From Pyrobaculum sp. WP30 (GTDB taxonomy: Archaea > Thermoproteota > Thermoprotei > Thermoproteales > Thermoproteaceae): a stretch of 64,000 nt of DNA. Shown piece by piece: positions 1 through 64,000 of the stretch (the first letter of the stretch is position 1; every line of letters begins with the position of its first letter). A program made the translations under genes and the position numbers. The notes below the pieces were generated by a model. It was not told the origin of the DNA. It did not search any database and saw only the letters and a program-made list of their open reading frames with translations. The stretch is from positions 1,178,001-1,242,000 of the forward strand of contig CP012158.1 in the NCBI GenBank assembly GCA_001189275.1, in the 5' to 3' direction.

Positions 1-165
1 CCAGACGGGTTCCCTGTCGTGGATAGGATAGGCTCCGTCACGATAGTCACCGGCGCCTGCCGCCTCGGGTGGACCTACGGGCCGGCGTTGGGCAAACTAG
101 CCGCAGACCTAGCCCTAGGGAAGGGGGGCGTCGAGGCCCTCTCCATGGCTCGGTTCCGCCGCTAG
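1..165 (+). CDS. FAD-dependent oxidoreductase (DAO family), C-terminal fragment
   Basis: Only the last 54 codons are inside the window; the gene begins upstream. The fragment reads PDGFPVVDRIG, then TGACRLGWTYGPALGKLAADL, and ends in a short basic tail. This layout (P-D-G-x-P-V followed by a glycine-rich stretch and G-P-A-x-G-x-L-A-A-D-L) is the usual C-terminal FAD-contacting segment of DAO-type amine and amino acid oxidases (D-amino acid dehydrogenase, sarcosine oxidase, glycerol-3-phosphate dehydrogenase). Substrate cannot be told from the tail. Its TAG stop overlaps by 4 nt the end of the convergent DUF429 gene. Confidence 0.7.
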   Translation, partial: PDGFPVVDRIGSVTIVTGACRLGWTYGPALGKLAADLALGKGGVEALSMARFRR

Positions 166-662
166 ACGCACACCCTAGCCGTGGGCAAGACAAAAGGCCC
201 GAACCTCCTATACATGCCCCTTAAGTACGCAACAGCGGTTAAAGCGGCCGCGAAGGCATCTACCAAGTCCCTGTGGCCTACGCCGAGACGCCGCAGTAGG
301 AAGCCCCTGGTGACGCCCATGGCCTTCATGCTGGTCAGCGGGTGGATCTCTATCACCTCTGCCCCCAGCCTACTGCTGAGCCCCACCCCCCTATCTGTCA
401 GCCTCCTCATGGGGCCCATTAACGGCGGCAGAAGCTTGAAGCCCATCCTGCGGAGCTCCCTCTCCACCTCCCGCAGGCCCCGGCCCTCCGGCGGATAGGA
501 GAGCGGGGCGTCGACGGCGACTACTGCAGGCCGCATGAGCGACGCCGTTGTGATTATATCGTCGTCGCTATCCGCCAGCGCTAAGTAGAGAACCTCACAC
601 CCCTCCAGCACGGCCACGGCGGAGGGCCTACGCACAGAGAGGTCGACACCAGCGACGAGCAT
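162..662 (-). CDS. DUF429 family protein (predicted RNase H-fold nuclease)
   Basis: 166 residues. It opens with a GVDLSVRRPSAVAVL strand and later has AVDAPLSYP, the two acidic strands that define the DUF429 family, followed by MGPMRRLTDRG, an EIHP motif and a C-terminal HRDLVDAFAAALTAVAY helix. The family is predicted to adopt an RNase H fold, with Asp/Glu at these points as likely metal ligands; no substrate is established. The start ATG lies about 24 nt from a TATA-like TGTATTTC on the minus strand (about 683-690), consistent with a leaderless transcript. The gene ends convergently on the oxidoreductase at 1-165 and is divergent from the SDR gene. Confidence 0.75.
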   Translation of the reverse strand: MLVAGVDLSVRRPSAVAVLEGCEVLYLALADSDDDIITTASLMRPAVVAVDAPLSYPPEGRGLREVERELRRMGFKLLPPLMGPMRRLTDRGVGLSSRLGAEVIEIHPLTSMKAMGVTRGFLLRRLGVGHRDLVDAFAAALTAVAYLRGMYRRFGPFVLPTARVCV

Positions 663-692
663 ATATATTTTAGACCTCGTAGAAATACATGC
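655..692. promoter_or_regulatory. Overlapping divergent promoters for DUF429 and SDR genes
   Basis: Only 26 nt separate the two divergent starts. The plus-strand TATA box (ATATATATTTT, 660-670) overlaps the DUF429 start codon and lies about 25 nt before the SDR start at 689. The minus-strand box lies at about 683-690 over the SDR start. Each promoter therefore sits in the other gene's first codons, so initiation on one side may occlude the other. Confidence 0.5.
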
Positions 693-1420
693 CCACCGCG
701 GTCGTCACGGGGGGCTCCACGGGGATCGGCGCCGCCGCGGTCAAGGCCTTGGCGAGGAGGGGCTACAACGTCGCCTTCACATACCTGAGAAACGCCCAAG
801 AGGCGGAGTTGGTCGCGCGCGAGGCCTCTGCATTCGGCGTGAAGGCCGTTGCATATAGGGCAGACGCCGCGTCTTGGAGCGACATGGAGACCTTCGCCGA
901 GGAGGTCAAGAGGACGTTTGGGAAAATCGACGCGCTGGTGGTCAACGCCGGCGGGCTCCCCCAGCGGAGGAACCTGGAGGAGTCCGACCTAGAGTACTGG
1001 CGGCAGATAATTGACCTAAACCTCACAAGTGCGTACATCGCCACGAAGCTCCTAGTTCCCCTCATGGACAGGGGGGCCGTGGTCTACGTGAGCTCCGTCG
1101 CCGCCTACACCGGAGGAGGGCGGGGCGCCTTCGCATACGCCGCAGCCAAGGCGGGTCTCCTCGGCCTCGCCAGGGCGCTGGCTAAGGAGTTGGGGCCGCG
1201 GGGCATCAGGGTAAATGCCGTGCTCCCCGGCCTCATAGACACGCCGTTTCACCAGAAGGCTCAGACAGGCGACATAGAGGGGTGGGCCCGGAACATGGTC
1301 TACCTCAGACGCGTGGGGAGGCCGGAGGAGGTGGCTGAGGTCATCGCCTTCCTCGTCGGCGAAGACGCCTCCTACATAAACGGCGCGTTTATAGACGTAA
1401 ACGGGGGGTGGTACGGCTAA
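689..1420 (+). CDS. SDR family NAD(P)-dependent oxidoreductase
   Basis: 243 residues, a standard length for classical short-chain dehydrogenases. The N-terminal cofactor loop is TGGSTGIGAAAV (about 7-18); NAGG follows near residue 91, VSSVAAY near 136, and the catalytic Tyr150-x3-Lys154 (YAAAK). LPGLIDTP and a final INGAFIDVNGGW close the fold as in FabG-like 3-oxoacyl reductases and glucose dehydrogenases. The Rossmann loop and an arginine after strand 2 (TYLRN) suggest NADP. The substrate is not evident. Start ATG at 689 is 25 nt downstream of ATATATATTTT, so the mRNA is probably leaderless. The gene is followed by an unrelated hypothetical gene with its own TATA box. Confidence 0.85.
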   Translation: MPTAVVTGGSTGIGAAAVKALARRGYNVAFTYLRNAQEAELVAREASAFGVKAVAYRADAASWSDMETFAEEVKRTFGKIDALVVNAGGLPQRRNLEESDLEYWRQIIDLNLTSAYIATKLLVPLMDRGAVVYVSSVAAYTGGGRGAFAYAAAKAGLLGLARALAKELGPRGIRVNAVLPGLIDTPFHQKAQTGDIEGWARNMVYLRRVGRPEEVAEVIAFLVGEDASYINGAFIDVNGGWYG

Positions 1421-1444
1421 ATAATACAAACGGAGGAAGATGCG

Positions 1445-1936
1445 ATGCGCTCATACGTAGAGGTGGCGGGCTCGGCGAAGATAAAGATAGAGGACTACAC
1501 AGCCTCTGTGACGTTCAGCAGGATCTACTACGGCGGCATGTGGAGGGGCCGCCCCTCCCTAGTCATACCCATAGCGGCTAGAGAACACGGCGAGGTCCTG
1601 CGGAGCCACACCCTCTGGCAGAACCGGTGGTTCGCCGACGTGATGAAGCTCTCCCTTAATGACCGCGCCGCCAGGTTCCTCGCCGCCTTCGCCCTCTTCG
1701 ACCGCTTCGCCTACCGCTTCGACATAGACCTAGGGATGGCGGTGGAGAAGCTGTACATCCCCCGAATCCCGGGCGGCTGCATATACGCAGACGTGGGGCT
1801 ACCTATGAAGATCTGGAGGGCGGCCTACGCCGCCTACAACGACATGCAAGAACTCGAGAGATGGGCGCCTAAGAGGTTCAGAAAGAGAATTAGATATGTG
1901 GAGATAGTGATGAAAAAACTCACGGACTGGTTTTAG
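1445..1936 (+). CDS. Hypothetical protein, 163 aa
   Basis: I do not recognise a family. The protein is soluble, rich in aromatic and basic residues, and its C-terminal third is helical and strongly basic (ERWAPKRFRKRIRYVEIVMKK). The N-terminal part (VEVAGSAKIKIEDYTASVTF) looks like beta strands. No cysteine pairs, P-loop or membrane segments are visible. A TATA-like AAATAATA (1419-1426) sits about 25 nt before the ATG, giving a leaderless transcript. The stop codon overlaps by 4 nt the stop of the convergent peroxiredoxin gene. Codon use matches neighbouring genes, which supports it as real. Confidence 0.6.
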   Translation: MRSYVEVAGSAKIKIEDYTASVTFSRIYYGGMWRGRPSLVIPIAAREHGEVLRSHTLWQNRWFADVMKLSLNDRAARFLAAFALFDRFAYRFDIDLGMAVEKLYIPRIPGGCIYADVGLPMKIWRAAYAAYNDMQELERWAPKRFRKRIRYVEIVMKKLTDWF

Positions 1937-2595
1937 GCCTTTACCACGAGTTCGTACTTCTTGGTGCAGAACCACCAATACTTGCACTCGATGCCGGGCT
2001 CCTTGAGCCTCTTATCAGCCTCCTGAACTGTGGGCGGAGGCGGGACGATGACCGGGTCGCCGGGCTTCCAGTCTGCCGGTGTGGCGTAGCCGTATTTGTA
2101 GCTGAACTGAATAGCGTCGATTATGCGCAGTATCTCGTCAATGTTGCGGCCGTTGCTGTAGGGATACGCGGCGAACCAGGCAAGCTTTAGGTCTGGGTCG
2201 ATCAACGCGACTACTCTAACTGTCAGGTTCTGCCCAGGCGGTATGGCGTTGAAGATCGACGCCACCTTCATGTCCACATCTGCAATTATGGGGAACGGAA
2301 CCTTGACGCCGAAGGCCTGCTCGATCTGCCTCTTCCACTCTATGTGGCTGTAGTTGGTGTCTACGCTGAGGCCCAGAAGCTCCACGCCCCTCTTCTTGAA
2401 CTCCTCATACTTCCTGGAGAACGCCACGAACTCGGTGGTACACACCGGCGTGAAGTCGCCGGGGTGGCTGAACAGCAACAGCCACTTGCCCTTGTAGTCG
2501 CGGAAGCACTTCTCGCCGGCGTCTGTGTTGAAGCATAGATCTTCCGGTATTTTCATCCCCAGGTATGGACCTTTTACTTCTGTTGCCATAACCAT
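1933..2595 (-). CDS. Peroxiredoxin (Prx6/archaeal thioredoxin-peroxidase type)
   Basis: 220 residues. The peroxidatic motif is HPGDFTPVCTTE, with Cys52 (from the first ATG). Two further cysteines, Cys204 and Cys210, sit in the tail ECKYWWFC. This three-cysteine layout matches the long archaeal Prx6-type enzymes such as the Aeropyrum thioredoxin peroxidase (Cys50, Cys207, Cys213), which assemble into decameric rings and reduce H2O2 and alkyl peroxides with a thiol donor in the cytoplasm. A second ATG at 2589 lies 23 nt from the minus-strand TATA-like CTTAAAAA (about 2609-2616) and may be the true leaderless start, which would remove two residues. No dedicated reductase is adjacent. Confidence 0.93.
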   Translation of the reverse strand: MVMATEVKGPYLGMKIPEDLCFNTDAGEKCFRDYKGKWLLLFSHPGDFTPVCTTEFVAFSRKYEEFKKRGVELLGLSVDTNYSHIEWKRQIEQAFGVKVPFPIIADVDMKVASIFNAIPPGQNLTVRVVALIDPDLKLAWFAAYPYSNGRNIDEILRIIDAIQFSYKYGYATPADWKPGDPVIVPPPPTVQEADKRLKEPGIECKYWWFCTKKYELVVKA

Positions 2596-2599
2596 CTAT

Positions 2600-2906
2600 T
2601 GTTCTATCTTTTTAAGTATTTCTATCCCGAAGTAATTTCGGAAAAAATAGAGCAGGAAAACGAGACGACGTGCTACGTGCTTTAGAAAACTAAGAGCAGT
2701 TTTCTTGTTTTACCTGGCATGGCGTTCTATTATATCGTCAAACTGGCCGGAGAAGCAAATAGACAACTTCAAACCTCTTGAGAAGACGTGCCATGCTCCT
2801 GCCCTAGACGGTTGACGAGGCATGTTGAGACGTACCGAGCAATGAATAGGCGGATAAACACTTATCTGAAAAACCACTGCAAGATCCTAGATGAAACAGA
2901 AGAAAA
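2600..2906. other. Intergenic stretch with no supported gene
   Basis: AT-richer than its surroundings and without a convincing reading frame. One small perfect hairpin is present at 2685-2704 (7-bp stem GAAAACT/AGTTTTC, 6-nt loop). A 65-codon frame beginning at 2788 runs into the tRNA-Asp gene and has codon use unlike neighbours, so it is not called. A TATA-like TTTTTTAAA at about 2907-2916 drives the tRNA-Asp gene. Confidence 0.4.
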
Positions 2907-2934
2907 TTTTTTAAACCTCTCAGTAGTTAGAGGC

Positions 2935-3053
2935 GCCCCGGCCTCCCCGAGGGGCCATAGCCGCACCAGCTACTCCAGCCGGTAGTATAGCCCGGACTAG
3001 TATGCGGGCCTGTCGAGCCCGTGACCCGGGTTCAAATCCCGGCCGGGGCGCCA
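2935..3053 (+). tRNA. tRNA-Asp(GTC) with a 41-nt intron in the acceptor stem
   Basis: The 3' part is a complete tRNA body: anticodon stem CGGGC/GCCCG around the loop CTGTCGA (anticodon GTC at 3012-3014), T arm CCGGG-TTCAAAT-CCCGG, acceptor strand CCGGGGC, discriminator G and encoded CCA (3051-3053). The matching 5' strand GCCCCGG is at 2935-2941 but is separated from TAGTATAG by 41 nt. Because CCGG is repeated at both junctions, the intron can be placed between positions 3/4 and 7/8. Removing it gives a normal tRNA-Asp. The TATA-like TTTTTTAAA ends about 20 nt before position 1. An orphan gene fragment abuts the 3' end. Confidence 0.85.
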
Positions 3054-3055
3054 GT

Positions 3056-3250
3056 TTACCTGTTGTTTTCTATTCCGCCTAAGGCGCCGCAGACTCCAAA
3101 CAGGCGTCTTACATAATCCGTACGCCAGCTCTCCACATATGTTCTGTAGAGTCCTCTGGCGCGAGCCCAGAGAGCTTGTAAGAGCCACGGATTGCCGTTT
3201 TCTATAAACAGCCTGGCCACGGACTTGATCTGCGGCGGGAGGGCGTCTAT
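3056..3250 (-). pseudogene. Orphan C-terminal gene fragment beside tRNA-Asp
   Basis: On the minus strand an open stretch of 64 codons reads as real protein: it begins IDALPPQIKSVARLFIENG, continues through WLLQALWARARGLYRTYVES and ends in GGIENNR followed by TAA at 3056-3058, only 3 nt from the tRNA CCA. There is no start codon, and a stop (3251-3253) closes the frame upstream. Third codon positions are mostly C or G as in neighbouring genes. I do not recognise the family. The position directly against a tRNA 3' end suggests the remnant of an integrated element, but this is inference. Confidence 0.5.
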
Positions 3251-3343
3251 TCAGTGAGCTTCTTTTCTACGCACCTAAGCCCCCTTTCGCGTTCTAAGCG
3301 GAAGTTGGGAATAGGGATAAATACTGTTGTGGTGGGGTTTTAG

Positions 3344-4057
3344 GTGGAGGTCTATGTGGGGACTTCGGGGTGGATGTATTCCTGGAACTTGGGGAGGTCT
3401 CTTGAGTGGTATGTCAATCACAGCGGGCTAAACGCTGTGGAGCTTAACGCCAGCTTCTACCGCGTACCTGCCGCGGGGCAGGTGGAGAGGTGGGCGGAGG
3501 TGGGGAGGGCGCTGAGGTGGGCCGTCAAGGTATACAGAGGCGTTACGCACTTCGGCAGGTTGTCCGAAAGGGCACTGGAGAGACTTGAGGGTTTTCTTGG
3601 CGTATTTCGTCCGCTGGATCATCTGGTTGATTTCTACCTCTTCCAGATGCCGCCGACTTTCCGCAGAACTGCAGAAAATATGGCACGGGTGGAGCAAATT
3701 GCCCGGCTTCTGGGGGCAAGAGCGGCGTTTGAGTTTCGGCACCCAGACTGGTTCCGCGACGAGGTTGTGAAGTGGGCTGAGAGGGTTGGCTTCACGCTTG
3801 TGTCTGTGGACTCGCCTGGCGGCACGTGGATAGTCTCCACAGGCGGCGTCGTTTACTTGAGGATGCACGGCAGAACTTTCTGGTATTCGCACCACTACGA
3901 GGAGGATGAGCTTAGGGCTGTGGCTGATGAGGTGGCTAGGCTGAGGCCCGACAAGGCCTATATCTTCTTCAACAACAACCACTCGATGCTTGACAACGCT
4001 AGGACGATGTTAAACATCTTAAAGAGTGTTTCTAATCAAGTCAACTCCGAAGTATAG
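3344..4057 (+). CDS. DUF72 family protein (YecE-like)
   Basis: 237 residues. The N-terminus VYVGTSGWMYSWN and the ELNASFYRVP segment are the signature of DUF72, a TIM-barrel-like family; further family features are AVKVYRGVTHF, FEFRHPDWF, SVDSPGG, YLRMHGR and the C-terminal YIFFNNNHSM. The biochemical activity of the family is not established. The GTG start at 3344 is about 24 nt downstream of the TATA-like GATAAATAC (3317-3325), so a leaderless mRNA is likely. The 3' end overlaps the convergent LysE gene by 39 nt. Confidence 0.85.
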   Translation: MEVYVGTSGWMYSWNLGRSLEWYVNHSGLNAVELNASFYRVPAAGQVERWAEVGRALRWAVKVYRGVTHFGRLSERALERLEGFLGVFRPLDHLVDFYLFQMPPTFRRTAENMARVEQIARLLGARAAFEFRHPDWFRDEVVKWAERVGFTLVSVDSPGGTWIVSTGGVVYLRMHGRTFWYSHHYEEDELRAVADEVARLRPDKAYIFFNNNHSMLDNARTMLNILKSVSNQVNSEV

Positions 4058-4633
4058 AAGCATGACGGCGAGAACCGCCAGGAAGACGGCGTAGAGCTTC
4101 GCCTTCAGTAGCCGCGCCGCGGCGCCTCCCAGCGTAGCCATTAGGCCGAGCCAGAAGTAGTCGAACACGACGTGGACGACGTAGACCGTAACGAAGACGT
4201 AGAGCGGCTGAGTCGCCAGTTCAGCTAGAATTGGGCCAGCCACGCCGAGCCACCACAGGAGGAAGTAGGGGTTCAACGCAGTCAGCAGAAAGCCGGCGGC
4301 GAGAGGGCTGGCGAAGGTGGATTTGGGAAGCGTCGGCGGTGCCCCCCTGGCTATCCCCCAGGCGTCTCTCAGCAGGAGGTAGGTGAAGTATATTATGAAG
4401 GCCGCGGCGGCGAGAGCCATGTAGGTCTTGTAGGGCCCCACGTCTACGCGGCTGAAGAGGTAGGTGAGGACGTATACGTAGGGTAGCTCAAAAAGCATGT
4501 GCCCAACGGCGACGTATAGGCCGGCCCTCCACCCCTTAGAGGCGCCGAGCGCAATTGCCGAAGCCGTAAGCGGCCCCGGAGAGAAGGCGCCCGAGGGCGT
4601 GATGAGGATGATGGAGGCGATTAGGCTCAACAT
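4019..4633 (-). CDS. LysE/RhtB family amino acid exporter
   Basis: 204 residues with about six hydrophobic membrane segments. The first helix carries TPSGAFSPGPLTASAIALG, the conserved P-G-P motif region of LysE/RhtB exporters, and TALNPYFLLWWLG in the middle is the second family signature (N-P-x-x-x-x-W). It probably exports an amino acid or derivative across the cytoplasmic membrane; the substrate is unknown. The start is separated from the divergent nitrilase start by only 26 nt. The tail overlaps the DUF72 gene by 39 nt, which is long for convergent genes. Confidence 0.85.
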   Translation of the reverse strand: MLSLIASIILITPSGAFSPGPLTASAIALGASKGWRAGLYVAVGHMLFELPYVYVLTYLFSRVDVGPYKTYMALAAAAFIIYFTYLLLRDAWGIARGAPPTLPKSTFASPLAAGFLLTALNPYFLLWWLGVAGPILAELATQPLYVFVTVYVVHVVFDYFWLGLMATLGGAAARLLKAKLYAVFLAVLAVMLLYFGVDLIRNTL

Positions 4634-4659
4634 GTATAACCCCGCAAATTCTCGTATTT

Positions 4660-5442
4660 ATGTTTAGGCTAGGCATCGCCCAGATTCAGCCCGGCGACGT
4701 GGAGAAGGTGGCGGGCTTGGTGAAGGAGGCCGACCTCGTCTTGTTGCCGGAGTATTCTCTTTTCGACCCCACCGGCCTCCCGGCGGAGGAGGTGTGGCAG
4801 AGGGCTACTACGCTTGAGGATTTCGTGGAGAGGCTTGGGCGGATCGCCTCGCGGAGCGGCGCCTATGTGGCTGGGGCGTTTCTCGAAAGGGGGCCTAGGC
4901 CGAGGGTTTACAACACCACGGCGCTTGTGTCGCCCAGCGGCGCGTTGGTAGGGATTTACAGAAAGACGCATCTCTTCGACGCCTACGGCTACAGAGAGTC
5001 GGACGTAGTGGAGCCAGGCGCCGAGTTGTCGCAGGTTTTTGACGTAAAGGGCGTGAAGGTGGGGTTCGCCGTCTGTTTCGAGTTGAGGTTCCCCGAAGTG
5101 TTTAGAGAGCTCGCCTTGGCGGGCGTCCAGCTGGCCGCCGTGCCCGCCGCCTGGTACTCCGGCCCCCTCAAGGAGGAGACGCTACACGTCTTGGCCCGGG
5201 CACGAGCAGTGGAGAACGGCATATACGTCGCGGTGGCTGCGCTGTACGGCCAAAGGTTCACCGGGCGGTCGTTGGTGGCGAACCCCTTCGGCGTTGTCGA
5301 GGCTGAGCTGGGCGCCGGGGAGCGCTACAGAGAGGTGGCCATAGACCTAAGCCTGGTGGAGGAGGCACGAAAGACTGTGCCGACGCTCAACCTCAGGAGG
5401 CCGCGTCTTTATAAATCGCTTTGCGGAGGAAAAGAGACGTGA
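4660..5442 (+). CDS. Carbon-nitrogen hydrolase (nitrilase superfamily)
   Basis: 260 residues, typical for single-domain nitrilase-superfamily amidohydrolases. The catalytic triad is visible: Glu in LVLLPEYSLFD (about 36), Lys in YRKTHLFDAYG (about 109) and Cys in VGFAVCFELRFPE (about 142). The GAFLERG strand also fits. The closest functional types are omega-amidases and carbamoylputrescine-like amidases; which one is unclear. The stop codon TGA (5440-5442) forms part of the C box of a candidate C/D sRNA, so the sRNA overlaps the coding end. Confidence 0.88.
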   Translation: MFRLGIAQIQPGDVEKVAGLVKEADLVLLPEYSLFDPTGLPAEEVWQRATTLEDFVERLGRIASRSGAYVAGAFLERGPRPRVYNTTALVSPSGALVGIYRKTHLFDAYGYRESDVVEPGAELSQVFDVKGVKVGFAVCFELRFPEVFRELALAGVQLAAVPAAWYSGPLKEETLHVLARARAVENGIYVAVAALYGQRFTGRSLVANPFGVVEAELGAGERYREVAIDLSLVEEARKTVPTLNLRRPRLYKSLCGGKET

Positions 5443-5487
5443 TGAGCATGGGAACGGCAGAGGGGCGAAGACGGCATGATTAGCTGA
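5439..5487 (+). ncRNA. C/D-box guide sRNA overlapping the nitrilase stop
   Basis: All four boxes appear with archaeal spacing. C box GTGATGA (5439-5445), 12-nt guide, D' box CAGA (5458-5461), 3-nt gap, C' box GCGAAGA (5465-5471, weak match), 12-nt guide, D box CTGA (5484-5487). The guides are GCATGGGAACGG and CGGCATGATTAG. By the N-plus-five rule they would direct 2'-O-methylation of a U paired five bases upstream of D' and of D; targets could not be checked. The C box overlaps the upstream stop codon. C/D sRNA genes overlapping ORF 3' ends are known in Pyrobaculum. Confidence 0.7.
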
Positions 5488-5553
5488 GCCCCGGCTTAAC
5501 AACGCCGCGAGCTGGTCGGCACCGCCGGGACGCCGGATCCCCGCAAGGAGGTA

Positions 5554-6360
5554 TTACCTGCCCTTACAGCTCATGTGGATATAAAACTGCCCCCGCCTCT
5601 CGAAGCCGGGGCCCGGCGGGGATAAATAGACGGTGCAGTCGGGCAGTCCAGCCTCGATAAACGCGGCGTGTCTATTTCTGCAACTTTCGCAGGCGCCGCA
5701 GTGCGCCTCCCCCGACCTGTAGCACGACCAAGTCTCGTACACCAAGTCGCCTACCTCTTGGTAGCACTGCCTCAAGAGGTGGGACTTTTTTAAACCCTCT
5801 CTAGAGGGCGTCCAGATCTCCACGTCGCGTTCCGACCTGAAGTGGCAGAGGTGGAAGGCGGTCTGTAGCGCCTCTATGCACTCGGGGGAGCAGTCTGGAT
5901 ACAGGGGCTCCCAAGTGTCCTCCCTCGGCCTTATGTCGTCATAGTGGGAGCCAAGCGCCACATAGACCTTGCCACCTGTCATGCCTCTGATGGTGTATGC
6001 GTAGGCGGTTGCAACCGCCGCCATAACCACGTTGCGAATAGGCACAACCACAGATGGCGTGTACTCCTTTTCAACCGCCACGGAGGCGTCCGTGAGCTGG
6101 GTGCCGCGCCAAAGCTCGCCAAGCGCCGAGAGGTTCACCACCCTGTGCTCCAAGATCCTCCCCCAGCCCCTCTCGGCGGCTACCTGGTCCAACTTTTTAA
6201 GCAGGGCCTGCGACCTTTCAACCTCCACTGTTGCCTTCTGGCCGTAGAGGAAGGAGATGGCATGCACGTCGCATCCCCTCTTTAGCCAAAGCGCCGTGTA
6301 GCAAGTGCTGTCGGGTCCCCCCGAGACAACGGCGACTACCCTACAGGTTCTCGTCGTCAC
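5554..6360 (-). CDS. queC: 7-cyano-7-deazaguanine synthase QueC
   Basis: 268 residues from GTG 6360. QueC converts 7-carboxy-7-deazaguanine to preQ0 with ATP and ammonia; in archaea preQ0 feeds archaeosine in tRNA. The ATP pyrophosphatase loop VSGGPDST is near the N-terminus, and the zinc site [17 protein letters not shown] with CRNRHAAF is near the C-terminus. The upstream frame is open far beyond 6360, but the GTG there overlaps the stop of the CBS gene (GTGA) and gives the normal family length, so I choose it. The two genes form an operon. No other deazapurine gene is in the window. Confidence 0.92.
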
Positions 6361-6773
6361 GGCGTTGTCGGCGCCTCGGCCGCGGCGAGCTCGAGGAGGA
6401 TTGCCCTTTCGAAACAGAGGTCTCTTATGGAGAGCACGCCCACGAGCTCCCCGTCTTTGTTCACCACCACTACGTGGCGTATGTTGTGCTGGCGCATCTT
6501 CTCGGCGGCGACCCACACGGGGTCTGTGTCAAGCACCGTGATCGGCTTGTTGGCGATCGCCATGGCCGGCCCGTCTAGGTCCCGCCTATCGGCCACAGCC
6601 CTCAACACGTCTCTTTCAGAGACGACGGCGACAGGTCTCCTCGGGTTGTCCTTAGCCGTGAGCACGGCGAGGCCCACGCGGCTTTTAGCCAGCTCCAGGG
6701 CCACCTCACGTATGGTGGCTGTCTCCGGGAGAGAGACGGTGGGCCTCTTTAAGAGGTCTGCCGTCCTAATCAT
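6357..6773 (-). CDS. Two-CBS-domain protein
   Basis: 138 residues consisting of a CBS pair and little else. First [24 protein letters not shown] to ERDVLRAVA (about 12-62). Second: [20 protein letters not shown] to [12 protein letters not shown] (about 77-124). CBS pairs bind adenosine nucleotides and act as energy sensors, often as stand-alone regulators in archaea. The gene overlaps queC by 4 nt, so the two are translated from one message; a regulatory link to deazaguanine synthesis is only a possibility. The tail is rich in Ala and Pro. Confidence 0.88.
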
Positions 6774-6803
6774 GTGTTTCTCCTCGGCCTAGGTTTATAT
6801 ATG

Positions 6804-7496
6804 TTAATATGTGTAAAGCATGTCTACAGGGAAGTCGACCTCTATGTTTAAATCTCGGCGCGCCACAAGCACGGAGGCCCCAACGACCCGCGCCTCCGCC
6901 TTGTTGCAGAGACCCACGAGGGCCTTAAGGGTCTTCCCGGTACGCGCTATGTCGTCTACAATGAAGACCTTGGCGTCGCGCTTGATCTGCGTCGCGGGGA
7001 TATGTAACGTGACGGGCCTCCCCTCCCTTAGATATGTATATTCGTAGTTCTCCACCCCGGGCTCTCTATACTGCTTAGCAACGACGAGAGAAGCCTCGAA
7101 CCTAGACGCCGCAGTAACCGCCAGAGGTATGCCGTCTGCCGCCGCCGTGAGCACCACGTCTACCCGTAGATCCGGGAACCTCCTGGCCAGGTAGACTTCG
7201 TAAAGGCGCCAAAACTCCGGCAGATTCACAAACGACATGTCCACGTAGGTTTCGTAGGTCTTCACCCTGGCCTTAACCACCGCGGCTACTGGGTAAGCCT
7301 CCTCAAGCTTTTTCAAGATTTCATGAGCCGTCTCGACCGAGGGGAGCATATCGCCGGTCACATACCGCGAAAGAACGCTCTCAGGCAGGCCAAGCAACGA
7401 GGAGAGATCTCTGTAGGTGACCCCAAGCAACTTCTTTACCGACTTGAGATACCCCACCGCATCTAGCTGAGTCCTAAGCCCCTCTATCCTCTTCAC
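6804..7496 (-). CDS. HTH-phosphoribosyltransferase regulator (GfcR-like)
   Basis: 230 residues. An N-terminal helix-turn-helix (YRDLSSLLGLPESVLSRYVTG, about 29-50) is fused to a type I phosphoribosyltransferase domain with VFIVDDIARTGKTL (about 180-193), the PRPP-binding loop. This fusion is the PurR/GfcR arrangement, in which the transferase domain senses PRPP or nucleotides and controls DNA binding. The haloarchaeal GfcR regulates sugar catabolism; whether this protein is a regulator of purines, pyrimidines or sugars cannot be told. It is transcribed in the same direction as the CBS-queC pair, with about a 30-nt gap. Confidence 0.82.
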   Translation of the reverse strand: MKRIEGLRTQLDAVGYLKSVKKLLGVTYRDLSSLLGLPESVLSRYVTGDMLPSVETAHEILKKLEEAYPVAAVVKARVKTYETYVDMSFVNLPEFWRLYEVYLARRFPDLRVDVVLTAAADGIPLAVTAASRFEASLVVAKQYREPGVENYEYTYLREGRPVTLHIPATQIKRDAKVFIVDDIARTGKTLKALVGLCNKAEARVVGASVLVARRDLNIEVDFPVDMLYTY

Positions 7497-7530
7497 ATTT
7501 GGAAAAACCGGAGAGAAATTAAAAAATCGC

Positions 7531-8748
7531 CTAGACGAGCTCCCTCCCGATGATGTTTCTGGCGATGATCAGCTTGAGTATGTTCTCGGCCCCTTCGGCG
7601 CCGACGTAGTAAGATAGTATGCCCAGCAGAGGCCTCGCCACGTTGGTCTCCTTGAAGTAGGAGGCTCCGCCGAACCACTTCATGACCTCCAGCGCCGTCT
7701 CCACGGCTAAGCTCACCGCTAGGTACTTCGCCGTGGCGCCCGCCGTGGCGACGTCTTGCAACGTAAAGGCCGAGTCGCCGCCGTAGTGCCTATCCGCGAC
7801 CCAAGCCGCCTTATACACGGCGAGCCTAGCCGCCTCAAGCCTGGCGTGTAGCTCGGCGAATTTGAAGCTTATCCCCTGGTAGCTCGCGATGGGCTTGCCG
7901 AAGACGACCCTCTGCCTCATCCACTCAAGACCTCTGTCTAGAAGCCACCTGGCGGCTCCTATAGACGCCGCGCCGATTATGGTGCGGGCTAGGTTGAAGC
8001 CCTCCATGGCGATTTTAAAGCCGCCGTTGAGCTCGCCAAGCATAAACGCCTCCTCTACGGGGAGCCCCTCCAACGTCAGGTAGCCCGTGGGGAGGCCGTG
8101 CCGCCCGATCTCCTCCCAGTCTCTGTGCGAGAAGCCAGGCGCAACCCTCCCCTTTCTCTTGAGGAGCGCGAGAAACACCGTGATGCCCCTGTGCTTATCC
8201 TCCAGCCTGCCCGTCCTAGTTATGGCTATAACGCCTCCGCCGTAGGGCAGATTCAGCATCGTCGTGACGCCGGTCACCATGTTCTTCTCGCCGTACAGCC
8301 TCCACAGCCCGCCCTCCTTCACCGCCTTGGTCTGGAAAGACGCCACGTCGCTCCCGCCCTGCGGCTCCGTAGAGCCTATGCCTATAAACGCGCGGCCCGC
8401 CGCAACCTCCGGCAGAACCTCCCCCTTTGCCTCCTCCCGCCCATACCGCTGGACCATGTAAGGCCAGGCGGTCTCCAGCAACATGTACACCGGCGTGGCG
8501 AGAGACGGATCTGCGTAGGCCAGCTCCTCCGCCGCGAGCGCCGCCTGGAGGAAGGTCCCGTCCTGCCCCCCGTATTTAGAGCTCAGGGGGATTCCCAGCA
8601 GGCCAGCCTCGCCGAGACGCGCCGCCACCTCCTCGATAGGCCACCTACCCTCGTCTACCTCAACCCACCTAGGCGCGATGACCCTCCCCGCGAAGGACCT
8701 CACAGCGTCTAGAAACAGCTTATCCTCCCTAGAGAGGCCGAAGTCCAT
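7531..8748 (-). CDS. Acyl-CoA dehydrogenase
   Basis: 405 residues, the usual length. It begins MDFGLSREDKLFLDAVRSFAG, has the FAD/substrate segment GIGSTEPQGGSDVASF (about 122-137), the helical C-terminal domain RVVFGKPIASYQGISFKFAEL, and the end segment GAEGAENILKLIIARNI where the catalytic Glu normally lies. It would oxidise an acyl-CoA to the trans-2-enoyl-CoA in the cytoplasm, passing electrons to an ETF. No ETF, thiolase or CoA-ligase genes are adjacent, so chain specificity is unknown. It is divergent from the next gene, with 25 nt between starts. Confidence 0.93.
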   Translation of the reverse strand: MDFGLSREDKLFLDAVRSFAGRVIAPRWVEVDEGRWPIEEVAARLGEAGLLGIPLSSKYGGQDGTFLQAALAAEELAYADPSLATPVYMLLETAWPYMVQRYGREEAKGEVLPEVAAGRAFIGIGSTEPQGGSDVASFQTKAVKEGGLWRLYGEKNMVTGVTTMLNLPYGGGVIAITRTGRLEDKHRGITVFLALLKRKGRVAPGFSHRDWEEIGRHGLPTGYLTLEGLPVEEAFMLGELNGGFKIAMEGFNLARTIIGAASIGAARWLLDRGLEWMRQRVVFGKPIASYQGISFKFAELHARLEAARLAVYKAAWVADRHYGGDSAFTLQDVATAGATAKYLAVSLAVETALEVMKWFGGASYFKETNVARPLLGILSYYVGAEGAENILKLIIARNIIGRELV

Positions 8749-8773
8749 ATATAGATCTACGTACCTTAATTAA

Positions 8774-9361
8774 ATGTTGACCGTGGAGCTTCTACAAGAC
8801 AGCTTTTCCCTCTACTACAAGGGCAGGAAAATACCGGCGGTGCCCCTATACGCCACGCCCCTGCTACACTACGTGCAGTACGTGGCGCCCTACGTCGCGA
8901 AGAGGCTTGTAGACGCCGGGATGCGGAGGTTCCGCATGCGGGACGCCAGGGCGGCCAGGATAATCGAGCTTGCCTGCGGAGGCATGTGCACCCACGCGCA
9001 AGACGGCGACGAGGTGGAGGGCCTCCTCGAGGAGGCGTACTACAACCTCCTCGCCGACAGGCTACTGGCCTACACCGTCTCCGCAGATGCAGTCGTGGTG
9101 CCCTGCGCAGACCCCGCGCTTGCCAGGGCGCTGATGCGGCGGGCCAAGGAATACGCCCCAGACCTCGCCACAATAGCCTCAGAACACGGCGGGGAGTGCC
9201 CAGACGCAGACATCCGCCATACGCCACGCCCCATCGAGACGCCGCTCCCCCTAGGCCCCGCCTCCCGCGCGGCGGTGCACACAGCCATCTGGGCCCTTGA
9301 AGACACAGTAGCGGAGAGCCCCCTAACCCCCCTCCTCGACTGGGAATGCGACAACGTTTAA
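8774..9361 (+). CDS. Hypothetical protein, cysteine-containing, 195 aa
   Basis: Not recognised. The protein is acidic, mostly helical and soluble. Cysteines occur in ELACGGMCTHAQD (about 68-72), VVVPCADPA, GGECPDAD and the tail DWECDNV, which could form a metal or disulfide site. No membrane segment or nucleotide-binding loop is seen. The start ATG is 25 nt from the divergent acyl-CoA dehydrogenase start. Codon use is like the neighbours, supporting a real gene; function cannot be assigned. Confidence 0.55.
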   Translation: MLTVELLQDSFSLYYKGRKIPAVPLYATPLLHYVQYVAPYVAKRLVDAGMRRFRMRDARAARIIELACGGMCTHAQDGDEVEGLLEEAYYNLLADRLLAYTVSADAVVVPCADPALARALMRRAKEYAPDLATIASEHGGECPDADIRHTPRPIETPLPLGPASRAAVHTAIWALEDTVAESPLTPLLDWECDNV

Positions 9362-9373
9362 AATCCACCGGAG

Positions 9374-10266
9374 ATGGTGAGCTGGCGAACCGTCTACGTC
9401 TTCGTCGTCGTCACGGGCTTCCTGACCTCCTCCCCGCCCTAAGGGGCGAGGCTTTCGATTATTTGTAATAGGCGCTGGGACCCTGGGTCTGCCTATAAGA
9501 TCGAGCTGAGCGGGGTGGGCTTTCTGCCCGGCGCGGCGATGATACTGATATCCGCCGCGTTTCAGGCAATAACGGCGCTCTACATCTTGGAGACCTTGAT
9601 AAACGTGAAGACGCCTAAGGAGCTCACAGGCACTGCGCAGGTGGTGCTGGGCAGGTGGGCCGGTCTGCTGTCTACGCCAGCCTCTTGATGTATCTGCTAG
9701 GGGCGTTGACGGCCTACGTCACATTCGGCGGAATAGCGGTCGAGTCCCTCGCAGGTCTCCCCTTCTGGGCAGGGGCCCTCGCCTACTGGCTAGCCGGGAG
9801 CTGCATCGTGTGGCGCGGCGCTGAGTCAGTAGGCACCTCGGAGCTCGTCATGGTTTTCGCCTTCCTAGGTCTCCTAGCCGCCGTAGTGGCCGTCCTTGTC
9901 GCATCGCCGCACTTCAAGACGGAGAACCTCGCCTGGGCCGACTGGGGTAGGACCTTCGACGTGTACGGAATAGCCGTCTTTGCATATGGAGCCCACTTCG
10001 CCGTGGCTTCTGCATACAAGGAGTACACCGGCGACGTGCGGAAATTCGCCTGGGGAGTAGCCTTGGGGTTCCTCGCGCCGGGGCTCGCCTACGCGGCGTG
10101 GACGGCGGGGTTCATGGGAGTCATAGACAGACGCGAGTACTACGCCACGTTTATAGGCGTGCTCTCCGGCATGGAGAGACACGGCCTCTCAGGGCTCCTA
10201 GCCCCCGTGGCGGTGGCCGTCTTCCTCTTCTACGCCGTCGGCTTCGCCTACGGCCTTGGAAACTAG
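9374..10266 (+). pseudogene. Amino acid permease-like pseudogene, disrupted and frameshifted
   Basis: Three pieces of one multi-spanning transporter are visible. Piece 1 (9374-9427) reads MVSWRTVYVFVVVTGF. It is cut by an IS200/IS605-like hairpin. Piece 2 (9494-9688) reads FLPGAAMILISAAFQAI and ends in a frame that stops at TGA 9686-9688. Piece 3 is in the +2 shifted frame (9655-10266) with AYVTFGGIAVESLAGLPFW and several further hydrophobic helices, ending YAVGFAYGLGN. The order and hydrophobicity fit an amino acid/polyamine or aromatic amino acid permease, but the total is too short and the C-terminus is missing before the tRNA-Met gene. Confidence 0.7.
9423..9460 (+). mobile_element. IS200/IS605-like subterminal hairpin relic
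   Basis: The segment TGACCTCCTCCCCGCCC followed by TAA and GGGGCGAGGCTTTC folds into an imperfect hairpin and has the form typical of IS200/IS605-family element ends (CCTCCCCGCCC/GGGCGAGG, then CTTT). It lies between two pieces of the broken permease gene. A similar sequence recurs at 58559-58585 after an orphan transposase-like tail. No transposase is present here, so this is probably an end left by a deleted element or a small non-autonomous copy. Confidence 0.5.
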
Positions 10267-10330
10267 TCAGCCCTCCAGGCGGCTATCACCAATCCACAGT
10301 GTCCCGATGCCTTCATGACCAGAGAAAGAG

Positions 10331-10425
10331 TGCGGCGGCCGGGATTTGAACCCGGGACTTCCCGGTTATGAGCCTTACGCGGGGCTTCGCCCCCGAGCGC
10401 TCTAACCAGGCTGAGCTACCGCCGC
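10331..10425 (-). tRNA. tRNA-Met(CAT) with a 20-nt intron in the anticodon stem
   Basis: Acceptor GCGGCGG/CCGCCGC with discriminator A, D arm GCTC-GAGC, loop CTCATAA (anticodon CAT at 10368-10370) and T arm CCGGG-TTCAAAT-CCCGG. A 20-nt insertion (10375-10394) splits the 5' anticodon strand; removal gives CTCGG paired to CCGGG. The junction can slide within GG, but position 29/30 gives an intron ending CGCGTAA, like the first intron of tRNA-Thr in this window. No CCA is encoded. It is probably elongator Met; tRNA-Ile2 with a modified CAT anticodon cannot be excluded. An A/T-rich TTTTAATTTA lies about 25 nt upstream of position 1. Confidence 0.85.
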
Positions 10426-10461
10426 CAAGACCTCGTAACTTGCTAAATTAAAAGCTTTCCC

Positions 10462-10575
10462 TCACAATGTCCACACCAGTACCAACACATCATCCCTCGT
10501 TGACGCCGTCACAAGTCGTTCCATGCTTCTCGTAACGGCCAGAGCATTGACATGTCTGCTGACGCCGTAAATCAC
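10462..10575 (-). pseudogene. Short reading frame, possible gene remnant
   Basis: A 37-codon frame from GTG (10575) to TGA (10462) begins MIYGVSRHVNALAVTRSMER and ends VLVLVWTL. Its start overlaps (GTGA) the stop of another open stretch on the same strand whose end reads KLVENLAGGGLDVYETFEL. The tight overlap looks like the junction of a two-gene operon, but both pieces are short, the upstream one has only a weak TTG start, and I recognise neither. I treat them as decayed remains between tRNA-Met and tRNA-Leu. Confidence 0.25.
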
Positions 10576-10662
10576 AGCTCAAACGTCTCATAGACGTCGA
10601 GACCCCCGCCCGCCAAATTTTCAACTAGCTTGAAGGACGGCTTTGACGACGAATTTGTTGTT

Positions 10663-10680
10663 GCCGGTTTTTTAACCGGC
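10663..10680. repeat. Perfect 7-bp hairpin with T4 loop
   Basis: GCCGGTT-TTTT-AACCGGC, a perfect inverted repeat in the spacer between tRNA-Met and tRNA-Leu. It lies within the upstream remnant reading frame on the minus strand. It could be a transcription or recombination structure; no partner sequence gives it a role. Confidence 0.45.
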
Positions 10681-10779
10681 AGACGACCGTGGATGCGGAG
10701 GGTTGGCCACAACTACGCCGATGCAATGCGGCTCCACTCCCTGAAAAATATTTAAACTGACGCATTGCTCATCAACGGA

Positions 10780-10913
10780 GCGGGGGTGCCCGAGCCAGGT
10801 CAAAGGGGCGGATGGCTACCCGCCCGGCTAAAGGGGCAGGGTTCAGGTCCCTGTGGCGTAGGCCTGCGTGGGTTCAGGGATGCGCCCGCCCAGAAATCCC
10901 ACCCCCCGCACCA
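10780..10913 (+). tRNA. tRNA-Leu(CAG) with two noncanonical introns
   Basis: Acceptor GCGGGGG/CCCCCGC, discriminator A and encoded CCA (10911-10913), long variable arm, anticodon stem CAGGG-TTCAGGT-CCCTG with anticodon CAG. Intron 1 is 28 nt (about 10809-10836) between the D arm and the anticodon stem; an 8-nt repeat AAAGGGGC at both ends makes the exact junction ambiguous. Intron 2 is 18 nt in the T loop (about 10877-10894), splitting TTCA from AAT. Removing both restores a normal class II tRNA. TATA-like ATATTTAAA (10748-10756) lies 26 nt before position 1, and a T5 run follows the CCA. Confidence 0.88.
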
Positions 10914-11002
10914 TTTTTCTTACGACACATGAGGCGGTGTTAACCAATAAGCAGGTTCCATCACATCTGTCGCTTTTCGGCGGTGAAAACATCGACTCTC
11001 TG

Positions 11003-11551
11003 TTAGGTGGTCTTTTTGGCGTATACCGGGCGTGGGTCTACCTTGTAGAAGGCGCGGCCTGCGCCGTGTAGGGGGATGTTGACCTTCTTAAAGTCGAAGC
11101 CCCACTGGTCGGCGACACCCGACGCGACCCACGTATCTAATACGCGGAAGATATACAGAGTCACCTCGCCCACCTCCACTTCCTTGTAGACCTCCACCTC
11201 GTACGCGGCGAGGGCGTCCGCCATGCGGGGCACGTCTACCTTCTGCGACGGAGCCAGCCTAACGCCGAACTGGGCAACCTTATCCACCTCGCGGCCGCTG
11301 ACGCTTCCCAGCCTGTAGACCAAGTCGGCGGCGTCTATGGGGGGCACGTTGAGAGTGGCGTATCTGTGGTGCTGGAGGCACTCGTGGGTGTAGGAGCCTC
11401 TGTCCACGGCCACCGCCACCGTGGGGGGATCCTCCGAGACGGGCGTATTCCAAGAGGCAGGCATGAGGTTCAGACCCCCGTTGGGACACCTCGTCACTAC
11501 AACCACTGTGGGCCTGGGGTGCAGGAGGCGGTAGAACTTCCCCTGGTACAT
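11003..11551 (-). CDS. Flavin reductase-like FMN-binding protein
   Basis: 182 residues from ATG 11551. The protein shows the split-barrel flavin reductase pattern: YRLLHPRPTVVVVTRCPNGGLNLMPASW near the N-terminus (the stretch that contacts FMN phosphate), then PPTVAVAVDRGSYT, TLNVPP and a C-terminal LHGAGRAFY. It probably binds FMN and reduces it, or serves as a small electron carrier. An earlier ATG (11590) would add 13 residues, but the TATA-like TTTTATAT lies at 11571-11578, inside that extension and about 25 nt before 11551, so I choose the shorter start. Confidence 0.75.
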   Translation of the reverse strand: MYQGKFYRLLHPRPTVVVVTRCPNGGLNLMPASWNTPVSEDPPTVAVAVDRGSYTHECLQHHRYATLNVPPIDAADLVYRLGSVSGREVDKVAQFGVRLAPSQKVDVPRMADALAAYEVEVYKEVEVGEVTLYIFRVLDTWVASGVADQWGFDFKKVNIPLHGAGRAFYKVDPRPVYAKKTT

Positions 11552-11775
11552 GACGCCGCTGTGGCTGAAGATATAAAACATTTCACCCAACCCTCTTCAG
11601 CACTAGCTAAGCTTCACACCTCCAGCTCTGTAGTCGCACACGGTAAAAGCCACATCCCTGCGAGCCTTCTGTCGCGCTTAGGCGTCTTTGTTTTTCTCTA
11701 CCTTTCGCGAACCCTTTCGGCTATATTCCCGCCGCTGGCGCGTTCAACATGACTTCTTGTCAGCCGTATGCAACA

Positions 11776-11988
11776 TCACTTCTCCACCACGAGGACGTAG
11801 GGCCCGGCCTCGTCGGTCTCCAGGATCTTGACGTCGTTGAGGGCCATGAGGCGGCGGAGCATCACGTAGCAGACGTAGTCGTCCGTCACGACCTTGAACC
11901 GCGCGCCGGCGGGCGCCGACGCCAACGCCGCCGCCACGTTTTTAAGGGGGTCTGGGCACTGCTGGCCGCTTACGTCTATTACCTGCAT
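11776..11988 (-). CDS. TusA/SirA-like sulfur carrier protein
   Basis: 70 residues. The TusA signature is clear: VIDVSGQQCPDPLKNVAAAL, where the Cys of C-P-x-P carries persulfide sulfur. Such proteins relay sulfur in tRNA thiolation, molybdenum cofactor synthesis or dissimilatory sulfur metabolism. The start ATG at 11988 is 25 nt from the TATA-like ACTTAAAT on the minus strand; a GTG at 11997 would lie too close. It is divergent from the DUF59 Fe-S assembly protein, a possible functional pairing in sulfur handling. Confidence 0.85.
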   Translation of the reverse strand: MQVIDVSGQQCPDPLKNVAAALASAPAGARFKVVTDDYVCYVMLRRLMALNDVKILETDEAGPYVLVVEK

Positions 11989-12043
11989 GGGCGTCACTGC
12001 CTTTTTCCATTTAAGTTTTTATTTGTAAATCGGTATCCAGCAT

Positions 12044-12427
12044 ATGGAAGACGGGAAGCCGGTATTCGAGACGAACCTGCCGCCTGACAAGGCACAGAAG
12101 GTGGTGGAGATCTTGAGGCAGGTTTACGACCCCGAGATCCCTATAAACGTGTACGACCTCGGCCTTATCAGGAAGGTGTGGCTGGAAGACGGCGTCTTGA
12201 AGGTGGTTATGACGCTGACCGCCGTGGGTTGCCCCGTGGCTGGAAACGTGGCGCAGGAGGTGGGGTACGCCATACAATCCGCCGTGCCCGAGGCCCAAGA
12301 CGTGGAGGTGGAGGTGGATTTCGAAAAGCCGTGGGACCCCACCCAAATGACGCCGCAGGGCAGGGAGATGTTTAAGGCCATCTATGGCTACGACATCGTA
12401 GAACAATATCTGGCGGCCCAGGCCTAG
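12044..12427 (+). CDS. DUF59/MIP18 family Fe-S assembly protein
   Basis: 127 residues. The domain VVEILRQVYDPEIPINVYDLGLIRKV to TLTAVGCPVAGNVAQEVGYAI (about 24-80) is the DUF59/MIP18 fold found in SufT, PaaD and Cia2 proteins, with the conserved Asp-Pro-Glu and the Cys in GCP. It is expected to help mature cytoplasmic Fe-S proteins or the ferredoxin-linked oxidoreductases that this organism uses heavily. The ATG is about 25 nt from the TATA-like TTTTTATT (12017-12024). It overlaps the convergent membrane protein gene by 4 nt. Confidence 0.85.
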   Translation: MEDGKPVFETNLPPDKAQKVVEILRQVYDPEIPINVYDLGLIRKVWLEDGVLKVVMTLTAVGCPVAGNVAQEVGYAIQSAVPEAQDVEVEVDFEKPWDPTQMTPQGREMFKAIYGYDIVEQYLAAQA

Positions 12428-12858
12428 AGCGAGAGGACCCCCAGAAGCGACAAGGAGGCCGCCACCCACAGCAGGTACCTCCCCCACTCCACCCTCCTCT
12501 TAGCAAACCGCTGGGCCAGGGGGTGCCACCGCGCCACCTCGGCGAAGAAGAGAAGCACCACGTGCGCCACCGCCGCGTACCACACGGCGTAGCCCACGCC
12601 GAAGGCCTCGGACACAGCAGCCGTGGCCGCGCCGTATGCCGCCGCGGCGTAGATGAGGCCGGGGTACGAGGCAACCGCCACCACCAGGAGGTCCAGGGCC
12701 GACTGGAGCAGTCGCTGTTCATACGGCAGGGAGGCGGTCTCGTTAAAGGCCCTCTTCACGGCCTCAGGTTCGATAAGGTGGTAGCCGGCCAGGGCGAGCG
12801 CCGCGGCGAGGGCCACCGCGGACCAGTAGACGGCGTATGTGAACCAGAGCCACTTCAC
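12424..12858 (-). CDS. Hypothetical membrane protein, 144 aa
   Basis: Four hydrophobic segments: WLWFTYAVYWSAVALAAALA, LLVVAVASYPGLIYAAAAYG, YAVWYAAVAHVVLLFFAEVA and YLLWVAASLSLLGVL. The loop between segments 1 and 2 is polar and the C-terminal third has a basic stretch. No family was recognised. It starts close to the aminotransferase gene on the other strand and ends inside the DUF59 gene by 4 nt. Confidence 0.6.
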   Translation of the reverse strand: MKWLWFTYAVYWSAVALAAALALAGYHLIEPEAVKRAFNETASLPYEQRLLQSALDLLVVAVASYPGLIYAAAAYGAATAAVSEAFGVGYAVWYAAVAHVVLLFFAEVARWHPLAQRFAKRRVEWGRYLLWVAASLSLLGVLSL

Positions 12859-12882
12859 AGCTTTTTTATACGGACCGTATTT

Positions 12883-14103
12883 ATGCCTATGCTGGCTATA
12901 GAAGGGGGGAAGCCTGTCCGCGAAACTCCCATCGTGGCTAGGCCTGTGGTATACAGCGAGGAGGTGCTCCAGGCCGTCGCAGACGTCCTCAAATCAGGCG
13001 TCTTGACTGCGCAACACGGGAAGTGGGTCAAGGCCTTCGAGGCCGAGCTGGCCTCCTTCCTCGGGGTTAGGCACGCGCTGGCGGTGTCCAACGGCACCAC
13101 GGCCATCCACACGGCGCTGAAGGCCGTGGGGGTGGGGCCCGGCGACGAGGTAATAACCACGCCCTTCACCTTCGCCGCAAGCGCCACCGCGGTGCTCCAC
13201 GCCAACGCCGTGCCCGTCTTCGCCGATATAGACAGGGAGACCCTCAACCTCGACCCGGCCTCCGTCGAGGAGAAGATCACCGACAAGACGAAGGCCGTGG
13301 TGGTGGTGCACCTGGCTGGGATGCCCGCCGAGATGGACGCGTTTATGAAAATCGCCGAGAGATACGGCGTTAAGATCGTGGAGGACACGGCGCAAGCCCT
13401 AGGCGCTGAGTACCGGGGGAGGCGGGTGGGCTCCATAGGACACATATCCACCTTCAGCCTATACGCCACCAAGCACATCACCTCCGGGGAGGGGGGCGCC
13501 GTCGCCACCGACGTGGCGGCCTACGCCGAGCGGGCCAGGCTGATTAGGGCACACGGCGAGGTGGGGAAATACAGCTACGAGCTCCTCGGCTACAACTACA
13601 GGATGACTGAGATGCAGGGGGTCCTCGCCTACTACCAGCTCAGGCAACTGCCTGAGATGCAGAGGAGGCGCGAGGCCTACGTCAAGGTCCTGCTGGAGGA
13701 GCTGGCCCCGCTGGAGGGGGACCTCCTCACAGTGCCCAAGCCGAGGCCGTACATGAGACACGCCTGGCACCTGGTCCAGATCCTCCTCGCCGTGGAGAGG
13801 CTAAAGAAGCCGAGGGATTACGTGGTGGAGGCGCTGAGGGCAGAGGGCGTGGGGAACGTCTTCGTCGCGTACCCAACCCCCCTGTATAAGACGCCTCTCT
13901 TCCAGCGCCGCGAAGGCCACGGCATCGGGTGCCCGTGGGCTTGCCCATACTACGGGCGCAGGACCGAGTACAAGCCCCTTCCCAACGCCGAGTGGGCCGC
14001 CGAGCGCGTCGTGACCCTCCTCGTGATGCCCAACCTCACGGAGCAAGACGCCGCAGACACGGCGGCGGCCTTGAAAAAGGTTTTGACAGTCCTCAGGAGG
14101 TAG
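12883..14103 (+). CDS. DegT/DnrJ/EryC1/StrS family aminotransferase
   Basis: 406 residues. PLP-dependent sugar aminotransferase family: HALAVSNGTTAIHTALKA (phosphate cup), VVVHLAGMPAEMDA, VEDTAQALGAEY (Asp pairing the pyridine N) and FSLYATKHITSGEGG, where Lys forms the Schiff base. It would transaminate a keto group on an NDP-sugar or a related substrate, for surface glycans or inositol-like products. The open frame extends to 12523 upstream, but that extension is the antisense of the membrane gene; ATG 12883 follows a TTTTTTATA (12863-12870). No other nucleotide-sugar gene is adjacent. Confidence 0.9.
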   Translation: MPMLAIEGGKPVRETPIVARPVVYSEEVLQAVADVLKSGVLTAQHGKWVKAFEAELASFLGVRHALAVSNGTTAIHTALKAVGVGPGDEVITTPFTFAASATAVLHANAVPVFADIDRETLNLDPASVEEKITDKTKAVVVVHLAGMPAEMDAFMKIAERYGVKIVEDTAQALGAEYRGRRVGSIGHISTFSLYATKHITSGEGGAVATDVAAYAERARLIRAHGEVGKYSYELLGYNYRMTEMQGVLAYYQLRQLPEMQRRREAYVKVLLEELAPLEGDLLTVPKPRPYMRHAWHLVQILLAVERLKKPRDYVVEALRAEGVGNVFVAYPTPLYKTPLFQRREGHGIGCPWACPYYGRRTEYKPLPNAEWAAERVVTLLVMPNLTEQDAADTAAALKKVLTVLRR

Positions 14104-14311
14104 CCACCTCCCTCAGAAGTCTCGCCAGATGCGGCGCCTTGGCCGCCAGCTTCTCCACAGCTGTCTCCACGTCGTCTTGCGGAGAAACCCCGTACCTCGC
14201 CAGCGCGTAGGCGTGCGGGCCCAGCAACTCCTGCACCGACGCCATGTCTGCGGCGCACATCCAGTTTAAAAAATGCTCCGTAGCGCTGTTAAACCTCCAG
14301 AAGGTCTCCAT
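14093..14311 (-). CDS. Small helical protein, 72 aa
   Basis: Not in a family I recognise. Its last 30 residues, YGVSPQDDVETAVEKLAAK then APHLARLLREV, closely resemble the tail of the HTH protein at 18085-18444 (FGVKPDMTLREAIEVLEKK then APHIAELLRKLV). The N-terminal half (NSATEHFLNWMCAADMASV) is different. It overlaps the upstream TatD gene by 23 nt and is probably cotranscribed with it. The shared tail may be a small interaction module. Confidence 0.55.
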   Translation of the reverse strand: METFWRFNSATEHFLNWMCAADMASVQELLGPHAYALARYGVSPQDDVETAVEKLAAKAPHLARLLREVATS

Positions 14312-15149
14312 ATATACGCCTCACGTTCTCCACACATATCTTGTACATATCATCGGCGGAGAGAACCCCCTTCGCTACATACTGCCTAAGCTTAGAGGCA
14401 AGAGTCCACGGCGGAATCACCGCCCCCGGCCGCGACTTGTCGTCGAGGTAGTCGCTCTCCACCACAAACACAGACCCAGCCCTCAACGCATCTTCAAACT
14501 CGCCCCTGCGGCCCACCGGCACAGACGGCGAAAGCCCCCTCGCGTATGCGTACCCCGCCAAGGCCCCCTCTATGTGGTGCATCACCACACGCGCCGGGTC
14601 CACGCCGGCCCTCTTCACCAGCTCCACAACGGAATCCACCGTGGCCTGCCCCCCGCGCTCCAGATGCAGATGCACAGCCGCCCCCACGTCCCTGGCGCGC
14701 TCCAGCGCGTACAGCACCACCCTGTTACACAGCTCCACCACGCGCCCATCCACCGGCCAATGCGGCCTCCCGAACTCCCCCAACCCCACCGCCCGCCCCT
14801 CCTCCACGTACCTCGCCGCCAGGTCAACCGCCCAACGCATAAACCCCTCCACCTCCCCAACCCCCCACCCAGCCTCCAGAAGCCTCACACACTCCGCCGG
14901 GTGAAGACCCACCACAGCCCCAGACACAAGCCCAGCCCCCCTAGCCACCTCCGCGTTCCTCACCGCGTGGTCATACAGCCTCACCACCCACCCCCTATCC
15001 CCAGGCCTCCCCCCAATAGACCAAGTAAGCAAAGCCACAAACACAATACCCCGCCCCCCGGCGGCCCTAAAACGACGCGTCACCTCCACAACCCCCCAAC
15101 CGGTAAATTCATTAGCATGAGCATGATTATCAAAAACTGCCATGGTCAC
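14289..15149 (-). CDS. TatD-family metal-dependent hydrolase
   Basis: 286 residues. FDNHAHANEF (metal-binding HxH), GLHPAE, GLGEFGRP, VHLHLERGG, VVMHHIEG and VESDYLDD follow the order of TatD-type amidohydrolase TIM barrels, whose members are DNases or exonucleases. The Glu in GLGEF and the Asp in ESD fit metal ligands. Its sense strand is unusually G- and T-rich: many codons end in T or G and the opposite strand is very C-rich. A second TatD gene lies at 37320-38027. The downstream 72-residue gene overlaps by 23 nt. Confidence 0.78.
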   Translation of the reverse strand: MTMAVFDNHAHANEFTGWGVVEVTRRFRAAGGRGIVFVALLTWSIGGRPGDRGWVVRLYDHAVRNAEVARGAGLVSGAVVGLHPAECVRLLEAGWGVGEVEGFMRWAVDLAARYVEEGRAVGLGEFGRPHWPVDGRVVELCNRVVLYALERARDVGAAVHLHLERGGQATVDSVVELVKRAGVDPARVVMHHIEGALAGYAYARGLSPSVPVGRRGEFEDALRAGSVFVVESDYLDDKSRPGAVIPPWTLASKLRQYVAKGVLSADDMYKICVENVRRIYGDLLEV

Positions 15150-15251
15150 CGCGAAAACCCATCACATATATACTTGATTTACCGGCGCTCTTTTTAAAAA
15201 GTATTACGCAGATTCGCCCCGGCGGCCTGGAGGAGAGGTGTACATAATTTT

Positions 15252-15383
15252 ATGAAAGTCGTCAAAAAATTCGAAACAGTAACGACAGTAATAAGATACA
15301 TGGTGTTCGCACTACCGATAATCCTAGCGCTTACGGGCATATTGCCAACGGACGGCGGTGACGTAAGGTACGAAATATTCTAA
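15252..15383 (+). CDS. Small single-pass membrane protein, 43 aa
   Basis: A short frame MKVVKKFETVTTVIRYMVFA continues as one hydrophobic helix (LPIILALTGIL) and ends with a charged tail (DGGDVRYEIF). It has a strong Shine-Dalgarno-like GGAGGAGAGG about 12 nt upstream and a TATA-like CTTTTTAAAAAG (15190-15201) before that. The stop overlaps the convergent KaiC-like gene by 4 nt. Both signals make it more than chance; no function is known. Confidence 0.45.
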   Translation: MKVVKKFETVTTVIRYMVFALPIILALTGILPTDGGDVRYEIF

Positions 15384-16435
15384 ACATATATAGATTCAAC
15401 ACAATATTTTTCCATCTTCTGTGTTTCATAGCGGGGTCCTATGCTAACTAATAATAAATAATCTGCATAATCTAAATAGCCGTAAGTAGCCGTGAGATAT
15501 TCTGCCCGATCCTCCTCGCTTAAGTTTAGGAGCCCGCCGATTGCGACGTATCTCGGTCTTATCTTGCCTGTAGCCATTAATTGCCAAACGACGAATAAGT
15601 CATGAAATGTTTTTATAACAATTTCTTGCTCGTCTTTAAGTTTTAATCCCTTAAAAGCAGTCCATTGGCCAATTTTTATAAAAATCGACTCCTCCCTTAT
15701 TTTCTCTAGAAACTGTAGTAGGTTAGTTGCTTTTTCTGAATGGATACATATTTCGCTCTTCAAAGGCGCCGTGGTTCCAAGTTTTTCATCTTCGACTATT
15801 CTAACTTCTTTGCGTCCTCTAATCGGGGTTAAATACACTATGCCGGTTCCTTCTACTATGTCGAATATGTAGCGGGGGCCGGGGGGTTTGAGTCTGGATT
15901 TTTCGAGTTGTATGTATCGTATGTAGTGGCCTAGGCTGTTTTTTCTGTACCAGACGTGTATTACGTGGTCTGCTATGTAGGCGACTGATGGCGTGTCTTC
16001 TTCCGCGATTAGGATTATTGGTTTCTCCTTGGCTATTTGGTAGAGGACTGAGTGGGTGACTACGTCTATGGTCTGCTTGGTGGTCATGCCTGTGACGGAG
16101 TCTACCACGGCGGCGCCGTAGTTGGGTATGTGGTCGAGTATGTACTTGGCTATGTCTTGCCGGAAGGCCCGTGGGAAGTCGTAGAAGTCGAACTGGTTGG
16201 GGTCTGCGCCTACGCGCTTGGCGGCTTCGCGGAGCAGGTCGGGGCCCTCGGTTGTGGAGATCCAGAGGATCTTGTCGGCGACGCGGCTGGCGAGGCGGAT
16301 GGCTATGGAGGTTTTGCCTGAGCCGGGGGGCCCGTAGATGAGGGTCATCCCGCGTCTGGCGACGTCGGCGATCTCAAGCACGGCCTCTCCGAGGAGGCGG
16401 CTTAAATATTCTTTGGTGTATTCAGGGAGGTGCAA
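15380..16435 (-). CDS. KaiC/RecA-superfamily ATPase
   Basis: 351 residues. Walker A GPPGSGKTS (about 35-43), Walker B region GAAVVDSVTGM (about 108-118) and a sensor stretch PIILIAEEDTPSVAYIADHV, as in single-domain KaiC-like proteins of archaea. The C-terminal 170 residues (EVRIVEDEKLGTTAPLKSEI onward) are not a familiar domain. The first half is GC-rich like its surroundings; the second half (15384 to about 15880) is clearly AT-rich and rich in A/T-ending codons. The gene is divergent from a second KaiC-like gene, with the 97-residue gene between. Confidence 0.78.
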   Translation of the reverse strand: MHLPEYTKEYLSRLLGEAVLEIADVARRGMTLIYGPPGSGKTSIAIRLASRVADKILWISTTEGPDLLREAAKRVGADPNQFDFYDFPRAFRQDIAKYILDHIPNYGAAVVDSVTGMTTKQTIDVVTHSVLYQIAKEKPIILIAEEDTPSVAYIADHVIHVWYRKNSLGHYIRYIQLEKSRLKPPGPRYIFDIVEGTGIVYLTPIRGRKEVRIVEDEKLGTTAPLKSEICIHSEKATNLLQFLEKIREESIFIKIGQWTAFKGLKLKDEQEIVIKTFHDLFVVWQLMATGKIRPRYVAIGGLLNLSEEDRAEYLTATYGYLDYADYLLLVSIGPRYETQKMEKYCVESIYV

Positions 16436-16581
16436 CGTCGTCAGCCCTCTCGAGCTGTCTTCATGCCTCGGCAGCGCCTGGCGTCATCACTGGCGTTTCT
16501 GCGCCGCCGATTTAAACCTTATCCACGGGGGGTCTCGGCGGCTGTAAAGTAAGGTATATAAAGTGGTGCCGGTGGCGGTTT

Positions 16582-16875
16582 GTGGAGGCGGATGAGCTGT
16601 TTCGGGCTTTCTACTACTCCCTGGGGCTTCCGCTGAGGTCGGTGATTGAGTATAAGATACGGAGGAGGGGCGGCTCCCCCTCGGAGGTTTTTGAGAAGCC
16701 GTGGCTTCTGCTCCACTACGTGGGGCTGGAGCTGGGTCAGCACAACGCGGAGCTCGTGGGCATGCTCTTCGTGGACTTCGCCAGGAGGCATAGGGTGGAT
16801 CCTAAGGTGGCGGCTGAGGCGCTCCGCAACCCCGAGGGGTGGCGTAAATTTGCAGAATATGTAAGGGACTTATGA
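16582..16875 (+). CDS. Hypothetical helical protein, 97 aa, first gene of the KaiC-like operon
   Basis: Soluble and largely helical, beginning MEADELFRAFYYSLGLPLRS and ending NPEGWRKFAEYVRDL. No family recognised. GTG start at 16582 follows the TATA-like TATATAAA (16555-16561) by about 25 nt, so it is the leaderless first gene of an operon. Its stop overlaps the ATG of the next gene (ATGA), giving translational coupling to the ATPase; a partner or adaptor role is plausible. Confidence 0.6.
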   Translation: MEADELFRAFYYSLGLPLRSVIEYKIRRRGGSPSEVFEKPWLLLHYVGLELGQHNAELVGMLFVDFARRHRVDPKVAAEALRNPEGWRKFAEYVRDL

Positions 16876-18050
16876 GGGAGTTTTTCCAGGGCTTTACCCT
16901 CGTCTATGGGCCTCCGGGCTCCGGCAAGACCTCCCTGGCTCTGTACGCGGCGGCTCAGATGGGGGATAGGATTATGTACGTGGGGTTTTATGAGACCGGC
17001 GACAAGTTGCGGGATAAGATCAGGGGGCTCGGGCTGGACCCGTCGAGGTTTGTGGTGTTGGATTACCTGTCTGTCTCCGACGTGGATGTCTTGCTGTCGA
17101 GCGTGGTGGATGAGTATCTGAAGGCGGCGCCTGACGTGGTTGTTCTAGACGGCATAAACGCCCTCCCACAGTCTAGGGAGGCTGCGTCTGCCATCTACCG
17201 CGTGTTTCAGACCCCCACCATCGCCATTGGGGAGGAGCAGATCGGGGGGTCCCACTTCGCCTACGTGGCGGACTCCCTCCTGGAGGTGAGCCAGATTCTC
17301 CACCGGGGGGCCCGCTACAGGAGGGTCAGGGTTGTGAAGACCAGGCTGGGGCCCAGCCCCGGGGCCGAGTTCTACTTCACCATCTCTAGACGCGGCGTCC
17401 ACATCATCAAGAGGTGGTCTCAGAGCCGCCTAGGTGAGAGGGCTGTGGCGGCGCCTTCGGGGAGGCGGGTTGTCTTCGCGGATGAGGTGAGGAATTCTCT
17501 TATGCGTATTGCGCCGGGGTATACCAGGCCTGGCGTCTTGGCTGGGAGCAGGGTGGGGGCGTTTATCTGCGAACACCCGGCGTGTCTCCGAATAAGCGCG
17601 GCGTATCTGTGTGATTACTTGGACAACGTGAAGGTGGGCGTGGTCTCCACGTACCGCTCCATCGGGGCTGTGGCGGCGCAGATGGGTTGCGGCGTGGAGG
17701 AGGTGGTGGTGCCCGCCTCTGCGCTTGGCGAGGATTTGCCGCTTGAGGAGGCGCTGGGGCGGGTGGGCGATGTGCCGGTTGTGTTCCTATATGGGCTTGA
17801 GGAGGTGTTGCACATGTACGGCGTGGAGAGGGTGGCGTATGTGCTGGACTTCGTACACAGCGTTTTGCCGGAGTCCGCCGTGGTGGCCACGTTTAGGGGC
17901 GTGGAGCCCGTGCCCGAGTTGCTTAGTATATTCAACACGGTGTGGCGGTACTTCCCCGACCGCGCCGTGGTGGTGAAGTCGGCGCTGGGGTGGCCCGTCC
18001 ACGAGCTCAAGATAAGGGAGGAGGAGGGTAGGGTTGTTTTTACCCTTTAG
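16872..18050 (+). CDS. KaiC/RecA-like ATPase with C-terminal extension
   Basis: 392 residues. Walker A VYGPPGSGKTSLALYAA (about 13-24), Walker B PDVVVLDGINAL, and TPTIAIGEEQIGGSHFAYVADSLLEV, a sensor stretch shared with the divergent ATPase. The last 170 residues (from LGERAVAAPSGRRVVFADEV) are a separate region containing CEHPACLRISAAYLCDYL and ending in strands. Most RecA-like KaiC relatives are signalling or DNA-associated ATPases; here no client is known. The gene overlaps its upstream neighbour by 4 nt. Confidence 0.72.
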   Translation: MREFFQGFTLVYGPPGSGKTSLALYAAAQMGDRIMYVGFYETGDKLRDKIRGLGLDPSRFVVLDYLSVSDVDVLLSSVVDEYLKAAPDVVVLDGINALPQSREAASAIYRVFQTPTIAIGEEQIGGSHFAYVADSLLEVSQILHRGARYRRVRVVKTRLGPSPGAEFYFTISRRGVHIIKRWSQSRLGERAVAAPSGRRVVFADEVRNSLMRIAPGYTRPGVLAGSRVGAFICEHPACLRISAAYLCDYLDNVKVGVVSTYRSIGAVAAQMGCGVEEVVVPASALGEDLPLEEALGRVGDVPVVFLYGLEEVLHMYGVERVAYVLDFVHSVLPESAVVATFRGVEPVPELLSIFNTVWRYFPDRAVVVKSALGWPVHELKIREEEGRVVFTL

Positions 18051-18084
18051 GGGTAGGTTAATAAATAACTGTAGTTTCGTGTTT

Positions 18085-18444
18085 GTGACTAAGGACCCCA
18101 AGGCCACTATTTTGGAGATTTTGCGCAGGGAGGGCCCCGTCCCGGTGTATAGGCTGGCCAAGGCCTTGGGCCTCTCCTATGGGGCCATCCAGTGGTACAT
18201 ATTTAGCCTGGAGAGGGAGGGGCTTGTCCATACTATTAAGATCGGGAAGAGGCGGTACGTGGCCTTGAAGACCTCCGACTGGTTTGCCAACGTTAAGGTA
18301 GCCGATGTGATGGAGGAGTTTCTCCTCACCCTCTCCACCTTTGGCGTTAAGCCCGACATGACCCTCCGCGAGGCTATTGAGGTGCTGGAGAAGAAGGCGC
18401 CTCACATCGCCGAGCTCCTCCGCAAGCTTGTGGAGAAGACGTGA
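18085..18444 (+). CDS. HTH transcriptional regulator with helical tail
   Basis: 119 residues from GTG 18085. The N-terminal half is a winged helix-turn-helix: ATILEILRREGPVPVYRLAK then SYGAIQWYIFSLEREGLVHT, with a wing IKIGKRRYVAL. The C-terminal FGVKPDMTLREAIEVLEKK and APHIAELLRKLV resembles the end of the 72-residue protein at 14093-14311. The TATA-like TAATAAATAA (18058-18067) places a leaderless start near 18079 or 18085, after the ATPase gene ends (18050). It may control the local genes. Confidence 0.75.
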   Translation: MTKDPKATILEILRREGPVPVYRLAKALGLSYGAIQWYIFSLEREGLVHTIKIGKRRYVALKTSDWFANVKVADVMEEFLLTLSTFGVKPDMTLREAIEVLEKKAPHIAELLRKLVEKT

Positions 18445-19922
18445 GGATCCTCCTGGCGGTTCTGGGGGTCGTCCTCATAGCGCTAGGGGTTGTCTCTCTT
18501 GTCCAGCCGGGCTACGCGCCGGGGAGGGCGCCGCCTTTTGGGCAGGGGTTCTCCGCGGCGCCGTCTACCCCCGTCGTCAGCGTCTCCGGGGGGCTCTACT
18601 TCAAGGCTCTCCTGAAGGCGAGGGGGGCCGGAGGGGTTATGTACCTCCGATGCTTCGTGTTTGATAGATACGAGGGAGGGGCGTGGGTCTACACCGGAGG
18701 GGGCGGAGGGGCGGCCTTCGGCGACGGCTTGGTGACTGTGGGCGGAGGCCTCTTTGTAAAGGGCGGCGAGCTCAACCTGACTGGTGCGTTGATGGGGGGT
18801 TGCGTCCCCGTGGCGTCTCCCTCTGTGGACGGCTTCATGCTCGGCGCCGTGCGGGTTGTGGCGCCCGGCGTGGCCCTCTCCGCGGATCTAGAGGGCCTCT
18901 TCGTCCAGGCCCTCCGCGGGTCGCCTGGGTACGTGGCGGCGTATGTGGCTCGGGGAGGCTCCGCGGCGCCGGATGAGAGGTATCTCCAGGTCCCGCCTCA
19001 GCTCGGCGGGAGGCTTGAGGTGCTCGCGGCGAGCCTCACGGCCGGTTGCGCCGACGCCTCGTGTAAGGCCGGGAGGATTAAGCAGTTTCTTCTGGCGAAC
19101 TACAGTTACGACGGCACGTTGGACGCGCCGTGGCCCCTGATCCCCCCCGGCGCGGATCCGGTCCTCTGGTTTCTTGAGGAGGGGAGGAGGGGGGTTTGTA
19201 TACACTTCGCCTCGGCTTTTGTGTTGCTGGCTAGGGCCTCCGGCGTCCCCGCGAGGCTTGTGGTGGGCTACTTATCAGACGGGCCGGTCCCCGCCGAGTG
19301 GTCCACGGTGGCTTTCAGCCCCCACGCATGGGCCGAGTACTACAACGGAAGCGGGTGGGTCGGCGTAGAGGCGACGCCGGGCGGAGGCGTCCCAGCTCCG
19401 CAGTTGCCGGCCCTGCCTCCTGCCGTGGCTTCCCTCCCCCAGCTTCCTCAGCCCGATACCCCGCAGTTGCCTCCGCTGACCGGGGCGTCTCTGCCCGGGT
19501 GGATCCTCCCCGCGGCGCTGGCGGCGGCTGGCGCCGTCGCTGTGTTGGCCTCGCTACGCCGCGTCGTCACGGTGGCGGTGGGCGAGGAGGTGGAGTTTAG
19601 GAGCCCCCGCGGCTTCTCCGTCTACGTCAACAGGAGGCTGGTGGGGAGGGCGCCCGTCAGGGTGAGGTTTGAGAAGGCCGGGACGTATCTGGTGAGGGTT
19701 GGGCCTGTGGTCTACGTGGTGCGGGTGGTGGACTACCGGAGGCTGGCGGGGGCGCTGTTTCTAAGGCTTCTGCGGAGGCTCCGCCTGCCTCCTACGGTGA
19801 CTCCTAGGGAGCTGGCGGCTCTCCATCCTAAATATGCGGAGGCCGCCGATTTGTTTGAAAGGGTTAGGTTCGGCCCCGCGGCGTCTAGGGAGGACTTCGA
19901 GAGGCTGAGGCGGGCCCTATGA
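18441..19922 (+). CDS. Membrane-anchored transglutaminase-like protein
   Basis: 493 residues starting at GTG 18441 (4-nt overlap with the HTH gene). An N-terminal hydrophobic signal/anchor (ILLAVLGVVLIALGVVSLV) is followed by a large extracytoplasmic region. The transglutaminase core has Cys in RGVCIHFASAFVLLARASGVPA, His in FSPHAWAEYY and an acid in GVEATPGGG, the papain-like Cys-His-Asp/Glu triad. A proline-rich linker and a second membrane helix (ILPAALAAAGAVAVLASL) lead to a cytoplasmic beta-rich domain. The family occurs with MoxR and DUF58 genes in many prokaryotes; here it could process or crosslink surface proteins. Confidence 0.85.
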   Translation: MRILLAVLGVVLIALGVVSLVQPGYAPGRAPPFGQGFSAAPSTPVVSVSGGLYFKALLKARGAGGVMYLRCFVFDRYEGGAWVYTGGGGGAAFGDGLVTVGGGLFVKGGELNLTGALMGGCVPVASPSVDGFMLGAVRVVAPGVALSADLEGLFVQALRGSPGYVAAYVARGGSAAPDERYLQVPPQLGGRLEVLAASLTAGCADASCKAGRIKQFLLANYSYDGTLDAPWPLIPPGADPVLWFLEEGRRGVCIHFASAFVLLARASGVPARLVVGYLSDGPVPAEWSTVAFSPHAWAEYYNGSGWVGVEATPGGGVPAPQLPALPPAVASLPQLPQPDTPQLPPLTGASLPGWILPAALAAAGAVAVLASLRRVVTVAVGEEVEFRSPRGFSVYVNRRLVGRAPVRVRFEKAGTYLVRVGPVVYVVRVVDYRRLAGALFLRLLRRLRLPPTVTPRELAALHPKYAEAADLFERVRFGPAASREDFERLRRAL

Positions 19923-20827
19923 TTTACGTCGCGCTGGGCGCGTTTCTCCTCCTTCTGGGCTACACGGAGCCTGTGTATAGATTCGCCGCGTATCCCCTAG
20001 GCGTGTTTTTCCTGCTCCACGGCGTCGGCGGGGTCCTCCACAGGCGGAGGCGGCACGTGTGGGGGTACTTCCTCACCTTTCTAGGCGTGGCCGCCGCCCT
20101 GTATCTACTGCCCCTTCTGACGGCTACGCATAAGGCGCTTCTGGCCGCGGTCGCCTTCGGCTTCTTCCTAAACGCGGCGCGTCACTTCGCCGGCCGCCTC
20201 AGGAGGCCTCTGGCGCCCCTCTCCATCGCCGTGACGGCTTGGGCCCTCGGCGTGTTTCTAGGGCTTGCGCGGGTGCCCCTCCTCCCCCTGGTTGTCTGGG
20301 GGGCGGGGGCCGGGGCGGCCGCGGCCTCTGCGCTGGGCCTGCTGGGGGGCCGCCTGAGGAGGGCGGGGAGGTTCTTCGCGCGGCACACGGCGTTTTTCGG
20401 CCTGCTGGGGGGCCTCCTCGCTGTGGTGTATTACGTGTCCGCGGCGGTCGGCCGGCCTTGGCTCTTCGCCGCCGTGGCGGCCTCCTCTGTGGCCGCCGTG
20501 CTTCTGCTCGGCGGAGACGTGAGGAGGAGAACGCCGGTGCGGCTTTACGACGACCCTGACGTGTTGGAGGCGAAGAGGATGGAGGCGGAGTTCGTAAAGA
20601 CGGGGGACGTGGCGTTGTTGGCGGCTTACGTGGCGTATCACCTGGCTAGGGGAGGCGTGGAGGAGGTGAAGGTGGTGGAGGCGGTCAGGATAGCTGTGTC
20701 GTACCGCGACCTGGAGCCCTCACCCTTCGCGCCTCCCCTCGTGGTGAGGCTCGTGGAGGGGGTAAACAGGAGGAGGCGGGCGCGCCACCTCCAGAGGGTT
20801 AAGGCGGCTCTCAGGGCCTATCTGTAG
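19919..20827 (+). CDS. Membrane protein of the transglutaminase/MoxR cluster
   Basis: 302 residues, ATG overlapping the previous stop (ATGA). The N-terminal two thirds holds about seven hydrophobic helices, for example IYVALGAFLLLLGY, GYFLTFLGVAAALYLLPLL and ALGVFLGLARVPLLPLVVW. The C-terminal part is soluble, with DDPDVLEAKRMEAEFVKTGD and the end in basic residues (RRRRARHLQRVKAALRAYL). It looks like the membrane partner of the transglutaminase. No enzymatic motif was recognised. Its end overlaps the convergent MoxR gene by 10 nt. Confidence 0.65.
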   Translation: MIYVALGAFLLLLGYTEPVYRFAAYPLGVFFLLHGVGGVLHRRRRHVWGYFLTFLGVAAALYLLPLLTATHKALLAAVAFGFFLNAARHFAGRLRRPLAPLSIAVTAWALGVFLGLARVPLLPLVVWGAGAGAAAASALGLLGGRLRRAGRFFARHTAFFGLLGGLLAVVYYVSAAVGRPWLFAAVAASSVAAVLLLGGDVRRRTPVRLYDDPDVLEAKRMEAEFVKTGDVALLAAYVAYHLARGGVEEVKVVEAVRIAVSYRDLEPSPFAPPLVVRLVEGVNRRRRARHLQRVKAALRAYL

Positions 20828-21726
20828 GGTATCGGGGTTTTGGCGAGGGCCTCCCTCACGAGGTCGCGGGGGTCCCCGTCTTTCGGCGCGATTCTGTGGG
20901 CCAGCACAGCCACCGCCGCCTTCTTGACGTCGTCTGGCGTGGCGTAGTTGCGGCCGTCGAGGAGGGCGAGGGCCCTGGCCGTCTTGAGGAGGGCTATGGA
21001 GCCTCTGGGGCTTGGGCCGTAGGTGTTGAGGGGGTGGCGCCTCAAGGTCTGCACGATGTTGACCACGTACTGCACCACCGCCTCGTCTACATACACCTCC
21101 TCAGCCCAGCGCATCCACTGCAACACCTCCTCCCTTGTGAGGACAGGCGTGACATATATGGAGGGGTCGTCGCCGCGCCAGGATATGCGCCTCCTCAAGA
21201 TCTCGGCCTCCTCCCTAGGCCCCGGGTAGCCCACCGAGAGTTGCATGAGGAATCGGTCCAGCTCCGCCTCGGGGAGGGGGTACACCCCCCTGTACTCCAC
21301 GGGGTTCTGCGTGGCGAGGACTATGAAGGGCTCGTCGAGTTTGTAGGTGACGCCGTCTACCGTGACCTGCCTCTCCTCCATGGCCTCCAGAAGCGCCGCC
21401 TGCGTCTTCGGTGGGGCCCTGTTTATCTCGTCGGCAAGGAGGACGTTGGTGAAGACGGGCCCCCTCACGAACTCGAAGCGGGCTTCGTGGGGCCGCCACA
21501 CGTTGACGCCTATCACATCGCTGGGCAACATGTCGGGGGTAAACTGGACGCGTCTGAAGGCGAGCCCCAGCGACTTAGCCAGTAGCTTCGCCAGGGTGGT
21601 CTTGCCCAGCCCCGGCGGGTCGTTGAACAACACGTGGCCCCGCGCGACCACGGCGGCGAGGAGGAGCTCCAGGGCCGCCGGCGACGCCACGTAGAACTGA
21701 GTAAGCACCTCCAGTATCCTCTTCAC
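20818..21726 (-). CDS. MoxR-family AAA+ ATPase
   Basis: 302 residues. Walker A FNDPPGLGKTTLAKLL (about 34-49), the MoxR signature LADEINRAPPKTQAALLEAMEERQV with Walker B (about 95-119), sensor FIVLATQNPVEYRGVYPLPEAELDRF and an arginine finger region. MoxR proteins work as chaperones that assemble or activate protein complexes, usually together with a DUF58 protein. It is divergent from the DUF58 gene, 38 nt away, and convergent with the transglutaminase operon. Confidence 0.92.
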   Translation of the reverse strand: MKRILEVLTQFYVASPAALELLLAAVVARGHVLFNDPPGLGKTTLAKLLAKSLGLAFRRVQFTPDMLPSDVIGVNVWRPHEARFEFVRGPVFTNVLLADEINRAPPKTQAALLEAMEERQVTVDGVTYKLDEPFIVLATQNPVEYRGVYPLPEAELDRFLMQLSVGYPGPREEAEILRRRISWRGDDPSIYVTPVLTREEVLQWMRWAEEVYVDEAVVQYVVNIVQTLRRHPLNTYGPSPRGSIALLKTARALALLDGRNYATPDDVKKAAVAVLAHRIAPKDGDPRDLVREALAKTPIPYR

Positions 21727-21764
21727 GGGGGAAAATCGATATATTCAATAAAGTTTATCCCCCC
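21727..21764. promoter_or_regulatory. Divergent promoter between moxR and DUF58 genes
   Basis: The 38-nt gap contains A/T-rich ATATATTCAATAAAG (21738-21753). On the plus strand a TATA-like ATATATT lies about 25 nt before the DUF58 GTG; on the minus strand TTTATTGAA lies the same distance before the MoxR GTG. One A/T-rich block therefore serves both leaderless starts, which would coordinate the ATPase and its DUF58 partner. Confidence 0.5.
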
Positions 21765-22694
21765 GTGCGCCCCCTCCTCCTCACCGCCGCGGTCCTCCTC
21801 GCCGCGGGGATACTCGTAGAGAGCACAGACGTGGCGTTGCTGTCGCTCATGCCGCTTGCCGCCTACGCCCTCAACGCCACCTTGGAGCCGCCCAGATTCG
21901 CCGTGTCTAGGCGGCGGGTCGGAGGCGCGGTGGAGATAGTTGTGGAGTCGGACTGGCGCCCCGGCGTCTTCCACATCTACGAGTCGACGCCTGTGGAGTC
22001 CTCCGCGGCTCCTCCAAGGTGGAGGCTGTTTAAGCCGCCGTTTAGGCGCAGGCTAACGCTGAAGTACCGGCTCGCGGAGAGGGCTGAGCCGCTTCCTCTC
22101 GTGGTGGAGGTCTACAACCCCGTCTTCACTAAGCGGCGCGTCGCCACGTATCTGGAGGAGCCTAGAGCCGTCGCGGAGCCGGCGCCGCTGGGACCCGGCG
22201 CCGAGGAGTTCCAGGAGGTGAGGCCGTATCAGCCGGGGGATTCCATGCGGTTTATAAACTGGAGGGCCCTGGCCAAGACGGGCGAGCTCTACGTCAACAG
22301 ATACCTGGGGCCTGAGGCGATGACGGCGGTTGTCGTGGTGGACGCGCGGCGGCTACGGGGGCTTGTGCTGTCGGCGGCCGCCGAGGCGGCGGGGATCCTC
22401 GCCGAGCGGGGCTACTCGGTGAGCTTCTACGTGCTGGGCCATGGCCCGGCCCAGGCGGTGCCCAGGTCCTTCACGCCGTCGTGCTCCGGCTCCCCGGCCT
22501 GCGGCGACGTCACGATATACGTCGGCTCCCTCCGCGACGTCTGCGCCGTGTTGAGGTGCCCAAGGACGTATTACATAGACGTGGCCGCCTCCAACCCCCT
22601 TGTGGCTGTCAGAAGGCTGGGGGTGTACCGGGAGCTCAGGTCGGCAGGCGCGGTGGTGCTTAGGGAGGCGAAGGAGCTGGGGAGGGCGCTATGA
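21765..22694 (+). CDS. DUF58 domain protein
   Basis: 309 residues from GTG 21765. Two N-terminal hydrophobic segments (PLLLTAAVLLAAGILV and ALLSLMPLAAYAL) precede a DUF58 domain whose signature is RPYQPGDSMRFINWRALAKTGELY (about 156-180), followed by a von Willebrand-like strand TAVVVVDARRL. In this family the domain partners with MoxR ATPases. Divergent from moxR and overlapping the next gene by 4 nt. Confidence 0.88.
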   Translation: MRPLLLTAAVLLAAGILVESTDVALLSLMPLAAYALNATLEPPRFAVSRRRVGGAVEIVVESDWRPGVFHIYESTPVESSAAPPRWRLFKPPFRRRLTLKYRLAERAEPLPLVVEVYNPVFTKRRVATYLEEPRAVAEPAPLGPGAEEFQEVRPYQPGDSMRFINWRALAKTGELYVNRYLGPEAMTAVVVVDARRLRGLVLSAAAEAAGILAERGYSVSFYVLGHGPAQAVPRSFTPSCSGSPACGDVTIYVGSLRDVCAVLRCPRTYYIDVAASNPLVAVRRLGVYRELRSAGAVVLREAKELGRAL

Positions 22695-23170
22695 GGCCAT
22701 TTATAGGCGCGGCGGCCGCCGTCCTCCAATACCTCATGTTCGTGGGGCACCCCGTGCTTTCCCTCTACCCCCGCCTAGTCGACGGGGCGCTGGGCGGGGG
22801 CGCCTTCGCCGCCGTATTGCTGACGCTGAACCTCGCCGTAGCCATGCGCTTCCCCTACACAGCCGCCTTCTCAACGGCGACGCTCTACTTGGCGGAGGCG
22901 GTGCTGGCGTCCCCCCTCCTCAGAACCCTTCTGCCCCTCCCGGAGCTACCTGCGCCGGACATCTGGCTCGGCGCGGCCGCGGTCCACCTGCTCGTAGCGG
23001 CCTCCGCGAGGGGGCTACACGGGGCCTACCTCGCCGCCACTGCGGCCCCCGCCGCCGTAGTCCTCTACCTGAAAGATGCGGCCCCCAGGTTAGATGCGGC
23101 GGTTGCCGCCGTGCTTCTGGTGGCGGGGGCGGCGTTGCTTGTCTACGCTACAAGATCTTCCCGGGGTTGA
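22691..23170 (+). CDS. Hypothetical membrane protein, 159 aa, last gene of the DUF58 unit
   Basis: Four or five hydrophobic segments (FIGAAAAVLQYLMFVGHPVL, FAAVLLTLNLAVAMRF, LAATAAPAAVVLYL, AAVAAVLLVAGAALLVYA). It starts with an ATGA overlap and is probably cotranscribed with DUF58. It ends 23 nt inside the convergent FAD oxidase gene. No family recognised. Confidence 0.6.
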   Translation: MRPFIGAAAAVLQYLMFVGHPVLSLYPRLVDGALGGGAFAAVLLTLNLAVAMRFPYTAAFSTATLYLAEAVLASPLLRTLLPLPELPAPDIWLGAAAVHLLVAASARGLHGAYLAATAAPAAVVLYLKDAAPRLDAAVAAVLLVAGAALLVYATRSSRG

Positions 23171-24482
23171 GGATGTTGTGGGGGTCGAAGATCTGTTTAA
23201 GCTCCCTCATGTAGCTGAGCAAGGCCTCCCCCAGCTCAAGCGCCACGAGGTCCTTCTTCAACAGCCCGATGCCGTGTTCCGCCGAAACTGTGCCGTTGAG
23301 CCTCAGCACGAGCTGGGCCATGTCTCTGAGGAACCTCTCCACCTTCTCGGCCCCCTCGCCCCTCCTGTACCAGGTGGCGGGGTGGAGGTTCCCGTCCCCG
23401 ATGTGGCCGCCGAGCAGAAGCGGCACGCCGTGTTTAGCCGCAAGCGCCTTCAGCCCGCTGACGGCCTCAGGTAGCTTAGATATGGGCACAGCCACGTCCT
23501 CAACAACCAAGACCCCTCCCTCCCTCTCAGCCGAGGCCACTTGACCTGAGAACAGCCTCCTCCGGGGCTCCAGCAACTTCATGGCGCCCTCCCACCCCAC
23601 GGCCCTCTGCGCGACCTCGCCGCGGACTATCGACGTAAGTCTCTCCAACAGCCTCTCCTCGGCACCTGCGTTGACATCTACTCCGAGAAACAGCGCGTTC
23701 CTCTCCTCCAAGCCCACAAGCGCCGAAGTCGGCGCGTCGAGGAACTCGGCAAAAAGCGGCCATATCCGGCTCGTCTTCACCCTAACCACGTCCTCCACAA
23801 GGGCCTCCAAGTCGTCGTAATACGCCAGCAACGCCACGGCGGACTCGGGGACTGGGGCGAGCTTAAGCACCGCCTCGGTCACCAGCCCCAAGGTGCCTTC
23901 GCTACCCACAAAAAGCCTAACCAGGTCGTAGCCGTTTCTGCATTTATACGTCCGGCAACCCAGCTTCAACACGTCACCGCGGCCGGTCACCACCCTCAGC
24001 CCAAGCACCCAGTCTCTCATCGTGCCGTATTTCGCGCCCCTCATCCCACCTGCGCCGTTGGCAACCGCGCCGCCCACAGTGGCGCTTTTCACAGAGCCGG
24101 GGTCAACAGGGAAGAAGAGGCCGTAACGGGCAAGCTCGTGGTTCAGCTCCTCAAGCCTAACCCCCGGCTCAACCACGGCGACGCCGTCTACGTGGTCGAC
24201 CTCGACCCGCGTCATCTTTTCAAAACTCACCACGACCCCCGGCGACGTGGCTACGGCATTGCCAGAGATGCTGGTGGCGCTCCCCTGTGGAAAAAGAGGA
24301 ACCCTCTCTGCGACGGCCCACCGGACTAGCTTTACCACCTCCTCTTCGTCAACAGGAAAGACGACACCCAACGCCTTCGCTCTTGATTCGAGAATAGACG
24401 CGTCACGGACATATAGTAAAGCCACATCTACGTCCTCAACAAACCGCTCCCCGAACTCACGCCTCAAGAAACTCAGATCCAT
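23148..24482 (-). CDS. FAD-linked oxidase, D-lactate/glycolate dehydrogenase type
   Basis: 444 residues, FAD-binding type 4 (VAO/GlcD) family. The N-terminal FAD domain has PLFPQGSATSISGNAV, EPGVRLEELNHELA, VDPGSVKSATVGGAVANGAGG and VGSEGTLGLVTEAVLKL; the C-terminal domain has LLGGHIGDGNLHPA and GTVSAEHGIGLLKKD, the D-lactate dehydrogenase/GlcD signature with catalytic His. It would oxidise a D-2-hydroxyacid such as D-lactate or glycolate to the 2-oxoacid and pass electrons to quinone or another acceptor. No GlcE/GlcF partner is adjacent. Confidence 0.92.
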   Translation of the reverse strand: MDLSFLRREFGERFVEDVDVALLYVRDASILESRAKALGVVFPVDEEEVVKLVRWAVAERVPLFPQGSATSISGNAVATSPGVVVSFEKMTRVEVDHVDGVAVVEPGVRLEELNHELARYGLFFPVDPGSVKSATVGGAVANGAGGMRGAKYGTMRDWVLGLRVVTGRGDVLKLGCRTYKCRNGYDLVRLFVGSEGTLGLVTEAVLKLAPVPESAVALLAYYDDLEALVEDVVRVKTSRIWPLFAEFLDAPTSALVGLEERNALFLGVDVNAGAEERLLERLTSIVRGEVAQRAVGWEGAMKLLEPRRRLFSGQVASAEREGGVLVVEDVAVPISKLPEAVSGLKALAAKHGVPLLLGGHIGDGNLHPATWYRRGEGAEKVERFLRDMAQLVLRLNGTVSAEHGIGLLKKDLVALELGEALLSYMRELKQIFDPHNILNPGKIL

Positions 24483-24527
24483 AAAAGGGGGTCATCTCCG
24501 GGATTTAACCTTATCCGAGAAGTGTTT

Positions 24528-24544
24528 AACTGGAATTTCCAGTT
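24528..24544. repeat. 17-nt near-perfect palindrome before the PaREP2 unit
   Basis: AACTGGAA-T-TTCCAGTT: 8-bp arms around a single central T. It lies 4 nt before the start of the 64-residue gene and after a TATA-like GTTTAAC. Its placement fits an operator for a dimeric protein or the terminal inverted repeat of the repeat element. Confidence 0.5.
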
Positions 24545-24548
24545 GACG

Positions 24549-24743
24549 ATGCCGGCTTTGTACAAGGCCTCAACATATGTAACTGTTGAAGATGCAAAAC
24601 ACCTCAAAGTCCTACGGAACACTTACACTAATGAGCAAAACACAATTGACAGACATGAAGTTGAGGGGGGTAAGGCTTATATAGCAAAGCAAAAAGAAGT
24701 GACATGGATAAAATTGCGACTCAACATGCATTACGGCGTTTAA
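24549..24743 (+). CDS. Small PaREP2-associated protein, 64 aa
   Basis: MPALYKASTYVTVEDAKHLK continues with a basic, non-hydrophobic region and ends LRLNMHYGV. It precedes the PaREP2b-like gene by 6 nt and shares its lower GC content, so the two probably form one element; it could be a PaREP2a-type partner, which is known in Pyrobaculum repeat families as frequently degraded, but I cannot verify that. A strong palindrome lies just upstream. Confidence 0.45.
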   Translation: MPALYKASTYVTVEDAKHLKVLRNTYTNEQNTIDRHEVEGGKAYIAKQKEVTWIKLRLNMHYGV

Positions 24744-24749
24744 TGCGTT

Positions 24750-26231
24750 ATGGAGTTGAACAAAATTAAACAACGTCTAGAGCTCGCACTGAGACCTGTT
24801 GAGAAGCCGCCGACTATCGAAGAGGTGCTTGAGCGAGTTTCTAGACGCGGCGTCTTGCGGGGACCTGTGGACTGGGTATTTCCGGGATGGATTACCTATG
24901 TCGAGTATGCGACACAGAAGATCGCCGAGGCATTTCCGTTATCGGAGGAGGGGAAGAGACAGCTTTTCCACTTCCGGGACGCAATGAGGCGGCTACTGCT
25001 GGAGGCATGGACGCAGACGAAAGAGAAGCTGACGACGCTGTACAAAGCCATTGTTGAAGGCACCTACAGGTTGGAGGGGAAGAGGCTGTATGCGCCAGAC
25101 GGGACATGGATTTACATAGATGGAACTACACCGCATCTTAAAATCCATGGTATCAGCGCCTTGGCGCATTTTCCCGACTTGCTGAGACTTCCGCGCGTGA
25201 GGCTTGAGTTGTTCCAGCTGGGCTGGAGGGCGAGCGACGAAGGCGAAACACGCAATCGACCCATCATGCAAACTGCACAACCTTGGCAGGTGTTCGCCTG
25301 GACGGCTGTGAGATATGGAGCGCTTTACACACGCATCGCCTCGGTCAACCTGACACGTGAGGGGGTTAGCGTATTGGTACGTCTTAGAGCAAATAGCTGG
25401 AAGCAGAGGTGGGACAAAAACGAGGCTATTGACCTCGTCGCGAGCCACCTCAAGCGCGGCGAGTGGGCAACCCTCCTCACTGCGTGGCTGGGGGATGGGA
25501 AGGTTAAACGGAGGGATGTATTATGTGGCGAGTACAAGCTTGTTATTGCGACAAAGGAGCCTTGGAGGCTGGGCTTAGACGTAGGCACAAACGAGGCCCT
25601 AGTCGCCACGGGCAGAGAGACGTATTTAAAGCTTAAGGAGTCGGCTGGCGTATACGGCGCTTTGCTTGATCTGCTGAAGGCGCATAAGTGGATGTACATA
25701 AAGCTGACCACCGACGACGGTTTTAGAGCCGCCTACAAACTGAATAGAAAGAGGGGCATAGACAGGCTTAGGGAGGCGTATAGGCAAAACAACGGCGAGA
25801 CTCCCACTGTCTCACACGCCGAGGCGAACAAACCGGGCGCCGTGACAGTGGTGGGCGTTGCGATGTACTTGCAACTCGTCAGCGGTAGAGGTGGCTCGCT
25901 CTTGGCCAAGCGCTACGTCCGCGATGTCGAAAAGGCGCTCGCCATAGCTGGGAGACTTGAATCGGCGGGGCTTAGGCCGAACGTGGTCCCTGTAGGTTCC
26001 TACTACATGGTGTATATAGCCACGGCCGACCTCTTGAGACTGGCAGAGAGGGACGAAACCATCAGAAAAGCCATAGCGCTCTACCTCGCCGAAAAGGTGA
26101 AGAACGGCACGCCGAGACAGAGAGAGATCGCGGAAAAAATCCTAAAAAGACACCCCTCTTTTTCAAATCCAGCTACTGGAGGCCGACATCTTAAATTGGC
26201 TATGGATAAAACGCCAAGACAACTAAGGTAA
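24750..26231 (+). CDS. PaREP2b family repeat protein
   Basis: 493 residues. This matches the PaREP2b family of Pyrobaculum repeat proteins, including EWATLLTAWLGDGKVKRRDV (about 246-265), LCGEYKLVIATKEPW, LKLKESAGVYGALLDLLKAHK and TVVGVAMYLQLVSGRGG. The LLTAWLGDGK stretch resembles the LAGLIDADG-type motif (L-x-G-x-x-x-G-D-G) of homing endonucleases and the later RLESAGLRPNVVPVGSYYMVYI resembles the fold's closing strands. Start ATG 24750. It ends about 70 nt before tRNA-Arg. Composition is more AT-rich than its neighbours, indicating transfer or relaxed selection. Confidence 0.75.
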   Translation: MELNKIKQRLELALRPVEKPPTIEEVLERVSRRGVLRGPVDWVFPGWITYVEYATQKIAEAFPLSEEGKRQLFHFRDAMRRLLLEAWTQTKEKLTTLYKAIVEGTYRLEGKRLYAPDGTWIYIDGTTPHLKIHGISALAHFPDLLRLPRVRLELFQLGWRASDEGETRNRPIMQTAQPWQVFAWTAVRYGALYTRIASVNLTREGVSVLVRLRANSWKQRWDKNEAIDLVASHLKRGEWATLLTAWLGDGKVKRRDVLCGEYKLVIATKEPWRLGLDVGTNEALVATGRETYLKLKESAGVYGALLDLLKAHKWMYIKLTTDDGFRAAYKLNRKRGIDRLREAYRQNNGETPTVSHAEANKPGAVTVVGVAMYLQLVSGRGGSLLAKRYVRDVEKALAIAGRLESAGLRPNVVPVGSYYMVYIATADLLRLAERDETIRKAIALYLAEKVKNGTPRQREIAEKILKRHPSFSNPATGGRHLKLAMDKTPRQLR

Positions 26232-26303
26232 GCATATCGAATTGATGCGTTGAACTCGTTGGATGTCAGATGCCAACCCGGTCAAGGTAAAGAAAAACTA
26301 GAC

Positions 26304-26399
26304 TGGCGGGCCCGGTGGGATTTTTAGGCCGGCTCTCGCCGTGAACCCACGACCTACGGCTCCGAAGGCCGCCGCTCTACCGGGCTGAGCCACGGGCCG
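26304..26399 (-). tRNA. tRNA-Arg(TCG) with a T-loop intron and odd 5' end
   Basis: Anticodon TCG is in the loop CTTCGGA (plus strand 26361-26367), with stem GCGGC/GCCGT, D arm GCTC-GAGC, T stem GTGGG/CCCAC. The T loop holds a 19-nt insert (26 nt between the stem strands; 26320-26345). The 3' strand is CGGGCCC, discriminator G, encoded CCA (26304-26306). The 5' strand reads CGGCCCG, so position 1 is C facing C72. A minus-strand TATA-like AATTAAATA at about 26417-26428 lies 21-26 nt upstream, which would start transcription at or one base inside the expected 5' end. Confidence 0.8.
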
Positions 26400-26467
26400 G
26401 TTTCTTTTCTGCTCCGTATTTAATTTTTGTTGTTAAATATGCGTGGCTTATGGCGTCGTGGGGGTAG

Positions 26468-26830
26468 AGAGCCGCATATTGGCTCGCCGCCATCGCCGTA
26501 GTCGTCGGCCTTCTCTTTTGATTTCGCTTTGGCGAGACGCTTGAGTTCATGGAAACGGCGCTGAGGGAGAAAGGCCCCAGAAGTCCTCTCCGGGAGGTCT
26601 TCGTGAAGTTTTGGTGGGGCACCATAGTGGGTATTGTGCTCGCCGGCACGGCAGGCGCCATTTTTTACTACGGCAATACCTACTCCCCGAATCTCGCCGT
26701 GGCGCTGAAGGCGGTGACTTCACAGGAGCAGTTCTTGGCGGTGGTGGTGTTTGCATTGATTGAAATCGTGGGTGTAGTTGTAAGCGGACTTCTCTCCGAG
26801 AGAATAGGCCCCAGAGCGGTACTCTGCTGA
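26468..26830 (+). pseudogene. MFS transporter fragment
   Basis: The frame reads AAYWLAAIAVVVGLLF, then an in-frame TGA (26519-26521), then FRFGETLEFMETALREKG, SPLREVFVKFWWGTIVGIVL and FYYGNTYSPNLA, ending [15 protein letters not shown] at TGA 26828. This is the central part of a sugar/metabolite:H+ symporter of the major facilitator superfamily (loop before a membrane pair and the RxG-type loop at the end). Both ends are missing; it fuses directly to the HyuB fragment. It is a pseudogene. Confidence 0.75.
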
Positions 26831-27432
26831 ATCCGAAGAAGCCGGCGGCTGTGTCGGGCGGGAACCTGGAGACGAGCCAGAGGGTTGCCGACGTGGTGTT
26901 TAAGGCATTGGCACAAGCCACGCCGGAGAGGGTGCCCGCGGCCGGTTCCGGCACCATGATGAACGTGATGATGGGCGGGATGTACGGAGGTAAATACTGG
27001 AGCTACTACGAAACCATAGGAGGGGGGACAGGCGGCCGGCCTGGGAAGGACGGCGTGTCGGGCGTCCACGTCAACATGACAAACACTCTAAACACGCCGA
27101 TTGAAGTGGCAGAGAGGACATACCCACTGCTCTTCACGGCCTATAAGATCCGGGAGGGAAGCGGCGGAGCAGGAAAGTGGCGCGGCGGCGACGGTATAGT
27201 AAGGGCGTTCAAAGTCCTAGCCTCCACGAGGTTAGCCATACTAGCCGACAGATTCGCCACCGGCCCCTGGGGCCTTAACGGAGGCTCGCCGGGCAAACCC
27301 GGCAGGGTATATATTAAAAAGAGAGACAACGGATTGATCGAACTCGACAGCAAGACCGCAGTAGATCTAGAGCCCAGCGACGAAGTGGTGATAGAAACGC
27401 CGGGGGGCGGCGGCTGGGGAACACCTTTATAA
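26824..27432 (+). pseudogene. HyuB-type (N-methylhydantoinase B) C-terminal fragment
   Basis: About 200 codons in one frame without a real start: [74 protein letters not shown] and the final [19 protein letters not shown]. These follow the C-terminal third of hydantoinase/oxoprolinase subunit B, which is normally over 500 residues. It begins inside the MFS fragment (6-nt overlap, different frame), so a deletion has joined two unrelated genes. No HyuA partner is present. Confidence 0.85.
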
Positions 27433-27452
27433 ACACAGACAAATATAGACAC

Positions 27453-27767
27453 GGCGGGGGGCTGCACGGCGCGCCGGCCGTGCGCCGCCGGAAGGCGGCC
27501 CTAGGCTTAGGGGGCCCGAAACCGGGGCCGGGCGGCGGCTTCGGCGGCGTGCCGCCTGGGCTTACCGACGAACCCCGGTCCGGCGGGGCGTCGGTCCCCA
27601 GGATACTCCGGCCGTAGGGCCGGGGGGACCTGGGCATGCGGGGAAACGGCGGAGGTCCGGGAGGGAGCACGCCTAACCCGCAGCCGGCGCGTTCGCCGGG
27701 GCGCCGGGGGGAGGGACGCCCGGGCGGGCGCCGCCCGGAGTCGTCGTCGGTCCCGGGTCGCCGCCGC
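27453..27767 (+). ncRNA. 7S signal recognition particle RNA
   Basis: About 315 nt of extremely GC-rich sequence between the HyuB fragment and the CPBP gene. The helix 8 domain motif AGGTCCGGGAGGGAGCA (27653-27669) matches the conserved SRP S-domain, with a GGGA tetraloop flanked by CC and GG. The ends GGCGG (27453) and CCGCC (27761) can pair to close helix 1. A TATA-like TTTATAAA (27426-27433) lies 24 nt before the proposed 5' end. Archaeal 7S RNA is of this length. Long GC-rich open frames across it are chance. Confidence 0.9.
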
Positions 27768-27833
27768 TTTAGAGCGCTCGTATAATCTTGCCGAGACCTC
27801 CTCTGCGGGTCGTCAACAGGAGCTGGAGGAGAC

Positions 27834-28655
27834 TCAGCTGGCATCTTCCGCCTTTGGCAGACTCTGCATCTGTCTCTTTGTATAGATCCACGTCAACGCC
27901 GCAACGAGCCAGGCGGTGGCGGCTCCCTGCAACCCCACGGGGCCCCAGAGCCACCTATCGGGCAATGACTGGGGGTACAGGACGTAGTAGATGACGGCCC
28001 AGGAGTTGATGGCTCCGTGTGTGAGGGCGGCTCCCCAGACGCCCCAGCGTAGGTAAACGGCTGTGTGTATCACCGCAACTCCGCACGTGACTGGGATAAA
28101 GAGGAGCACTCCCTCAGGCCTCATGTACCAGCCGTATTCGTAGCCGAAGAGTATAGACGGTGTGTGCCAAACCGCCCAGATCACGCCAACTGCCACAGAG
28201 GCCCAGAACCACCCCAGCCGGCCGGCGAGTTTAGGCGTCAAGTAGCCGCGCCAGCCGTATTCCTCGCCGAAGGCTCCCGAAAGGGCCACCAAAAGCGGCA
28301 GAAGCGGCGCCAGCGCTATCCACAACGCGGCGGCGACCTCGGCCGGGTACAGCGGGTGCCTAAACGGGGCCAGCGTCGGCGAGGGGAGTTGAAAGGGCAG
28401 AGTGGCAAGCACCGTGAGAGCCAGCCAGAGGAGGACAGGCCAAGTCGAGCCGATGAAAAGCTTGAGGAACCTCCTGCCTGGCGGGACCGTCTTTGGGCCA
28501 GGCCACCACTTGGGCACTGCCCTGTGGCCCTCGGCTAAGGCGCCCAGCGCAGGCGTCCACATAGCCGCGGCAAGCCAAAAAGGGGACTTAGTAAGGCCAA
28601 ACGCCGCTTGGAACAGCCAGCTGACGCCGAAGGTCACCAGCAAGAACCTATACAT
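27834..28655 (-). CDS. CPBP family intramembrane metalloprotease
   Basis: 273 residues and about eight membrane helices. The three Abi/CAAX protease motifs are present in order: GAFGEEYGWRGYL (EExxxR), VGVIWAVWHTP (xxxH) and LTHGAINSW (HxxxN). Members cleave prenylated or membrane-bound substrates, or process bacteriocin-type peptides. The substrate is unknown. Its start overlaps the upstream gene on the same strand by 8 nt. Confidence 0.87.
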   Translation of the reverse strand: MYRFLLVTFGVSWLFQAAFGLTKSPFWLAAAMWTPALGALAEGHRAVPKWWPGPKTVPPGRRFLKLFIGSTWPVLLWLALTVLATLPFQLPSPTLAPFRHPLYPAEVAAALWIALAPLLPLLVALSGAFGEEYGWRGYLTPKLAGRLGWFWASVAVGVIWAVWHTPSILFGYEYGWYMRPEGVLLFIPVTCGVAVIHTAVYLRWGVWGAALTHGAINSWAVIYYVLYPQSLPDRWLWGPVGLQGAATAWLVAALTWIYTKRQMQSLPKAEDAS

Positions 28656-29148
28656 GGCACTTCTCCCTGTCTCCCTCCTCGCAACAGACGAGGTACTTCT
28701 TTCCGTCGCTTTCTATCATGAGCCACACGCCGGAGCACCCCAGCGTAGACACCACAGTTACCCTGCCCACGTCTGAGAAGCATATGCCGTAGAACGAGTA
28801 GTCAAACGAAACCCGCCAACCCACCGGACAGAAATCCATCAGCAAAATGACGTCCCGCGTAGCCAGCACCTTCGCAACACGCCCAGAAATCCTCACCCTC
28901 CTCACACCCACCAAAACCTCGAAAATGCCAGGCCCCACCACAGAGACGCGCCGAGGCAAAAGAAAGATAGGTATAAGAGTTATTGCTATGAATAATACTA
29001 TGGTAACCCCAACAAGCGTCAGCAGGAGGCCTTGCGGCATATTTGTGCCGAATATGTACAGACTAACTAGAAGAAGCACTCCTAGGAGTATATAAAGTGA
29101 GGCGAGGACTAAGATAACCTTAATTTTTCTCCTTCTCAAATGAGACAT
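28648..29148 (-). CDS. Hypothetical membrane protein, 166 aa
   Basis: Two hydrophobic helices near the N-terminus (VILVLASLYILLGVLLLV and GLLLTLVGVTIVLFIAITLI) precede a soluble beta-rich tail with five cysteines (FCPVGW, GICFSD, LGCSGVW, YLVCCEEG). The start is chosen at ATG 29148, about 22 nt after the minus-strand TATA-like ATTTAAAT (29166-29173); an earlier ATG at 29181 would put the TATA inside the gene. It is translationally coupled to the CPBP gene. The partner role is unknown. Confidence 0.6.
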   Translation of the reverse strand: MSHLRRRKIKVILVLASLYILLGVLLLVSLYIFGTNMPQGLLLTLVGVTIVLFIAITLIPIFLLPRRVSVVGPGIFEVLVGVRRVRISGRVAKVLATRDVILLMDFCPVGWRVSFDYSFYGICFSDVGRVTVVSTLGCSGVWLMIESDGKKYLVCCEEGDREKCHV

Positions 29149-29181
29149 AAGCCTAAAATTCACGAAAAATTTAAATGACAA

Positions 29182-29498
29182 ACAAGCTGAGATCGAATGT
29201 AGCGATAATGACGTCTTGACGGTTGCTTTTCACACTAGTAGCGTAAGCTTCAGTTGCGGTCACATAATCACATAGAAACGCCTTATTTTACTTGGGCAAC
29301 ATCCATAATAAGTCTTTCACATAAAGGTACACTTCAACAGCGATTAGATATGCTGGGCCTCTTAGGATGCCGAAGGTTAGGCGATTTAACCGAAGTTCTA
29401 TTCACGGCGCGGGCATGCTACTACCTAGCGGCGCATGGGAAGGAGGAGCTGGAGCAGCTGACTGTGGAATCTTTATTAAGTGCGGTCTTTGGGGAGAC
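29182..29498. other. Intergenic stretch with no supported gene
   Basis: Moderately AT-rich spacer between divergent genes. No frame has convincing composition; those at 29254-29541 and 29367 onward are mostly chance, and only the C-terminal part from 29499 is called. A TATA-like CTTTATTA (29471-29478) near the end serves the small membrane gene. Confidence 0.4.
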
Positions 29499-29648
29499 GT
29501 GGCGTGGGATGTTGTTGCGTTCTACGTCTGGATCGCCTTGATGTTCTACGTCTATAACGAGGTGTATCCGATAGTATCTAGGCGCGCCTTGCTTTACTTC
29601 TTGGCTGGCGCTGGGGCGGCGGCGGGGGCGGTCGCGGCGTTGTTATAA
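29499..29648 (+). CDS. Small two-helix membrane protein, 49 aa
   Basis: Two hydrophobic helices (VVAFYVWIALMFYVYNEV and LLYFLAGAGAAAGAVAALL) separated by YPIVSRRA. The GTG start lies 25 nt after the TATA-like CTTTATTA, the spacing seen for leaderless genes elsewhere in the window, so I chose this over the longer frame. Overlaps the end of the M24 peptidase gene by 6 nt. Function unknown. Confidence 0.5.
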   Translation: MAWDVVAFYVWIALMFYVYNEVYPIVSRRALLYFLAGAGAAAGAVAALL

Positions 29649-30620
29649 GACCTCGGCGCCTTGGTCGGTTATGTGGACATCGATTTCCAGCCTGACGCCG
29701 AATTTGCCGGGGAGGTAGACGCCGGGCTCAATGGTGAACACTGCGCCAGGCTTCAACACGTCTCTTGAGCCGGGAGAGACGTCGGGCGCCTCGTGTATCT
29801 CCAGCCCCAACCCGTGTCCAGTCCGGTGGATGAAGTGGGGGCCGTAGCCCCTCGTCTCTATAACGGAGCGGGCGGCTCTGTCCACCTCCCCCGCCGACGT
29901 GCCCGGCCTGGCGCTCTGCAAGGCGGCGCGTTGCGCCTCCTCCACTGCGGCGTATGCCGCCTTGTACTCCTCTGGCGCCTCGCCGTAGAAGAACGACTTC
30001 GTCAAGTCGCCGAAGTAGCCCTGGTACGCCGCCGAGACGTCTATCACCACGGCGTCTCCCCTTCTGAGCCTCTTGTCCGTGGGCTCTTGATGGGGCAGGG
30101 CGGTGTTGGGGCCGAACTGGACGAGGATAGGCCCCGGCGAGAGCCCCGCCTCGTACAGCGCTAGGTATATCCTCGCCGCCGCCTGCCTCTCCGAGACGCC
30201 GGGCGCGAGCTCCAGCCCCTCCACAGCTCTCCGGATAGCCGACGCGGCCGCCCTTATCCTCTCCACCTCGTCCCTCCTTTTGACCATGCGCCACTCGCGG
30301 AAGATGTGGTCGCCCAGCCTGTACTCCGCCCCGGGGAACGCCCTCTTGACTATCTCGAAGTGGCGGAGGGCGGTGCCTCCGTCTATGTAGATCACAGAGG
30401 CGTCGCATCCGGCCGCGGACTGCCTAAGCGCCTCGGCGGGGTCCTCGCCGTCGCGGTAGCTGTACACCTCTCCGGGCACCCTCCCGGCGTCGAGGGCCGG
30501 CACCACGGCGGCTAGGCGGTCGCCGCACCTCACGGCGGCTTTAAACCGCTCATACGTCTCGAGCCAGACCCCCGTGAGATACGCGAAGTTCACCGTGGTG
30601 GTGGCGATTATCATATCCAC
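29643..30620 (-). CDS. M24 family metallopeptidase (Xaa-Pro peptidase type)
   Basis: 325 residues. The C-terminal pita-bread domain carries the metal ligands: VVIDVSAAYQGYFGD (two Asp), FIHRTGHGLGLEIHE (His), VFTIEPGVY (Glu) and FGVRLEID (Glu). The N-terminal 110 residues are the smaller creatinase-like domain. It is the aminopeptidase P/prolidase type that removes or cleaves X-Pro bonds in the cytoplasm. It overlaps the JAMM gene by 10 nt and belongs to the NikR-JAMM-M24 operon. Confidence 0.93.
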   Translation of the reverse strand: MDMIIATTTVNFAYLTGVWLETYERFKAAVRCGDRLAAVVPALDAGRVPGEVYSYRDGEDPAEALRQSAAGCDASVIYIDGGTALRHFEIVKRAFPGAEYRLGDHIFREWRMVKRRDEVERIRAAASAIRRAVEGLELAPGVSERQAAARIYLALYEAGLSPGPILVQFGPNTALPHQEPTDKRLRRGDAVVIDVSAAYQGYFGDLTKSFFYGEAPEEYKAAYAAVEEAQRAALQSARPGTSAGEVDRAARSVIETRGYGPHFIHRTGHGLGLEIHEAPDVSPGSRDVLKPGAVFTIEPGVYLPGKFGVRLEIDVHITDQGAEVL

Positions 30621-30988
30621 TCCAGGTGCACCGGCGCGGCCCTCCCCTCTTTAAACCTCCACGCGGCGGTTTCCCAAGTGTAGACGTTGGAGATGACCCA
30701 GGCGACGGGCCACAGCCTCATGTATTTAATGTCGATGGGACTGGGGGCAGGTGGGCCCGGGTGAGTGTGGAATATAGCCACTAGCTCCAGCCCAGACGCC
30801 TCCGCGTCGGTGATGGCTCTATACATCTCCTCTGGGTCAAGCAGAAAGGCTGTGGGGCTGTTCAGCACGTTGCGGAGCCAGCTCCAGGTTAAAACAGTTT
30901 CTTCCCTGCCGAAGAGGAGGGCGGGGCACTCGGCGTCTGGGGAACACCTCCGTCTCGCCTCTTCTAGGAGCCTTGCAGGTATTTTCAC
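30611..30988 (-). CDS. JAMM/MPN domain metalloprotease
   Basis: 125 residues. The zinc site HTHPGPPAPSPID (H-x-H-x(7)-S-x-x-D) is at about 74-86, with the accompanying catalytic Glu likely in the early strands (ALLFGREE). This small stand-alone JAMM protein resembles archaeal desampylases that cleave SAMP conjugates and MoaD-type precursors. It overlaps nikR by 4 nt (ATGA) and the M24 gene by 10 nt. The target could be a ubiquitin-like protein such as the MoaD-like one at 35119. Confidence 0.85.
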   Translation of the reverse strand: MKIPARLLEEARRRCSPDAECPALLFGREETVLTWSWLRNVLNSPTAFLLDPEEMYRAITDAEASGLELVAIFHTHPGPPAPSPIDIKYMRLWPVAWVISNVYTWETAAWRFKEGRAAPVHLEWI

Positions 30989-31353
30989 AGAAGCGGCACG
31001 TAACGCGCGAGCTTAGCCCTTTTGGCTACCTCAAGCGTAAGCTTCTCGATTTGGTCGCCGTCGCCTTTAACCACCACGATTGTTAGGCACCTCCCCTCGA
31101 CGTGTAGGTGCGTGTAGGCCACTATGTGGGTCCTGTTTTCCTCTATGGCGTCGCCCACGTCGGAAAAGGCGTCTGTGACCGCCATAACGACGCCGAGGCA
31201 CTGATGGCCGGGCTTCTTGTGGTCTTTCTGCATCTCTAGATACTCCTGGAGGGCGGCGGCGACCACCTCGCTCCGGGTGGCGCCGGTCTCTTGTGAAATC
31301 TTGTCAATGGCCTCTGCGAGCTCCTGCGGGAGCGAGACGCCGAAGCGCTTCAC
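30985..31353 (-). CDS. NikR-type ribbon-helix-helix regulator
   Basis: 122 residues. An N-terminal ribbon-helix-helix (KRFGVSLPQELAEAIDKI to TRSEVVAAALQEYLE, about 2-40) and an ACT-like C-terminal domain. The nickel region has NRTHIVAYTHLHVEGRC, with His76, His82, His84 and Cys89; this keeps the H-x-H...C motif of NikR (H87, H89, C95 in E. coli) but with one residue fewer before the Cys. It probably senses a metal and represses neighbouring genes. First gene of the operon; starts 46 nt from the divergent riboflavin synthase. Confidence 0.82.
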   Translation of the reverse strand: MKRFGVSLPQELAEAIDKISQETGATRSEVVAAALQEYLEMQKDHKKPGHQCLGVVMAVTDAFSDVGDAIEENRTHIVAYTHLHVEGRCLTIVVVKGDGDQIEKLTLEVAKRAKLARYVPLL

Positions 31354-31398
31354 GTAGGTCTGTGGAGAGAGCTTTATATAGCTGTTGTTGGTCTCGTC

Positions 31399-31857
31399 AT
31401 GGGCTGTATAGGCGTGGTTGATACCACCTTCGCCAGGGTAGACATGGGCGGCGTCGCCATTGAGGAGCTGAGGAGCTTGATGCCAAATGCCGTGGTTAAG
31501 AGGGTCACAGTCCCCGGCATTAAAAACACCGTGTGGGGCGCCTTGAGGCTGGTCAAGGACGGATGCGACGCGGTGATTGTGCTTGGGTGGGTGGGCCCCA
31601 CCCCGGTGGATAAATACAGCTACTTAGCCACTTCGGTAGGGCTTATGCAGTTGCAGATAGCCACCGGCGTGCTTGTACTCGACGTGACGGTCCACGAGGA
31701 GGAGGGCGGCGGCGACGAGAAGAAATTGAAGGAAATCGCCGTCGACAGGACGAGGAAGCACGTCTGGAACCTTGTCCAGATGCTGACGGGGGGGCTTGAG
31801 CGGTATGCGGGGAAGGGGCTGAGGCAGGGTTACCCCCACGCGGGGGAGATTACATAA
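31399..31857 (+). CDS. ribC: Archaeal riboflavin synthase
   Basis: 152 residues, too short for the bacterial enzyme but the length of the archaeal type. The sequence MGCIGVVDTTFARVDMG, with VPGIKNTVWGALRLV, VIVLGWVGPTPVDKYSYLATSVGLMQLQ and VTVHEEE, matches the archaeal lumazine synthase-like riboflavin synthase. It dismutates two 6,7-dimethyl-8-ribityllumazines to riboflavin. The ATG is 25 nt from the TATA-like TTTATATA (31369-31376). Next to nikR but divergent. Confidence 0.92.
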   Translation: MGCIGVVDTTFARVDMGGVAIEELRSLMPNAVVKRVTVPGIKNTVWGALRLVKDGCDAVIVLGWVGPTPVDKYSYLATSVGLMQLQIATGVLVLDVTVHEEEGGGDEKKLKEIAVDRTRKHVWNLVQMLTGGLERYAGKGLRQGYPHAGEIT

Positions 31858-32028
31858 AGTTTTGACAAATCTCAGATATATAACATATATAAAGTTTCTA
31901 TGTATAAATAAAGAGGATGCCGTGCTTCTCCAAAACTAATACTATTGTATTTTCCATTATTTTATTAATTATCTGCAGTTTTCGTTTTCCTAAGTAAATC
32001 TATTTAAACCTAAGCCAATTTAGTGCCA

Positions 32029-32090
32029 GGGCGGCTACGGCAACGCCACCCCCCGACGCCCCTCGCTGTTGCCGTAGTTCCGCCTTCTCT
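32029..32090 (+). ncRNA. Candidate structured RNA (long hairpin)
   Basis: A perfect 10-bp stem, CTACGGCAAC (32035-32044) with GTTGCCGTAG (32068-32077), extends after a 2-nt TT bulge into GGCGG/CCGCC (32030-32034/32080-32084): 15 pairs around a 23-nt C-rich loop. A TATA-like TATTTAAA (32001-32008) lies about 25 nt upstream and a pyrimidine run TTCTCTCT follows. This is a complete small transcription unit by layout. It is not a tRNA and has no obvious C/D boxes; a single-stem H/ACA-like RNA or an unknown RNA are possible. Confidence 0.55.
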
Positions 32091-32783
32091 CTAGAATAGT
32101 CTTGACAGCAGTACTGCAAGCACCCCACTTAGGAATATCCCGTCGAATACGCCGGCTCCTCCTATCGAGACGAAAGGCGGCCTATGTCTCAGCACCTTTT
32201 TCATGTTCAACACGTCGGCTCCAATTATCGTGCCGTAGACCGCAGTTATATACGTCGCCACGGGGCCGCCTCCCGCTATGAGGGCCGACAAGGCGGCTAT
32301 TATGGGCGGCGCTAGAGCCGGCGTAACTACGCCGACGTTGGGCACCACCCGGCTCACGGCGTAGATGAGGATAGACGCAACGGCCACCGCGGCTAGTAGG
32401 GCAGGGCTGAAGACGTGTGCCGCGAGGTATGTGGCTACGGCCAGCGGTACGGCGGCTCCCCCCACGTTTACGGCTATGTAGGACCTCTCCTCCTGGAAGA
32501 CGATGCGCGGTGTGGGGATGGGCATGCCGAACACCACCACGTAGTCCACCGCAGGCACATACTGCCTCCGAGATAGCGTGTGCACCACGACGTTTATGGG
32601 GCTGGTCGCGAGGCTGAGGAAGGTGACCGAGCTCCCGAGGAGCAGGGCGGCTATGGGATGCATGCCTACGGATCTCAACACGTCTACGAAGGAGAACATG
32701 AAGAAGGGGAGTAGCAAAACCGCCAGCCCCGCGTATAGTATCCCCAAGACGCCGTAGAAGGGGAACGCTATTATTATCCTCAT
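32091..32783 (-). CDS. DUF1614-type membrane protein
   Basis: 230 residues from ATG 32783. About six membrane segments, starting RIIIAFPFYGVLGILYAGLA. Features of the DUF1614 family are SPINVVVHTL, a loop with VVVFGMPIPTPRIVF and glycine-rich GGPVATYITAVYG and SIGGAGVFDGIFLSG near the end. The longer open frame upstream belongs to the PhoU gene in another frame; ATG 32783 overlaps its stop (ATGA). It may be membrane partner of the PhoU-type regulator. Confidence 0.75.
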   Translation of the reverse strand: MRIIIAFPFYGVLGILYAGLAVLLLPFFMFSFVDVLRSVGMHPIAALLLGSSVTFLSLATSPINVVVHTLSRRQYVPAVDYVVVFGMPIPTPRIVFQEERSYIAVNVGGAAVPLAVATYLAAHVFSPALLAAVAVASILIYAVSRVVPNVGVVTPALAPPIIAALSALIAGGGPVATYITAVYGTIIGADVLNMKKVLRHRPPFVSIGGAGVFDGIFLSGVLAVLLSRLF

Positions 32784-33673
32784 AGACGGGTTGCTTTTGA
32801 ATACGCGGCCTCCGCTATGTCTGCTGCGAAGCCCACTATGGAGGCGGCTTCGTGCATCGCCGCGGCGGCCTGGGGACATATCTGTTGCAGGGTTTCTCTA
32901 ACCAGGTCTGCGCGTTGCACCAGCACGGCCAGCGCCTTGTTCGCGTCGTTGCTGTAGAAGGCGTTGAAGGCGTCTTGCATGAAGCGGTACACCTTCTTGA
33001 AGACCTCCGTAGCCTCTGCGGCGCATTTTATCTCGTTTTGTAGGTAGTAGTTCGTGGCGCGGTCTATGGCGTCGCCTATATGTTCAAGGTTTTTTATCGT
33101 TATGACGTAGTCCACATAGTGTTCGGGTCTCTGGGCGATGTTCCTCTTCACCGTCCTGAGGGAGAAGAAGTAGAGCCTGTCAAGCTGGTCGTCCAGCCTC
33201 AGGATCTCCTCGGCTAAGTTGCGCCTCACTTGCGTAAGCATTTGTATAAATAGGGAAAACATGGCGTCTACCGTAGTGTACATACTCCGCACGGCCTCGT
33301 CGATGTTTATGTCCTCCCTAGTCACTATCCGAAGCTTCAGAACCCCGCCGACCTCCATCAAAACAACACCTGGAAGCTTGCCCTCTATCTTAGTCACCAC
33401 GGCCGAGATGTTTCTGGTCTCCACCTCCAGCTCGTCGACCCCCTCTATGTAATACGCTATGATGTCTCGGACGAGCTTCTCCACGTTGTCCCCCTTGATT
33501 TTCGCGCGCCTGACGCCGGCCGCCTCCGCCCCTGGAAATAGAGTGACCTTGTTTCTGTCTACGATGATGCGGACAGGCGAGCCGACCCCCAAGCCGTGTA
33601 GCTCTACCCACTCCTTGGGCAGAGTAATCCCAAAGGACCTCTCGCCTACCCTGATAATTCTCCTCATCTCCAT
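32780..33673 (-). CDS. PhoU-family regulator with N-terminal AbrB-like domain
   Basis: 297 residues. An N-terminal swapped-hairpin AbrB/SpoVT domain (RRIIRVGERSFGITLPKEWV, VGSPVRIIVDRNKVTLFP) is followed by PhoU-like helical bundle repeats (EEILRLDDQLDRLYFF, TIKNLEHIGDAIDRATNYYL, DAFNAFYSND). This domain combination is typical of archaeal PhoU relatives involved in phosphate signalling or metal binding, but no Pst transporter is in the window. Coupled to the DUF1614 gene by ATGA overlap. Confidence 0.85.
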   Translation of the reverse strand: MEMRRIIRVGERSFGITLPKEWVELHGLGVGSPVRIIVDRNKVTLFPGAEAAGVRRAKIKGDNVEKLVRDIIAYYIEGVDELEVETRNISAVVTKIEGKLPGVVLMEVGGVLKLRIVTREDINIDEAVRSMYTTVDAMFSLFIQMLTQVRRNLAEEILRLDDQLDRLYFFSLRTVKRNIAQRPEHYVDYVITIKNLEHIGDAIDRATNYYLQNEIKCAAEATEVFKKVYRFMQDAFNAFYSNDANKALAVLVQRADLVRETLQQICPQAAAAMHEAASIVGFAADIAEAAYSKATRL

Positions 33674-33758
33674 AGTGTACTCCGGTTCAACTAGTTAAAA
33701 TGCGTTGTGGGTATCAGCCTGGGACGGCCTTCTCATATGTCGACATCGGATGTGGTCA

Positions 33759-34385
33759 TCACACGTCTTGCCTAAGTAGCGCCTTTAAATACTTGGCGAG
33801 GGGGTGGAGCGTCTCCGCTCTTATGACGGCCTTGGCGGCTCTGGCCACCTCCTCCGCGGCCGGGTTGAAGGCGATGGGGTAGCCCGCCTTCTTCAGCATT
33901 GGGAGGTCCGCCTCGCCGTCTCCCACAACCACCGCCTCGCCCCAGTCGAGGCCGAGGAGGCTGAGTATCTGCCCCGCTATCTCGTCCTTGTTTCTGTCGC
34001 TTACGGACACCGCAACCGTATAGACCGCGCCGTCTCTGTAGACCAGGTCGTTCACGACGTAGAAGTGGAAGCAGTGGGATATCCGGCGGGTGTAGCCCAG
34101 GCCTGCGGAGAGGGCTACGGCGTATACGCCGGCCTCCTGCAGAGCTCGACACAGAGCGTCCAGCCCCCTCCTGGTCTGGAAGCGGGCTTCCGCAATGCCC
34201 CGGGGAACGCCGCGCCAGAGCAACGTGTCGTAGAGCCCCCACTCGTAGTAGTCTATGGCCCCCAGCTTGTAGAGCTCTCTGTTGAGTTGGGCGTCTGTGC
34301 CTAACACCGCATGCAACCTCTGCCAAGCAGAGCGGAAGGGCGTAATAACGCCGTCAACGTCTAGAATCACCGCGCGGTACCTCAT
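33759..34385 (-). CDS. HAD-superfamily phosphatase
   Basis: 208 residues. HAD motif I ILDVDGVITPF (nucleophile Asp at about 9), motif II ALSAG, motif III Lys in DRNKDEIA and motif IV VVVGDGEADLPML. The cap is small and helical, as in phosphoserine phosphatase-like enzymes. Likely a cytoplasmic phosphomonoesterase; substrate unknown. Overlaps the ferredoxin gene stop by 4 nt, so they share a message. Confidence 0.82.
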   Translation of the reverse strand: MRYRAVILDVDGVITPFRSAWQRLHAVLGTDAQLNRELYKLGAIDYYEWGLYDTLLWRGVPRGIAEARFQTRRGLDALCRALQEAGVYAVALSAGLGYTRRISHCFHFYVVNDLVYRDGAVYTVAVSVSDRNKDEIAGQILSLLGLDWGEAVVVGDGEADLPMLKKAGYPIAFNPAAEEVARAAKAVIRAETLHPLAKYLKALLRQDV

Positions 34386-34609
34386 TCTTTATACACCCGG
34401 ATGGCACGCGACGGGCAATGTCTCTCGGCCTCCTTGACCTGGTCGTAGAGGTCGTCGGGCACCACGCCCTCCTCCACGCCGTTTGCGGCATATTCGGAAG
34501 AAATGAGAGGCTTACCGCCGTCGCCGGGGATGAAGACCATGGGGGCGTAGAATAGGCAGAAATGCGCCACTACACATTTCGACCGGTCTATCCTCACTTT
34601 GACGGGCAT
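34382..34609 (-). CDS. [3Fe-4S]-type ferredoxin
   Basis: 75 residues. The cysteines are Cys12 (CVVAHFC, C-x5-C) with Cys18 and a C-terminal Cys65 in CPSRAI; the fourth ligand of the usual Cx2Cx2CxnC set is missing. This is the pattern of monocluster [3Fe-4S] ferredoxins. The middle (SSEYAANGVEEGVVP) is acidic. It would carry one electron in the cytoplasm. It is coupled to the HAD gene by a 4-nt overlap, and the functional reason is unclear. Confidence 0.8.
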   Translation of the reverse strand: MPVKVRIDRSKCVVAHFCLFYAPMVFIPGDGGKPLISSEYAANGVEEGVVPDDLYDQVKEAERHCPSRAIRVYKE

Positions 34610-34625
34610 TACGTACCTTCCGAAG

Positions 34626-35078
34626 TCAGTATTTATGTATTCCCAAGCTTTGTAGCACCGCGGAGTATACGTCCGAGACTGGGCTTGGCTTCACCAACCT
34701 GCAGGGCTTCCCGCCGCATAGAGCCCCCTCATACGTCAATAGGGCCCTCTTGATCTCCACGCCGCCGGTGTATCCCCCCAGGGAGAGGTCGCTCTTCACC
34801 ACCCGGTGGCAGGGGAGCACCACCGGCAACGGGTTAGACGCCATGAGCCGCCCCACGTGGCGGGGGCTCGTGCCTACCACCTCGGCGTAGAGCTTATACG
34901 TGGTGACGGAGCCCCGCGGCACGCCGAGCAGATGCAGAAGCCGCCTATCGACGTTATCCAGCTCTATGGAGTGCACAAAAGCCTTCAGGTCAACCCACCT
35001 GCCACACGTGGCGGGGGCGACGCGTGCTCTGACGCCGTCCCACCCAACCACGACGGGGCCGTAGCGCGTGCAGAGCAC
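34626..35078 (-). CDS. ogt: Methylated-DNA-protein cysteine methyltransferase
   Basis: 150 residues. The alkyl-acceptor motif PVVLPCHRVVKSD (Cys in PCHRV) with the preceding PRGSVTTYKLYAEVVGTSPRHVGRLMASNPLP and the following GGYTGGVEIKRALLTYEG. It repairs O6-methylguanine by direct transfer to the Cys. The N-terminal region is short. A following extension (SPVSDVYSAVLQSLG) is longer than the minimal enzyme. Separated from the ferredoxin gene by 16 nt. Confidence 0.92.
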   Translation of the reverse strand: MLCTRYGPVVVGWDGVRARVAPATCGRWVDLKAFVHSIELDNVDRRLLHLLGVPRGSVTTYKLYAEVVGTSPRHVGRLMASNPLPVVLPCHRVVKSDLSLGGYTGGVEIKRALLTYEGALCGGKPCRLVKPSPVSDVYSAVLQSLGIHKY

Positions 35079-35118
35079 CGCTGGAAAAACGGTTTAATAT
35101 TAAAGCACATACTCCGCA

Positions 35119-35391
35119 GTGCCTAGGGTCAAGCTTGCCGGCGTGTTGGTGGCGCTGGCGGGGGGCAGGGCGGAGCTGGAGGTGGAGGGCGACACCGTGA
35201 AGGAGGTGCTGAGGAACCTAGCCTCCGTGTCGCAGAAGCTCTATGAGAGAGTTGTGGGCCCCGACGGGAGGCCACGCGCCGACATATACATAGCCGTAAA
35301 CGACGTCGACGTGAGACTCCTCTCCGGGCTATTGACGCCTGTGAAAAAAGAGGACGTGGTTCTCCTACTGGCCTACATCCATCCTGGCTAG
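35119..35391 (+). CDS. MoaD/ThiS-like ubiquitin-fold protein
   Basis: 90 residues, beta-grasp of MoaD/SAMP type: VKLAGVLVALAGGRAELEVE, TVKEVLRNLASVSQKLYERV, IYIAVNDVDVRLLSGLL and VVLLLAYIHPG. The C-terminus is His-Pro-Gly, where MoaD and SAMP proteins normally end in Gly-Gly. If this ending is real the protein may not be adenylated and thiocarboxylated in the usual way, or may need trimming. It is convergent with a membrane protein gene, 4 nt overlap. Confidence 0.75.
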   Translation: MPRVKLAGVLVALAGGRAELEVEGDTVKEVLRNLASVSQKLYERVVGPDGRPRADIYIAVNDVDVRLLSGLLTPVKKEDVVLLLAYIHPG

Positions 35392-35891
35392 TTTTTCCTT
35401 TTCCTATTGTCCACCACCACGACCGGGGTCCTCTTAGCCTCAGCCTGGGGGGCGGCAGTTGCCGCCTCCGGCTCCGCGATGACGACCTCTTGTCTATAGT
35501 ATACCACGCCACGCGGCCACTCCTCTCTTACAAATATAGCCCTTAGGAGCAACGCAGAACCGAAGAAGAGGAAGGTCGCCATGCCAGTGAGGACGGCGCT
35601 CCACACTGTGGCGTATTCCAGATACGCCTCAAGCGGCGAGAAGGGCAGTATGAGCCTCTGCCCCATCACCTCCCTAATTGCCCACAGCCCGTTTACCACG
35701 AACCAGACCAGTATGCCCGAGAGACCCCATCTAATCAGAAAATCGCCGAACCAGCCGGCCAGGGGACGCCGCGGAGGCATCGAGGCTATGAAGGCTATCG
35801 CGAAGGCTATTATCATGAACCAAACCCACCCTCCTGCCACGGGGTGGCTCATGTACTGCGACACCGGCTCTATGAGTTGTCTCAAGTCCAT
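35388..35891 (-). CDS. Hypothetical membrane protein, 167 aa
   Basis: Three or four membrane helices: VWFMIIAFAIAFIASM, LIRWGLSGILVWFVVNGL, and SAVLTGMATFLFFGSALLL; the tail is polar (VVIAEPEAATAAPQAEAKR). The start is taken as ATG 35891, 20-25 nt after the minus-strand TATA-like CTTATATT; an open frame continues upstream across the promoter but without support. No family recognised. Confidence 0.6.
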   Translation of the reverse strand: MDLRQLIEPVSQYMSHPVAGGWVWFMIIAFAIAFIASMPPRRPLAGWFGDFLIRWGLSGILVWFVVNGLWAIREVMGQRLILPFSPLEAYLEYATVWSAVLTGMATFLFFGSALLLRAIFVREEWPRGVVYYRQEVVIAEPEAATAAPQAEAKRTPVVVVDNRKRKN

Positions 35892-35971
35892 CTTCTCTCT
35901 CTGCCGGGGACAATATAAGAGTAATGTTTCATTTTGCACGTTTACGGATTTTAAACCGCCTAGGTGAACAC

Positions 35972-36502
35972 ATGATTCTGGCAAACGACGAGCTGAAGAA
36001 GCTCATTTCGCTGGGCCGGCTCAAGGTGGATCCCCTGTATCCCGACACCGTGCGGGAGAATGGCCTCGACCTGCGCATCGGCGGGGAGTACGCCATATAC
36101 GCCTACGAGGGGACTGTGGTGCGGCCCTGCGAGCTTAAAGACGCGAGGCATCTCTTCCGCGTCGTGAAGGCAGATGAGGTGGTCATCCCGCCGAGGAGCT
36201 TCGTGCTCCTGACCACGGAGGAGTACGTCAAGATGCCGGAGGACGTGGCGGGGCTGGCGAACCTCCGCTCAACCCTGGCGCGGTACGGTTTATCTGTGCC
36301 GCCCACCGTAGTCGACGTGGGCTTCGAGGGCAACATAACCATCGAGGTGGTCAACGAGTCACCTAACACAATAGTACTTAAGAGGGGGATGAGGTTCCTC
36401 CACCTAGTACTCGTTAAGGCAGAGGGGAGGGCCGCATACGCCGGCACGTATCAAGGCCAGAGGGGCGTCACGCCGCCTAAAGGGCTCATGGGCGAGTGTT
36501 AA
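35972..36502 (+). CDS. dcd: dCTP deaminase
   Basis: 176 residues from ATG 35972. LDLRIGGEYAI, the substrate loop ARYGLSVPPTVVDVGFEGNITIEV (about 108-131), ARSTL-like NLRSTLARYGL, and C-terminal TYQGQRGVTPPK match Dcd, which deaminates dCTP to dUTP or, in the bifunctional form, to dUMP. The upstream ATG at 35924 is inside the promoter region; TATA-like GATTTTAAA (35947-35955) is 20-25 nt before 35972. Overlaps the convergent phosphatase by 4 nt. Confidence 0.9.
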   Translation: MILANDELKKLISLGRLKVDPLYPDTVRENGLDLRIGGEYAIYAYEGTVVRPCELKDARHLFRVVKADEVVIPPRSFVLLTTEEYVKMPEDVAGLANLRSTLARYGLSVPPTVVDVGFEGNITIEVVNESPNTIVLKRGMRFLHLVLVKAEGRAAYAGTYQGQRGVTPPKGLMGEC

Positions 36503-37335
36503 AATAGGTCTAGGTCTTCTGGGCATTTGGCTGGTTGCTTTGTGGCTAGGTCTAGCACTTCGATTTGTTTATCTACGACAGCTATTCTGGTCTTGGTTCT
36601 TCGGTAGGGGCCTGCCGACGACGTGAATATTGTGATGACTGCGCCTCCGTGATGTGCCGCGCATCCCTCCGGGATGTAGGTGTGTCCTCTTATGAGAGCC
36701 GCCGTGCCGTGTTTTCTGTGGAAGAGCTGTGTTATTCTGCGGCCGAAGAGCCACGTGCCGGGCCCCCTGGGACTTGGGGCGTAGTCCTCGCAGGCGCAGG
36801 GATCGTTCCACAGGGTCTGGAAGGCTAAGGGGTCCGTGGGGATCGTCAAGTCGCCCGAGGCCTTCCCTATCTCCTCCAGCGTCGCCGGGGTCATGTCGTC
36901 TCTCAGTGGGATCCCGCCGTGGAGCGCCACGAACCTGCCGTTGACTAGCGCCGCGAGCGGAAGCCTTGCGAATGTCTTCTCGAACTCCCTGTAGACTGCG
37001 CCGCATCTGCCCCTTCCCAGCTTGTCGCACAGCTCGTCTAGGAAGCCGCCGTCGATGTTCATCGTGGGTGACTCGTGGTTGCCGCGGAGCGCCACCGCCT
37101 TCCCCTCGACGAATAAGCGGAACACCTCGGTTACGACCTCCAGCCCGTTGTTCCCCCTGTCGACGTAGTCGCCGAGGAAGAGGTAGGGGCCCTCCCACTC
37201 CCTCAGCAACTGCTGGAGGGTCTTGTAGTCGCCGTGTAGGTCGCCCACAGCCACGTAGCGGCCCTCCAGAGTCGCCACAAGGCCGGGCGACTTCTCCCGG
37301 ACCTTGGCTAACAAGTCGGTCAGCTTCTCCGCCAT
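36499..37335 (-). CDS. PPP-family protein Ser/Thr phosphatase
   Basis: 278 residues. The three PPP metal motifs are present: GDLHGD (about 32), GDYVDRG (about 55) and RGNHE (about 84), with His in ALHGGIP and RGHTY. This is the PP1-arch type that dephosphorylates proteins with two metals. The insertion CGAVYREFEKTF is archaeal. The start overlaps by 16 nt the end of the next upstream TatD gene on the same strand. Substrates unknown. Confidence 0.9.
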   Translation of the reverse strand: MAEKLTDLLAKVREKSPGLVATLEGRYVAVGDLHGDYKTLQQLLREWEGPYLFLGDYVDRGNNGLEVVTEVFRLFVEGKAVALRGNHESPTMNIDGGFLDELCDKLGRGRCGAVYREFEKTFARLPLAALVNGRFVALHGGIPLRDDMTPATLEEIGKASGDLTIPTDPLAFQTLWNDPCACEDYAPSPRGPGTWLFGRRITQLFHRKHGTAALIRGHTYIPEGCAAHHGGAVITIFTSSAGPYRRTKTRIAVVDKQIEVLDLATKQPAKCPEDLDLF

Positions 37336-38027
37336 AGCCTCTTGGCGTTTGTCTCCACCACCTCCCTCACGTGGTCCTCCGCGGCGTCCCAGAGCTCCGC
37401 CAGCTTCTCCACGGTCTTTAGTATTGCAGGGGGCGTCAGCCGCATCCCCCTGTATTCATACGGCCCGTCGCTTTCCACGAGCACAATGCGGCGGTCCGCC
37501 GCCTTGGCCGCCTCCTGGTGCTTCTTCTGTATCGTCACGGCCGGGTTGATAGATATGTAGTAGCCAAGGTCTCTGATTGTCTCCAGCAGGTCGAGGGGCC
37601 CCGTGTACCAGTGTATCAAGGCCCTGTCTACGTCGGCTCTCCGCAACTCCTCCACTGCGTCTGTCCACGCGTCGGGCGCGTGCACGTTCACCACGAGGTC
37701 CAGCTCCCGGGCCAGCTTAAGGAAGGCGCGGAAGTACTCCCGCTGCTTGTCGAAGCTGTGGGGGACGAACCTCCTGTCTAGCCCCACCTCGCCTATACAC
37801 GGCGCCTCGGAGCGCTCGATTAGGCGCAGAACTGCTTCAAGGTCCCCGGGCTCCGCCTTCTCCACCTGCCACGGATGTATGCCGAGGCACTTGATGACGC
37901 CCTCAAGCTCCAGCGTCTTTCTGGAGGACTGGAGGTCGTCGGAGACGCAGGCAAGGGTCCACTCCTTGACGTAGCCCTCCAGCTCCTCCCGGGGGAACTC
38001 GTGGCAGTGGACGTGGTTGTCGAACAC
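37320..38027 (-). CDS. TatD-family metal-dependent hydrolase
   Basis: 235 residues. MFDNHVHCHEF (HxH), GIHPW, CIGEVGLDRRF, VVNVHAPDAW, ALIHWYTG and VLVESDGPY follow the TatD motif order, with Glu in GEVGLD and Asp in ESD. It is a close functional relative of the TatD at 14289 but shorter and with a tighter barrel. Likely a 3'-5' or Mg2+-dependent DNase-like activity. It overlaps the phosphatase gene by 16 nt. Confidence 0.87.
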   Translation of the reverse strand: MFDNHVHCHEFPREELEGYVKEWTLACVSDDLQSSRKTLELEGVIKCLGIHPWQVEKAEPGDLEAVLRLIERSEAPCIGEVGLDRRFVPHSFDKQREYFRAFLKLARELDLVVNVHAPDAWTDAVEELRRADVDRALIHWYTGPLDLLETIRDLGYYISINPAVTIQKKHQEAAKAADRRIVLVESDGPYEYRGMRLTPPAILKTVEKLAELWDAAEDHVREVVETNAKRLWRRS

Positions 38028-38042
38028 GGAGGGTTGTGATTG

Positions 38043-39917
38043 TTAGTATTTATCTCTACAAGGCTCGACTTGGACATATGTGGTGTAGAGCTTCGGCGTG
38101 CCGCCGTAGGGCCCCGGCTCGCCCCTCGCCACGGCGTTTATCGGGATCCCCCTGAGGTCTCTGCCTATGCCCACGTAGACAACCACGCCGCGGGGCACCT
38201 CCGGATCCGCCACGGCCTTTACATGTACCTCTCCGTGTTCGTTGCGCAGGGCTACGCAGTCGCCGACGTAGTCCGCCGGGTTTACGCGCACGGCTGGGGG
38301 CGGCTCGCCGTAGATGTCGCGGAACTGGCTGTTGGTGTAGAGGGGGCTCGGGGGGAATGTCAACACGTGTAGGCTTCTGCTTGGCGGTTTGTACTGAGGC
38401 AACGGGGGCAGGCCGCGTCTGAGGGCTGTCTCGCTGTAGAACTCCACCTTGCCCGTGGCGGTGGGGTATGTGTAGTAGTCAGGCGTCTTCAGCTTGACCA
38501 CGCCCCGCTCTCTGAGCTCCTTAAGCGTGAACCCGGTCCCTCTTACCGCAACGTCGACGGCGTCCCAGGGGTCCTCCCTCATCAGCGGGTGGCTGGATAC
38601 GCCTAGCATCTCCGCGAGCCTCCTCACCAGATGCGTCTCGCGCACGGCCTCGCTGGGGGGCTCGGCCACTGCCGAGTTGTACACCAAGTAGTTGTGCCAG
38701 TAGCTGTAGACCACGTCGTCTTTCTCGAGGTAGGTGGGGGCGGGCAACACGATGTGTGCGGCTTCGGCGGTTTCGTCCACGAAAGGCGTGTGGACGGCGA
38801 GCGTTACGTCGCCTCTCTCGGCCGCGGCCGCAATCCTGTCGCCCTGGGGCAGGGTGAGCACGGGGTTGGCGTTCCACACATACACCACGTCGAACTCGGA
38901 GATCCTGGCCCCCACCAGGCCCATGGGCACCACCTTGCTGGGCTTAGCCAGGTGGAGGCCGCGGAGGTAGGCGAAGTCTATGCCCCAGGCGCCGGAGTTG
39001 GAGTAGTAGAAGCCGGCGGGGTCGCCCAGCAACGCGTGTATTAGCGATATGGCGCGGGCGGCGTCGCCGCCGTTTTCAGTGCGGCCTATGGCGAAGCCTA
39101 TCACGGTGATGGGACGGCGTAGGTAGAAGTCGACAAGGTTGTAAAAGACTGTGCGGGGGACGCCGGTCTCCGCCTCTACGTACTCCGGCGTGAATTTGTC
39201 GACGTACTCCATGAACCTATCAAAGCCGTAGGTGTACCTCTCGACGAAACCTGCGTCGTAGGACTTGTGCTGTATTATCTCCCGCGAGATGCCTAGGGCG
39301 AGGACCACGTCGGTGCCGGGCCTCACCGCCACGGGGAGGTCGGCGGACTTCATGGTCTTTGTCCACACCACGTCCACCGCGGCCACCGGGTTTTTCGCCC
39401 TCTTCGCCAGCGCCCAGCCGTGGATAAAAGATGTGGCCGCGTCGAGGGCCCAGAAGACCACCGGCCTCTTCGACAGCTCCTCCGGCATGGCGCCGTAGGA
39501 CCTGCCCCAGTGTAGCTTTATCGCCTCGCTCCCCTCTGCGCTACATATGGAGTAGTCCGTGGAGGCTGTGCCCAGCAGGTTGAACAACCTCGCCGGGTAG
39601 TACCAAGTGAGGAGGCCTTGGTTGCCGTCGTAGTCTATGTGGATGATGCGGGAGGGGTCCGCCGCCTTCAACCTGGCCGAGAGCTCCTCCAAAGCCCTCT
39701 CCCAAGACACCTCTAGAGTCTGCCTCTCCCCCCTAAGCAACGGCCTTTTGACTCTTCTGGGCGAGCTGAGCCGCTTGACATCGGCGGCGCCTCGGGCGCA
39801 CGTGAAGCCGAGGGTTGGGAAGTCCCCTATGGGGAGAAGTCTCGCCAGCCTTCCCCCCTCGTAGATAGGCCTAAAGATGCAAGTGTCGTAGCAGTCGCGT
39901 GTACACGCGAGGAGCAT
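38043..39917 (-). CDS. Molybdopterin-dependent oxidoreductase, catalytic subunit
   Basis: 624 residues. The N-terminal iron-sulfur motif is CTRDCYDTC (Cys5, Cys9, Cys13) with a fourth Cys in GFTCARG (about 40). Then come the DMSO reductase-family features: DYSICSAEGSEAIKLHWG, VVFWALDAATSF, VWNANPVLTLPQGD and a C-terminal molybdopterin dinucleotide domain with PPSPLYTNSQFRDIYG. No Tat signal is visible, so it may act in the cytoplasm. Formate, polysulfide, pyrogallol or arsenic oxides are all possible substrates. No electron-transfer subunit is adjacent. Confidence 0.85.
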   Translation of the reverse strand: MLLACTRDCYDTCIFRPIYEGGRLARLLPIGDFPTLGFTCARGAADVKRLSSPRRVKRPLLRGERQTLEVSWERALEELSARLKAADPSRIIHIDYDGNQGLLTWYYPARLFNLLGTASTDYSICSAEGSEAIKLHWGRSYGAMPEELSKRPVVFWALDAATSFIHGWALAKRAKNPVAAVDVVWTKTMKSADLPVAVRPGTDVVLALGISREIIQHKSYDAGFVERYTYGFDRFMEYVDKFTPEYVEAETGVPRTVFYNLVDFYLRRPITVIGFAIGRTENGGDAARAISLIHALLGDPAGFYYSNSGAWGIDFAYLRGLHLAKPSKVVPMGLVGARISEFDVVYVWNANPVLTLPQGDRIAAAAERGDVTLAVHTPFVDETAEAAHIVLPAPTYLEKDDVVYSYWHNYLVYNSAVAEPPSEAVRETHLVRRLAEMLGVSSHPLMREDPWDAVDVAVRGTGFTLKELRERGVVKLKTPDYYTYPTATGKVEFYSETALRRGLPPLPQYKPPSRSLHVLTFPPSPLYTNSQFRDIYGEPPPAVRVNPADYVGDCVALRNEHGEVHVKAVADPEVPRGVVVYVGIGRDLRGIPINAVARGEPGPYGGTPKLYTTYVQVEPCRDKY

Positions 39918-39937
39918 GCCACCGCTCCGTTGTTTGT

Positions 39938-40675
39938 TTAAAAGGTTGTGCGTCTATGTAACCTCCTCAGAAACTGCCGGAGGCGCTCCGTCTTGGGGTT
40001 GTAGAGTATCTCGGGAGGCCCCTCCTCTACTATCTTTCCCCCCTCGAAGAAGAGCACCCGGTCTGCCACGTCTTCTGCGAAGTCTACTTCGTGGGTGACT
40101 ATGAGCATGGTGGTGCCGCGGCGGGCTATCTCCTCAAGCACATGCAGAACCTCGTCTACCAGCTCTGGGTCAAGCGCCGAGGTGGGCTCGTCTAGCATCA
40201 GAACTCTGGGCCTTATGGCCAGCGCCCTGGCTATGGCGACTCTCTGTTGCTGGCCGCCGGAGAGCTGGAGGGGGTATGCGTTGGCCTTCTCCAGTAGCCC
40301 CACCATCTGTAACGCCTCCCTGGCCCTCTCCGCGGCTTCGTCGCGGGGGATGTCGTGTACCTTGACAAGGGGGAGGACTATGTTGTCTATGACCTTGAGG
40401 TGTGGGAACAGGTTGTAGCTTTGGAATACGAACCCCACCTTCTTCCGCACCTCCCTAACCGTGTCGTGTTTAACCTCAACGCCGTCTATCACGATGCGTC
40501 CCCGCCTCGGCTTCACCAGCCAGATCAGCGACCTCAAGAAGGTGGATTTCCCAGAGCCCGAGGGCCCCATTATGACTATCTTCTCCCCCTGGTGGACGTC
40601 AAGGCTTACCCCCTTCACCACCTCTAGGTTTCCGTAGGACACCTCCAAGTCGCGTACAGACACTATGGCCGACAT
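39938..40675 (-). CDS. Amino acid ABC transporter ATP-binding protein
   Basis: 245 residues, GlnQ/HisP type. Walker A MGPSGSGKSTFLRSL (about 34-47), Q-loop VFQSYNLFPHL, signature LSGGQQQRVAIARAL, Walker B VLMLDEPTSALDPE and His loop VTHEVDF. It powers uptake of a polar or basic amino acid. The next gene on the same strand is the permease, 3 nt away. No substrate-binding protein gene is within the window. Confidence 0.93.
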   Translation of the reverse strand: MSAIVSVRDLEVSYGNLEVVKGVSLDVHQGEKIVIMGPSGSGKSTFLRSLIWLVKPRRGRIVIDGVEVKHDTVREVRKKVGFVFQSYNLFPHLKVIDNIVLPLVKVHDIPRDEAAERAREALQMVGLLEKANAYPLQLSGGQQQRVAIARALAIRPRVLMLDEPTSALDPELVDEVLHVLEEIARRGTTMLIVTHEVDFAEDVADRVLFFEGGKIVEEGPPEILYNPKTERLRQFLRRLHRRTTF

Positions 40676-40678
40676 GGC

Positions 40679-41377
40679 CTAGATTATTCCCCTTCTTAAA
40701 TATCCAGGTATGGCGTATTTATGCTCTATGTAGTGGCTGAGCTTAATCATGGCGTAACAAAGCACGAAGTAAACCGTGGCGGCGGCGAGGTAGGCCTCGA
40801 AGTAGGCGAATTTCGACGCCGAGTAGTAGTCCGCCCTCCTGAATATGTCCGGCGGCGTCACGCCTATCACCGCAACTAGGGAGGAGTCCTTTATCAGGAG
40901 GACCAGCTCGTTCATCAATGCAGGCAATGCGATTCTCAGGGCCTGGGGGAGGATTATGTGGCGGAAGGTCTGCGTCTTCGTCAACGCGTAGGCCTCCGCA
41001 GTTAGGTACTGCTCAAGCGGTATTGCTTGGACTGCAGATCGGAAGATCTCCGCCTGGTAGGCGGCGCTGTTTAGGCCAAGGGCTATCACGCCGGCGGTGA
41101 AGGGGTCTATGTTTATGCCGTAGCTCTTGAGGTAGCCGCCTACGCCGAAGTAGATTATAAAGATCTGGACAAGCAGGGGAGTTCCGCGGAAGGCCTCCAC
41201 ATACGCCGAGGCCAGCCACGGCAGGGGCTTCGGTAGGAAGAACCTGACGAGGAGGAGGATGGAGCCGAGGGTTATTCCTATGAGGAAGGCGAGGAGCGCC
41301 AGCGACAGCGTTGTCGGTATGCCCCACACCACATATGTCAAGGCCTCTACATACTGCTCTAGAGCCATACTGCGCAA
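40679..41377 (-). CDS. Amino acid ABC transporter permease
   Basis: 232 residues with about five membrane helices. HisM/GlnP permease features: VWGIPTTLSLALLAFLIG, YVEAFRGTPLLVQIFIIYFG (the EAFRGTPxxVQ loop), SAAYQAEIFRSAVQAIP and HIILPQALRIALPALMNELVLLIKDSSL (EAA-like loop). Pairs with the ATPase downstream. It starts close to the next gene on the plus strand. Confidence 0.93.
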   Translation of the reverse strand: MRSMALEQYVEALTYVVWGIPTTLSLALLAFLIGITLGSILLLVRFFLPKPLPWLASAYVEAFRGTPLLVQIFIIYFGVGGYLKSYGINIDPFTAGVIALGLNSAAYQAEIFRSAVQAIPLEQYLTAEAYALTKTQTFRHIILPQALRIALPALMNELVLLIKDSSLVAVIGVTPPDIFRRADYYSASKFAYFEAYLAAATVYFVLCYAMIKLSHYIEHKYAIPGYLRRGII

Positions 41378-41455
41378 GACAGCGAATATTTATATCTTTA
41401 TAGTTGTTTAGAGACCGCCAGGCGGTTTTTATAAATATGCGAGACTCCGCAGTAG

Positions 41456-41845
41456 GTGTACACCCGGCTTGTGTCCATAGAGGATGAGATTAGAGAGGCG
41501 GCGACGAAATACAGGCTGGATCATCTGCTGGGGGTGGATATAGCGGTTATCCACAACCCCCGCTCCAAGTCCAGGGCTGTGGCGAGGATCTGGGGGCTCA
41601 ACAAGATCTTTCAAGTTGTCTACGGATGGGGGCCTGCCTACGTAATAGAGCTTCTAGCACCCTTTGCAAGACTTACCTGCGAACAACGCGTCAAGACGCT
41701 TGCGCACGAGCTTGCGCATATCCCAGCCACTGGAAGCGGGGCGTTGAGGCCGCACAACAAGGCCTTCTGGAGGGACTACCGGCGGTATTCCCGCCTCTTC
41801 GTTTGCGGCGATTTTCCCTCACTCCAAAAACTGACGCTGAAATGA
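41456..41845 (+). CDS. Putative metallopeptidase (SprT-like)
   Basis: 129 residues. HELAHIPATGSGALRPHNKAFWRDY (HExxH and a third His) is a zincin motif in the layout of putative phage/archaeal metallopeptidases and SprT-like proteins. The N-terminal part is helical and basic. GTG start at 41456 follows TATA-like TTTTTATAAATA (41426-41437) by about 25 nt. It overlaps the next gene by 4 nt (ATGA). Its target is unknown. Confidence 0.7.
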   Translation: MYTRLVSIEDEIREAATKYRLDHLLGVDIAVIHNPRSKSRAVARIWGLNKIFQVVYGWGPAYVIELLAPFARLTCEQRVKTLAHELAHIPATGSGALRPHNKAFWRDYRRYSRLFVCGDFPSLQKLTLK

Positions 41846-42105
41846 GGCGATACGCTGTATCGTGTTTTACAGTTATAAACCTGGGGGAGCCTACACATGT
41901 GTATTACCTTGCAGATCAGCGCTTGAAGACCGCCGCGGAGAAGTACACCGTAGGGCTGACTTTGAAGTGCAGAACTGTGTACCAGCTCTATAAACTGTAT
42001 AAACAAGGCCTAGTAACCCAAATAGTCGGCGAAAAGGCCGCAGAAATCCTAGAAAAAGAATGCCCCAAAGACTTGGTAGAGCTGATTGCCCCTACTGTTG
42101 ACTAG
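41842..42105 (+). CDS. Hypothetical protein, 87 aa, coupled to the metallopeptidase
   Basis: ATG 41842 overlaps the metallopeptidase stop. The protein begins [20 protein letters not shown] and continues as a helical [20 protein letters not shown] to [15 protein letters not shown]. It has three cysteines but no visible motif. The much longer open frame upstream (from 41626) would cross the metallopeptidase gene and is chance. It overlaps the convergent glutamate dehydrogenase gene by 4 nt. Confidence 0.6.
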
Positions 42106-43388
42106 ATCCATCCTCTTAGTTTCATGGCTTTGTATATTCTTTCTAGTGCGGTGACTATTGCGGCGTCGCGCATGGTCCATTCTTTTTCTTTTTCCCATCT
42201 GGCGTATACCTTGGACACGTTGTTTATCATTATGGTCTCCAGCCTTCTCCTCGTCTCCTCCTCGTCCCATATGTACCACTGGAGGTTCTCCACCCACTCT
42301 AGGTAAGACATAACCACACCCCCCGCGTTAGCCAAAATATCAGGCACCACCACCACGCCCCTCTCATAAAGCATTTTCTCAGCCTCAGGCGTAGTGGGGC
42401 CATTAGCCCCCTCCACCACAAGCCTAGCCCTCACACGACCCACGTTATCACCCCTAATCACGTTTTCAATGGCGGCGGGGACAAGTATATCTGTCTCAAC
42501 TGCAAACACCGCCTCAGGGTCTTTTATGTGCTCCGCGCCTGTCTTAGACACGAATAGCTCCACCAGCGAAGGCCCGGGCACCGTTCTATTTTGGTAAATC
42601 AGCTCCACGTCGAGACCCTCCTTCTTATACGCCACGCCGTTTATATCAGACACAGCGACCACCTTGGCGCCCATTTTCCCAAGCCAGTAGGCGGCCCACC
42701 TCCCCACATTACCTATGCCCTGAACAGCCACTGTTTTTCCTTCTAGTCTGCCCCATAGTTTTTTTGCGGTTTCTCTGGTGGCTACTGCTACGCCGTAGCC
42801 TGTGGAGTATTCTCGTACTGGGTTTCCCCAGAGTTCCGGCGGCTTTGAGGTGAAGACTGCTGGGGTGTTGCGGCCGGCTATTTTTGAGTATTCGTCTACC
42901 ATCCAGGCCATTATTTGGGCGTTGGTGCCTACGTCTGGCGCCGGTATATCCACCACGTCGCCTATAAGCGGCGCTATGGCTCTGGCGTATCCCCTCGCCA
43001 AGGCCTCAAGCTCTCTCTGAGAAAGTTTTTTGGGATCCACCCGCACAGCCCCCTTAGCCCCGCCGTAAGGCAAACCAGCGAGGCTGTTCTTAAGCGTCAT
43101 AAGCATAGCCAAAGCCACGTCGTCAGCCAAAGTAACCTCCGGATGAAAACGAACACCACCCTTAAAAGGACCCAAAACATCACAATGCTGAACACGATAA
43201 CCCTCAAAGAACTGGATCTTTCCGTTGTCCATCTTCACTGGAATATTTACCACTAGTATACGTTGTGGTCTAGTCAATGCCTCAAAGAACTCCGGCGGAA
43301 GATTTGCCAGCTCAACACCGCGTTTTATAGCCACCAGGGTGTTTTCGAGAAATGCGCTTGTTATGTACGCCCCGCTTATGTGGGCCAT
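42102..43388 (-). CDS. gdhA: Glutamate dehydrogenase
   Basis: 428 residues. [28 protein letters not shown] (catalytic Lys), [17 protein letters not shown], the Rossmann loop [16 protein letters not shown] and [15 protein letters not shown] identify an NAD(P)-dependent glutamate dehydrogenase, a hexameric enzyme abundant in hyperthermophiles. It interconverts glutamate and 2-oxoglutarate plus ammonia. Strikingly, codons switch between T-ending (about 43080-43230, 42300-42650) and A/C-ending (42660-42900) blocks within the gene. It is convergent with a hypothetical gene. Confidence 0.95.
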
Positions 43389-43489
43389 GAGATAAGCTTT
43401 TTTTCTACTTAAAAATATTAATTTACATAACCCTAATGTAGATCTCTATAGGCGCGGATAGAGTTTTTAACCGCTAGGTAATCCCCTCT

Positions 43490-44380
43490 ATGCGGCTCTA
43501 CCTGGGGATAGACGTTGGCGCCACGTGGACAAGGGCGTTGCTGATAGATGAGGTGGGACGCGTGATAAATAGAGTCAAGATTAAAACAAGTGCAAACCCC
43601 GTGGAAGACGTCGCCAAGGCTGTGGCTGGCTGGCCCTTCGACGCAGTGGGCGTGGGGTCTATTGGGCCTCTAGACCTGAAGACGGGGTGGGTTGTCAACG
43701 CGCCTAATTCGCCTTCCCGGCGGTTCCCGCTTGTCGAACCTCTCAAGAGGTTTGGAAAGCCGATCGCGGTGGCTAACGACTGCGTGGCTGCCGTGTGGGG
43801 CGAGTACGTGTTTAGACACCCCGTAGAGAACCTAGTCTACGTCACGCTTTCCACAGGCGTGGGGATAGGAGCTATCGTAAACGGCGTCCTTCTGCTAGGA
43901 AAAGACGGAAACGCGCATGAGCTCGGCCACGCCGTCATCGACTTCCGCTCTAGGAGGAGGTGCGGATGCAACGGCCGCGGCCACCTCGAGGCCTTTGTGG
44001 GAGGGGCCAACATGCCCGGCTTCTACCAAGAGGTCACCGGCGAGCCTCCCATCGAGCCGGCGGAGATATTTAGGAGATATAGGCAGGGCCACGAGAGGGC
44101 GAGGGAGTTCGTGGAGCTTTGGCTCGACGCCTTGGCCGCGGGGGTGGCCACAATAGCCGCCGCCTACGACCCGGAGCTCCTCCTGATTGGGGGCTCCGTG
44201 GCGCTTAATAACTGGGACATAATAGCCGGGAAGCTCCCCGAGAGGCTGAAGGAGTACCTCGGCGTTAGGGAGCCGGCGATTGCGCAGGCGTCGTTTGGCG
44301 ACGACGAAGTGGCCATAGGCGCCGCCGCGTTGGCGCACCACACGCCGGAGACCCTGCGGAAGTTTGGATACCCTAAGTAG
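43490..44380 (+). CDS. ROK-family sugar kinase (glucokinase type)
   Basis: 296 residues. N-terminal phosphate loop YLGIDVGATWTRALLID, STGVGIGAIVNGVLLLGKDG, the sugar-contacting NAHELGHAVIDF and the zinc-binding CGCNGRGHLEAFVG, followed by LLIGGSVALN. This is the ROK pattern; archaeal ROK enzymes phosphorylate glucose or fructose with ATP and feed the modified glycolysis. Its TATA-like GTTTTTAACC (43468-43477) lies upstream of the ATG. It is separated from L15 by 36 nt. Confidence 0.9.
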   Translation: MRLYLGIDVGATWTRALLIDEVGRVINRVKIKTSANPVEDVAKAVAGWPFDAVGVGSIGPLDLKTGWVVNAPNSPSRRFPLVEPLKRFGKPIAVANDCVAAVWGEYVFRHPVENLVYVTLSTGVGIGAIVNGVLLLGKDGNAHELGHAVIDFRSRRRCGCNGRGHLEAFVGGANMPGFYQEVTGEPPIEPAEIFRRYRQGHERAREFVELWLDALAAGVATIAAAYDPELLLIGGSVALNNWDIIAGKLPERLKEYLGVREPAIAQASFGDDEVAIGAAALAHHTPETLRKFGYPK

Positions 44381-44416
44381 AAAAATTTAAATTAGGCCTA
44401 AAGCGGGGGGCATAGT

Positions 44417-44887
44417 ATGGTTCGTCGCTTTAAACCAGCTGTGAAGTATAGGCGAGGGAGCAGGACACACGGGTGGGGCAGAGTTGGGCAACACAGAAAA
44501 AGCGGGGGCTCCGGAGGCAAGGGCATGGTGGGCTTCCACAAGCACAAATGGTCTCTCGTAATGAAATACGGCGAAAGCGGCACCGGCTGGCCCTTCTACG
44601 GCAAACACGGCTTTAAACAGCCGGAGACCATAACCGTGGAGTGGAGACCTATCAACGTGGGCAAACTCGCCGAAATCATTAAGGAGCTGAAGAAAGAGGG
44701 CAAAGCCAAGGAGGAGGCGGGCAAATACGTCATCAACCTCCTCGACATCGGCTACAACAAGTTGCTTGGGGGCGGCGAGGTGGACATCCCCATGGTCGTC
44801 TACACGCCGGTTGCCAGCCGACTTGCTGTGGAGAAGATTGAAAAGGCAGGCGGCGAGGTAAGGATTGTGTCTACAGTTCATAGGTGA
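44417..44887 (+). CDS. rpl15p: Ribosomal protein uL15
   Basis: 156 residues. [38 protein letters not shown] and C-terminal [24 protein letters not shown] are the archaeal L15 pattern: basic N-terminus binding 23S rRNA, globular C-terminal domain. In archaea L15 sits before secY in the spc-type operon, and here SecY follows after a 500-nt gap that holds a decayed fragment. The gene has its own promoter region at about 44390 (AAATTTAAATTAG). Confidence 0.97.
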
Positions 44888-44959
44888 TGGATTTTTTCAA
44901 TAGGCTTGATATTGTTTGCTCTCATGAGAAATAGTTCAGCATTGGCGGCTTCAGAGAGG

Positions 44960-45165
44960 CTAGAGTAGTCTCACATACTCCCTCGCCGCTAAGGTGAATG
45001 CTAATAGGCCTTTTGGTCTGTACGCCTCTCTTATCTTCCCTTCGTATGTCTCGTATCGTTTAAATGCCAGCTCTAGCTTGACCTCCCTCACTACGCCGCT
45101 CCGCGCGCAGAAGGCCTTAGGGAGAGACACGCCTCAGACCTGTCCCTAGTCACATACACCTCCAC
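44960..45165 (-). pseudogene. Decayed gene fragment between L15 and SecY
   Basis: On the minus strand, 56 codons from GTG 45130 to TAG 44960 read SLPKAFCARSGVVREVKLEL, AFKRYETYEGKIREAYRPKG and LAFTLAAREYVRLL. In another frame just upstream (45139-45165) lies MVEVYVTRD, so a frameshift probably separates N- and C-terminal halves. The sequence is protein-like and basic, but not a family I recognise. It interrupts the L15-SecY neighbourhood. Confidence 0.4.
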
Positions 45166-45383
45166 CATGTAGGGTGGAGGATGCCCATAGGCCTTTGTTT
45201 TACCACATCAACCATCCACGGATATCTGCGCATAACCTTTGCAATTTCGATAAAGACGTGTGGCGCGTCAGAGTCACCACGCCAACGGTACAACCACATC
45301 CGGCAACACCCTATACAGAGGTCTCCCCTTTCCCGCCCCTCAAGACTAGTTATGTTTAAATAACTAACGACTCCGCCCACTCC

Positions 45384-46820
45384 GTGAATCTACGCGCAAC
45401 GGCTGGGCCAGCCACAGCCAGATCAAGCGAAGAGCGTATCAACTCGTTCCTGACTATAATACCCACCGTATCGAGACCACCACGAAGAATACCTCTCTCG
45501 AGGAGGCTTTTCTGGACAGCCGTCGTAGCTACCGTATACATTTTGATGACCATCACGCCGCTCTACGGCGTAGCGCATACACAACAGCAAGGCGCTCAAC
45601 AAGCTCAGCAACTCTTGTCAATAATCTTCGGCACCGCCTACGGCACTTTGGCGCATCTCGGCATTGGCCCCATCGTCATCGCGGGCATACTCCTGGAGGT
45701 CTTCGCCTTCTCTGGCCTAATGAACCTAGATCTCAACAAGCGAGAAGACCGTCTTAAGTTTACCCTGTTGCTGAAGTGGACGGCCTTGGGGATAGCCGCG
45801 CTGGAGGCCGTGGCCTATGTGCTGGGGGGTCAGTTCGGTCAAGTTACGCCGCTCGGCGGAGTTTTGATAGTTGTTCAATTGTTGATGGCTACAGTGATCA
45901 TAATGCTACTAGACGACTTGATGTCTAAGGGCTGGGGCATCGGCAGTGCGATAAGTCTAATAATCTTCCTAGGCGTCTCGCGCCAGATAATTCTCAGTCT
46001 GTTTTCTTGGGACATCGTCAAAGATAACAACGGCTCGCTACACGTCTTCGGGCTTTTGCCGGCTCTTGGAGCGGCTTTGTACGATCTATTCACAAGGGGA
46101 GACGCCACGGCGCTTGTGGGTCTAGTGAATCGGCCTGTAGTGCTTGAAGGCCAGACAACTGTTACGTATCTCCCAGATTTCGTTGGGCTCTTATCTACTT
46201 TAGTCTTAGCCTTTGTTATACTCTATTTGGAGATGATGAAAGTGAACATACCGGTTACGGCTGGTCAATACAGAGGGATAAAGTTCACTATTCCGCTTAG
46301 ATTCGTCTACGTCTCAGTGTTGCCGATTATATTCACCACCTACTCCCTTTTGCTTGTCGGCCAGCTACTTCTGCCCTTCGCAGAGAACCCCGTCGTCGGA
46401 GGAGTCGTTCAAGTGATCTTCCTACCGCATAGATTTTTCTTCAACGTGCCGGCGTTGATTCTGCACTACCTAGTGTACGTGGCTTTGGCCATAGCTTTTG
46501 CCTGGGTCTGGGTCCAGTTGGCCGGCTTAAGCGCCGAGGACCAGGCGAGGCAATTTACGCAATCACAACTCCACGTCCCGGGCTTTAGACAAAGCGAGAA
46601 GATACTTGCCAAGATTCTTGAAAGGCCTATCAACGCCTTGACGATAATAAGCGGGTTCTTAGCCGGCTCCTTCGCCGCGCTCGGCAATATACTCGGCGTA
46701 TGGGGCGGCGGAGCAGGCCTTATACTGTTAATAGAAATCGCGTTGCAGTACTACGCCCTGGTCATGCGTGAACAGATGATGGAGATGTACCCCGGCCTCA
46801 AGCAGTTGCTCGGCCAGTAA
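45384..46820 (+). CDS. secY: Preprotein translocase subunit SecY
   Basis: 478 residues with about ten membrane helices. The N-terminal segment (RPPR-RIPLSRRLFWTAVVATVY) precedes TM1; ILLEVFAFSGLMNLDLNKREDR is the plug/TM2 region; VNIPVTAGQYRGIKFTIPLRFVYVSVLPIIF and QLHVPGFRQSEKILAKILERPI are the lateral-gate and cytosolic C4/C5 loops. It is the central channel for protein export and membrane insertion. The GTG start lies 25 nt after the TATA-like GTTTAAAT (45353-45361); a start nearer INSFLTII is possible. Confidence 0.95.
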   Translation: MNLRATAGPATARSSEERINSFLTIIPTVSRPPRRIPLSRRLFWTAVVATVYILMTITPLYGVAHTQQQGAQQAQQLLSIIFGTAYGTLAHLGIGPIVIAGILLEVFAFSGLMNLDLNKREDRLKFTLLLKWTALGIAALEAVAYVLGGQFGQVTPLGGVLIVVQLLMATVIIMLLDDLMSKGWGIGSAISLIIFLGVSRQIILSLFSWDIVKDNNGSLHVFGLLPALGAALYDLFTRGDATALVGLVNRPVVLEGQTTVTYLPDFVGLLSTLVLAFVILYLEMMKVNIPVTAGQYRGIKFTIPLRFVYVSVLPIIFTTYSLLLVGQLLLPFAENPVVGGVVQVIFLPHRFFFNVPALILHYLVYVALAIAFAWVWVQLAGLSAEDQARQFTQSQLHVPGFRQSEKILAKILERPINALTIISGFLAGSFAALGNILGVWGGGAGLILLIEIALQYYALVMREQMMEMYPGLKQLLGQ

Positions 46821-46857
46821 CGCGGTAAGTTTTTAAACGGGGACGTTCGGAGTTCCC

Positions 46858-46995
46858 ATGGGCGGCCGTCAGAGGACGTCTCTGTTCATGACGAGCGAGG
46901 AGGAGGCGAGGAAGCTTGGGATAGAGGCCGAAGCCGAGGAAAAGGAGAAGAAGAAAAAAGAGGAGAAGAAGGGAGCAGAGAAGCAGAAGAAGTAG
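46858..46995 (+). CDS. Small Lys/Glu-rich protein, 45 aa
   Basis: ATG at 46858, about 25 nt after a TATA-like TTTTTAAAC (46830-46838). The protein begins MGGRQRTSLFMTSEEEARKL and is then almost entirely Lys and Glu, ending EKQKK. Its TAG stop directly abuts the GTG of the SPOUT gene, so both are on one message. The composition resembles a charged ribosome-associated or S25-like N-terminal tail, but this is not established. Confidence 0.55.
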   Translation: MGGRQRTSLFMTSEEEARKLGIEAEAEEKEKKKKEEKKGAEKQKK

Positions 46996-47784
46996 GTGTT
47001 TTCAATCGCAATCCCTCACGATTTTCTTTTAGAGGCTCCTGACGAGGCGAGCAAAATACGTAAGCTCGGCTACTTGGCCCGGGCCGCGGCGATTTTTAAG
47101 ACTGAGACTGTGGTGATCTACTACTACGGCGCGCCGCTTAGGGAGGAGATAGACCTCGCCAAGACCGTCTTGGAGTACCTCGTCACGCCTCCCTACCTCA
47201 GGAAGAAGGTGTTTAAACTCGACAGGCGGCTTAGACTAGCCGGCCTTCTTCCACCGCTTAAGATTCCAAGTCACACAGTGCCGCCTGAGCCTGCCATCGG
47301 CGAAGTGCGCGAGGGGATCGTAGAGCGGTGGGATGGGTATTACTCGTTGGTGTACATAGGAGCGGGGAAATATGCCAAGGTGCCGAAGCCGTACCCCATA
47401 GGCACACGTCTCATAGTCAAGATAGAGGCGCCGGCGGGCAGACCAGACACCTATAGGGCATCGGTGTATAGGGGCCCGCCGCCTACCTACTGGGGCTTCA
47501 AGGTAGAGGTGAAGCCGTTGGAGAGGCTGGTGGAGGGTTTCGACTCGGTTATCTTGACTGGAAAAGAGGGGAAGTCCATATGCGAGGTCAAGCCCAAGGT
47601 TGGAAAAAGAACGCTGGTGGTGTTCGGCGGACCGCGGAAGGGGCTGGACGAAATCTACAGAGAGGCGGGGATTGAGCCGCCTGGCGAATTGGTTAACTTT
47701 GTTCCAAATCAAGGAGTGGAGAGTATTCGGACTGAGGAGGCGGTCTTCATCGTGCTTTCGGTTTTGCGGTATCTCCGATGTTAA
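46996..47784 (+). CDS. SPOUT-superfamily RNA methylase (DUF171)
   Basis: 262 residues. IAIPHDFLLEAPDEASKIRK to YLARAAAIFKTETVVIYYYG, then SHTVPPEPAIGEVREG with a beta-barrel insertion (SLVYIGAGKYAKVPKPYP), and a C-terminal VVFGGPRKGLDEIYREAG and NFVPNQGVESIRTEEAVFI, the trefoil knot of SPOUT enzymes. The family (DUF171/SPOUT1) is found near ribosomal protein genes in archaea and probably methylates rRNA. GTG follows the small Lys/Glu-rich gene with no gap. It overlaps the nucleotidyltransferase gene by 4 nt. Confidence 0.85.
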   Translation: MFSIAIPHDFLLEAPDEASKIRKLGYLARAAAIFKTETVVIYYYGAPLREEIDLAKTVLEYLVTPPYLRKKVFKLDRRLRLAGLLPPLKIPSHTVPPEPAIGEVREGIVERWDGYYSLVYIGAGKYAKVPKPYPIGTRLIVKIEAPAGRPDTYRASVYRGPPPTYWGFKVEVKPLERLVEGFDSVILTGKEGKSICEVKPKVGKRTLVVFGGPRKGLDEIYREAGIEPPGELVNFVPNQGVESIRTEEAVFIVLSVLRYLRC

Positions 47785-49004
47785 ACCACTGAGAAGCCCT
47801 CTAATTTCACGCCTCTTTCCACGGTTTTGTGGGGCCACACCCGAACTCCCTTGAGGACCGCCCCCTCGCCTACTGTAGCGTTGTCTGCGATTACGGAGTC
47901 TTCCACCACGGCGCCGTCGCCCACGTATACGTGGCGGCCGATGATGGAGCGCCTCACAGTTGCGCCTCTGCCTATGTATGAGCGGTCCATAACTACGGAG
48001 TTCTCTACAGTGCAGGACTCCTTGATTATTACGTAGTTGTCTATCACGGACTCCTTGATATAGGTCTCTGCGCCTATCTGTACGTGTCTGCCTATCAACA
48101 CGGGGCCCTCCGCCTTTATCACCCCGTTTCTTATGTCCTCGCCTATTTTCTCTTTAAGCGCCTTAGACTGCTCGCTTGTCCCCTGGGCATAGATCGCCGG
48201 GGCTATCTCCTCCGCCTCCAGCTCGTAGGGGGTCAGGTGCTTGAGTAGGTAGTGAACCGCCTTTAGGTACCGCCCCGGCGACCCCACGTCGAACCAGTAG
48301 CCCTTGGTGGGGTATCCGTAGACGGGGAGCCCGCTCTCTATCGAGGTAGGTATGACGTCCCCGCCGAAGTCCAGCCGGCCCTCTAGATACAGCTTCTGGC
48401 CCACCTCCCCCCTGAAGAAGTTGCGGAAGTCCTCAGACAGCAGGTATAGACCTGTGTTCACCAGGTTGCTGGGGGCGTCCTCCCTCCTCTTTGGCTTCTC
48501 CACGAATTTCAATATGCGCATGTTCTCGTCCACGGCCGCTACGCCGAATTCGCTCAAGTCGCCGGTCTCCTCCTTAAGCGCGATGGTGATAAACGCCTTC
48601 TTGGACCTGTGGAAGCTGTACATGTCCTGGACGTCGAGCTTAAACACATTGTCTCCTTGTATCACCAACACGGGCTCCTTTATGTCGTAGTACTCAGGCG
48701 AGGCCAGAACAGCCTCCGCATTGCCGCGCGTCTCAACCCTAGGCATGTACCTGATACGTATCTTCTTGTCGTATTTCACGGCGAACCATCCCCCCTCGCG
48801 GAAGTAGTCGTATACGTCGCGGTAGTTGTGGTAACCCCTCACCCCGAAGTAAAACTCCTCAACCCCCTGCTGGGCCAGGTGCAGAATAGAGAGCTCCACA
48901 AGCGGCCTGTTGAGGAAACGGACCATGGCCTTGGACGTCTCGACCGTGAGAGGTCTCAGTCTCACCGCCTCGCCGCCGACAGGGATAACAGCGATTCTAA
49001 CCAC
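47781..49004 (-). CDS. Sugar-phosphate nucleotidyltransferase with LbH repeats
   Basis: 407 residues. N-terminal nucleotidyltransferase: IPVGGEAVRLRPLTVETSKA, VLVIQGDNVFKLDV, FGVAAVDENMRILKFVEKPK, and GYWFDVGSPGRYLKAV. The C-terminal third (from about 280) has left-handed beta-helix hexapeptides (VIKAEGPVLIGRHVQIG, SVIDNYVIIKE, RSIIGRHVYVGDGAVVEDSV). This resembles ADP-glucose/GDP-mannose pyrophosphorylases. Next to glycogen synthase, it is a candidate for making the activated glucosyl donor, though the N-terminal loop is not the classic GGxGTRL. Confidence 0.85.
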   Translation of the reverse strand: MVRIAVIPVGGEAVRLRPLTVETSKAMVRFLNRPLVELSILHLAQQGVEEFYFGVRGYHNYRDVYDYFREGGWFAVKYDKKIRIRYMPRVETRGNAEAVLASPEYYDIKEPVLVIQGDNVFKLDVQDMYSFHRSKKAFITIALKEETGDLSEFGVAAVDENMRILKFVEKPKRREDAPSNLVNTGLYLLSEDFRNFFRGEVGQKLYLEGRLDFGGDVIPTSIESGLPVYGYPTKGYWFDVGSPGRYLKAVHYLLKHLTPYELEAEEIAPAIYAQGTSEQSKALKEKIGEDIRNGVIKAEGPVLIGRHVQIGAETYIKESVIDNYVIIKESCTVENSVVMDRSYIGRGATVRRSIIGRHVYVGDGAVVEDSVIADNATVGEGAVLKGVRVWPHKTVERGVKLEGFSVV

Positions 49005-49046
49005 GAAATATTATATTTCCTATTTTAAAAGTTTATGGAAGACCGG

Positions 49047-50498
49047 CTAGCCGCTGATTCCTCTGTAGTACGCAAATTGCCTAGCTTTTTCGTAACACTT
49101 CTCAAGCATTTCCACAGTGTGGACAAGCCTGAATCTTCCATCGACGTAACTTGCTATGTATTCACGCGGCGGCAGTTTGTACTGCCCAGCCGCCACGGCC
49201 TGCACGGCCCTGCCAAGCCCCTCCACGTCCTCAGGCTCCACCAACACGCCGTATCCATCGACCACCTCAGCCAACCCGCCTACTCTCGTGGCAATGACCG
49301 GAGTCCCCAACGCCATTGCCTCGATGGCCGAGATGCCGAAGGGCTCCCACCTAGAGGGCATGACGAGGGCCTTGGCGACGTAGTGAAGCGCCTTATAGAG
49401 CCTCGGCGGCAGTCTGGCGGTAGATAGGGCAACTCGGCCGCCTCTCTCCCAGACGAGTCTCCGCAGATACTCCTCGTAGCCCCAGTCCCCCGCCGGGACG
49501 CCCAAGATCAGCAACCTTGCGTCCGGCGCGTAGTCCAGCGCCCTCACGGCCAAGTCGAAGCCCTTCTGCGGCGTGAGGCGGCCCACGGCGAGAAAAAGCG
49601 CGCCTCGTCTGTCCAGCCCCCCCGCAACGCCCATCCGCTCCACCTCCTCCACGAGCCGCCAGACGTCGCCCTCAGATACGCCCTTCACGTCGTCGAGAGA
49701 CCAATCGGTGGAGTTGTACACCACGCAACTCTTCTCCCGTATCCACCCGCCGTATTTCCGCAGAAGCTCCTCTAAGTAGCCGTAACTCACCGTCGACACG
49801 GCGTCGGCCTCCACAACGCCGAATCTCTCCACGCTCCCCCACCCCTCGTCCCACACCGACCTGTAACCCTCGCGGCGGTGGCAACAAACCCGCCACACCG
49901 GATGCTCCCTATCAGACAGGCCGGCCCACTCGGCGTAGTGCCACGGGAAGCGGTAATCCCAAGAGAGGTGTATGGTGAAGAGGAGCGGGAGCGCGATCCC
50001 CCGCCTCTCGGCCAGGTCCTTCAAGGCGATGCCCGCCGGCACAGTGGGCCAGTCGTTCACGTGGACGAGGTCGGGCATGCCGAAACGCCCGGCAAACGCC
50101 GCGGCCGCCCTCGCCAGCAACGCCGCCTTCTCCTCGGCGTATTCATAAACCCCCCACCTGTCAAACACGTGGCCCGTGGCGTAGTCGAGGCCCTTAAACA
50201 TCACCACCTTAACCCCATCCACGAAGGTCATCTCGGCGCCTAGGCAGTATGGGTAGGCCCTCCCGTCGAGACCCCACCTCTCTCCACACGCCCTGAAGTC
50301 AAGCGGGTAGAGGTCAAAGCCGCGGCTGGGGTCCAGATGCCGCCCGTGGCTTGGCATCAAGACGGTCACGTCGTATCCCCTCTTGGCGAGCCCCACGGCG
50401 TACTGCCGCACCGCCTCGCCGAGGCCGCCCACCTTCACCAACCCCGCCATCTCCATGGAGACTATGAAAACGCGCCTTATCCTCTCCGGGGTATACAT
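49047..50498 (-). CDS. glgA: Glycogen synthase (GT5)
   Basis: 483 residues. N-terminal donor-binding loop EMAGLVKVGGLGEAVRQYAV (K-x-G-G-L), then DLVHVNDWPTVPAGIAL, LLFTIHLSWDYRFPWHY, VGRLTPQKGFDLAVRAL and the C-terminal PSRWEPFGISAIEAMALGTP and IATRVGGLAEVV. It transfers glucose from an NDP-glucose to the growing alpha-1,4 glucan. It lies in a same-strand block with the nucleotidyltransferase downstream and GH57 upstream. Confidence 0.92.
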   Translation of the reverse strand: MYTPERIRRVFIVSMEMAGLVKVGGLGEAVRQYAVGLAKRGYDVTVLMPSHGRHLDPSRGFDLYPLDFRACGERWGLDGRAYPYCLGAEMTFVDGVKVVMFKGLDYATGHVFDRWGVYEYAEEKAALLARAAAAFAGRFGMPDLVHVNDWPTVPAGIALKDLAERRGIALPLLFTIHLSWDYRFPWHYAEWAGLSDREHPVWRVCCHRREGYRSVWDEGWGSVERFGVVEADAVSTVSYGYLEELLRKYGGWIREKSCVVYNSTDWSLDDVKGVSEGDVWRLVEEVERMGVAGGLDRRGALFLAVGRLTPQKGFDLAVRALDYAPDARLLILGVPAGDWGYEEYLRRLVWERGGRVALSTARLPPRLYKALHYVAKALVMPSRWEPFGISAIEAMALGTPVIATRVGGLAEVVDGYGVLVEPEDVEGLGRAVQAVAAGQYKLPPREYIASYVDGRFRLVHTVEMLEKCYEKARQFAYYRGISG

Positions 50499-50526
50499 GG
50501 CTCCTTAGGCCGAGTATGTAAAAAAC

Positions 50527-51906
50527 CTATCGAATAGACAAAGCCCTCTCGGCCTCCGCCGGCGTCAGGAGGAACACGTCGGTCAGCCACCTCAGCAGGT
50601 CCCGTCTGTGGCGCTCCTTAAAACCGGCGTCTACAGCCCGCAGATCCTTCAGCGAACATATCCTGACGCCTCCGCCGTAGAAACACCTCTCGTCGTTGAA
50701 GACGACCCTCTCCGCGGCCTCGGCGCTCCACCTCTCCCTTATGTGGAGGACTAAGGCGTAGAGGGCAGCCGTGTACACGTCGTGGGCCTTGTAGGCGGAG
50801 CCGTAGGGGCTGAAGTAGGAGTGGACCTCCCCGGCGGGGCCCATCTTGGTGGCTTGGTAGTAGAGGTGGTCGCTGGTGGACAGCTCCCGCCACAGCCGCA
50901 GAACCTCGCCGCCGAGGGCCTTGGCGTAGGGGTAGAGCCAAGACAGAAGGGCAAAGGCGTTTCTCTGGAGCTCGTTGCCCAGCCACGCAGAGAGGTCGCG
51001 CTCGTCCGCCCAGCTGATAGTCGCCCAGGGAGGCACGTCGTAGACATCCCTCGGAGGGTGTCTAGAGGCGGCCTCAGACACCGTGGCGAACCTCAGCCTA
51101 GGCCTCTTCGCCACCTCCCTAGGCAACCAGCGCAGAAACTCGTGGATGCCCGACTCAGGCCAGTGGTGTTCTCCAAAGGTTTCGTAGTCGACCGCTATAA
51201 AGACGAGGTCTCCCGGCGTCGCTTCAAGCCATGTGGCGTATTTGTCGGCGGTGAGAGGCCACTGGTCCCACCACCTGGCGCCGAATCTAAAACCAACGTC
51301 GTCGCTTAGGCGGTAGTTCCTCACCAACACCCTGGCGTCGCACCCCCACGCCTTGTACACGTAGTTAGGCGACCTCCACCCCAGCACCCAGTCTACGCCC
51401 TCTGTCAAGACGGTGGAGAAGCCCATGGAGTATAGGAAGCAAGCCACGTCGTTGTTGAAGATGAACTCTGTGTTTTCCGCGGCGCGCGGCTTGTAGCCTA
51501 TGAGCTCCTCCACGGCCTCCACCTGCATCTCCACCTGCTCTCTAAACTCGCCCCGGTCCACGAACCAGGCCAGGCTGTGGAAGTAGGTCTGCGCTGTGAA
51601 CTCCGCCGCTTCTCTAGACGCCAGCTCCCGGAATATCTCCAACACGTCGGGGGCCCACCTTCTGAGCTGCTCCAGCGCCAGCCCACTTACGCTGAAGGTG
51701 ACTTTAAACCCAGGCGTCTCCCGAGCCGCCTCTAGGATTATTTTGGTGGCCCCACGGTACACCCTCTCTACGACTCTTTCAAAAACCGCCTTGTTGAGCT
51801 CCTCGTAGAAGATCTCAAAGTCGACGGGCTTCCTCGGATATACGCGGTAGAGGTCCGGCCGGATGCGGCGCGGCTGATGCACCTCGAAAAACAACACTAC
51901 ATCCAC
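50527..51906 (-). CDS. Glycoside hydrolase family 57
   Basis: 459 residues from GTG 51906. It opens DVVLFFEVHQPRRIRPDLYR, a GH57 start, and includes VLTEGVDWVLGWRSPNYVYK and FIAVDYETFGEHHWPESGIHE (the acidic catalytic region of the barrel), plus RYGSAYKAHDVY-like features near the end. Candidates are alpha-amylase, 4-alpha-glucanotransferase or branching enzyme. The extended frame to 52194 lies over the AOR gene and is rejected; a TATA-like ACTTAAATATAT (51921-51932, minus strand) precedes 51906. Divergent from AOR. Confidence 0.87.
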   Translation of the reverse strand: MDVVLFFEVHQPRRIRPDLYRVYPRKPVDFEIFYEELNKAVFERVVERVYRGATKIILEAARETPGFKVTFSVSGLALEQLRRWAPDVLEIFRELASREAAEFTAQTYFHSLAWFVDRGEFREQVEMQVEAVEELIGYKPRAAENTEFIFNNDVACFLYSMGFSTVLTEGVDWVLGWRSPNYVYKAWGCDARVLVRNYRLSDDVGFRFGARWWDQWPLTADKYATWLEATPGDLVFIAVDYETFGEHHWPESGIHEFLRWLPREVAKRPRLRFATVSEAASRHPPRDVYDVPPWATISWADERDLSAWLGNELQRNAFALLSWLYPYAKALGGEVLRLWRELSTSDHLYYQATKMGPAGEVHSYFSPYGSAYKAHDVYTAALYALVLHIRERWSAEAAERVVFNDERCFYGGGVRICSLKDLRAVDAGFKERHRRDLLRWLTDVFLLTPAEAERALSIR

Positions 51907-51949
51907 ATCCAAACGAAGAGACTTAAATATATCTATATTTGCTAAATAC
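51907..51949. promoter_or_regulatory. Divergent promoter between GH57 and AOR genes
   Basis: The 43-nt interval is A/T-rich (ACTTAAATATATCTATATTTGC, 51921-51942). On the minus strand TATTTAAG serves GH57; on the plus strand TTAAATATAT lies about 23-28 nt before the AOR ATG. Both are leaderless, so sugar-polymer breakdown and aldehyde oxidation may be expressed from one region. Confidence 0.5.
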
Positions 51950-53776
51950 ATGCCTGGTTGGCAAGGCAGGATACTTAGAGTGAATCTCACCAGGAAGAAA
52001 ATAGTTGTGCAAGAGCTCGACGCCGCCGTCGCCAAGGCCTTTATCGGCGGACGCGGACTCGCCGCCAAGATCCTTTGGGATGAATTACCGCCGGGTGTCG
52101 ACCCCCTCTCGCCACATAACAAACTCATGTTCGCCGCCGGTCCTCTCACGGGGTTGCCAGGTCCTAACTTCGGCAAATTGGTAGTGGCGGCCAAGAGCCC
52201 GTTGACGGGAGGCTACGGCGACGGGAACATAGGCAGCTGGGTCGCCGTGAACCTCCGCAAGGCTGGCTACGACGCCCTGGTGGTGGAAGGTAGGGCGGAG
52301 AAGCCCTCTTACATATACGTCGAGGATGGGAAAGTCGAGATTCTAGACGCCAGAGATTTCTGGGGGCTGAACGCTTGGTCTGTTGAGGAGAAGTTGCAGA
52401 AGATACACGGCCGGGACGCCGCCGTGATAACCATTGGGCCGGCTGGAGAGAACTTGGTGCGTTACGCCACGGTTGTTTCCCACAGAGGCCGTTCCGGCGG
52501 GAGGCCTGGCATGGGCGCCGTGATGGGGTCCAAGCTGTTGAAGGCAGTGGTTGTAAAGGGCAAGGGCGAAATACCCATTGCAGATAAGGCCACTTATCAG
52601 AGATTGGCCGTGGAGGCGGTTAAGGAAGGTAGCTCAAGCCCCAGCTACGGCTTCTGGATGAGGCAGGGCACCACCTCAACAATTGAGTGGGCTCAAGAGG
52701 CCAGTGTGTTGCCCACCTATAATTACTCAGAGGGGCAGTTTGAAGAGTTTGCAAAGATAGGCGGCAATATGGTAGAGAAATTCGAGACAGATCTAAAATC
52801 TTGTCCTCTCTGTTTCATGGCCTGTGGCCACTGGGTCCCCGCGGAGTCCGGCTCCGCCGAGGTGGACTACGAGAACTTAGCCATGCTAGGTAGCAACATA
52901 GGCATAGGGGACCTCTATAAGGTGGCTGAGCTGAACCGCATCGCCGACACCATGGGCATAGACACGATTTCGCTCGGCAACGTATTGGGATACGTCATGG
53001 AGGCCAGCGAAAGGGGATACGGCGAGAAGCTAGGCTTCGTGGTAGAGTGGGGCGACTACGAGACGGCTAAGCAACTGACCTACGACATAGCATACAGAAG
53101 GGGGGTCGGCGACTTGCTGGCAGAGGGGGTTAAACGCATCGCCGAGAGAATAGGCGGAGAGGAGTTCGCCATCCACACAAAGGGGCTTGAGGTCAGCGCC
53201 TACGACTGCCACGCGGCGCCTGCCATGGCGCTGGCATACGCCACGTCGCCAATAGGCGCGCATCACAAAGACGCGTGGGTCATCTCCTGGGAGGTCCGCA
53301 CAGACCGCTTCGGCTACACGAGGGAGAAGGCGGCCAAGGTAGTTGAGCTACAGCGCATAAGGGGAGGCTGGTACGAGACCTTCGTGGGTTGCCGCCTCCC
53401 CTGGGTTGAGGTGGGGCTTTCGCTGGATTGGTATCCCAAGCTTTTCAAGGCGGCCACGGGCGTCGGCGCGACGCCGGATTACTTCAACGAGGTCGGCGAC
53501 CGCATATACGCGTTGATTAGGGCTTTTTGGATTAGAGAATATGGCTGGTGGAGCAGGGAGCTGGACATGCCCCCTGCCAAGTGGTTCAAACAGCCGCTCA
53601 CCACAGGGCCGCTTAAGGGAGCCCACCTGGACTACGACGGCTACAACAAGCTACTCGACTACTACTACGAGATTAGGGGCTGGGACAGAAACGGCGTGCC
53701 GACGAGGGAGACCTTGAGGAAGCTGGGTCTCGACTACGTGGTGCCCCAGCTGGAGAGGGTGGTGGAGGTTCACTAA
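51950..53776 (+). CDS. Tungsten aldehyde ferredoxin oxidoreductase (GAPOR candidate)
   Basis: 608 residues. The family features are RILRVNLTRKKIVVQELD, FAAGPLTGLPGPNFGKLVVAAKSPLTG, SHRGRSGGRPGMGAVMGSKLL (pterin binding) and the [4Fe-4S] cysteines at C285-x2-C288-x3-C292 plus C481 (P. furiosus AOR: C288, C291, C295, C494). It oxidises aldehydes with a tungsto-bispterin cofactor and ferredoxin. Its size fits the glyceraldehyde-3-phosphate ferredoxin oxidoreductase characterised in Pyrobaculum aerophilum (about 67 kDa), and the glycogen genes on both sides support that role. The exact substrate is inferred. Confidence 0.9.
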   Translation: MPGWQGRILRVNLTRKKIVVQELDAAVAKAFIGGRGLAAKILWDELPPGVDPLSPHNKLMFAAGPLTGLPGPNFGKLVVAAKSPLTGGYGDGNIGSWVAVNLRKAGYDALVVEGRAEKPSYIYVEDGKVEILDARDFWGLNAWSVEEKLQKIHGRDAAVITIGPAGENLVRYATVVSHRGRSGGRPGMGAVMGSKLLKAVVVKGKGEIPIADKATYQRLAVEAVKEGSSSPSYGFWMRQGTTSTIEWAQEASVLPTYNYSEGQFEEFAKIGGNMVEKFETDLKSCPLCFMACGHWVPAESGSAEVDYENLAMLGSNIGIGDLYKVAELNRIADTMGIDTISLGNVLGYVMEASERGYGEKLGFVVEWGDYETAKQLTYDIAYRRGVGDLLAEGVKRIAERIGGEEFAIHTKGLEVSAYDCHAAPAMALAYATSPIGAHHKDAWVISWEVRTDRFGYTREKAAKVVELQRIRGGWYETFVGCRLPWVEVGLSLDWYPKLFKAATGVGATPDYFNEVGDRIYALIRAFWIREYGWWSRELDMPPAKWFKQPLTTGPLKGAHLDYDGYNKLLDYYYEIRGWDRNGVPTRETLRKLGLDYVVPQLERVVEVH

Positions 53777-53806
53777 CTTTTTAATAGGGGTCTCCTCTCC
53801 GCCTCC

Positions 53807-55261
53807 ATGATTATCTCAATTACGCCTGAGCTCGGCGTCGACTTTCTGAAGAACTTCGCCGGGGGCCTCGGCGTGTTGGAGGCCGACAAGTTCTACGCCG
53901 CGGCGAGACTCGGCGTGTCTTACACCGTCATCACGCTGTTTTACCCCGAGGGCTATGTGAAGTATAGGGAGGAAAACGGAGATCTCATCCCGGCGGCTGA
54001 GCCCAACCCACTTGAGAAACTTGCGAGGGTTGGCGGCGCCGAGTTTACGGTGAGGGGCGATAGGGTGTCCGTCTCCTACTACGTATATAGGCTCAACACG
54101 GCGACTGCGGTGTTTGTGAAGGTGGAGGCGCCGGACTGGGCCGTGAAGGCGACTAGGAGGCTTTACCAGGAGGATACCGAGGCTGACCGCTTCTACAAAT
54201 ACGTGATCTTGGCGAAGGCGGCTGTGGAGTACGTAGAGCGGTTCGTGGGGTGGGAGAGAGTGAAGCATCTAGACTTGCAGGAAGCCTACACGGTCTTGGC
54301 ACTGTTTTTCAAGAGGCATCCCGGGGCCAGGCTTACCATCCACACGCCTGCGCCGTGGGGCCACCCCGCCTTCCACCGGAGGTTTTTCAGAGACGAGTTC
54401 GGCTTCGAGATGGCGATGGAGCCTGTTGTGCTGACGGAGCTGGGGCTCGCCATGGCGGCCGAGGGCGTGGTGGTGTCTAAAAAGATGGTTAAGCTCACGT
54501 GTAACACCTTCCCCCACCACTGCCACAAGATAAGGCCGGTGACCAACGCGGTGGAGGTCCCCCGGTGGGAGCATCCAGGGGTCTCCGGGGTTGGGAGCCC
54601 GGAGGAGCTGAGGAGAGCGCGGGAAGCCGCGAAGGAGGAGGCGCTTAAGGCCTTGGGCGTCGAGGCGCGGGGGAAGGTGGTGATTTCCTGGGCTAGGCGG
54701 CTTACCCACTACAAGAGGCCCCACTTCGTGCTCCAGCTTATGGAGGACGTGAATGGAGATGCCGTGTTTATACTCGGCGGCCGCGCTCATCCCAACGACC
54801 ACTACGGCGTGGAGATGATGAAGAAGTTCAGAGAGGCGGCTGAGTCCATGGAGAACGTGTACTACTTCCCCGACCTAGACGTGGAGACGGCGAGGAGGAT
54901 CGTATGGGCTTCCGACGTCTGGCTCTTCACGCCCTTTAGCGGCTGGGAGGCGTCGGGCACGTCGTTTATGAAGGCCGGCGTCAACGGGGTGCCGTCTGTG
55001 GCGTCGCGCGACGGAGCCGTGACTGAGGTGGTTAAGGACGGCTACAACGGCTGGCTCTTCGGCGAGGACAGAGATAGACTCCTCTCCCTCGACTCGCCCG
55101 ACATCGACCGGCGGGAATACGACGAATTTAGGAAAAAGGTCGAAGAGGCGCTAGACGCCTACCACAGCGGCCGTTACTGGGAGGTGGCATACAACGCGTA
55201 CCGCACTTTTAGAGATCACTTCGCCATGGACCGTCTGTTTAAGGATTACGGCTACCTCTAG
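53807..55261 (+). CDS. Alpha-glucan phosphorylase (GT35-like)
   Basis: 484 residues, shorter than the bacterial and eukaryotic enzymes (about 800). N-terminal FAGGLGVLEADKFYAAARLG, then VVVSKKMVKLTCNTFPHHCH and WARRLTHYKRPHFVLQLM, and the PLP region SGWEASGTSFMKAGVNGVPS with Lys about 389. It phosphorolyses alpha-1,4 glucans to glucose 1-phosphate. It follows AOR by 30 nt and completes the glycogen block. The pattern ASGTSFMKAGVNG replaces the usual ASGTGNMKF, which is worth noting. Confidence 0.83.
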   Translation: MIISITPELGVDFLKNFAGGLGVLEADKFYAAARLGVSYTVITLFYPEGYVKYREENGDLIPAAEPNPLEKLARVGGAEFTVRGDRVSVSYYVYRLNTATAVFVKVEAPDWAVKATRRLYQEDTEADRFYKYVILAKAAVEYVERFVGWERVKHLDLQEAYTVLALFFKRHPGARLTIHTPAPWGHPAFHRRFFRDEFGFEMAMEPVVLTELGLAMAAEGVVVSKKMVKLTCNTFPHHCHKIRPVTNAVEVPRWEHPGVSGVGSPEELRRAREAAKEEALKALGVEARGKVVISWARRLTHYKRPHFVLQLMEDVNGDAVFILGGRAHPNDHYGVEMMKKFREAAESMENVYYFPDLDVETARRIVWASDVWLFTPFSGWEASGTSFMKAGVNGVPSVASRDGAVTEVVKDGYNGWLFGEDRDRLLSLDSPDIDRREYDEFRKKVEEALDAYHSGRYWEVAYNAYRTFRDHFAMDRLFKDYGYL

Positions 55262-55615
55262 TCCCGTAGCCTCGGCCACAGCTTCTCATTGCTTAAATAG
55301 GCAACTCCCTCCTCTCGCAACGCACTATTTTCGTCAAGCAGACTCTTATTTGTTCATCAATCCTGTCAAAGCCTTTGCGGTCTGTCTATTCTTGATTTGT
55401 CCTGTCTATTCTGTCCTCCTGTCAATTTTCGCTCTTACGCCCCCCATGTGGCGCCTAAGTGCAAGAGATAGACTTTCTGTAAAAATCGTCAACTTGTTCC
55501 GTTGCTGTCTTTAAGACGTTGTACATGAAGGAAGTGTTGGCCACAATAGCTAAAGTGTGGTATTTTTGGCGCGAGCCTAGCCTTTGGCAAGCTCGTAGGT
55601 TTTTTAAGAGTCTCT
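55262..55615. other. Intergenic stretch before thiI
   Basis: AT-richer 354 nt with no convincing gene. A direct repeat CTGTCTATTCT occurs at 55382-55392 and 55402-55412. A small hairpin at 55572-55595 (CGAGC/GCTCG with inner GCC-TTT-GGC) lies just before the TATA-like GTTTTTTAAGAG (55598-55609) of thiI. The hairpin could be the end of an upstream transcript or a regulatory structure. Confidence 0.4.
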
Positions 55616-57085
55616 ATGGGGGTTTATGTGGATAGAGTCGTCTTGGTGCGAGTTGGCGAGCTTAGCGTAAAGAGGGGCTGGACTAGGAAGGAGATGGAAC
55701 GGCTACTGCTAAGCGCCATGAGGGAGGCGGCTGAGGAGTGCGGCGGCGCCAAGATTGCTTGGGAGCCCGGCCGGTTTTACGCATGGGGCGATGTAGAGTG
55801 CCTAAAGAGGGTCTTGTCGAGAGTGTTTGGCGTCAAGTCTGTGAGCCCCACCTATCTGGTTAGATTTAGTAATTTAGACGAGGTGGCCGACGCCGCGGCG
55901 AGGCTGTGGGGCGACGTGGTGCGGGGCCGAAGGTTCGCAGTAAGGGTCCATAGATGGGGTATCCACAACTTCACGTCTCTAGACGCCGCCGCTAAGATAG
56001 GCGCGGCGCTCGTCTCCGCAGGCGGGAAGGTGGACCTAGAGCGGCCTGAGGTGGAGCTTTATGTAGAGATAAGGGGGAGGAGGGCTTTCCTCTACACGGA
56101 GGTGTTGGAGGGCCCTGGGGGCCTCCCGCTCGGCTCCGAGGGGAAGGTCCTCGCCTTGGTGTCAGGAGGCATCGACTCGCCCGTGGCGGCGTGGATGATG
56201 ATGCGCCGCGGCGCTCACGTCGACGTCTTTTACTGCAATCTCGGGGGAACCCTTGCCTTGAGGCACGTGTTGGAGGTGATAAAGACGCTTCTGTCTTGGT
56301 CCTACGGCTACAACGCCCGCGTCGCCGTGGCCGACTGCGGCCCCCTCGCCAAGGCCATTAGGAGAGGCATCAGAGAGGAGTTGTGGAATATGGCGTTTAA
56401 GAGGGGGCTCTACCTCGCCGCCGCCGAGGCGGCGCGTGTGGTGAAGGCGGCCGTCCTCGTCACTGGCGAGTCGCTGGGACAAGTCTCCTCGCAGACGCTA
56501 CAGGCACTAGCCGCCGTCGAGAGGGGGCTTGAAATGCCCCTGCTGAGGCCGCTGATAGGCATGGACAAAGACGAAATTGTGAAGCTGGCGCAGAGGATAG
56601 GGACGTACGAACTTTCGACGAGGTTGCCCGAGTACTGCGCGGTGTTCAGCCGGAGGCCTAGGAAGTGGGCGACGAGAGAAGAGGTGGAGGAGATAGACCT
56701 GGCCATACGCGACGCTGTTGAGGAGGTGGTGAAGAGCATAAAGATACTCCGCAAGAGAGAACTCGACGAATACATAAGGTCTTTGACGCCGCCGCAGGAC
56801 CTAGAAATCGGGGAGTTTCTCCCAGACGCGGTGGTGGTAGACTTAAGAGATGAGGAGTCCTACAGGAGGTGGCATCTCCCCGGCGCGGTGAGGGCCAACC
56901 CAGAGGACGTCCTTTCGCTCGTCGACAGAATGGGCCGCGACAAGACCTACGTCTTCTACTGCTACGGCGGGGGGCTCAGCCTCGACGTGGCGGAGAGCCT
57001 CCGCAAACTCGGCATAAAGGCGTATTCGATCAGGCTGTGGCGTACCTCCTCACGAGGTCAGCTAAGGGACAGCACATCACAGTAG
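55616..57085 (+). CDS. thiI: tRNA sulfurtransferase ThiI with C-terminal rhodanese domain
   Basis: 489 residues. A ferredoxin-like/THUMP N-terminus (about 40-160), the PP-loop LALVSGGIDSPVAAWMM (about 180-196), and a rhodanese domain with active-site Cys449 in VFYCYGGGLS. ThiI thiolates tRNA U8 and supplies sulfur to thiamine. TATA-like GTTTTTTAAGAG suggests GTG 55628 (MDRVVLVRVGELS) as a leaderless start instead of ATG 55616. The last 20 residues after KAYSIR do not look like the usual end and another frame (FDQAVAYLLTRSAKG) continues, so a frameshift or deletion may have changed the C-terminus. Confidence 0.9.
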   Translation: MGVYVDRVVLVRVGELSVKRGWTRKEMERLLLSAMREAAEECGGAKIAWEPGRFYAWGDVECLKRVLSRVFGVKSVSPTYLVRFSNLDEVADAAARLWGDVVRGRRFAVRVHRWGIHNFTSLDAAAKIGAALVSAGGKVDLERPEVELYVEIRGRRAFLYTEVLEGPGGLPLGSEGKVLALVSGGIDSPVAAWMMMRRGAHVDVFYCNLGGTLALRHVLEVIKTLLSWSYGYNARVAVADCGPLAKAIRRGIREELWNMAFKRGLYLAAAEAARVVKAAVLVTGESLGQVSSQTLQALAAVERGLEMPLLRPLIGMDKDEIVKLAQRIGTYELSTRLPEYCAVFSRRPRKWATREEVEEIDLAIRDAVEEVVKSIKILRKRELDEYIRSLTPPQDLEIGEFLPDAVVVDLRDEESYRRWHLPGAVRANPEDVLSLVDRMGRDKTYVFYCYGGGLSLDVAESLRKLGIKAYSIRLWRTSSRGQLRDSTSQ

Positions 57086-57488
57086 CCGCGGCGCCCCGGT
57101 TTATAAAGACATCTACGGCGAAGACGCTTGGCGTCTCGGCTCCCGTCTGCAATAATCTCGTCGCGTTCGTTCAAGTCCACCAGGTGGCGCAGGAAGCCGC
57201 TCTTAGTAACGTGGCATACCTCGACAAACACCGCCGCGACGGGAAGCCCCGCGCCTCTCCAGTCTTCAACCTAATAAGTAGCTCATCGACCCTTTAAAAT
57301 CGTAAATCTCTGGAGGGTTTAAGGACTGGAAGAGGTTGGTTTGTAGGTATCCGAACTGTCGTCTGCCCCTCAGCCGCCCTACGTCCTACGGCCTCGTCTC
57401 TGGGCGCCGTAGCCCAGCCCCTCAGTCGGCTCAGTTTATGAAGGCTTCTGCGGCGGGGACTTATATAAACTGGAGATTAGTTCCCGAC

Positions 57489-58433
57489 GTGAATATTTTT
57501 TACGACAGGGGCATATATGTAGAGGGCTCTAAGGTTAGATTCGTGGTTGACCCCACAGGCCCCATTAAGGGCTCTGTGGACTTTGTGCTTGTGACGCACG
57601 GACACAGCGACCACATGTCGCGTTATGTACTGCGGCATAGGGTCGTGGCGACGCGGGAGACGTTTACCGCCATGTCGATACGGCACGGCGGCGTGCCGAC
57701 GAGGCGGATGACGGTGGCCCCTGGCGACGTCGTGGAGGTTGACGGGGCGCAAATCGCCGTGTTTGAGGCGGGGCATATACTGGGTAGCGTGATGTACTTG
57801 GTGGAGGTCGACGGCTTGCAGATTTTGTTCACCGGCGATTTCAACACGGCGGGGACCATCCTGACAGACGCCGCTGAGCCCGTGGAGAGGCCCGACGTAT
57901 TGGTCATGGAGGCGACCTACGGCGACCCGGCGTATGTCTTCCCCAACCGCGCCGAGCTCTACAACGAGCTCCTCGACGTCGTGGAGAAATACGCGGGAGA
58001 CGGGGGCGTCGCCATCGCGGCGTATCCGTTGGGCAAGGCGCAGGAAGTGGCGAAGCTCTTCGGCGCCAGGGCGGGCGCACACGCCTCAGTGGCTAGGTAC
58101 AACAGAGCGTTCGGCATCTCCACCAGCGGAGGCGGCGACGTGATCATAGTCCCGAGCCTCCGGGCGGCGCCGCCTCGCCGCTTCAAGATAGAGGTGAGCG
58201 GGTGGTATGCGGAGGAGGGGCTCAGAAGGAGGGCGGCCGAGGAGGGCGTATACGGCATCCCGCTCAGCGACCACAGCGACTTCCCAAGCCTCGTGGAGTT
58301 CGTCAGAGAGACCTCCCCTAGGCTCGTGTACACCGTGTACGGCTTCTCTGAGAGGCTGTCAAGACACCTCAGACGGCTTGGCTACAGGGCATACACCATA
58401 CCCGGGGCGGCGGGACTTGTGAAATTCTTTTGA
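57489..58433 (+). CDS. MBL-fold RNA-processing exonuclease-like protein
   Basis: 314 residues from GTG 57489. The metallo-beta-lactamase motif VTHGHSDHMSRY (about 38-49) is followed by FEAGHILGSVMYLVEVDGL and FTGDFNTAGT and the last His in PLSDHSDF, the beta-CASP-like set of RNA-processing nucleases, although the family is short. The GTG is 25 nt after TATA-like TTATATAAAC (57461-57470); the longer open frame from 57336 would put that promoter inside the gene. It is related to archaeal mRNA 3'-end processing factors of the CPSF type. Confidence 0.8.
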   Translation: MNIFYDRGIYVEGSKVRFVVDPTGPIKGSVDFVLVTHGHSDHMSRYVLRHRVVATRETFTAMSIRHGGVPTRRMTVAPGDVVEVDGAQIAVFEAGHILGSVMYLVEVDGLQILFTGDFNTAGTILTDAAEPVERPDVLVMEATYGDPAYVFPNRAELYNELLDVVEKYAGDGGVAIAAYPLGKAQEVAKLFGARAGAHASVARYNRAFGISTSGGGDVIIVPSLRAAPPRRFKIEVSGWYAEEGLRRRAAEEGVYGIPLSDHSDFPSLVEFVRETSPRLVYTVYGFSERLSRHLRRLGYRAYTIPGAAGLVKFF

Positions 58434-58441
58434 TAGCTTGA

Positions 58442-58590
58442 ATCAACCTATTCATGGGCATAAAGCCCGAGCCTGACGAGACCAACACGGCCTTGCTGAA
58501 TAACGCAGAGACACAAGCACATGCGTTGGCGCTTGGCAGAATAAGAGGGTTTCTAGGCTGACCCCCGCCTAGAGGGCGAAGCTTTAGTCG
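58442..58590 (+). mobile_element. IS200/IS605 transposase tail and right-end hairpin relic
   Basis: A short frame, INLFMGIKPEPDETNTALLN then HALALGRIRGFLG, ends at TGA 58559-58561, immediately followed by CCCCCGCCTAGAGGGCGAAGCTTT, a hairpin of the IS200/IS605 right-end type. A similar hairpin is at 9423. This is the remnant of an OrfB-type solo transposase. It precedes the C/D sRNA by about 35 nt. Confidence 0.45.
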
Positions 58591-58621
58591 CAAAGAAATT
58601 ATATCACTAGAAAAGAACGGA

Positions 58622-58676
58622 TGTGTGATGAAGATCATGCCCGTGAGGTAGATGCTCGGTCCTAGGGTAGCTGATC
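58622..58676 (+). ncRNA. C/D-box guide sRNA candidate
   Basis: C box GTGATGA (58625-58631), an 11-nt guide AGATCATGCCC, D' box GTGA (58643-58646) with a weak C' region near TAGATGC, and D box CTGA (58671-58674); the last guide before D is about GTCCTAGGGTAG. Length (about 50 nt) and layout match the sRNA at 5439. The TATA-like AATTATAT (58597-58604) lies 25 nt before the C box, so it has its own promoter. C' and D' are weak, which lowers certainty. Confidence 0.55.
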
Positions 58677-58919
58677 GCCACGAAGTCTACTACTATAAGC
58701 CAGCAAGAGTAGTCGCTAGACGTCAGCCCGCGTCTTGGGATGTTCTACAGCGGCCATGTCGATGGTTTGGCTGGGGGGTTACTGTTCTAAGCTGTCTCCG
58801 CGGAGAATGATGCAGAGCCTCGATTTGGCAGACAGCGGTGTTTGCTAATTTAACTTCTTGTTTAAAAAATACCGATTAGCTATCGGAAATGTTTATATGC
58901 TATGTTAATTAGGCGCTTC

Positions 58920-60206
58920 ATGGGAACGAGCAGAAGGGAGCTGTTAAAGGCGGTGGCGGCGTTTGCGGCGGGCGCCGTGGTTGGGTCCGGGGCTACCTAC
59001 GTTGCGTTGCAGAGCATAAAAACAGCAGTGGAGAAGACGGCGACTACCACCACAGCAGAGACCCCCAAGACGGCCGCGGGTCTTCCCAAGATGAAGGTTC
59101 ACTTCATCTATGTAGGACCTATAGGCGACTACGGCTGGACCCATGCGCACGAGGTCGGCAGGAGGTATCTGAAGTCTATGCTGTGTCCAGACCCGGGGAA
59201 GTGGTGCATTGTGGAGACGTCGTACACGGAGAATGTCCCGGAGGACCAGGCCTATACCTACATAAAACGTGCCGTGTCTGAGGGCGCTCACTTGGTGTTC
59301 ACCACGTCTTACGGCTTTATGGACGCGACTAAGAAGGCCGCCGCTGAGAACCCAGACCGCTTCTTCGCCCACTGCTCCGGCTACTTCAAAGATGTGGATG
59401 AGTGGCGGAGGCTCGCTAACTTCGCCGAGTACTTCATCGACCTCTACGAGGCCTACTACCTAAATGGGGCCGTCGCGGGGAGGATTACCAAGACCAACAA
59501 GCTGGGCTACGTGGCCGCCTTCCTCATACCTGAGGTCATCCGGCACATGAACGCCTTCCTCATAGGCGCCAGGGAGGCGAACCCCAAGGTCACCATGGAC
59601 GTCATCCAGCTAGGCGCCTGGTACGACCCAGAGGGGGCGCGGAAAGCCGCCACTACCCTGGTCGAGACAAGCGGCGCCGACGTGCTTGCCTTCACCGAGG
59701 ACAGCCCCACTGTCCTCCAGACGGCGGAGGACTACCAGAAACGGGGGAGGGCCGTGTGGTCTTTCTCACACTACAGCGACATGTCGCAGTACGGCCCGAA
59801 GGCTCACCTCACGGGGCAGGTGGTGAACTGGGGGCCTCTCTACGTGGAGATGGCGATAAGGGCGTATCTGGCCTGGGTCTCCGGCATGAAGTCCATCTGG
59901 AGCGAGTGGCCCCCTGAGAGGCCTAGGGACTACTGGTGGAGCATGAAAAACGCCTACGCCTACTACGACTACGGGAAGAACCCGGCGGACATAATCCTCC
60001 CGCTGAACCCCGCCGTGCCTGCCGAGGTGAAAAACTACGTGGAGCAACTGCGAAGAGAAATTATCGAGGGCGTCTGGGACCCGTTTACTGGACCTGTAAG
60101 GGATATGAAGGGCGTGGTGAGGGTGCCCGAGAGGAGGAGGCTCAGCAAAGACGAGCTGTACAACATGGACTGGTTTGTGGAGGGCTACGGGCAACTGCCC
60201 TCTTAA
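58920..60206 (+). CDS. BMP-family nucleoside ABC transporter substrate-binding protein
   Basis: 428 residues from ATG 58920. A Tat signal with SRRELLK is followed by a hydrophobic segment (AVAAFAAGAVVGSGATYVAL), then a Thr-rich linker and a BMP/PnrA-type periplasmic domain (KVHFIYVGPIGDYGWTHAHE, LVFTTSYGFMDATKKAAAEN, LGYVAAFLIPEVIRHMNAF, GADVLAFTEDSPTVL). TATA-like GTTTATATGC (58889-58898) favours 58920 over ATG 58902. It probably captures nucleosides or related ligands outside the cell and is first gene of the four-gene transporter. Confidence 0.9.
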   Translation: MGTSRRELLKAVAAFAAGAVVGSGATYVALQSIKTAVEKTATTTTAETPKTAAGLPKMKVHFIYVGPIGDYGWTHAHEVGRRYLKSMLCPDPGKWCIVETSYTENVPEDQAYTYIKRAVSEGAHLVFTTSYGFMDATKKAAAENPDRFFAHCSGYFKDVDEWRRLANFAEYFIDLYEAYYLNGAVAGRITKTNKLGYVAAFLIPEVIRHMNAFLIGAREANPKVTMDVIQLGAWYDPEGARKAATTLVETSGADVLAFTEDSPTVLQTAEDYQKRGRAVWSFSHYSDMSQYGPKAHLTGQVVNWGPLYVEMAIRAYLAWVSGMKSIWSEWPPERPRDYWWSMKNAYAYYDYGKNPADIILPLNPAVPAEVKNYVEQLRREIIEGVWDPFTGPVRDMKGVVRVPERRRLSKDELYNMDWFVEGYGQLPS

Positions 60207-60224
60207 AAACCGTATTTTTACCCC

Positions 60225-61619
60225 ATGGAGCCTTTGCTTAGCGCCGTTGGGATTAGGAAGGTTTTTCCCGGCGTAGTGGCGCTAGACGGCGTTAGTTTCG
60301 ACGTTAGGAGGGGCGAGGTTCACGGACTCCTCGGGGAAAACGGCGCTGGTAAAAGCACGCTCATCGCCATTCTTTACGGCGTCTACATGCCCGACGGCGG
60401 GGAGATATATATCAACGGCAGGAGAACTTTGATCAAGTCGCCGCGACACGCGGCGGGTCTTGGGATTTCCGTCATATCTCAACACTTCGCGTTGGTGGAT
60501 ACCCTCACCGTGGAGGAGAACCTTAAGCTTTCGGGCATAGACGTGGAGACTGCGGTGAAAATCGGGAGAGAGCTAGGCGTGGAAATCCCCCTTGATAAAT
60601 ACGTGGGGGAGCTTGCAGTCGGCGAGAAGCAACGCGTCGAGATCGTGAAGGCTCTTGCGAGAAACAGCGAAATACTGCTCATGGATGAGCCGACCGCGCT
60701 TCTAAGCCCTAAGGAGGTTAAGGCCTTGTTGAGTATAGTTAGGAGACTCGCCGAAATGGGTAAAGCCGTTGTTTTTGTGACGCATAAGATCAGGGAGGCT
60801 GTGGAGGCGGCGGATAGAATAACCGTGCTGAGGAGGGGACGCAGAGTAGGCACCTACGAGAGGCCTTTCGACGAGGGGGTTCTGCTCGAGGCCATGTTTC
60901 AGGGCGTGGTGCAGCGGAGGGTCTCCAAGAGCTCCTCCATAGGCGATGTGATATACCGCGCGGAGGACCTCTCCGGCGAGAGGGTGCGGAGGGCCACCGT
61001 AGAGGTGCGGCGGGGCGAGCTAGTCGCGGTCTTAGGCGTAGCTGGGAACGGCCAGGAGGAGCTCATGGCTCTTCTCTCCGGCTTTAAAAAGCCCAGAGGA
61101 GGCAGGCTGATCATCAACGGCGAAGACGTCACGGGCAGGCCGTTTAGCGAGTTTCTGAGACGCGGTGTTGCGTATCTCCCGGAGGATAGAGGCCGCGCGT
61201 TGGCCAAGGAGCTGAGCGTGCTGGACAACTTTAAGATTAGGTGCATACAGGACTGCATGGAGAAGCTGGCCAAGGCCAAGGAGGTTCTCGATATCGATTT
61301 CCCGAGCCCCTTCACAAGAGCCGCCGCCCTCTCTGGAGGCAACCAGCAGAAGCTGTTGCTTGCGCGCGAGCTGTGGCTAGTGAAGCCCTACGTATTGGTG
61401 GCGTCCTACCCCACGCGCGGACTTGACGTAGACACCGCGGAGAGGTTCTACGCGCTTGTGAAAAGCGCTGTGAAGGGCGGCGCGGTCGTAAGCATGGAAG
61501 ACGTGGAGGAAGCCGTGGAGAGGGCAGACAGGATATACGTAATCTCCAGGGGGGAGATCGCGGCGTCTTTCACTCCTCCCTTCGACGTAGATGAAATAGC
61601 CGAAGCCATGACGACATGA
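60225..61619 (+). CDS. Nucleoside ABC transporter ATP-binding protein (two ATPase domains)
   Basis: 464 residues. Two ABC domains: the first with LLGENGAGKSTLIAILYG (Walker A) and LLMDEPTALLSPKEV (Walker B), the second with VLGVAGNGQEELMALLSG (a Walker A without the Lys) and ALSGGNQQKLLLAREL and VASYPTRGLDVDTAE. This fused organisation is the RbsA/YufO type of carbohydrate/nucleoside importers. The missing Lys in the second Walker A is usual in this family. ATG overlaps the next permease by 4 nt. Confidence 0.92.
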   Translation: MEPLLSAVGIRKVFPGVVALDGVSFDVRRGEVHGLLGENGAGKSTLIAILYGVYMPDGGEIYINGRRTLIKSPRHAAGLGISVISQHFALVDTLTVEENLKLSGIDVETAVKIGRELGVEIPLDKYVGELAVGEKQRVEIVKALARNSEILLMDEPTALLSPKEVKALLSIVRRLAEMGKAVVFVTHKIREAVEAADRITVLRRGRRVGTYERPFDEGVLLEAMFQGVVQRRVSKSSSIGDVIYRAEDLSGERVRRATVEVRRGELVAVLGVAGNGQEELMALLSGFKKPRGGRLIINGEDVTGRPFSEFLRRGVAYLPEDRGRALAKELSVLDNFKIRCIQDCMEKLAKAKEVLDIDFPSPFTRAAALSGGNQQKLLLARELWLVKPYVLVASYPTRGLDVDTAERFYALVKSAVKGGAVVSMEDVEEAVERADRIYVISRGEIAASFTPPFDVDEIAEAMTT

Positions 61620-62578
61620 GGCTGGTACAGAGGCAGTCCCCGTCGCCGCTTCACTACGCAACGGCGTTTCTCGGCTCGTTGGCAACGGTTATCCTCATCG
61701 TGTTCGCGCTGACGGGGGATCTGGCCGTAACAGCCAGAGCCCTCGCCACTGTAGACGCCGGGTACCTCTTTAGAGTTTTCGTGGTTATAGGCGTGGTGAG
61801 TCTATCCGGCGTGGTGTCTTACCGCGCCGGCCTCTGGAATATAGGACAGGAGGGGCAGGCAATCGTAGGCGCCCTCGCCGCGATTTCGGCAGATAACGCG
61901 GCCGGGGCCGTGATGTCTGCGGCCCTGGCGGCCGCCGGGTGGACGCTGATACCTGTGGCGTTGAGGGTAGCGCTTGGTGTAAACGAGGCCGTAACCACCT
62001 TCCTCATGTCGCTCGCCGCCGTCTCCGCGGCCCGCTACTTCGTGGAGGGCCCGCTTAAGGACCCCGCCAAGAAGGGCTTTATAGCCACCGTGGAGGCTCC
62101 CTACATGGAGCCTGTGTTAGCCGCCGTGCTCCTCGCCGGCGTTTTGGCGGGGGTAGTTCTGCTGTATAGAACTAGGGTTGGGCTCACGATGCGCCTCCTC
62201 TCCTCGGGGGAGGAGGTTGTGAGATATGCAGGCAAGCAACCTAAGTTATATATCGCGGCGACCCTAGGCCTGAGCGGAATTCTCGCAGGGATAGGCGGAG
62301 CCGTGGAGATAATGACCAGAGACGCGGGTCGCTACATGACGTTGCAACAGGTGAGCACCGGCTTCGGCCTCTACGGCATCTCAGCAGCGTGGCTCGGCGG
62401 TCTGCACCCCCTAGGCGCAACAGCCGCCTCTCTATACATCGCCTGGCTGTATCAAGTCGCCGTCAATCTAAAAGTGGCGGGGCTCCCCGCGTTAGTCGCA
62501 AACGCCCTCGTGGGCACGGCCATGGCCTGGGGGCTGGCGGGCTACGTCATGTATAAGTACAAGGTGGTATGGCGGTAG
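61616..62578 (+). CDS. Nucleoside ABC transporter permease 1
   Basis: 320 residues with about eight to ten membrane helices, YufP-like. Features include SYRAGLWNIGQEGQAIVGAL, LGVNEAVTTFLMSLAAV, VGLTMRLLSSGEEVVRYAGKQ (EAA-like loop) and AAWLGGLHPLGATAASLYIA. It pairs with the next permease to form the channel. The start overlaps the ATPase stop by 4 nt. Confidence 0.9.
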   Translation: MRLVQRQSPSPLHYATAFLGSLATVILIVFALTGDLAVTARALATVDAGYLFRVFVVIGVVSLSGVVSYRAGLWNIGQEGQAIVGALAAISADNAAGAVMSAALAAAGWTLIPVALRVALGVNEAVTTFLMSLAAVSAARYFVEGPLKDPAKKGFIATVEAPYMEPVLAAVLLAGVLAGVVLLYRTRVGLTMRLLSSGEEVVRYAGKQPKLYIAATLGLSGILAGIGGAVEIMTRDAGRYMTLQQVSTGFGLYGISAAWLGGLHPLGATAASLYIAWLYQVAVNLKVAGLPALVANALVGTAMAWGLAGYVMYKYKVVWR

Positions 62579-63438
62579 ACCAGGTAGCCTCAATAACGCT
62601 GGAGGCCTTGAGAAGCGCCACGCCGATGCTCTTAGCTACGCTTGGCGCAGTGGTGGGCCAGCGGGCTGGGGTATTGAACCTGGGACTTGAGGGCGTTGTG
62701 TATCTATCTGCGGCGGTGGCCGCCGCAGTGGGCCCGCCTTGGGGCTTCGTGGCGGCCGTAATTGTAGGCACTCTGTATAACCTCCTCTACTATGTATTGT
62801 CCAACGACTTCGCGCTGAACCAGATACTGCTGGGCTTCGCCTTCACGATGGTGGGGTACGGAGTCGGGTCGCAGGTGGCCAGAGACGTCGTAGGGAGGCC
62901 TATAGAGAAACCTATGGTATACGGCGTCGAGACGTTTGCCGTAGCCGTCGTGGCCGCGGTGGCCGTCTACTTCTTCTTCCTAAGGTCTAGGGTGGGGCTT
63001 GCCATAAAGGCGTCCGGCGACGACCCCGCCTCGCTGGATTTAATGGGGGTCGACGTGTACAACATAAGGAGGGTGGCAGGCCTAGTGGAAGGCGTCTTCG
63101 CCTCAGCCGCAGGCGCCTACCTCGTGCTTCTGTACTACGGGAGCTGGTCGGAGCAACTGGTGATGGGCTGGGGCTCCCTGGCGGTCATCACGGCGATGAT
63201 ATCTCTCTGGTCGCCTCTGCTGGCGATAGCGGCGTCGCTTGTGCCGTCGTTCTTCATATCGCTTGCCTACGTCCTGCAGAGACTCCTACAAGTCTCGCCA
63301 CACCTCCTAAACTTGGTGCCGTACGTTGCGTCTATAGCCGTCCTAGCCACCGTCCAGGTCGCCATGAGAAAAACACGGTTGAAGGCTCTAGCCCCAAGAT
63401 GGCTCGCAAGACCCTACATAAGAGAGGAGCGGACATAA
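62569..63438 (+). CDS. Nucleoside ABC transporter permease 2
   Basis: 289 residues, YufQ-like, with about eight membrane helices. TPMLLATLGAVVGQRAGVLN, NLGLEGVVYLSAAVAAAVG, LSNDFALNQILLGFAFT and SGDDPASLDLMGVDVYNIRR (EAA-like loop) are family features. Overlaps permease 1 by 10 nt. Last gene of the transporter operon, before tRNA-Thr. Confidence 0.92.
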   Translation: MAVDQVASITLEALRSATPMLLATLGAVVGQRAGVLNLGLEGVVYLSAAVAAAVGPPWGFVAAVIVGTLYNLLYYVLSNDFALNQILLGFAFTMVGYGVGSQVARDVVGRPIEKPMVYGVETFAVAVVAAVAVYFFFLRSRVGLAIKASGDDPASLDLMGVDVYNIRRVAGLVEGVFASAAGAYLVLLYYGSWSEQLVMGWGSLAVITAMISLWSPLLAIAASLVPSFFISLAYVLQRLLQVSPHLLNLVPYVASIAVLATVQVAMRKTRLKALAPRWLARPYIREERT

Positions 63439-63469
63439 AATTTTTAACACCAGCACTATGTCAACACGG

Positions 63470-63595
63470 GCCCCGGTAGCTCAGCCCGGTCGGAGCGCCC
63501 AGGGGCGGAGCCCCGTATGGGGCCTGCCGCGCGCAAGCCTCGTAGCGACCCCGCGAGACAGCGGGAGGTCCCGGGTTCGAATCCCGGCCGGGGCT
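63470..63595 (+). tRNA. tRNA-Thr(CGT) with two introns
   Basis: Acceptor GCCCCGG/CCGGGGC with discriminator T (typical of archaeal Thr), D arm GCTC-GAGC, T arm CCGGG-TTCGAAT-CCCGG. The anticodon arm is CCCGC-CTCGTAA-GCGGG after removing two introns: one of 36 nt at position 29/30 (63501-63536) and one of 15 nt at the canonical 37/38 site (63545-63559). Mature length is 75 nt. A TATA-like AAATTTTTAAC (63438-63448) lies 26 nt upstream of position 1. No CCA is encoded. Confidence 0.88.
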
Positions 63596-63741
63596 TCGGC
63601 GAGGTTTTCCTCAGCCAAATCCGGCAGGTGGCTTCACTTTCTCCCAGACGCAACAAACGACATGTATCTCCCGGGGGCCTCCGCCGTGGAGCTGGCGAGG
63701 TTTTGAAGCGATACGCCACAGGCTAGGTTTCCCGTGGAGCG

Positions 63742-63855
63742 GCACAGCGTTGTTAACCCGCAGGTGTGAATGCGGATCTGAACATCAAGGAATCGGGGTG
63801 TCAAGCATGTCCTGCTCCTGTGGGCAACCCGCCTAAAACAGTAGCGCTCTTATAA
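63742..63855 (+). mobile_element. OrfB-type transposase C-terminal relic
   Basis: A frame reading AGVNADLNIKESGCQACPAP then VGNPPKTVALL follows a stop at 63754. The DLNxxxNI-type segment and the CPAPVGNPPKT tail are typical of IS605-family OrfB proteins, after their zinc ribbon. The fragment is broken upstream and overlaps the end of the minus-strand membrane gene. It is a decayed copy. Confidence 0.4.
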
Positions 63856-64000
63856 TTCTGCGTGCGATCCATCTTTTAATCTGGAGTATGTAGAGTATAA
63901 GCGCCGCTGTGAATAGTATGTTCAAAATCCAGGACACTGGTCTCAGAATCTGCAGGGCTGGGTCTAGGTCTATCGGCGGGTTCAGCGCGCTACGCATGAC
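63833..64000 (-). CDS. Membrane protein, C-terminal fragment
   Basis: The last 55 codons run from the window edge to TAG at 63833: a hydrophobic segment VSWILNILFTAALILYILQI followed by a basic tail KRWIARRIIRALLF. The gene begins beyond the window unless the Met three bases in is its start (54 residues). Family not recognised. It overlaps the plus-strand transposase relic, so one of the two readings is not functional; the membrane gene looks intact. Confidence 0.5.
   Translation of the reverse strand, partial: VMRSALNPPIDLDPALQILRPVSWILNILFTAALILYILQIKRWIARRIIRALLF

Follow-up and report, generated by a model that had tools for sequence, protein, structure and literature searches.

The 64,000-nt stretch of the Pyrobaculum sp. 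WP30 genome analysed here (hereafter, the window) contains, between ribC and a convergent DUF1614 gene, a long hairpin preceded by a TATA box, and this locus raises the question of whether the hairpin belongs to one of its neighbours or is the product of an RNA gene of its own and, if the latter, on what such an RNA would act. As described in the original prediction, the 15-bp stem (5 + 10 bp) with its 2-nt bulge, the C-rich 23-nt loop, the TATA box TATTTAAA centred ~25 nt upstream of the stem and the pyrimidine run after CCGCC are all present (Table 1). On the plus strand the hairpin folds at -27.2 kcal/mol (z = -3.8), and none of 200 shuffled sequences equals it; the minus-strand fold is unremarkable (z = -1.06). 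The pyrimidine tail enters the DUF1614 stop codon (32091-32093, minus strand), as had been noticed. The hairpin had also been thought to occupy the whole gap after ribC, but this gap (31858-32090) measures 233 bp and the hairpin, promoter included, takes up only its last ~100 bp. The TATA spacing suggests a transcription start at ~32029, and promoter spacing and conservation together point to an end in the pyrimidine tract. The covariance models of Rfam 15 gave no match at the gathering score here and none up to E = 5 in 31850-32300, which agrees with the earlier view that no known class fits. We conclude that the hairpin is very probably the gene of a small regulatory RNA (sRNA) of heat-loving archaea.

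Table 1 Features of the hairpin RNA locus and its neighbours (positions in the window)
Feature	Position	Strand	Evidence or partner
Small RNA, ~60 nt: hairpin and pyrimidine tail TTCTCTCT	32029..32092	+	Fold z = -3.8; covariance-model matches; syntenic copies in Thermoproteus-like genomes
sRNA promoter: AAGTAAATC (BRE position) and TATA box TATTTAAA at 32001-32008	31990..32008	+	Aligned copies
5' stem arm: GGCGG (lower) and CTACGGCAAC (upper)	32030..32044	+	Partners 32068-32077 and 32080-32084
Apical loop, 23 nt, C-rich, GCCACCCCCCGACGCCCCTCGCT	32045..32067	+	Mostly single-stranded in predicted fold
Putative anti-target element CCCCCC-G-ACGCCCCTCGCTGT	32049..32069	+	Partner AUGGCGGGGGGCGU-GGGGGG at the AdoMetDC-family mRNA start, near 561545, G000:C1 minus strand
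3' stem arm: GTTGCCGTAG, 2-nt bulge TT, CCGCC	32068..32084	+	Predicted fold
ribC, archaeal riboflavin synthase; conserved upstream neighbour of the sRNA gene	31399..31857	+	TIGR01506, E 9.4e-50
DUF1614 gene; convergent neighbour of the sRNA gene	32091..32783	-	PF07758, E 2.1e-46

A gene of the same layout (TATA box, ~20 nt, hairpin, pyrimidine tail) lies directly 3' of ribC in nine further genomes of the genus Pyrobaculum and in six Thermoproteus-like genomes, with one weak placement (G007) among these copies. A DNA search of the family recovered the hairpin in seven other Pyrobaculum genomes, and in all seven the promoter block AGAAATCTATTTAAAG or a close variant stands 19-21 nt before the stem. 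The spacer between promoter and stem, as well as the sequence upstream of the promoter, cannot be aligned among the Pyrobaculum copies. Promoter and hairpin have thus been kept at a fixed spacing while spacer and flanks have not been conserved, which argues for a short RNA gene that starts at the foot of the hairpin. The covariance search of Pyrobaculum genomes that had been proposed yielded matches in eight genomes (E 1e-12 to 1e-19) and a divergent copy at the same locus in a further one, G010 (E 1.4e-4), where two base pairs and the 2-nt bulge are replaced by one A-U pair to give an uninterrupted 12-bp stem. Searching G007, G008 and G011 with model R1 gave no convincing match; the G011 and G007 copies were located through synteny with ribC. 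A pattern scan of the contigs for the stem was too loose, with unrelated bacterial sequences among the matches listed.

Within Pyrobaculum proper the stem is invariant and therefore gives no covariation. In five Thermoproteus-like genomes (G012-G016) the ribC-DUF1614 locus carries a conserved AGAAAGCCATATATAG-type promoter followed after ~20 nt by AACGGGCGG ... CCGCCCGTATTT, and the upper stem varies with pairing kept (UUAGCC/GGCUAA in G014, AUACC/GGUAU in G015), so that the compensatory changes on which the original prediction had staked its hairpin do occur, in other species. The Thermoproteus-like loop is invariant and C-rich (CCCCGGCGTACCCCCC; CCCCGGCGAACCCCCC in G015), and part of it is predicted to be able to form an internal hairpin in G012 and G016. 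In G007 a matching string, CCCCACGCCCCCGC, follows the promoter 3' of ribC, and its stem differs, being short and unstable. No such hairpin was found at the ribC/DUF1614 locus of two genomes of a third genus (G017 and G018) or of more distant genera. The sRNA promoter of several species (L004, L007, L010) contains a palindrome, TTTCTAGAGAAA, that overlaps the BRE position and may be a regulator site.

The target of the RNA, the point that the original prediction missed, emerged from the Thermoproteus-like loop. When its complement was searched in those genomes, one near-match recurred besides the sRNA gene itself: ATGCGGGGGGACGCCGGGG, which is the very start, start codon included, of a gene of the AdoMet-decarboxylase (AdoMetDC) family (TIGR03330; speD/speH type) in four genomes. 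The Pyrobaculum ortholog begins otherwise (AUGGCGGGGGGCGUGGGGG / ATGGCGGGGGGCGTGGGGG), and the Pyrobaculum loops match that start. The literal complement of the Pyrobaculum loop (GGGAGGCGTGGG), used as a query, found only scattered, unconserved sites, the real site departing from it by a G-U pair. In the genome studied here the target gene (G000:C1 ~561180-561545, minus strand; L259:1489-1866, minus strand) lies ~650 kb from the sRNA gene (G000:C1 ~1210029), so that any pairing would be in trans. In G017 and G018, the third-genus genomes, the target gene has no G-rich start.

The target protein scores 141.5 bits against TIGR03330 (cut-off 75.65), and a second SpeD-family paralogue of the same genome scores 134.3 bits, also above the cut-off. 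Arginine decarboxylases are known among the SpeD homologues of archaea (PMC10407285); by sequence, the target is an AdoMetDC-family enzyme that may be either a true AdoMet decarboxylase or an arginine-decarboxylase paralogue. A TATA element stands ~25 nt before the target ATG; with this spacing, transcription should begin at the ATG or directly beside it, and the mRNA is thus probably leaderless. Directly before this TATA box there is a conserved block, GGGGGTTAA in Pyrobaculum and GGGGGTCAA in Thermoproteus-like genomes (L250-L254, L256, L259-L265), a candidate operator or special BRE.

In the genome studied here the predicted loop-mRNA duplex comprises 17 Watson-Crick and three G-U pairs with one bulged G, and duplexes with 14-17 Watson-Crick pairs can be drawn in 15 of 15 genomes; in P. 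islandicum-, P. oguniense- and P. aerophilum-type genomes the duplex begins exactly at the A of the AUG and runs for 20 pairs without a break, G-U pairs included. Same-genome duplexes have energies of -39 to -55 kcal/mol and cross-genus combinations mostly -26 to -40 kcal/mol; raw duplex energy alone is weak evidence, since strings rich in G or C find good partners in many sequences. When the mRNA piece was shuffled, 6 of 300 shuffles matched the longest uninterrupted run of this genome, and for the Thermoproteus-like pairs the uninterrupted run by itself was unexceptional.

Across the 15 genomes, five target positions show double compensatory changes (C-G/G-C at position 5; G-C/A-U/U-A at 11; C-G/U-A at 12, the change of G010; U-A/C-G at 14; G-C/C-G at 15), in duplex alignments that were placed by hand with bulges allowed and among related genomes that are not independent, so that covariation events are fewer than genomes; the energy matrix does not depend on the hand placement. 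Several further loop changes turn G-C into G-U. Between the two genera the target switched at four positions that were altered in step, and an A-U/U-A switch occurred within the Thermoproteus-like group. On this comparison of sequences, loop and target have very probably changed together during evolution, and the test by compensatory change thus extends from the stem to the loop and its mRNA.

The coding sequence of the target bears a corresponding mark. Codons 2, 3, 5 and 6 are identical in ten Pyrobaculum genomes and codon 4 differs only in G010, in which the loop has changed as well, whereas elsewhere in the gene not one of the 24 four-fold codons with an invariant amino acid is identical. 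For the Thermoproteus-like genes the contrast is 3/3 codons in the start region versus 0/33 elsewhere, and the chance probability of each contrast is ~2 in 10,000 or less (hypergeometric). The frozen synonymous stretch ends at the same point as the pairing. Pairing with the sRNA would explain why the N-terminal codons of the enzyme are frozen at synonymous sites.

We consider it likely that the element is the gene for a ~60-nt trans-acting antisense sRNA that masks the AUG of the target and represses the AdoMetDC-family enzyme. Such an RNA would be transcribed from its own TATA promoter, starting at the hairpin foot and ending in the pyrimidine tract; its rigid stem would present the single-stranded C-rich loop to the extreme 5' end of the probably leaderless mRNA, where the loop would pair with the start codon and the five to six codons that follow it, a pairing supported by complementarity and by inter-molecular covariation. 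Leaderless initiation needs a free 5' AUG, and a GC-rich duplex of 14-20 bp over it should block ribosome binding. With the AUG of a leaderless mRNA covered, the sRNA most likely represses translation of the enzyme. Both hairpin and duplex are predicted to form at 75-95 °C, weakly at 95 °C, a temperature at which one would expect assistance from cations, polyamines or proteins.

The main rival keeps the RNA and its target and reverses the outcome: the duplex would shield the leaderless 5' end from a 5'-3' exonuclease or from inhibitory structure and so raise enzyme output. The pairing data fit this equally. In the Thermoproteus-like target genes (L250-L255), moreover, a conserved C-run 4-10 nt before the ATG could, if transcribed, pair with the G-run just after the ATG and loop out the start codon, a hairpin that the sRNA could open. 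We nevertheless regard positive regulation as rather unlikely, because the duplex covers the very AUG that leaderless initiation needs free and because the TATA spacing, with a start at or next to the ATG, may leave the C-run untranscribed.

A C-rich loop might also serve many G-rich mRNAs, with the AdoMetDC-family mRNA as just one of them. Sites at -40 to -42 kcal/mol exist in the window, and the genome holds many sites with two to three mismatches. The exact target string occurs once in the genome, the next best site having two mismatches; when 7,994 segments of the 64-kb window were compared, none pairs as well apart from the locus of the sRNA itself (-46.9 versus -42.5), and the second SpeD-family paralogue pairs worse with the loop (-21 to -38 kcal/mol). 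That changes in the loop track this one mRNA, both between genera and within the Thermoproteus-like group, and that the synonymous sites of this one target are frozen, makes a broad regulator of this kind improbable.

As to the locus itself, the hairpin could be a terminator or 3' UTR structure of the DUF1614 gene, or a bidirectional terminator for ribC and DUF1614, and an antisense or terminator role for DUF1614 had been entertained in the original prediction. The hairpin directly abuts the DUF1614 stop codon and is stable on either strand. A counterexample is G011, which has a tRNA in place of the sRNA after DUF1614 (L186). From the target start of this genome, GGGGGGUCGCCGGGG, a loop CCCCGGCGANCCCCCC was predicted before the copy in this genome was found; on another contig, 3' of ribC, there is a promoter followed by a 15-bp hairpin (-34.9 kcal/mol) with the loop CCCCGGCGACCCCC, which forms 14 perfect pairs with the target, at a site that is also among the many unspecific matches of the predicted-loop search. 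A copy that follows ribC and does not lie beside DUF1614 speaks against both the terminator and the cis-antisense readings. Also against a terminator are the conserved promoter directed into the hairpin, the covariation of the loop with an unlinked mRNA, and the DUF1614 frame of G010 (L159 / L185), which lacks the usual stop and continues through the sRNA gene on the opposite strand; we hold this explanation to be very improbable.

An H/ACA-like pseudouridine guide, for which a pocket had been suggested as a check, is scarcely credible: the element shares with the Pyrobaculum RNAs sR201-sR210 (kink-turn, guide strands beside the stem, mainly rRNA targets; PMC4652768) its genus and its single small hairpin, but there is no kink-turn or K-loop, no tandem G-A motif in the aligned copies (by inspection), no guide strands, no two-sided pocket (1-2 variable nt 3', 0 nt 5') and no Rfam match. 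H/ACA guides have an ANA box 14-16 nt beyond the upper stem; several of the Pyrobaculum copies carry an ANA at 13-15 nt, which the stop and last codon of DUF1614 can account for, and the Thermoproteus-like copies have none.

Searching the literature, we came across no archaeal sRNA directed at an AdoMet decarboxylase and, in the accessible part, no description of the hairpin sRNA; the main small-RNA sequencing papers on Pyrobaculum lie outside this coverage, and the transcript may have been seen already. To our knowledge, convincing mRNA targets exist for only a few archaeal sRNAs, and none in Thermoproteales is backed by the evolution of both partners. Recognition of a target by a structured loop has a parallel in RNAI and CopA, the hairpin-loop antisense RNAs of plasmids; unlike the hairpin sRNA, these are cis-encoded, fully complementary to their targets and control replication.

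Among archaeal RNAs, Methanosarcina mazei sRNA162 pairs in trans with an mRNA and masks its translation start region, probably repressing translation (PMC3510493), as we propose, by predicted pairing, for the hairpin sRNA. It belongs to a methanogen and acts on different genes, and it uses an unstructured linker at the internal ribosome-binding site of a bicistronic mRNA, whereas here a hairpin loop would pair across the start codon of an mRNA that is probably leaderless, and loop and mRNA covary. The s479 RNA of Haloferax volcanii is likewise a trans-acting archaeal sRNA with a directly bound mRNA target (PMC8155600); it differs in its crRNA-like maturation by Cas6 and in its zinc-transport targets. 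The likeness to sRNA162 and s479 concerns the mode of action, none having been noticed in sequence. Pyrobaculum itself has cis-antisense sRNAs to fur, tpi and tfb that are conserved at the genus level (Bernick et al. 2012, as cited in PMC5867862). These are also conserved small RNAs of Pyrobaculum, but they lie opposite their targets, whereas the hairpin sRNA is encoded away from its target and its conservation reaches a second genus.

The proposed pair would provide, for hyperthermophiles, a specific sRNA and target that can be put to the test. The sRNA would act on polyamine synthesis, and would do so at the very beginning of an mRNA that is probably leaderless and offers no Shine-Dalgarno sequence to mask. 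Polyamine synthesis is regarded as central to life close to 100 °C, and long or branched polyamines stabilise RNA duplexes near the boiling point. It is conceivable, if unlikely, that a feedback loop operates here, in which products of the enzyme would favour formation of the sRNA-mRNA duplex and so turn off their own production, the RNA pair acting as a polyamine sensor.

Two further features of the neighbourhood were observed. A gene for a protein with MazE/AbrB and PhoU domains (window 32780-33673) overlaps the DUF1614 gene (minus strand) by 4 nt, which suggests that the two form one operon, possibly phosphate-related. Upstream of ribC, a small ribbon-helix-helix protein with a NikR-type C-terminal domain is encoded on the minus strand (window 30985-31353), and a gene for a JAB-domain protein (30611-30988) adjoins it.
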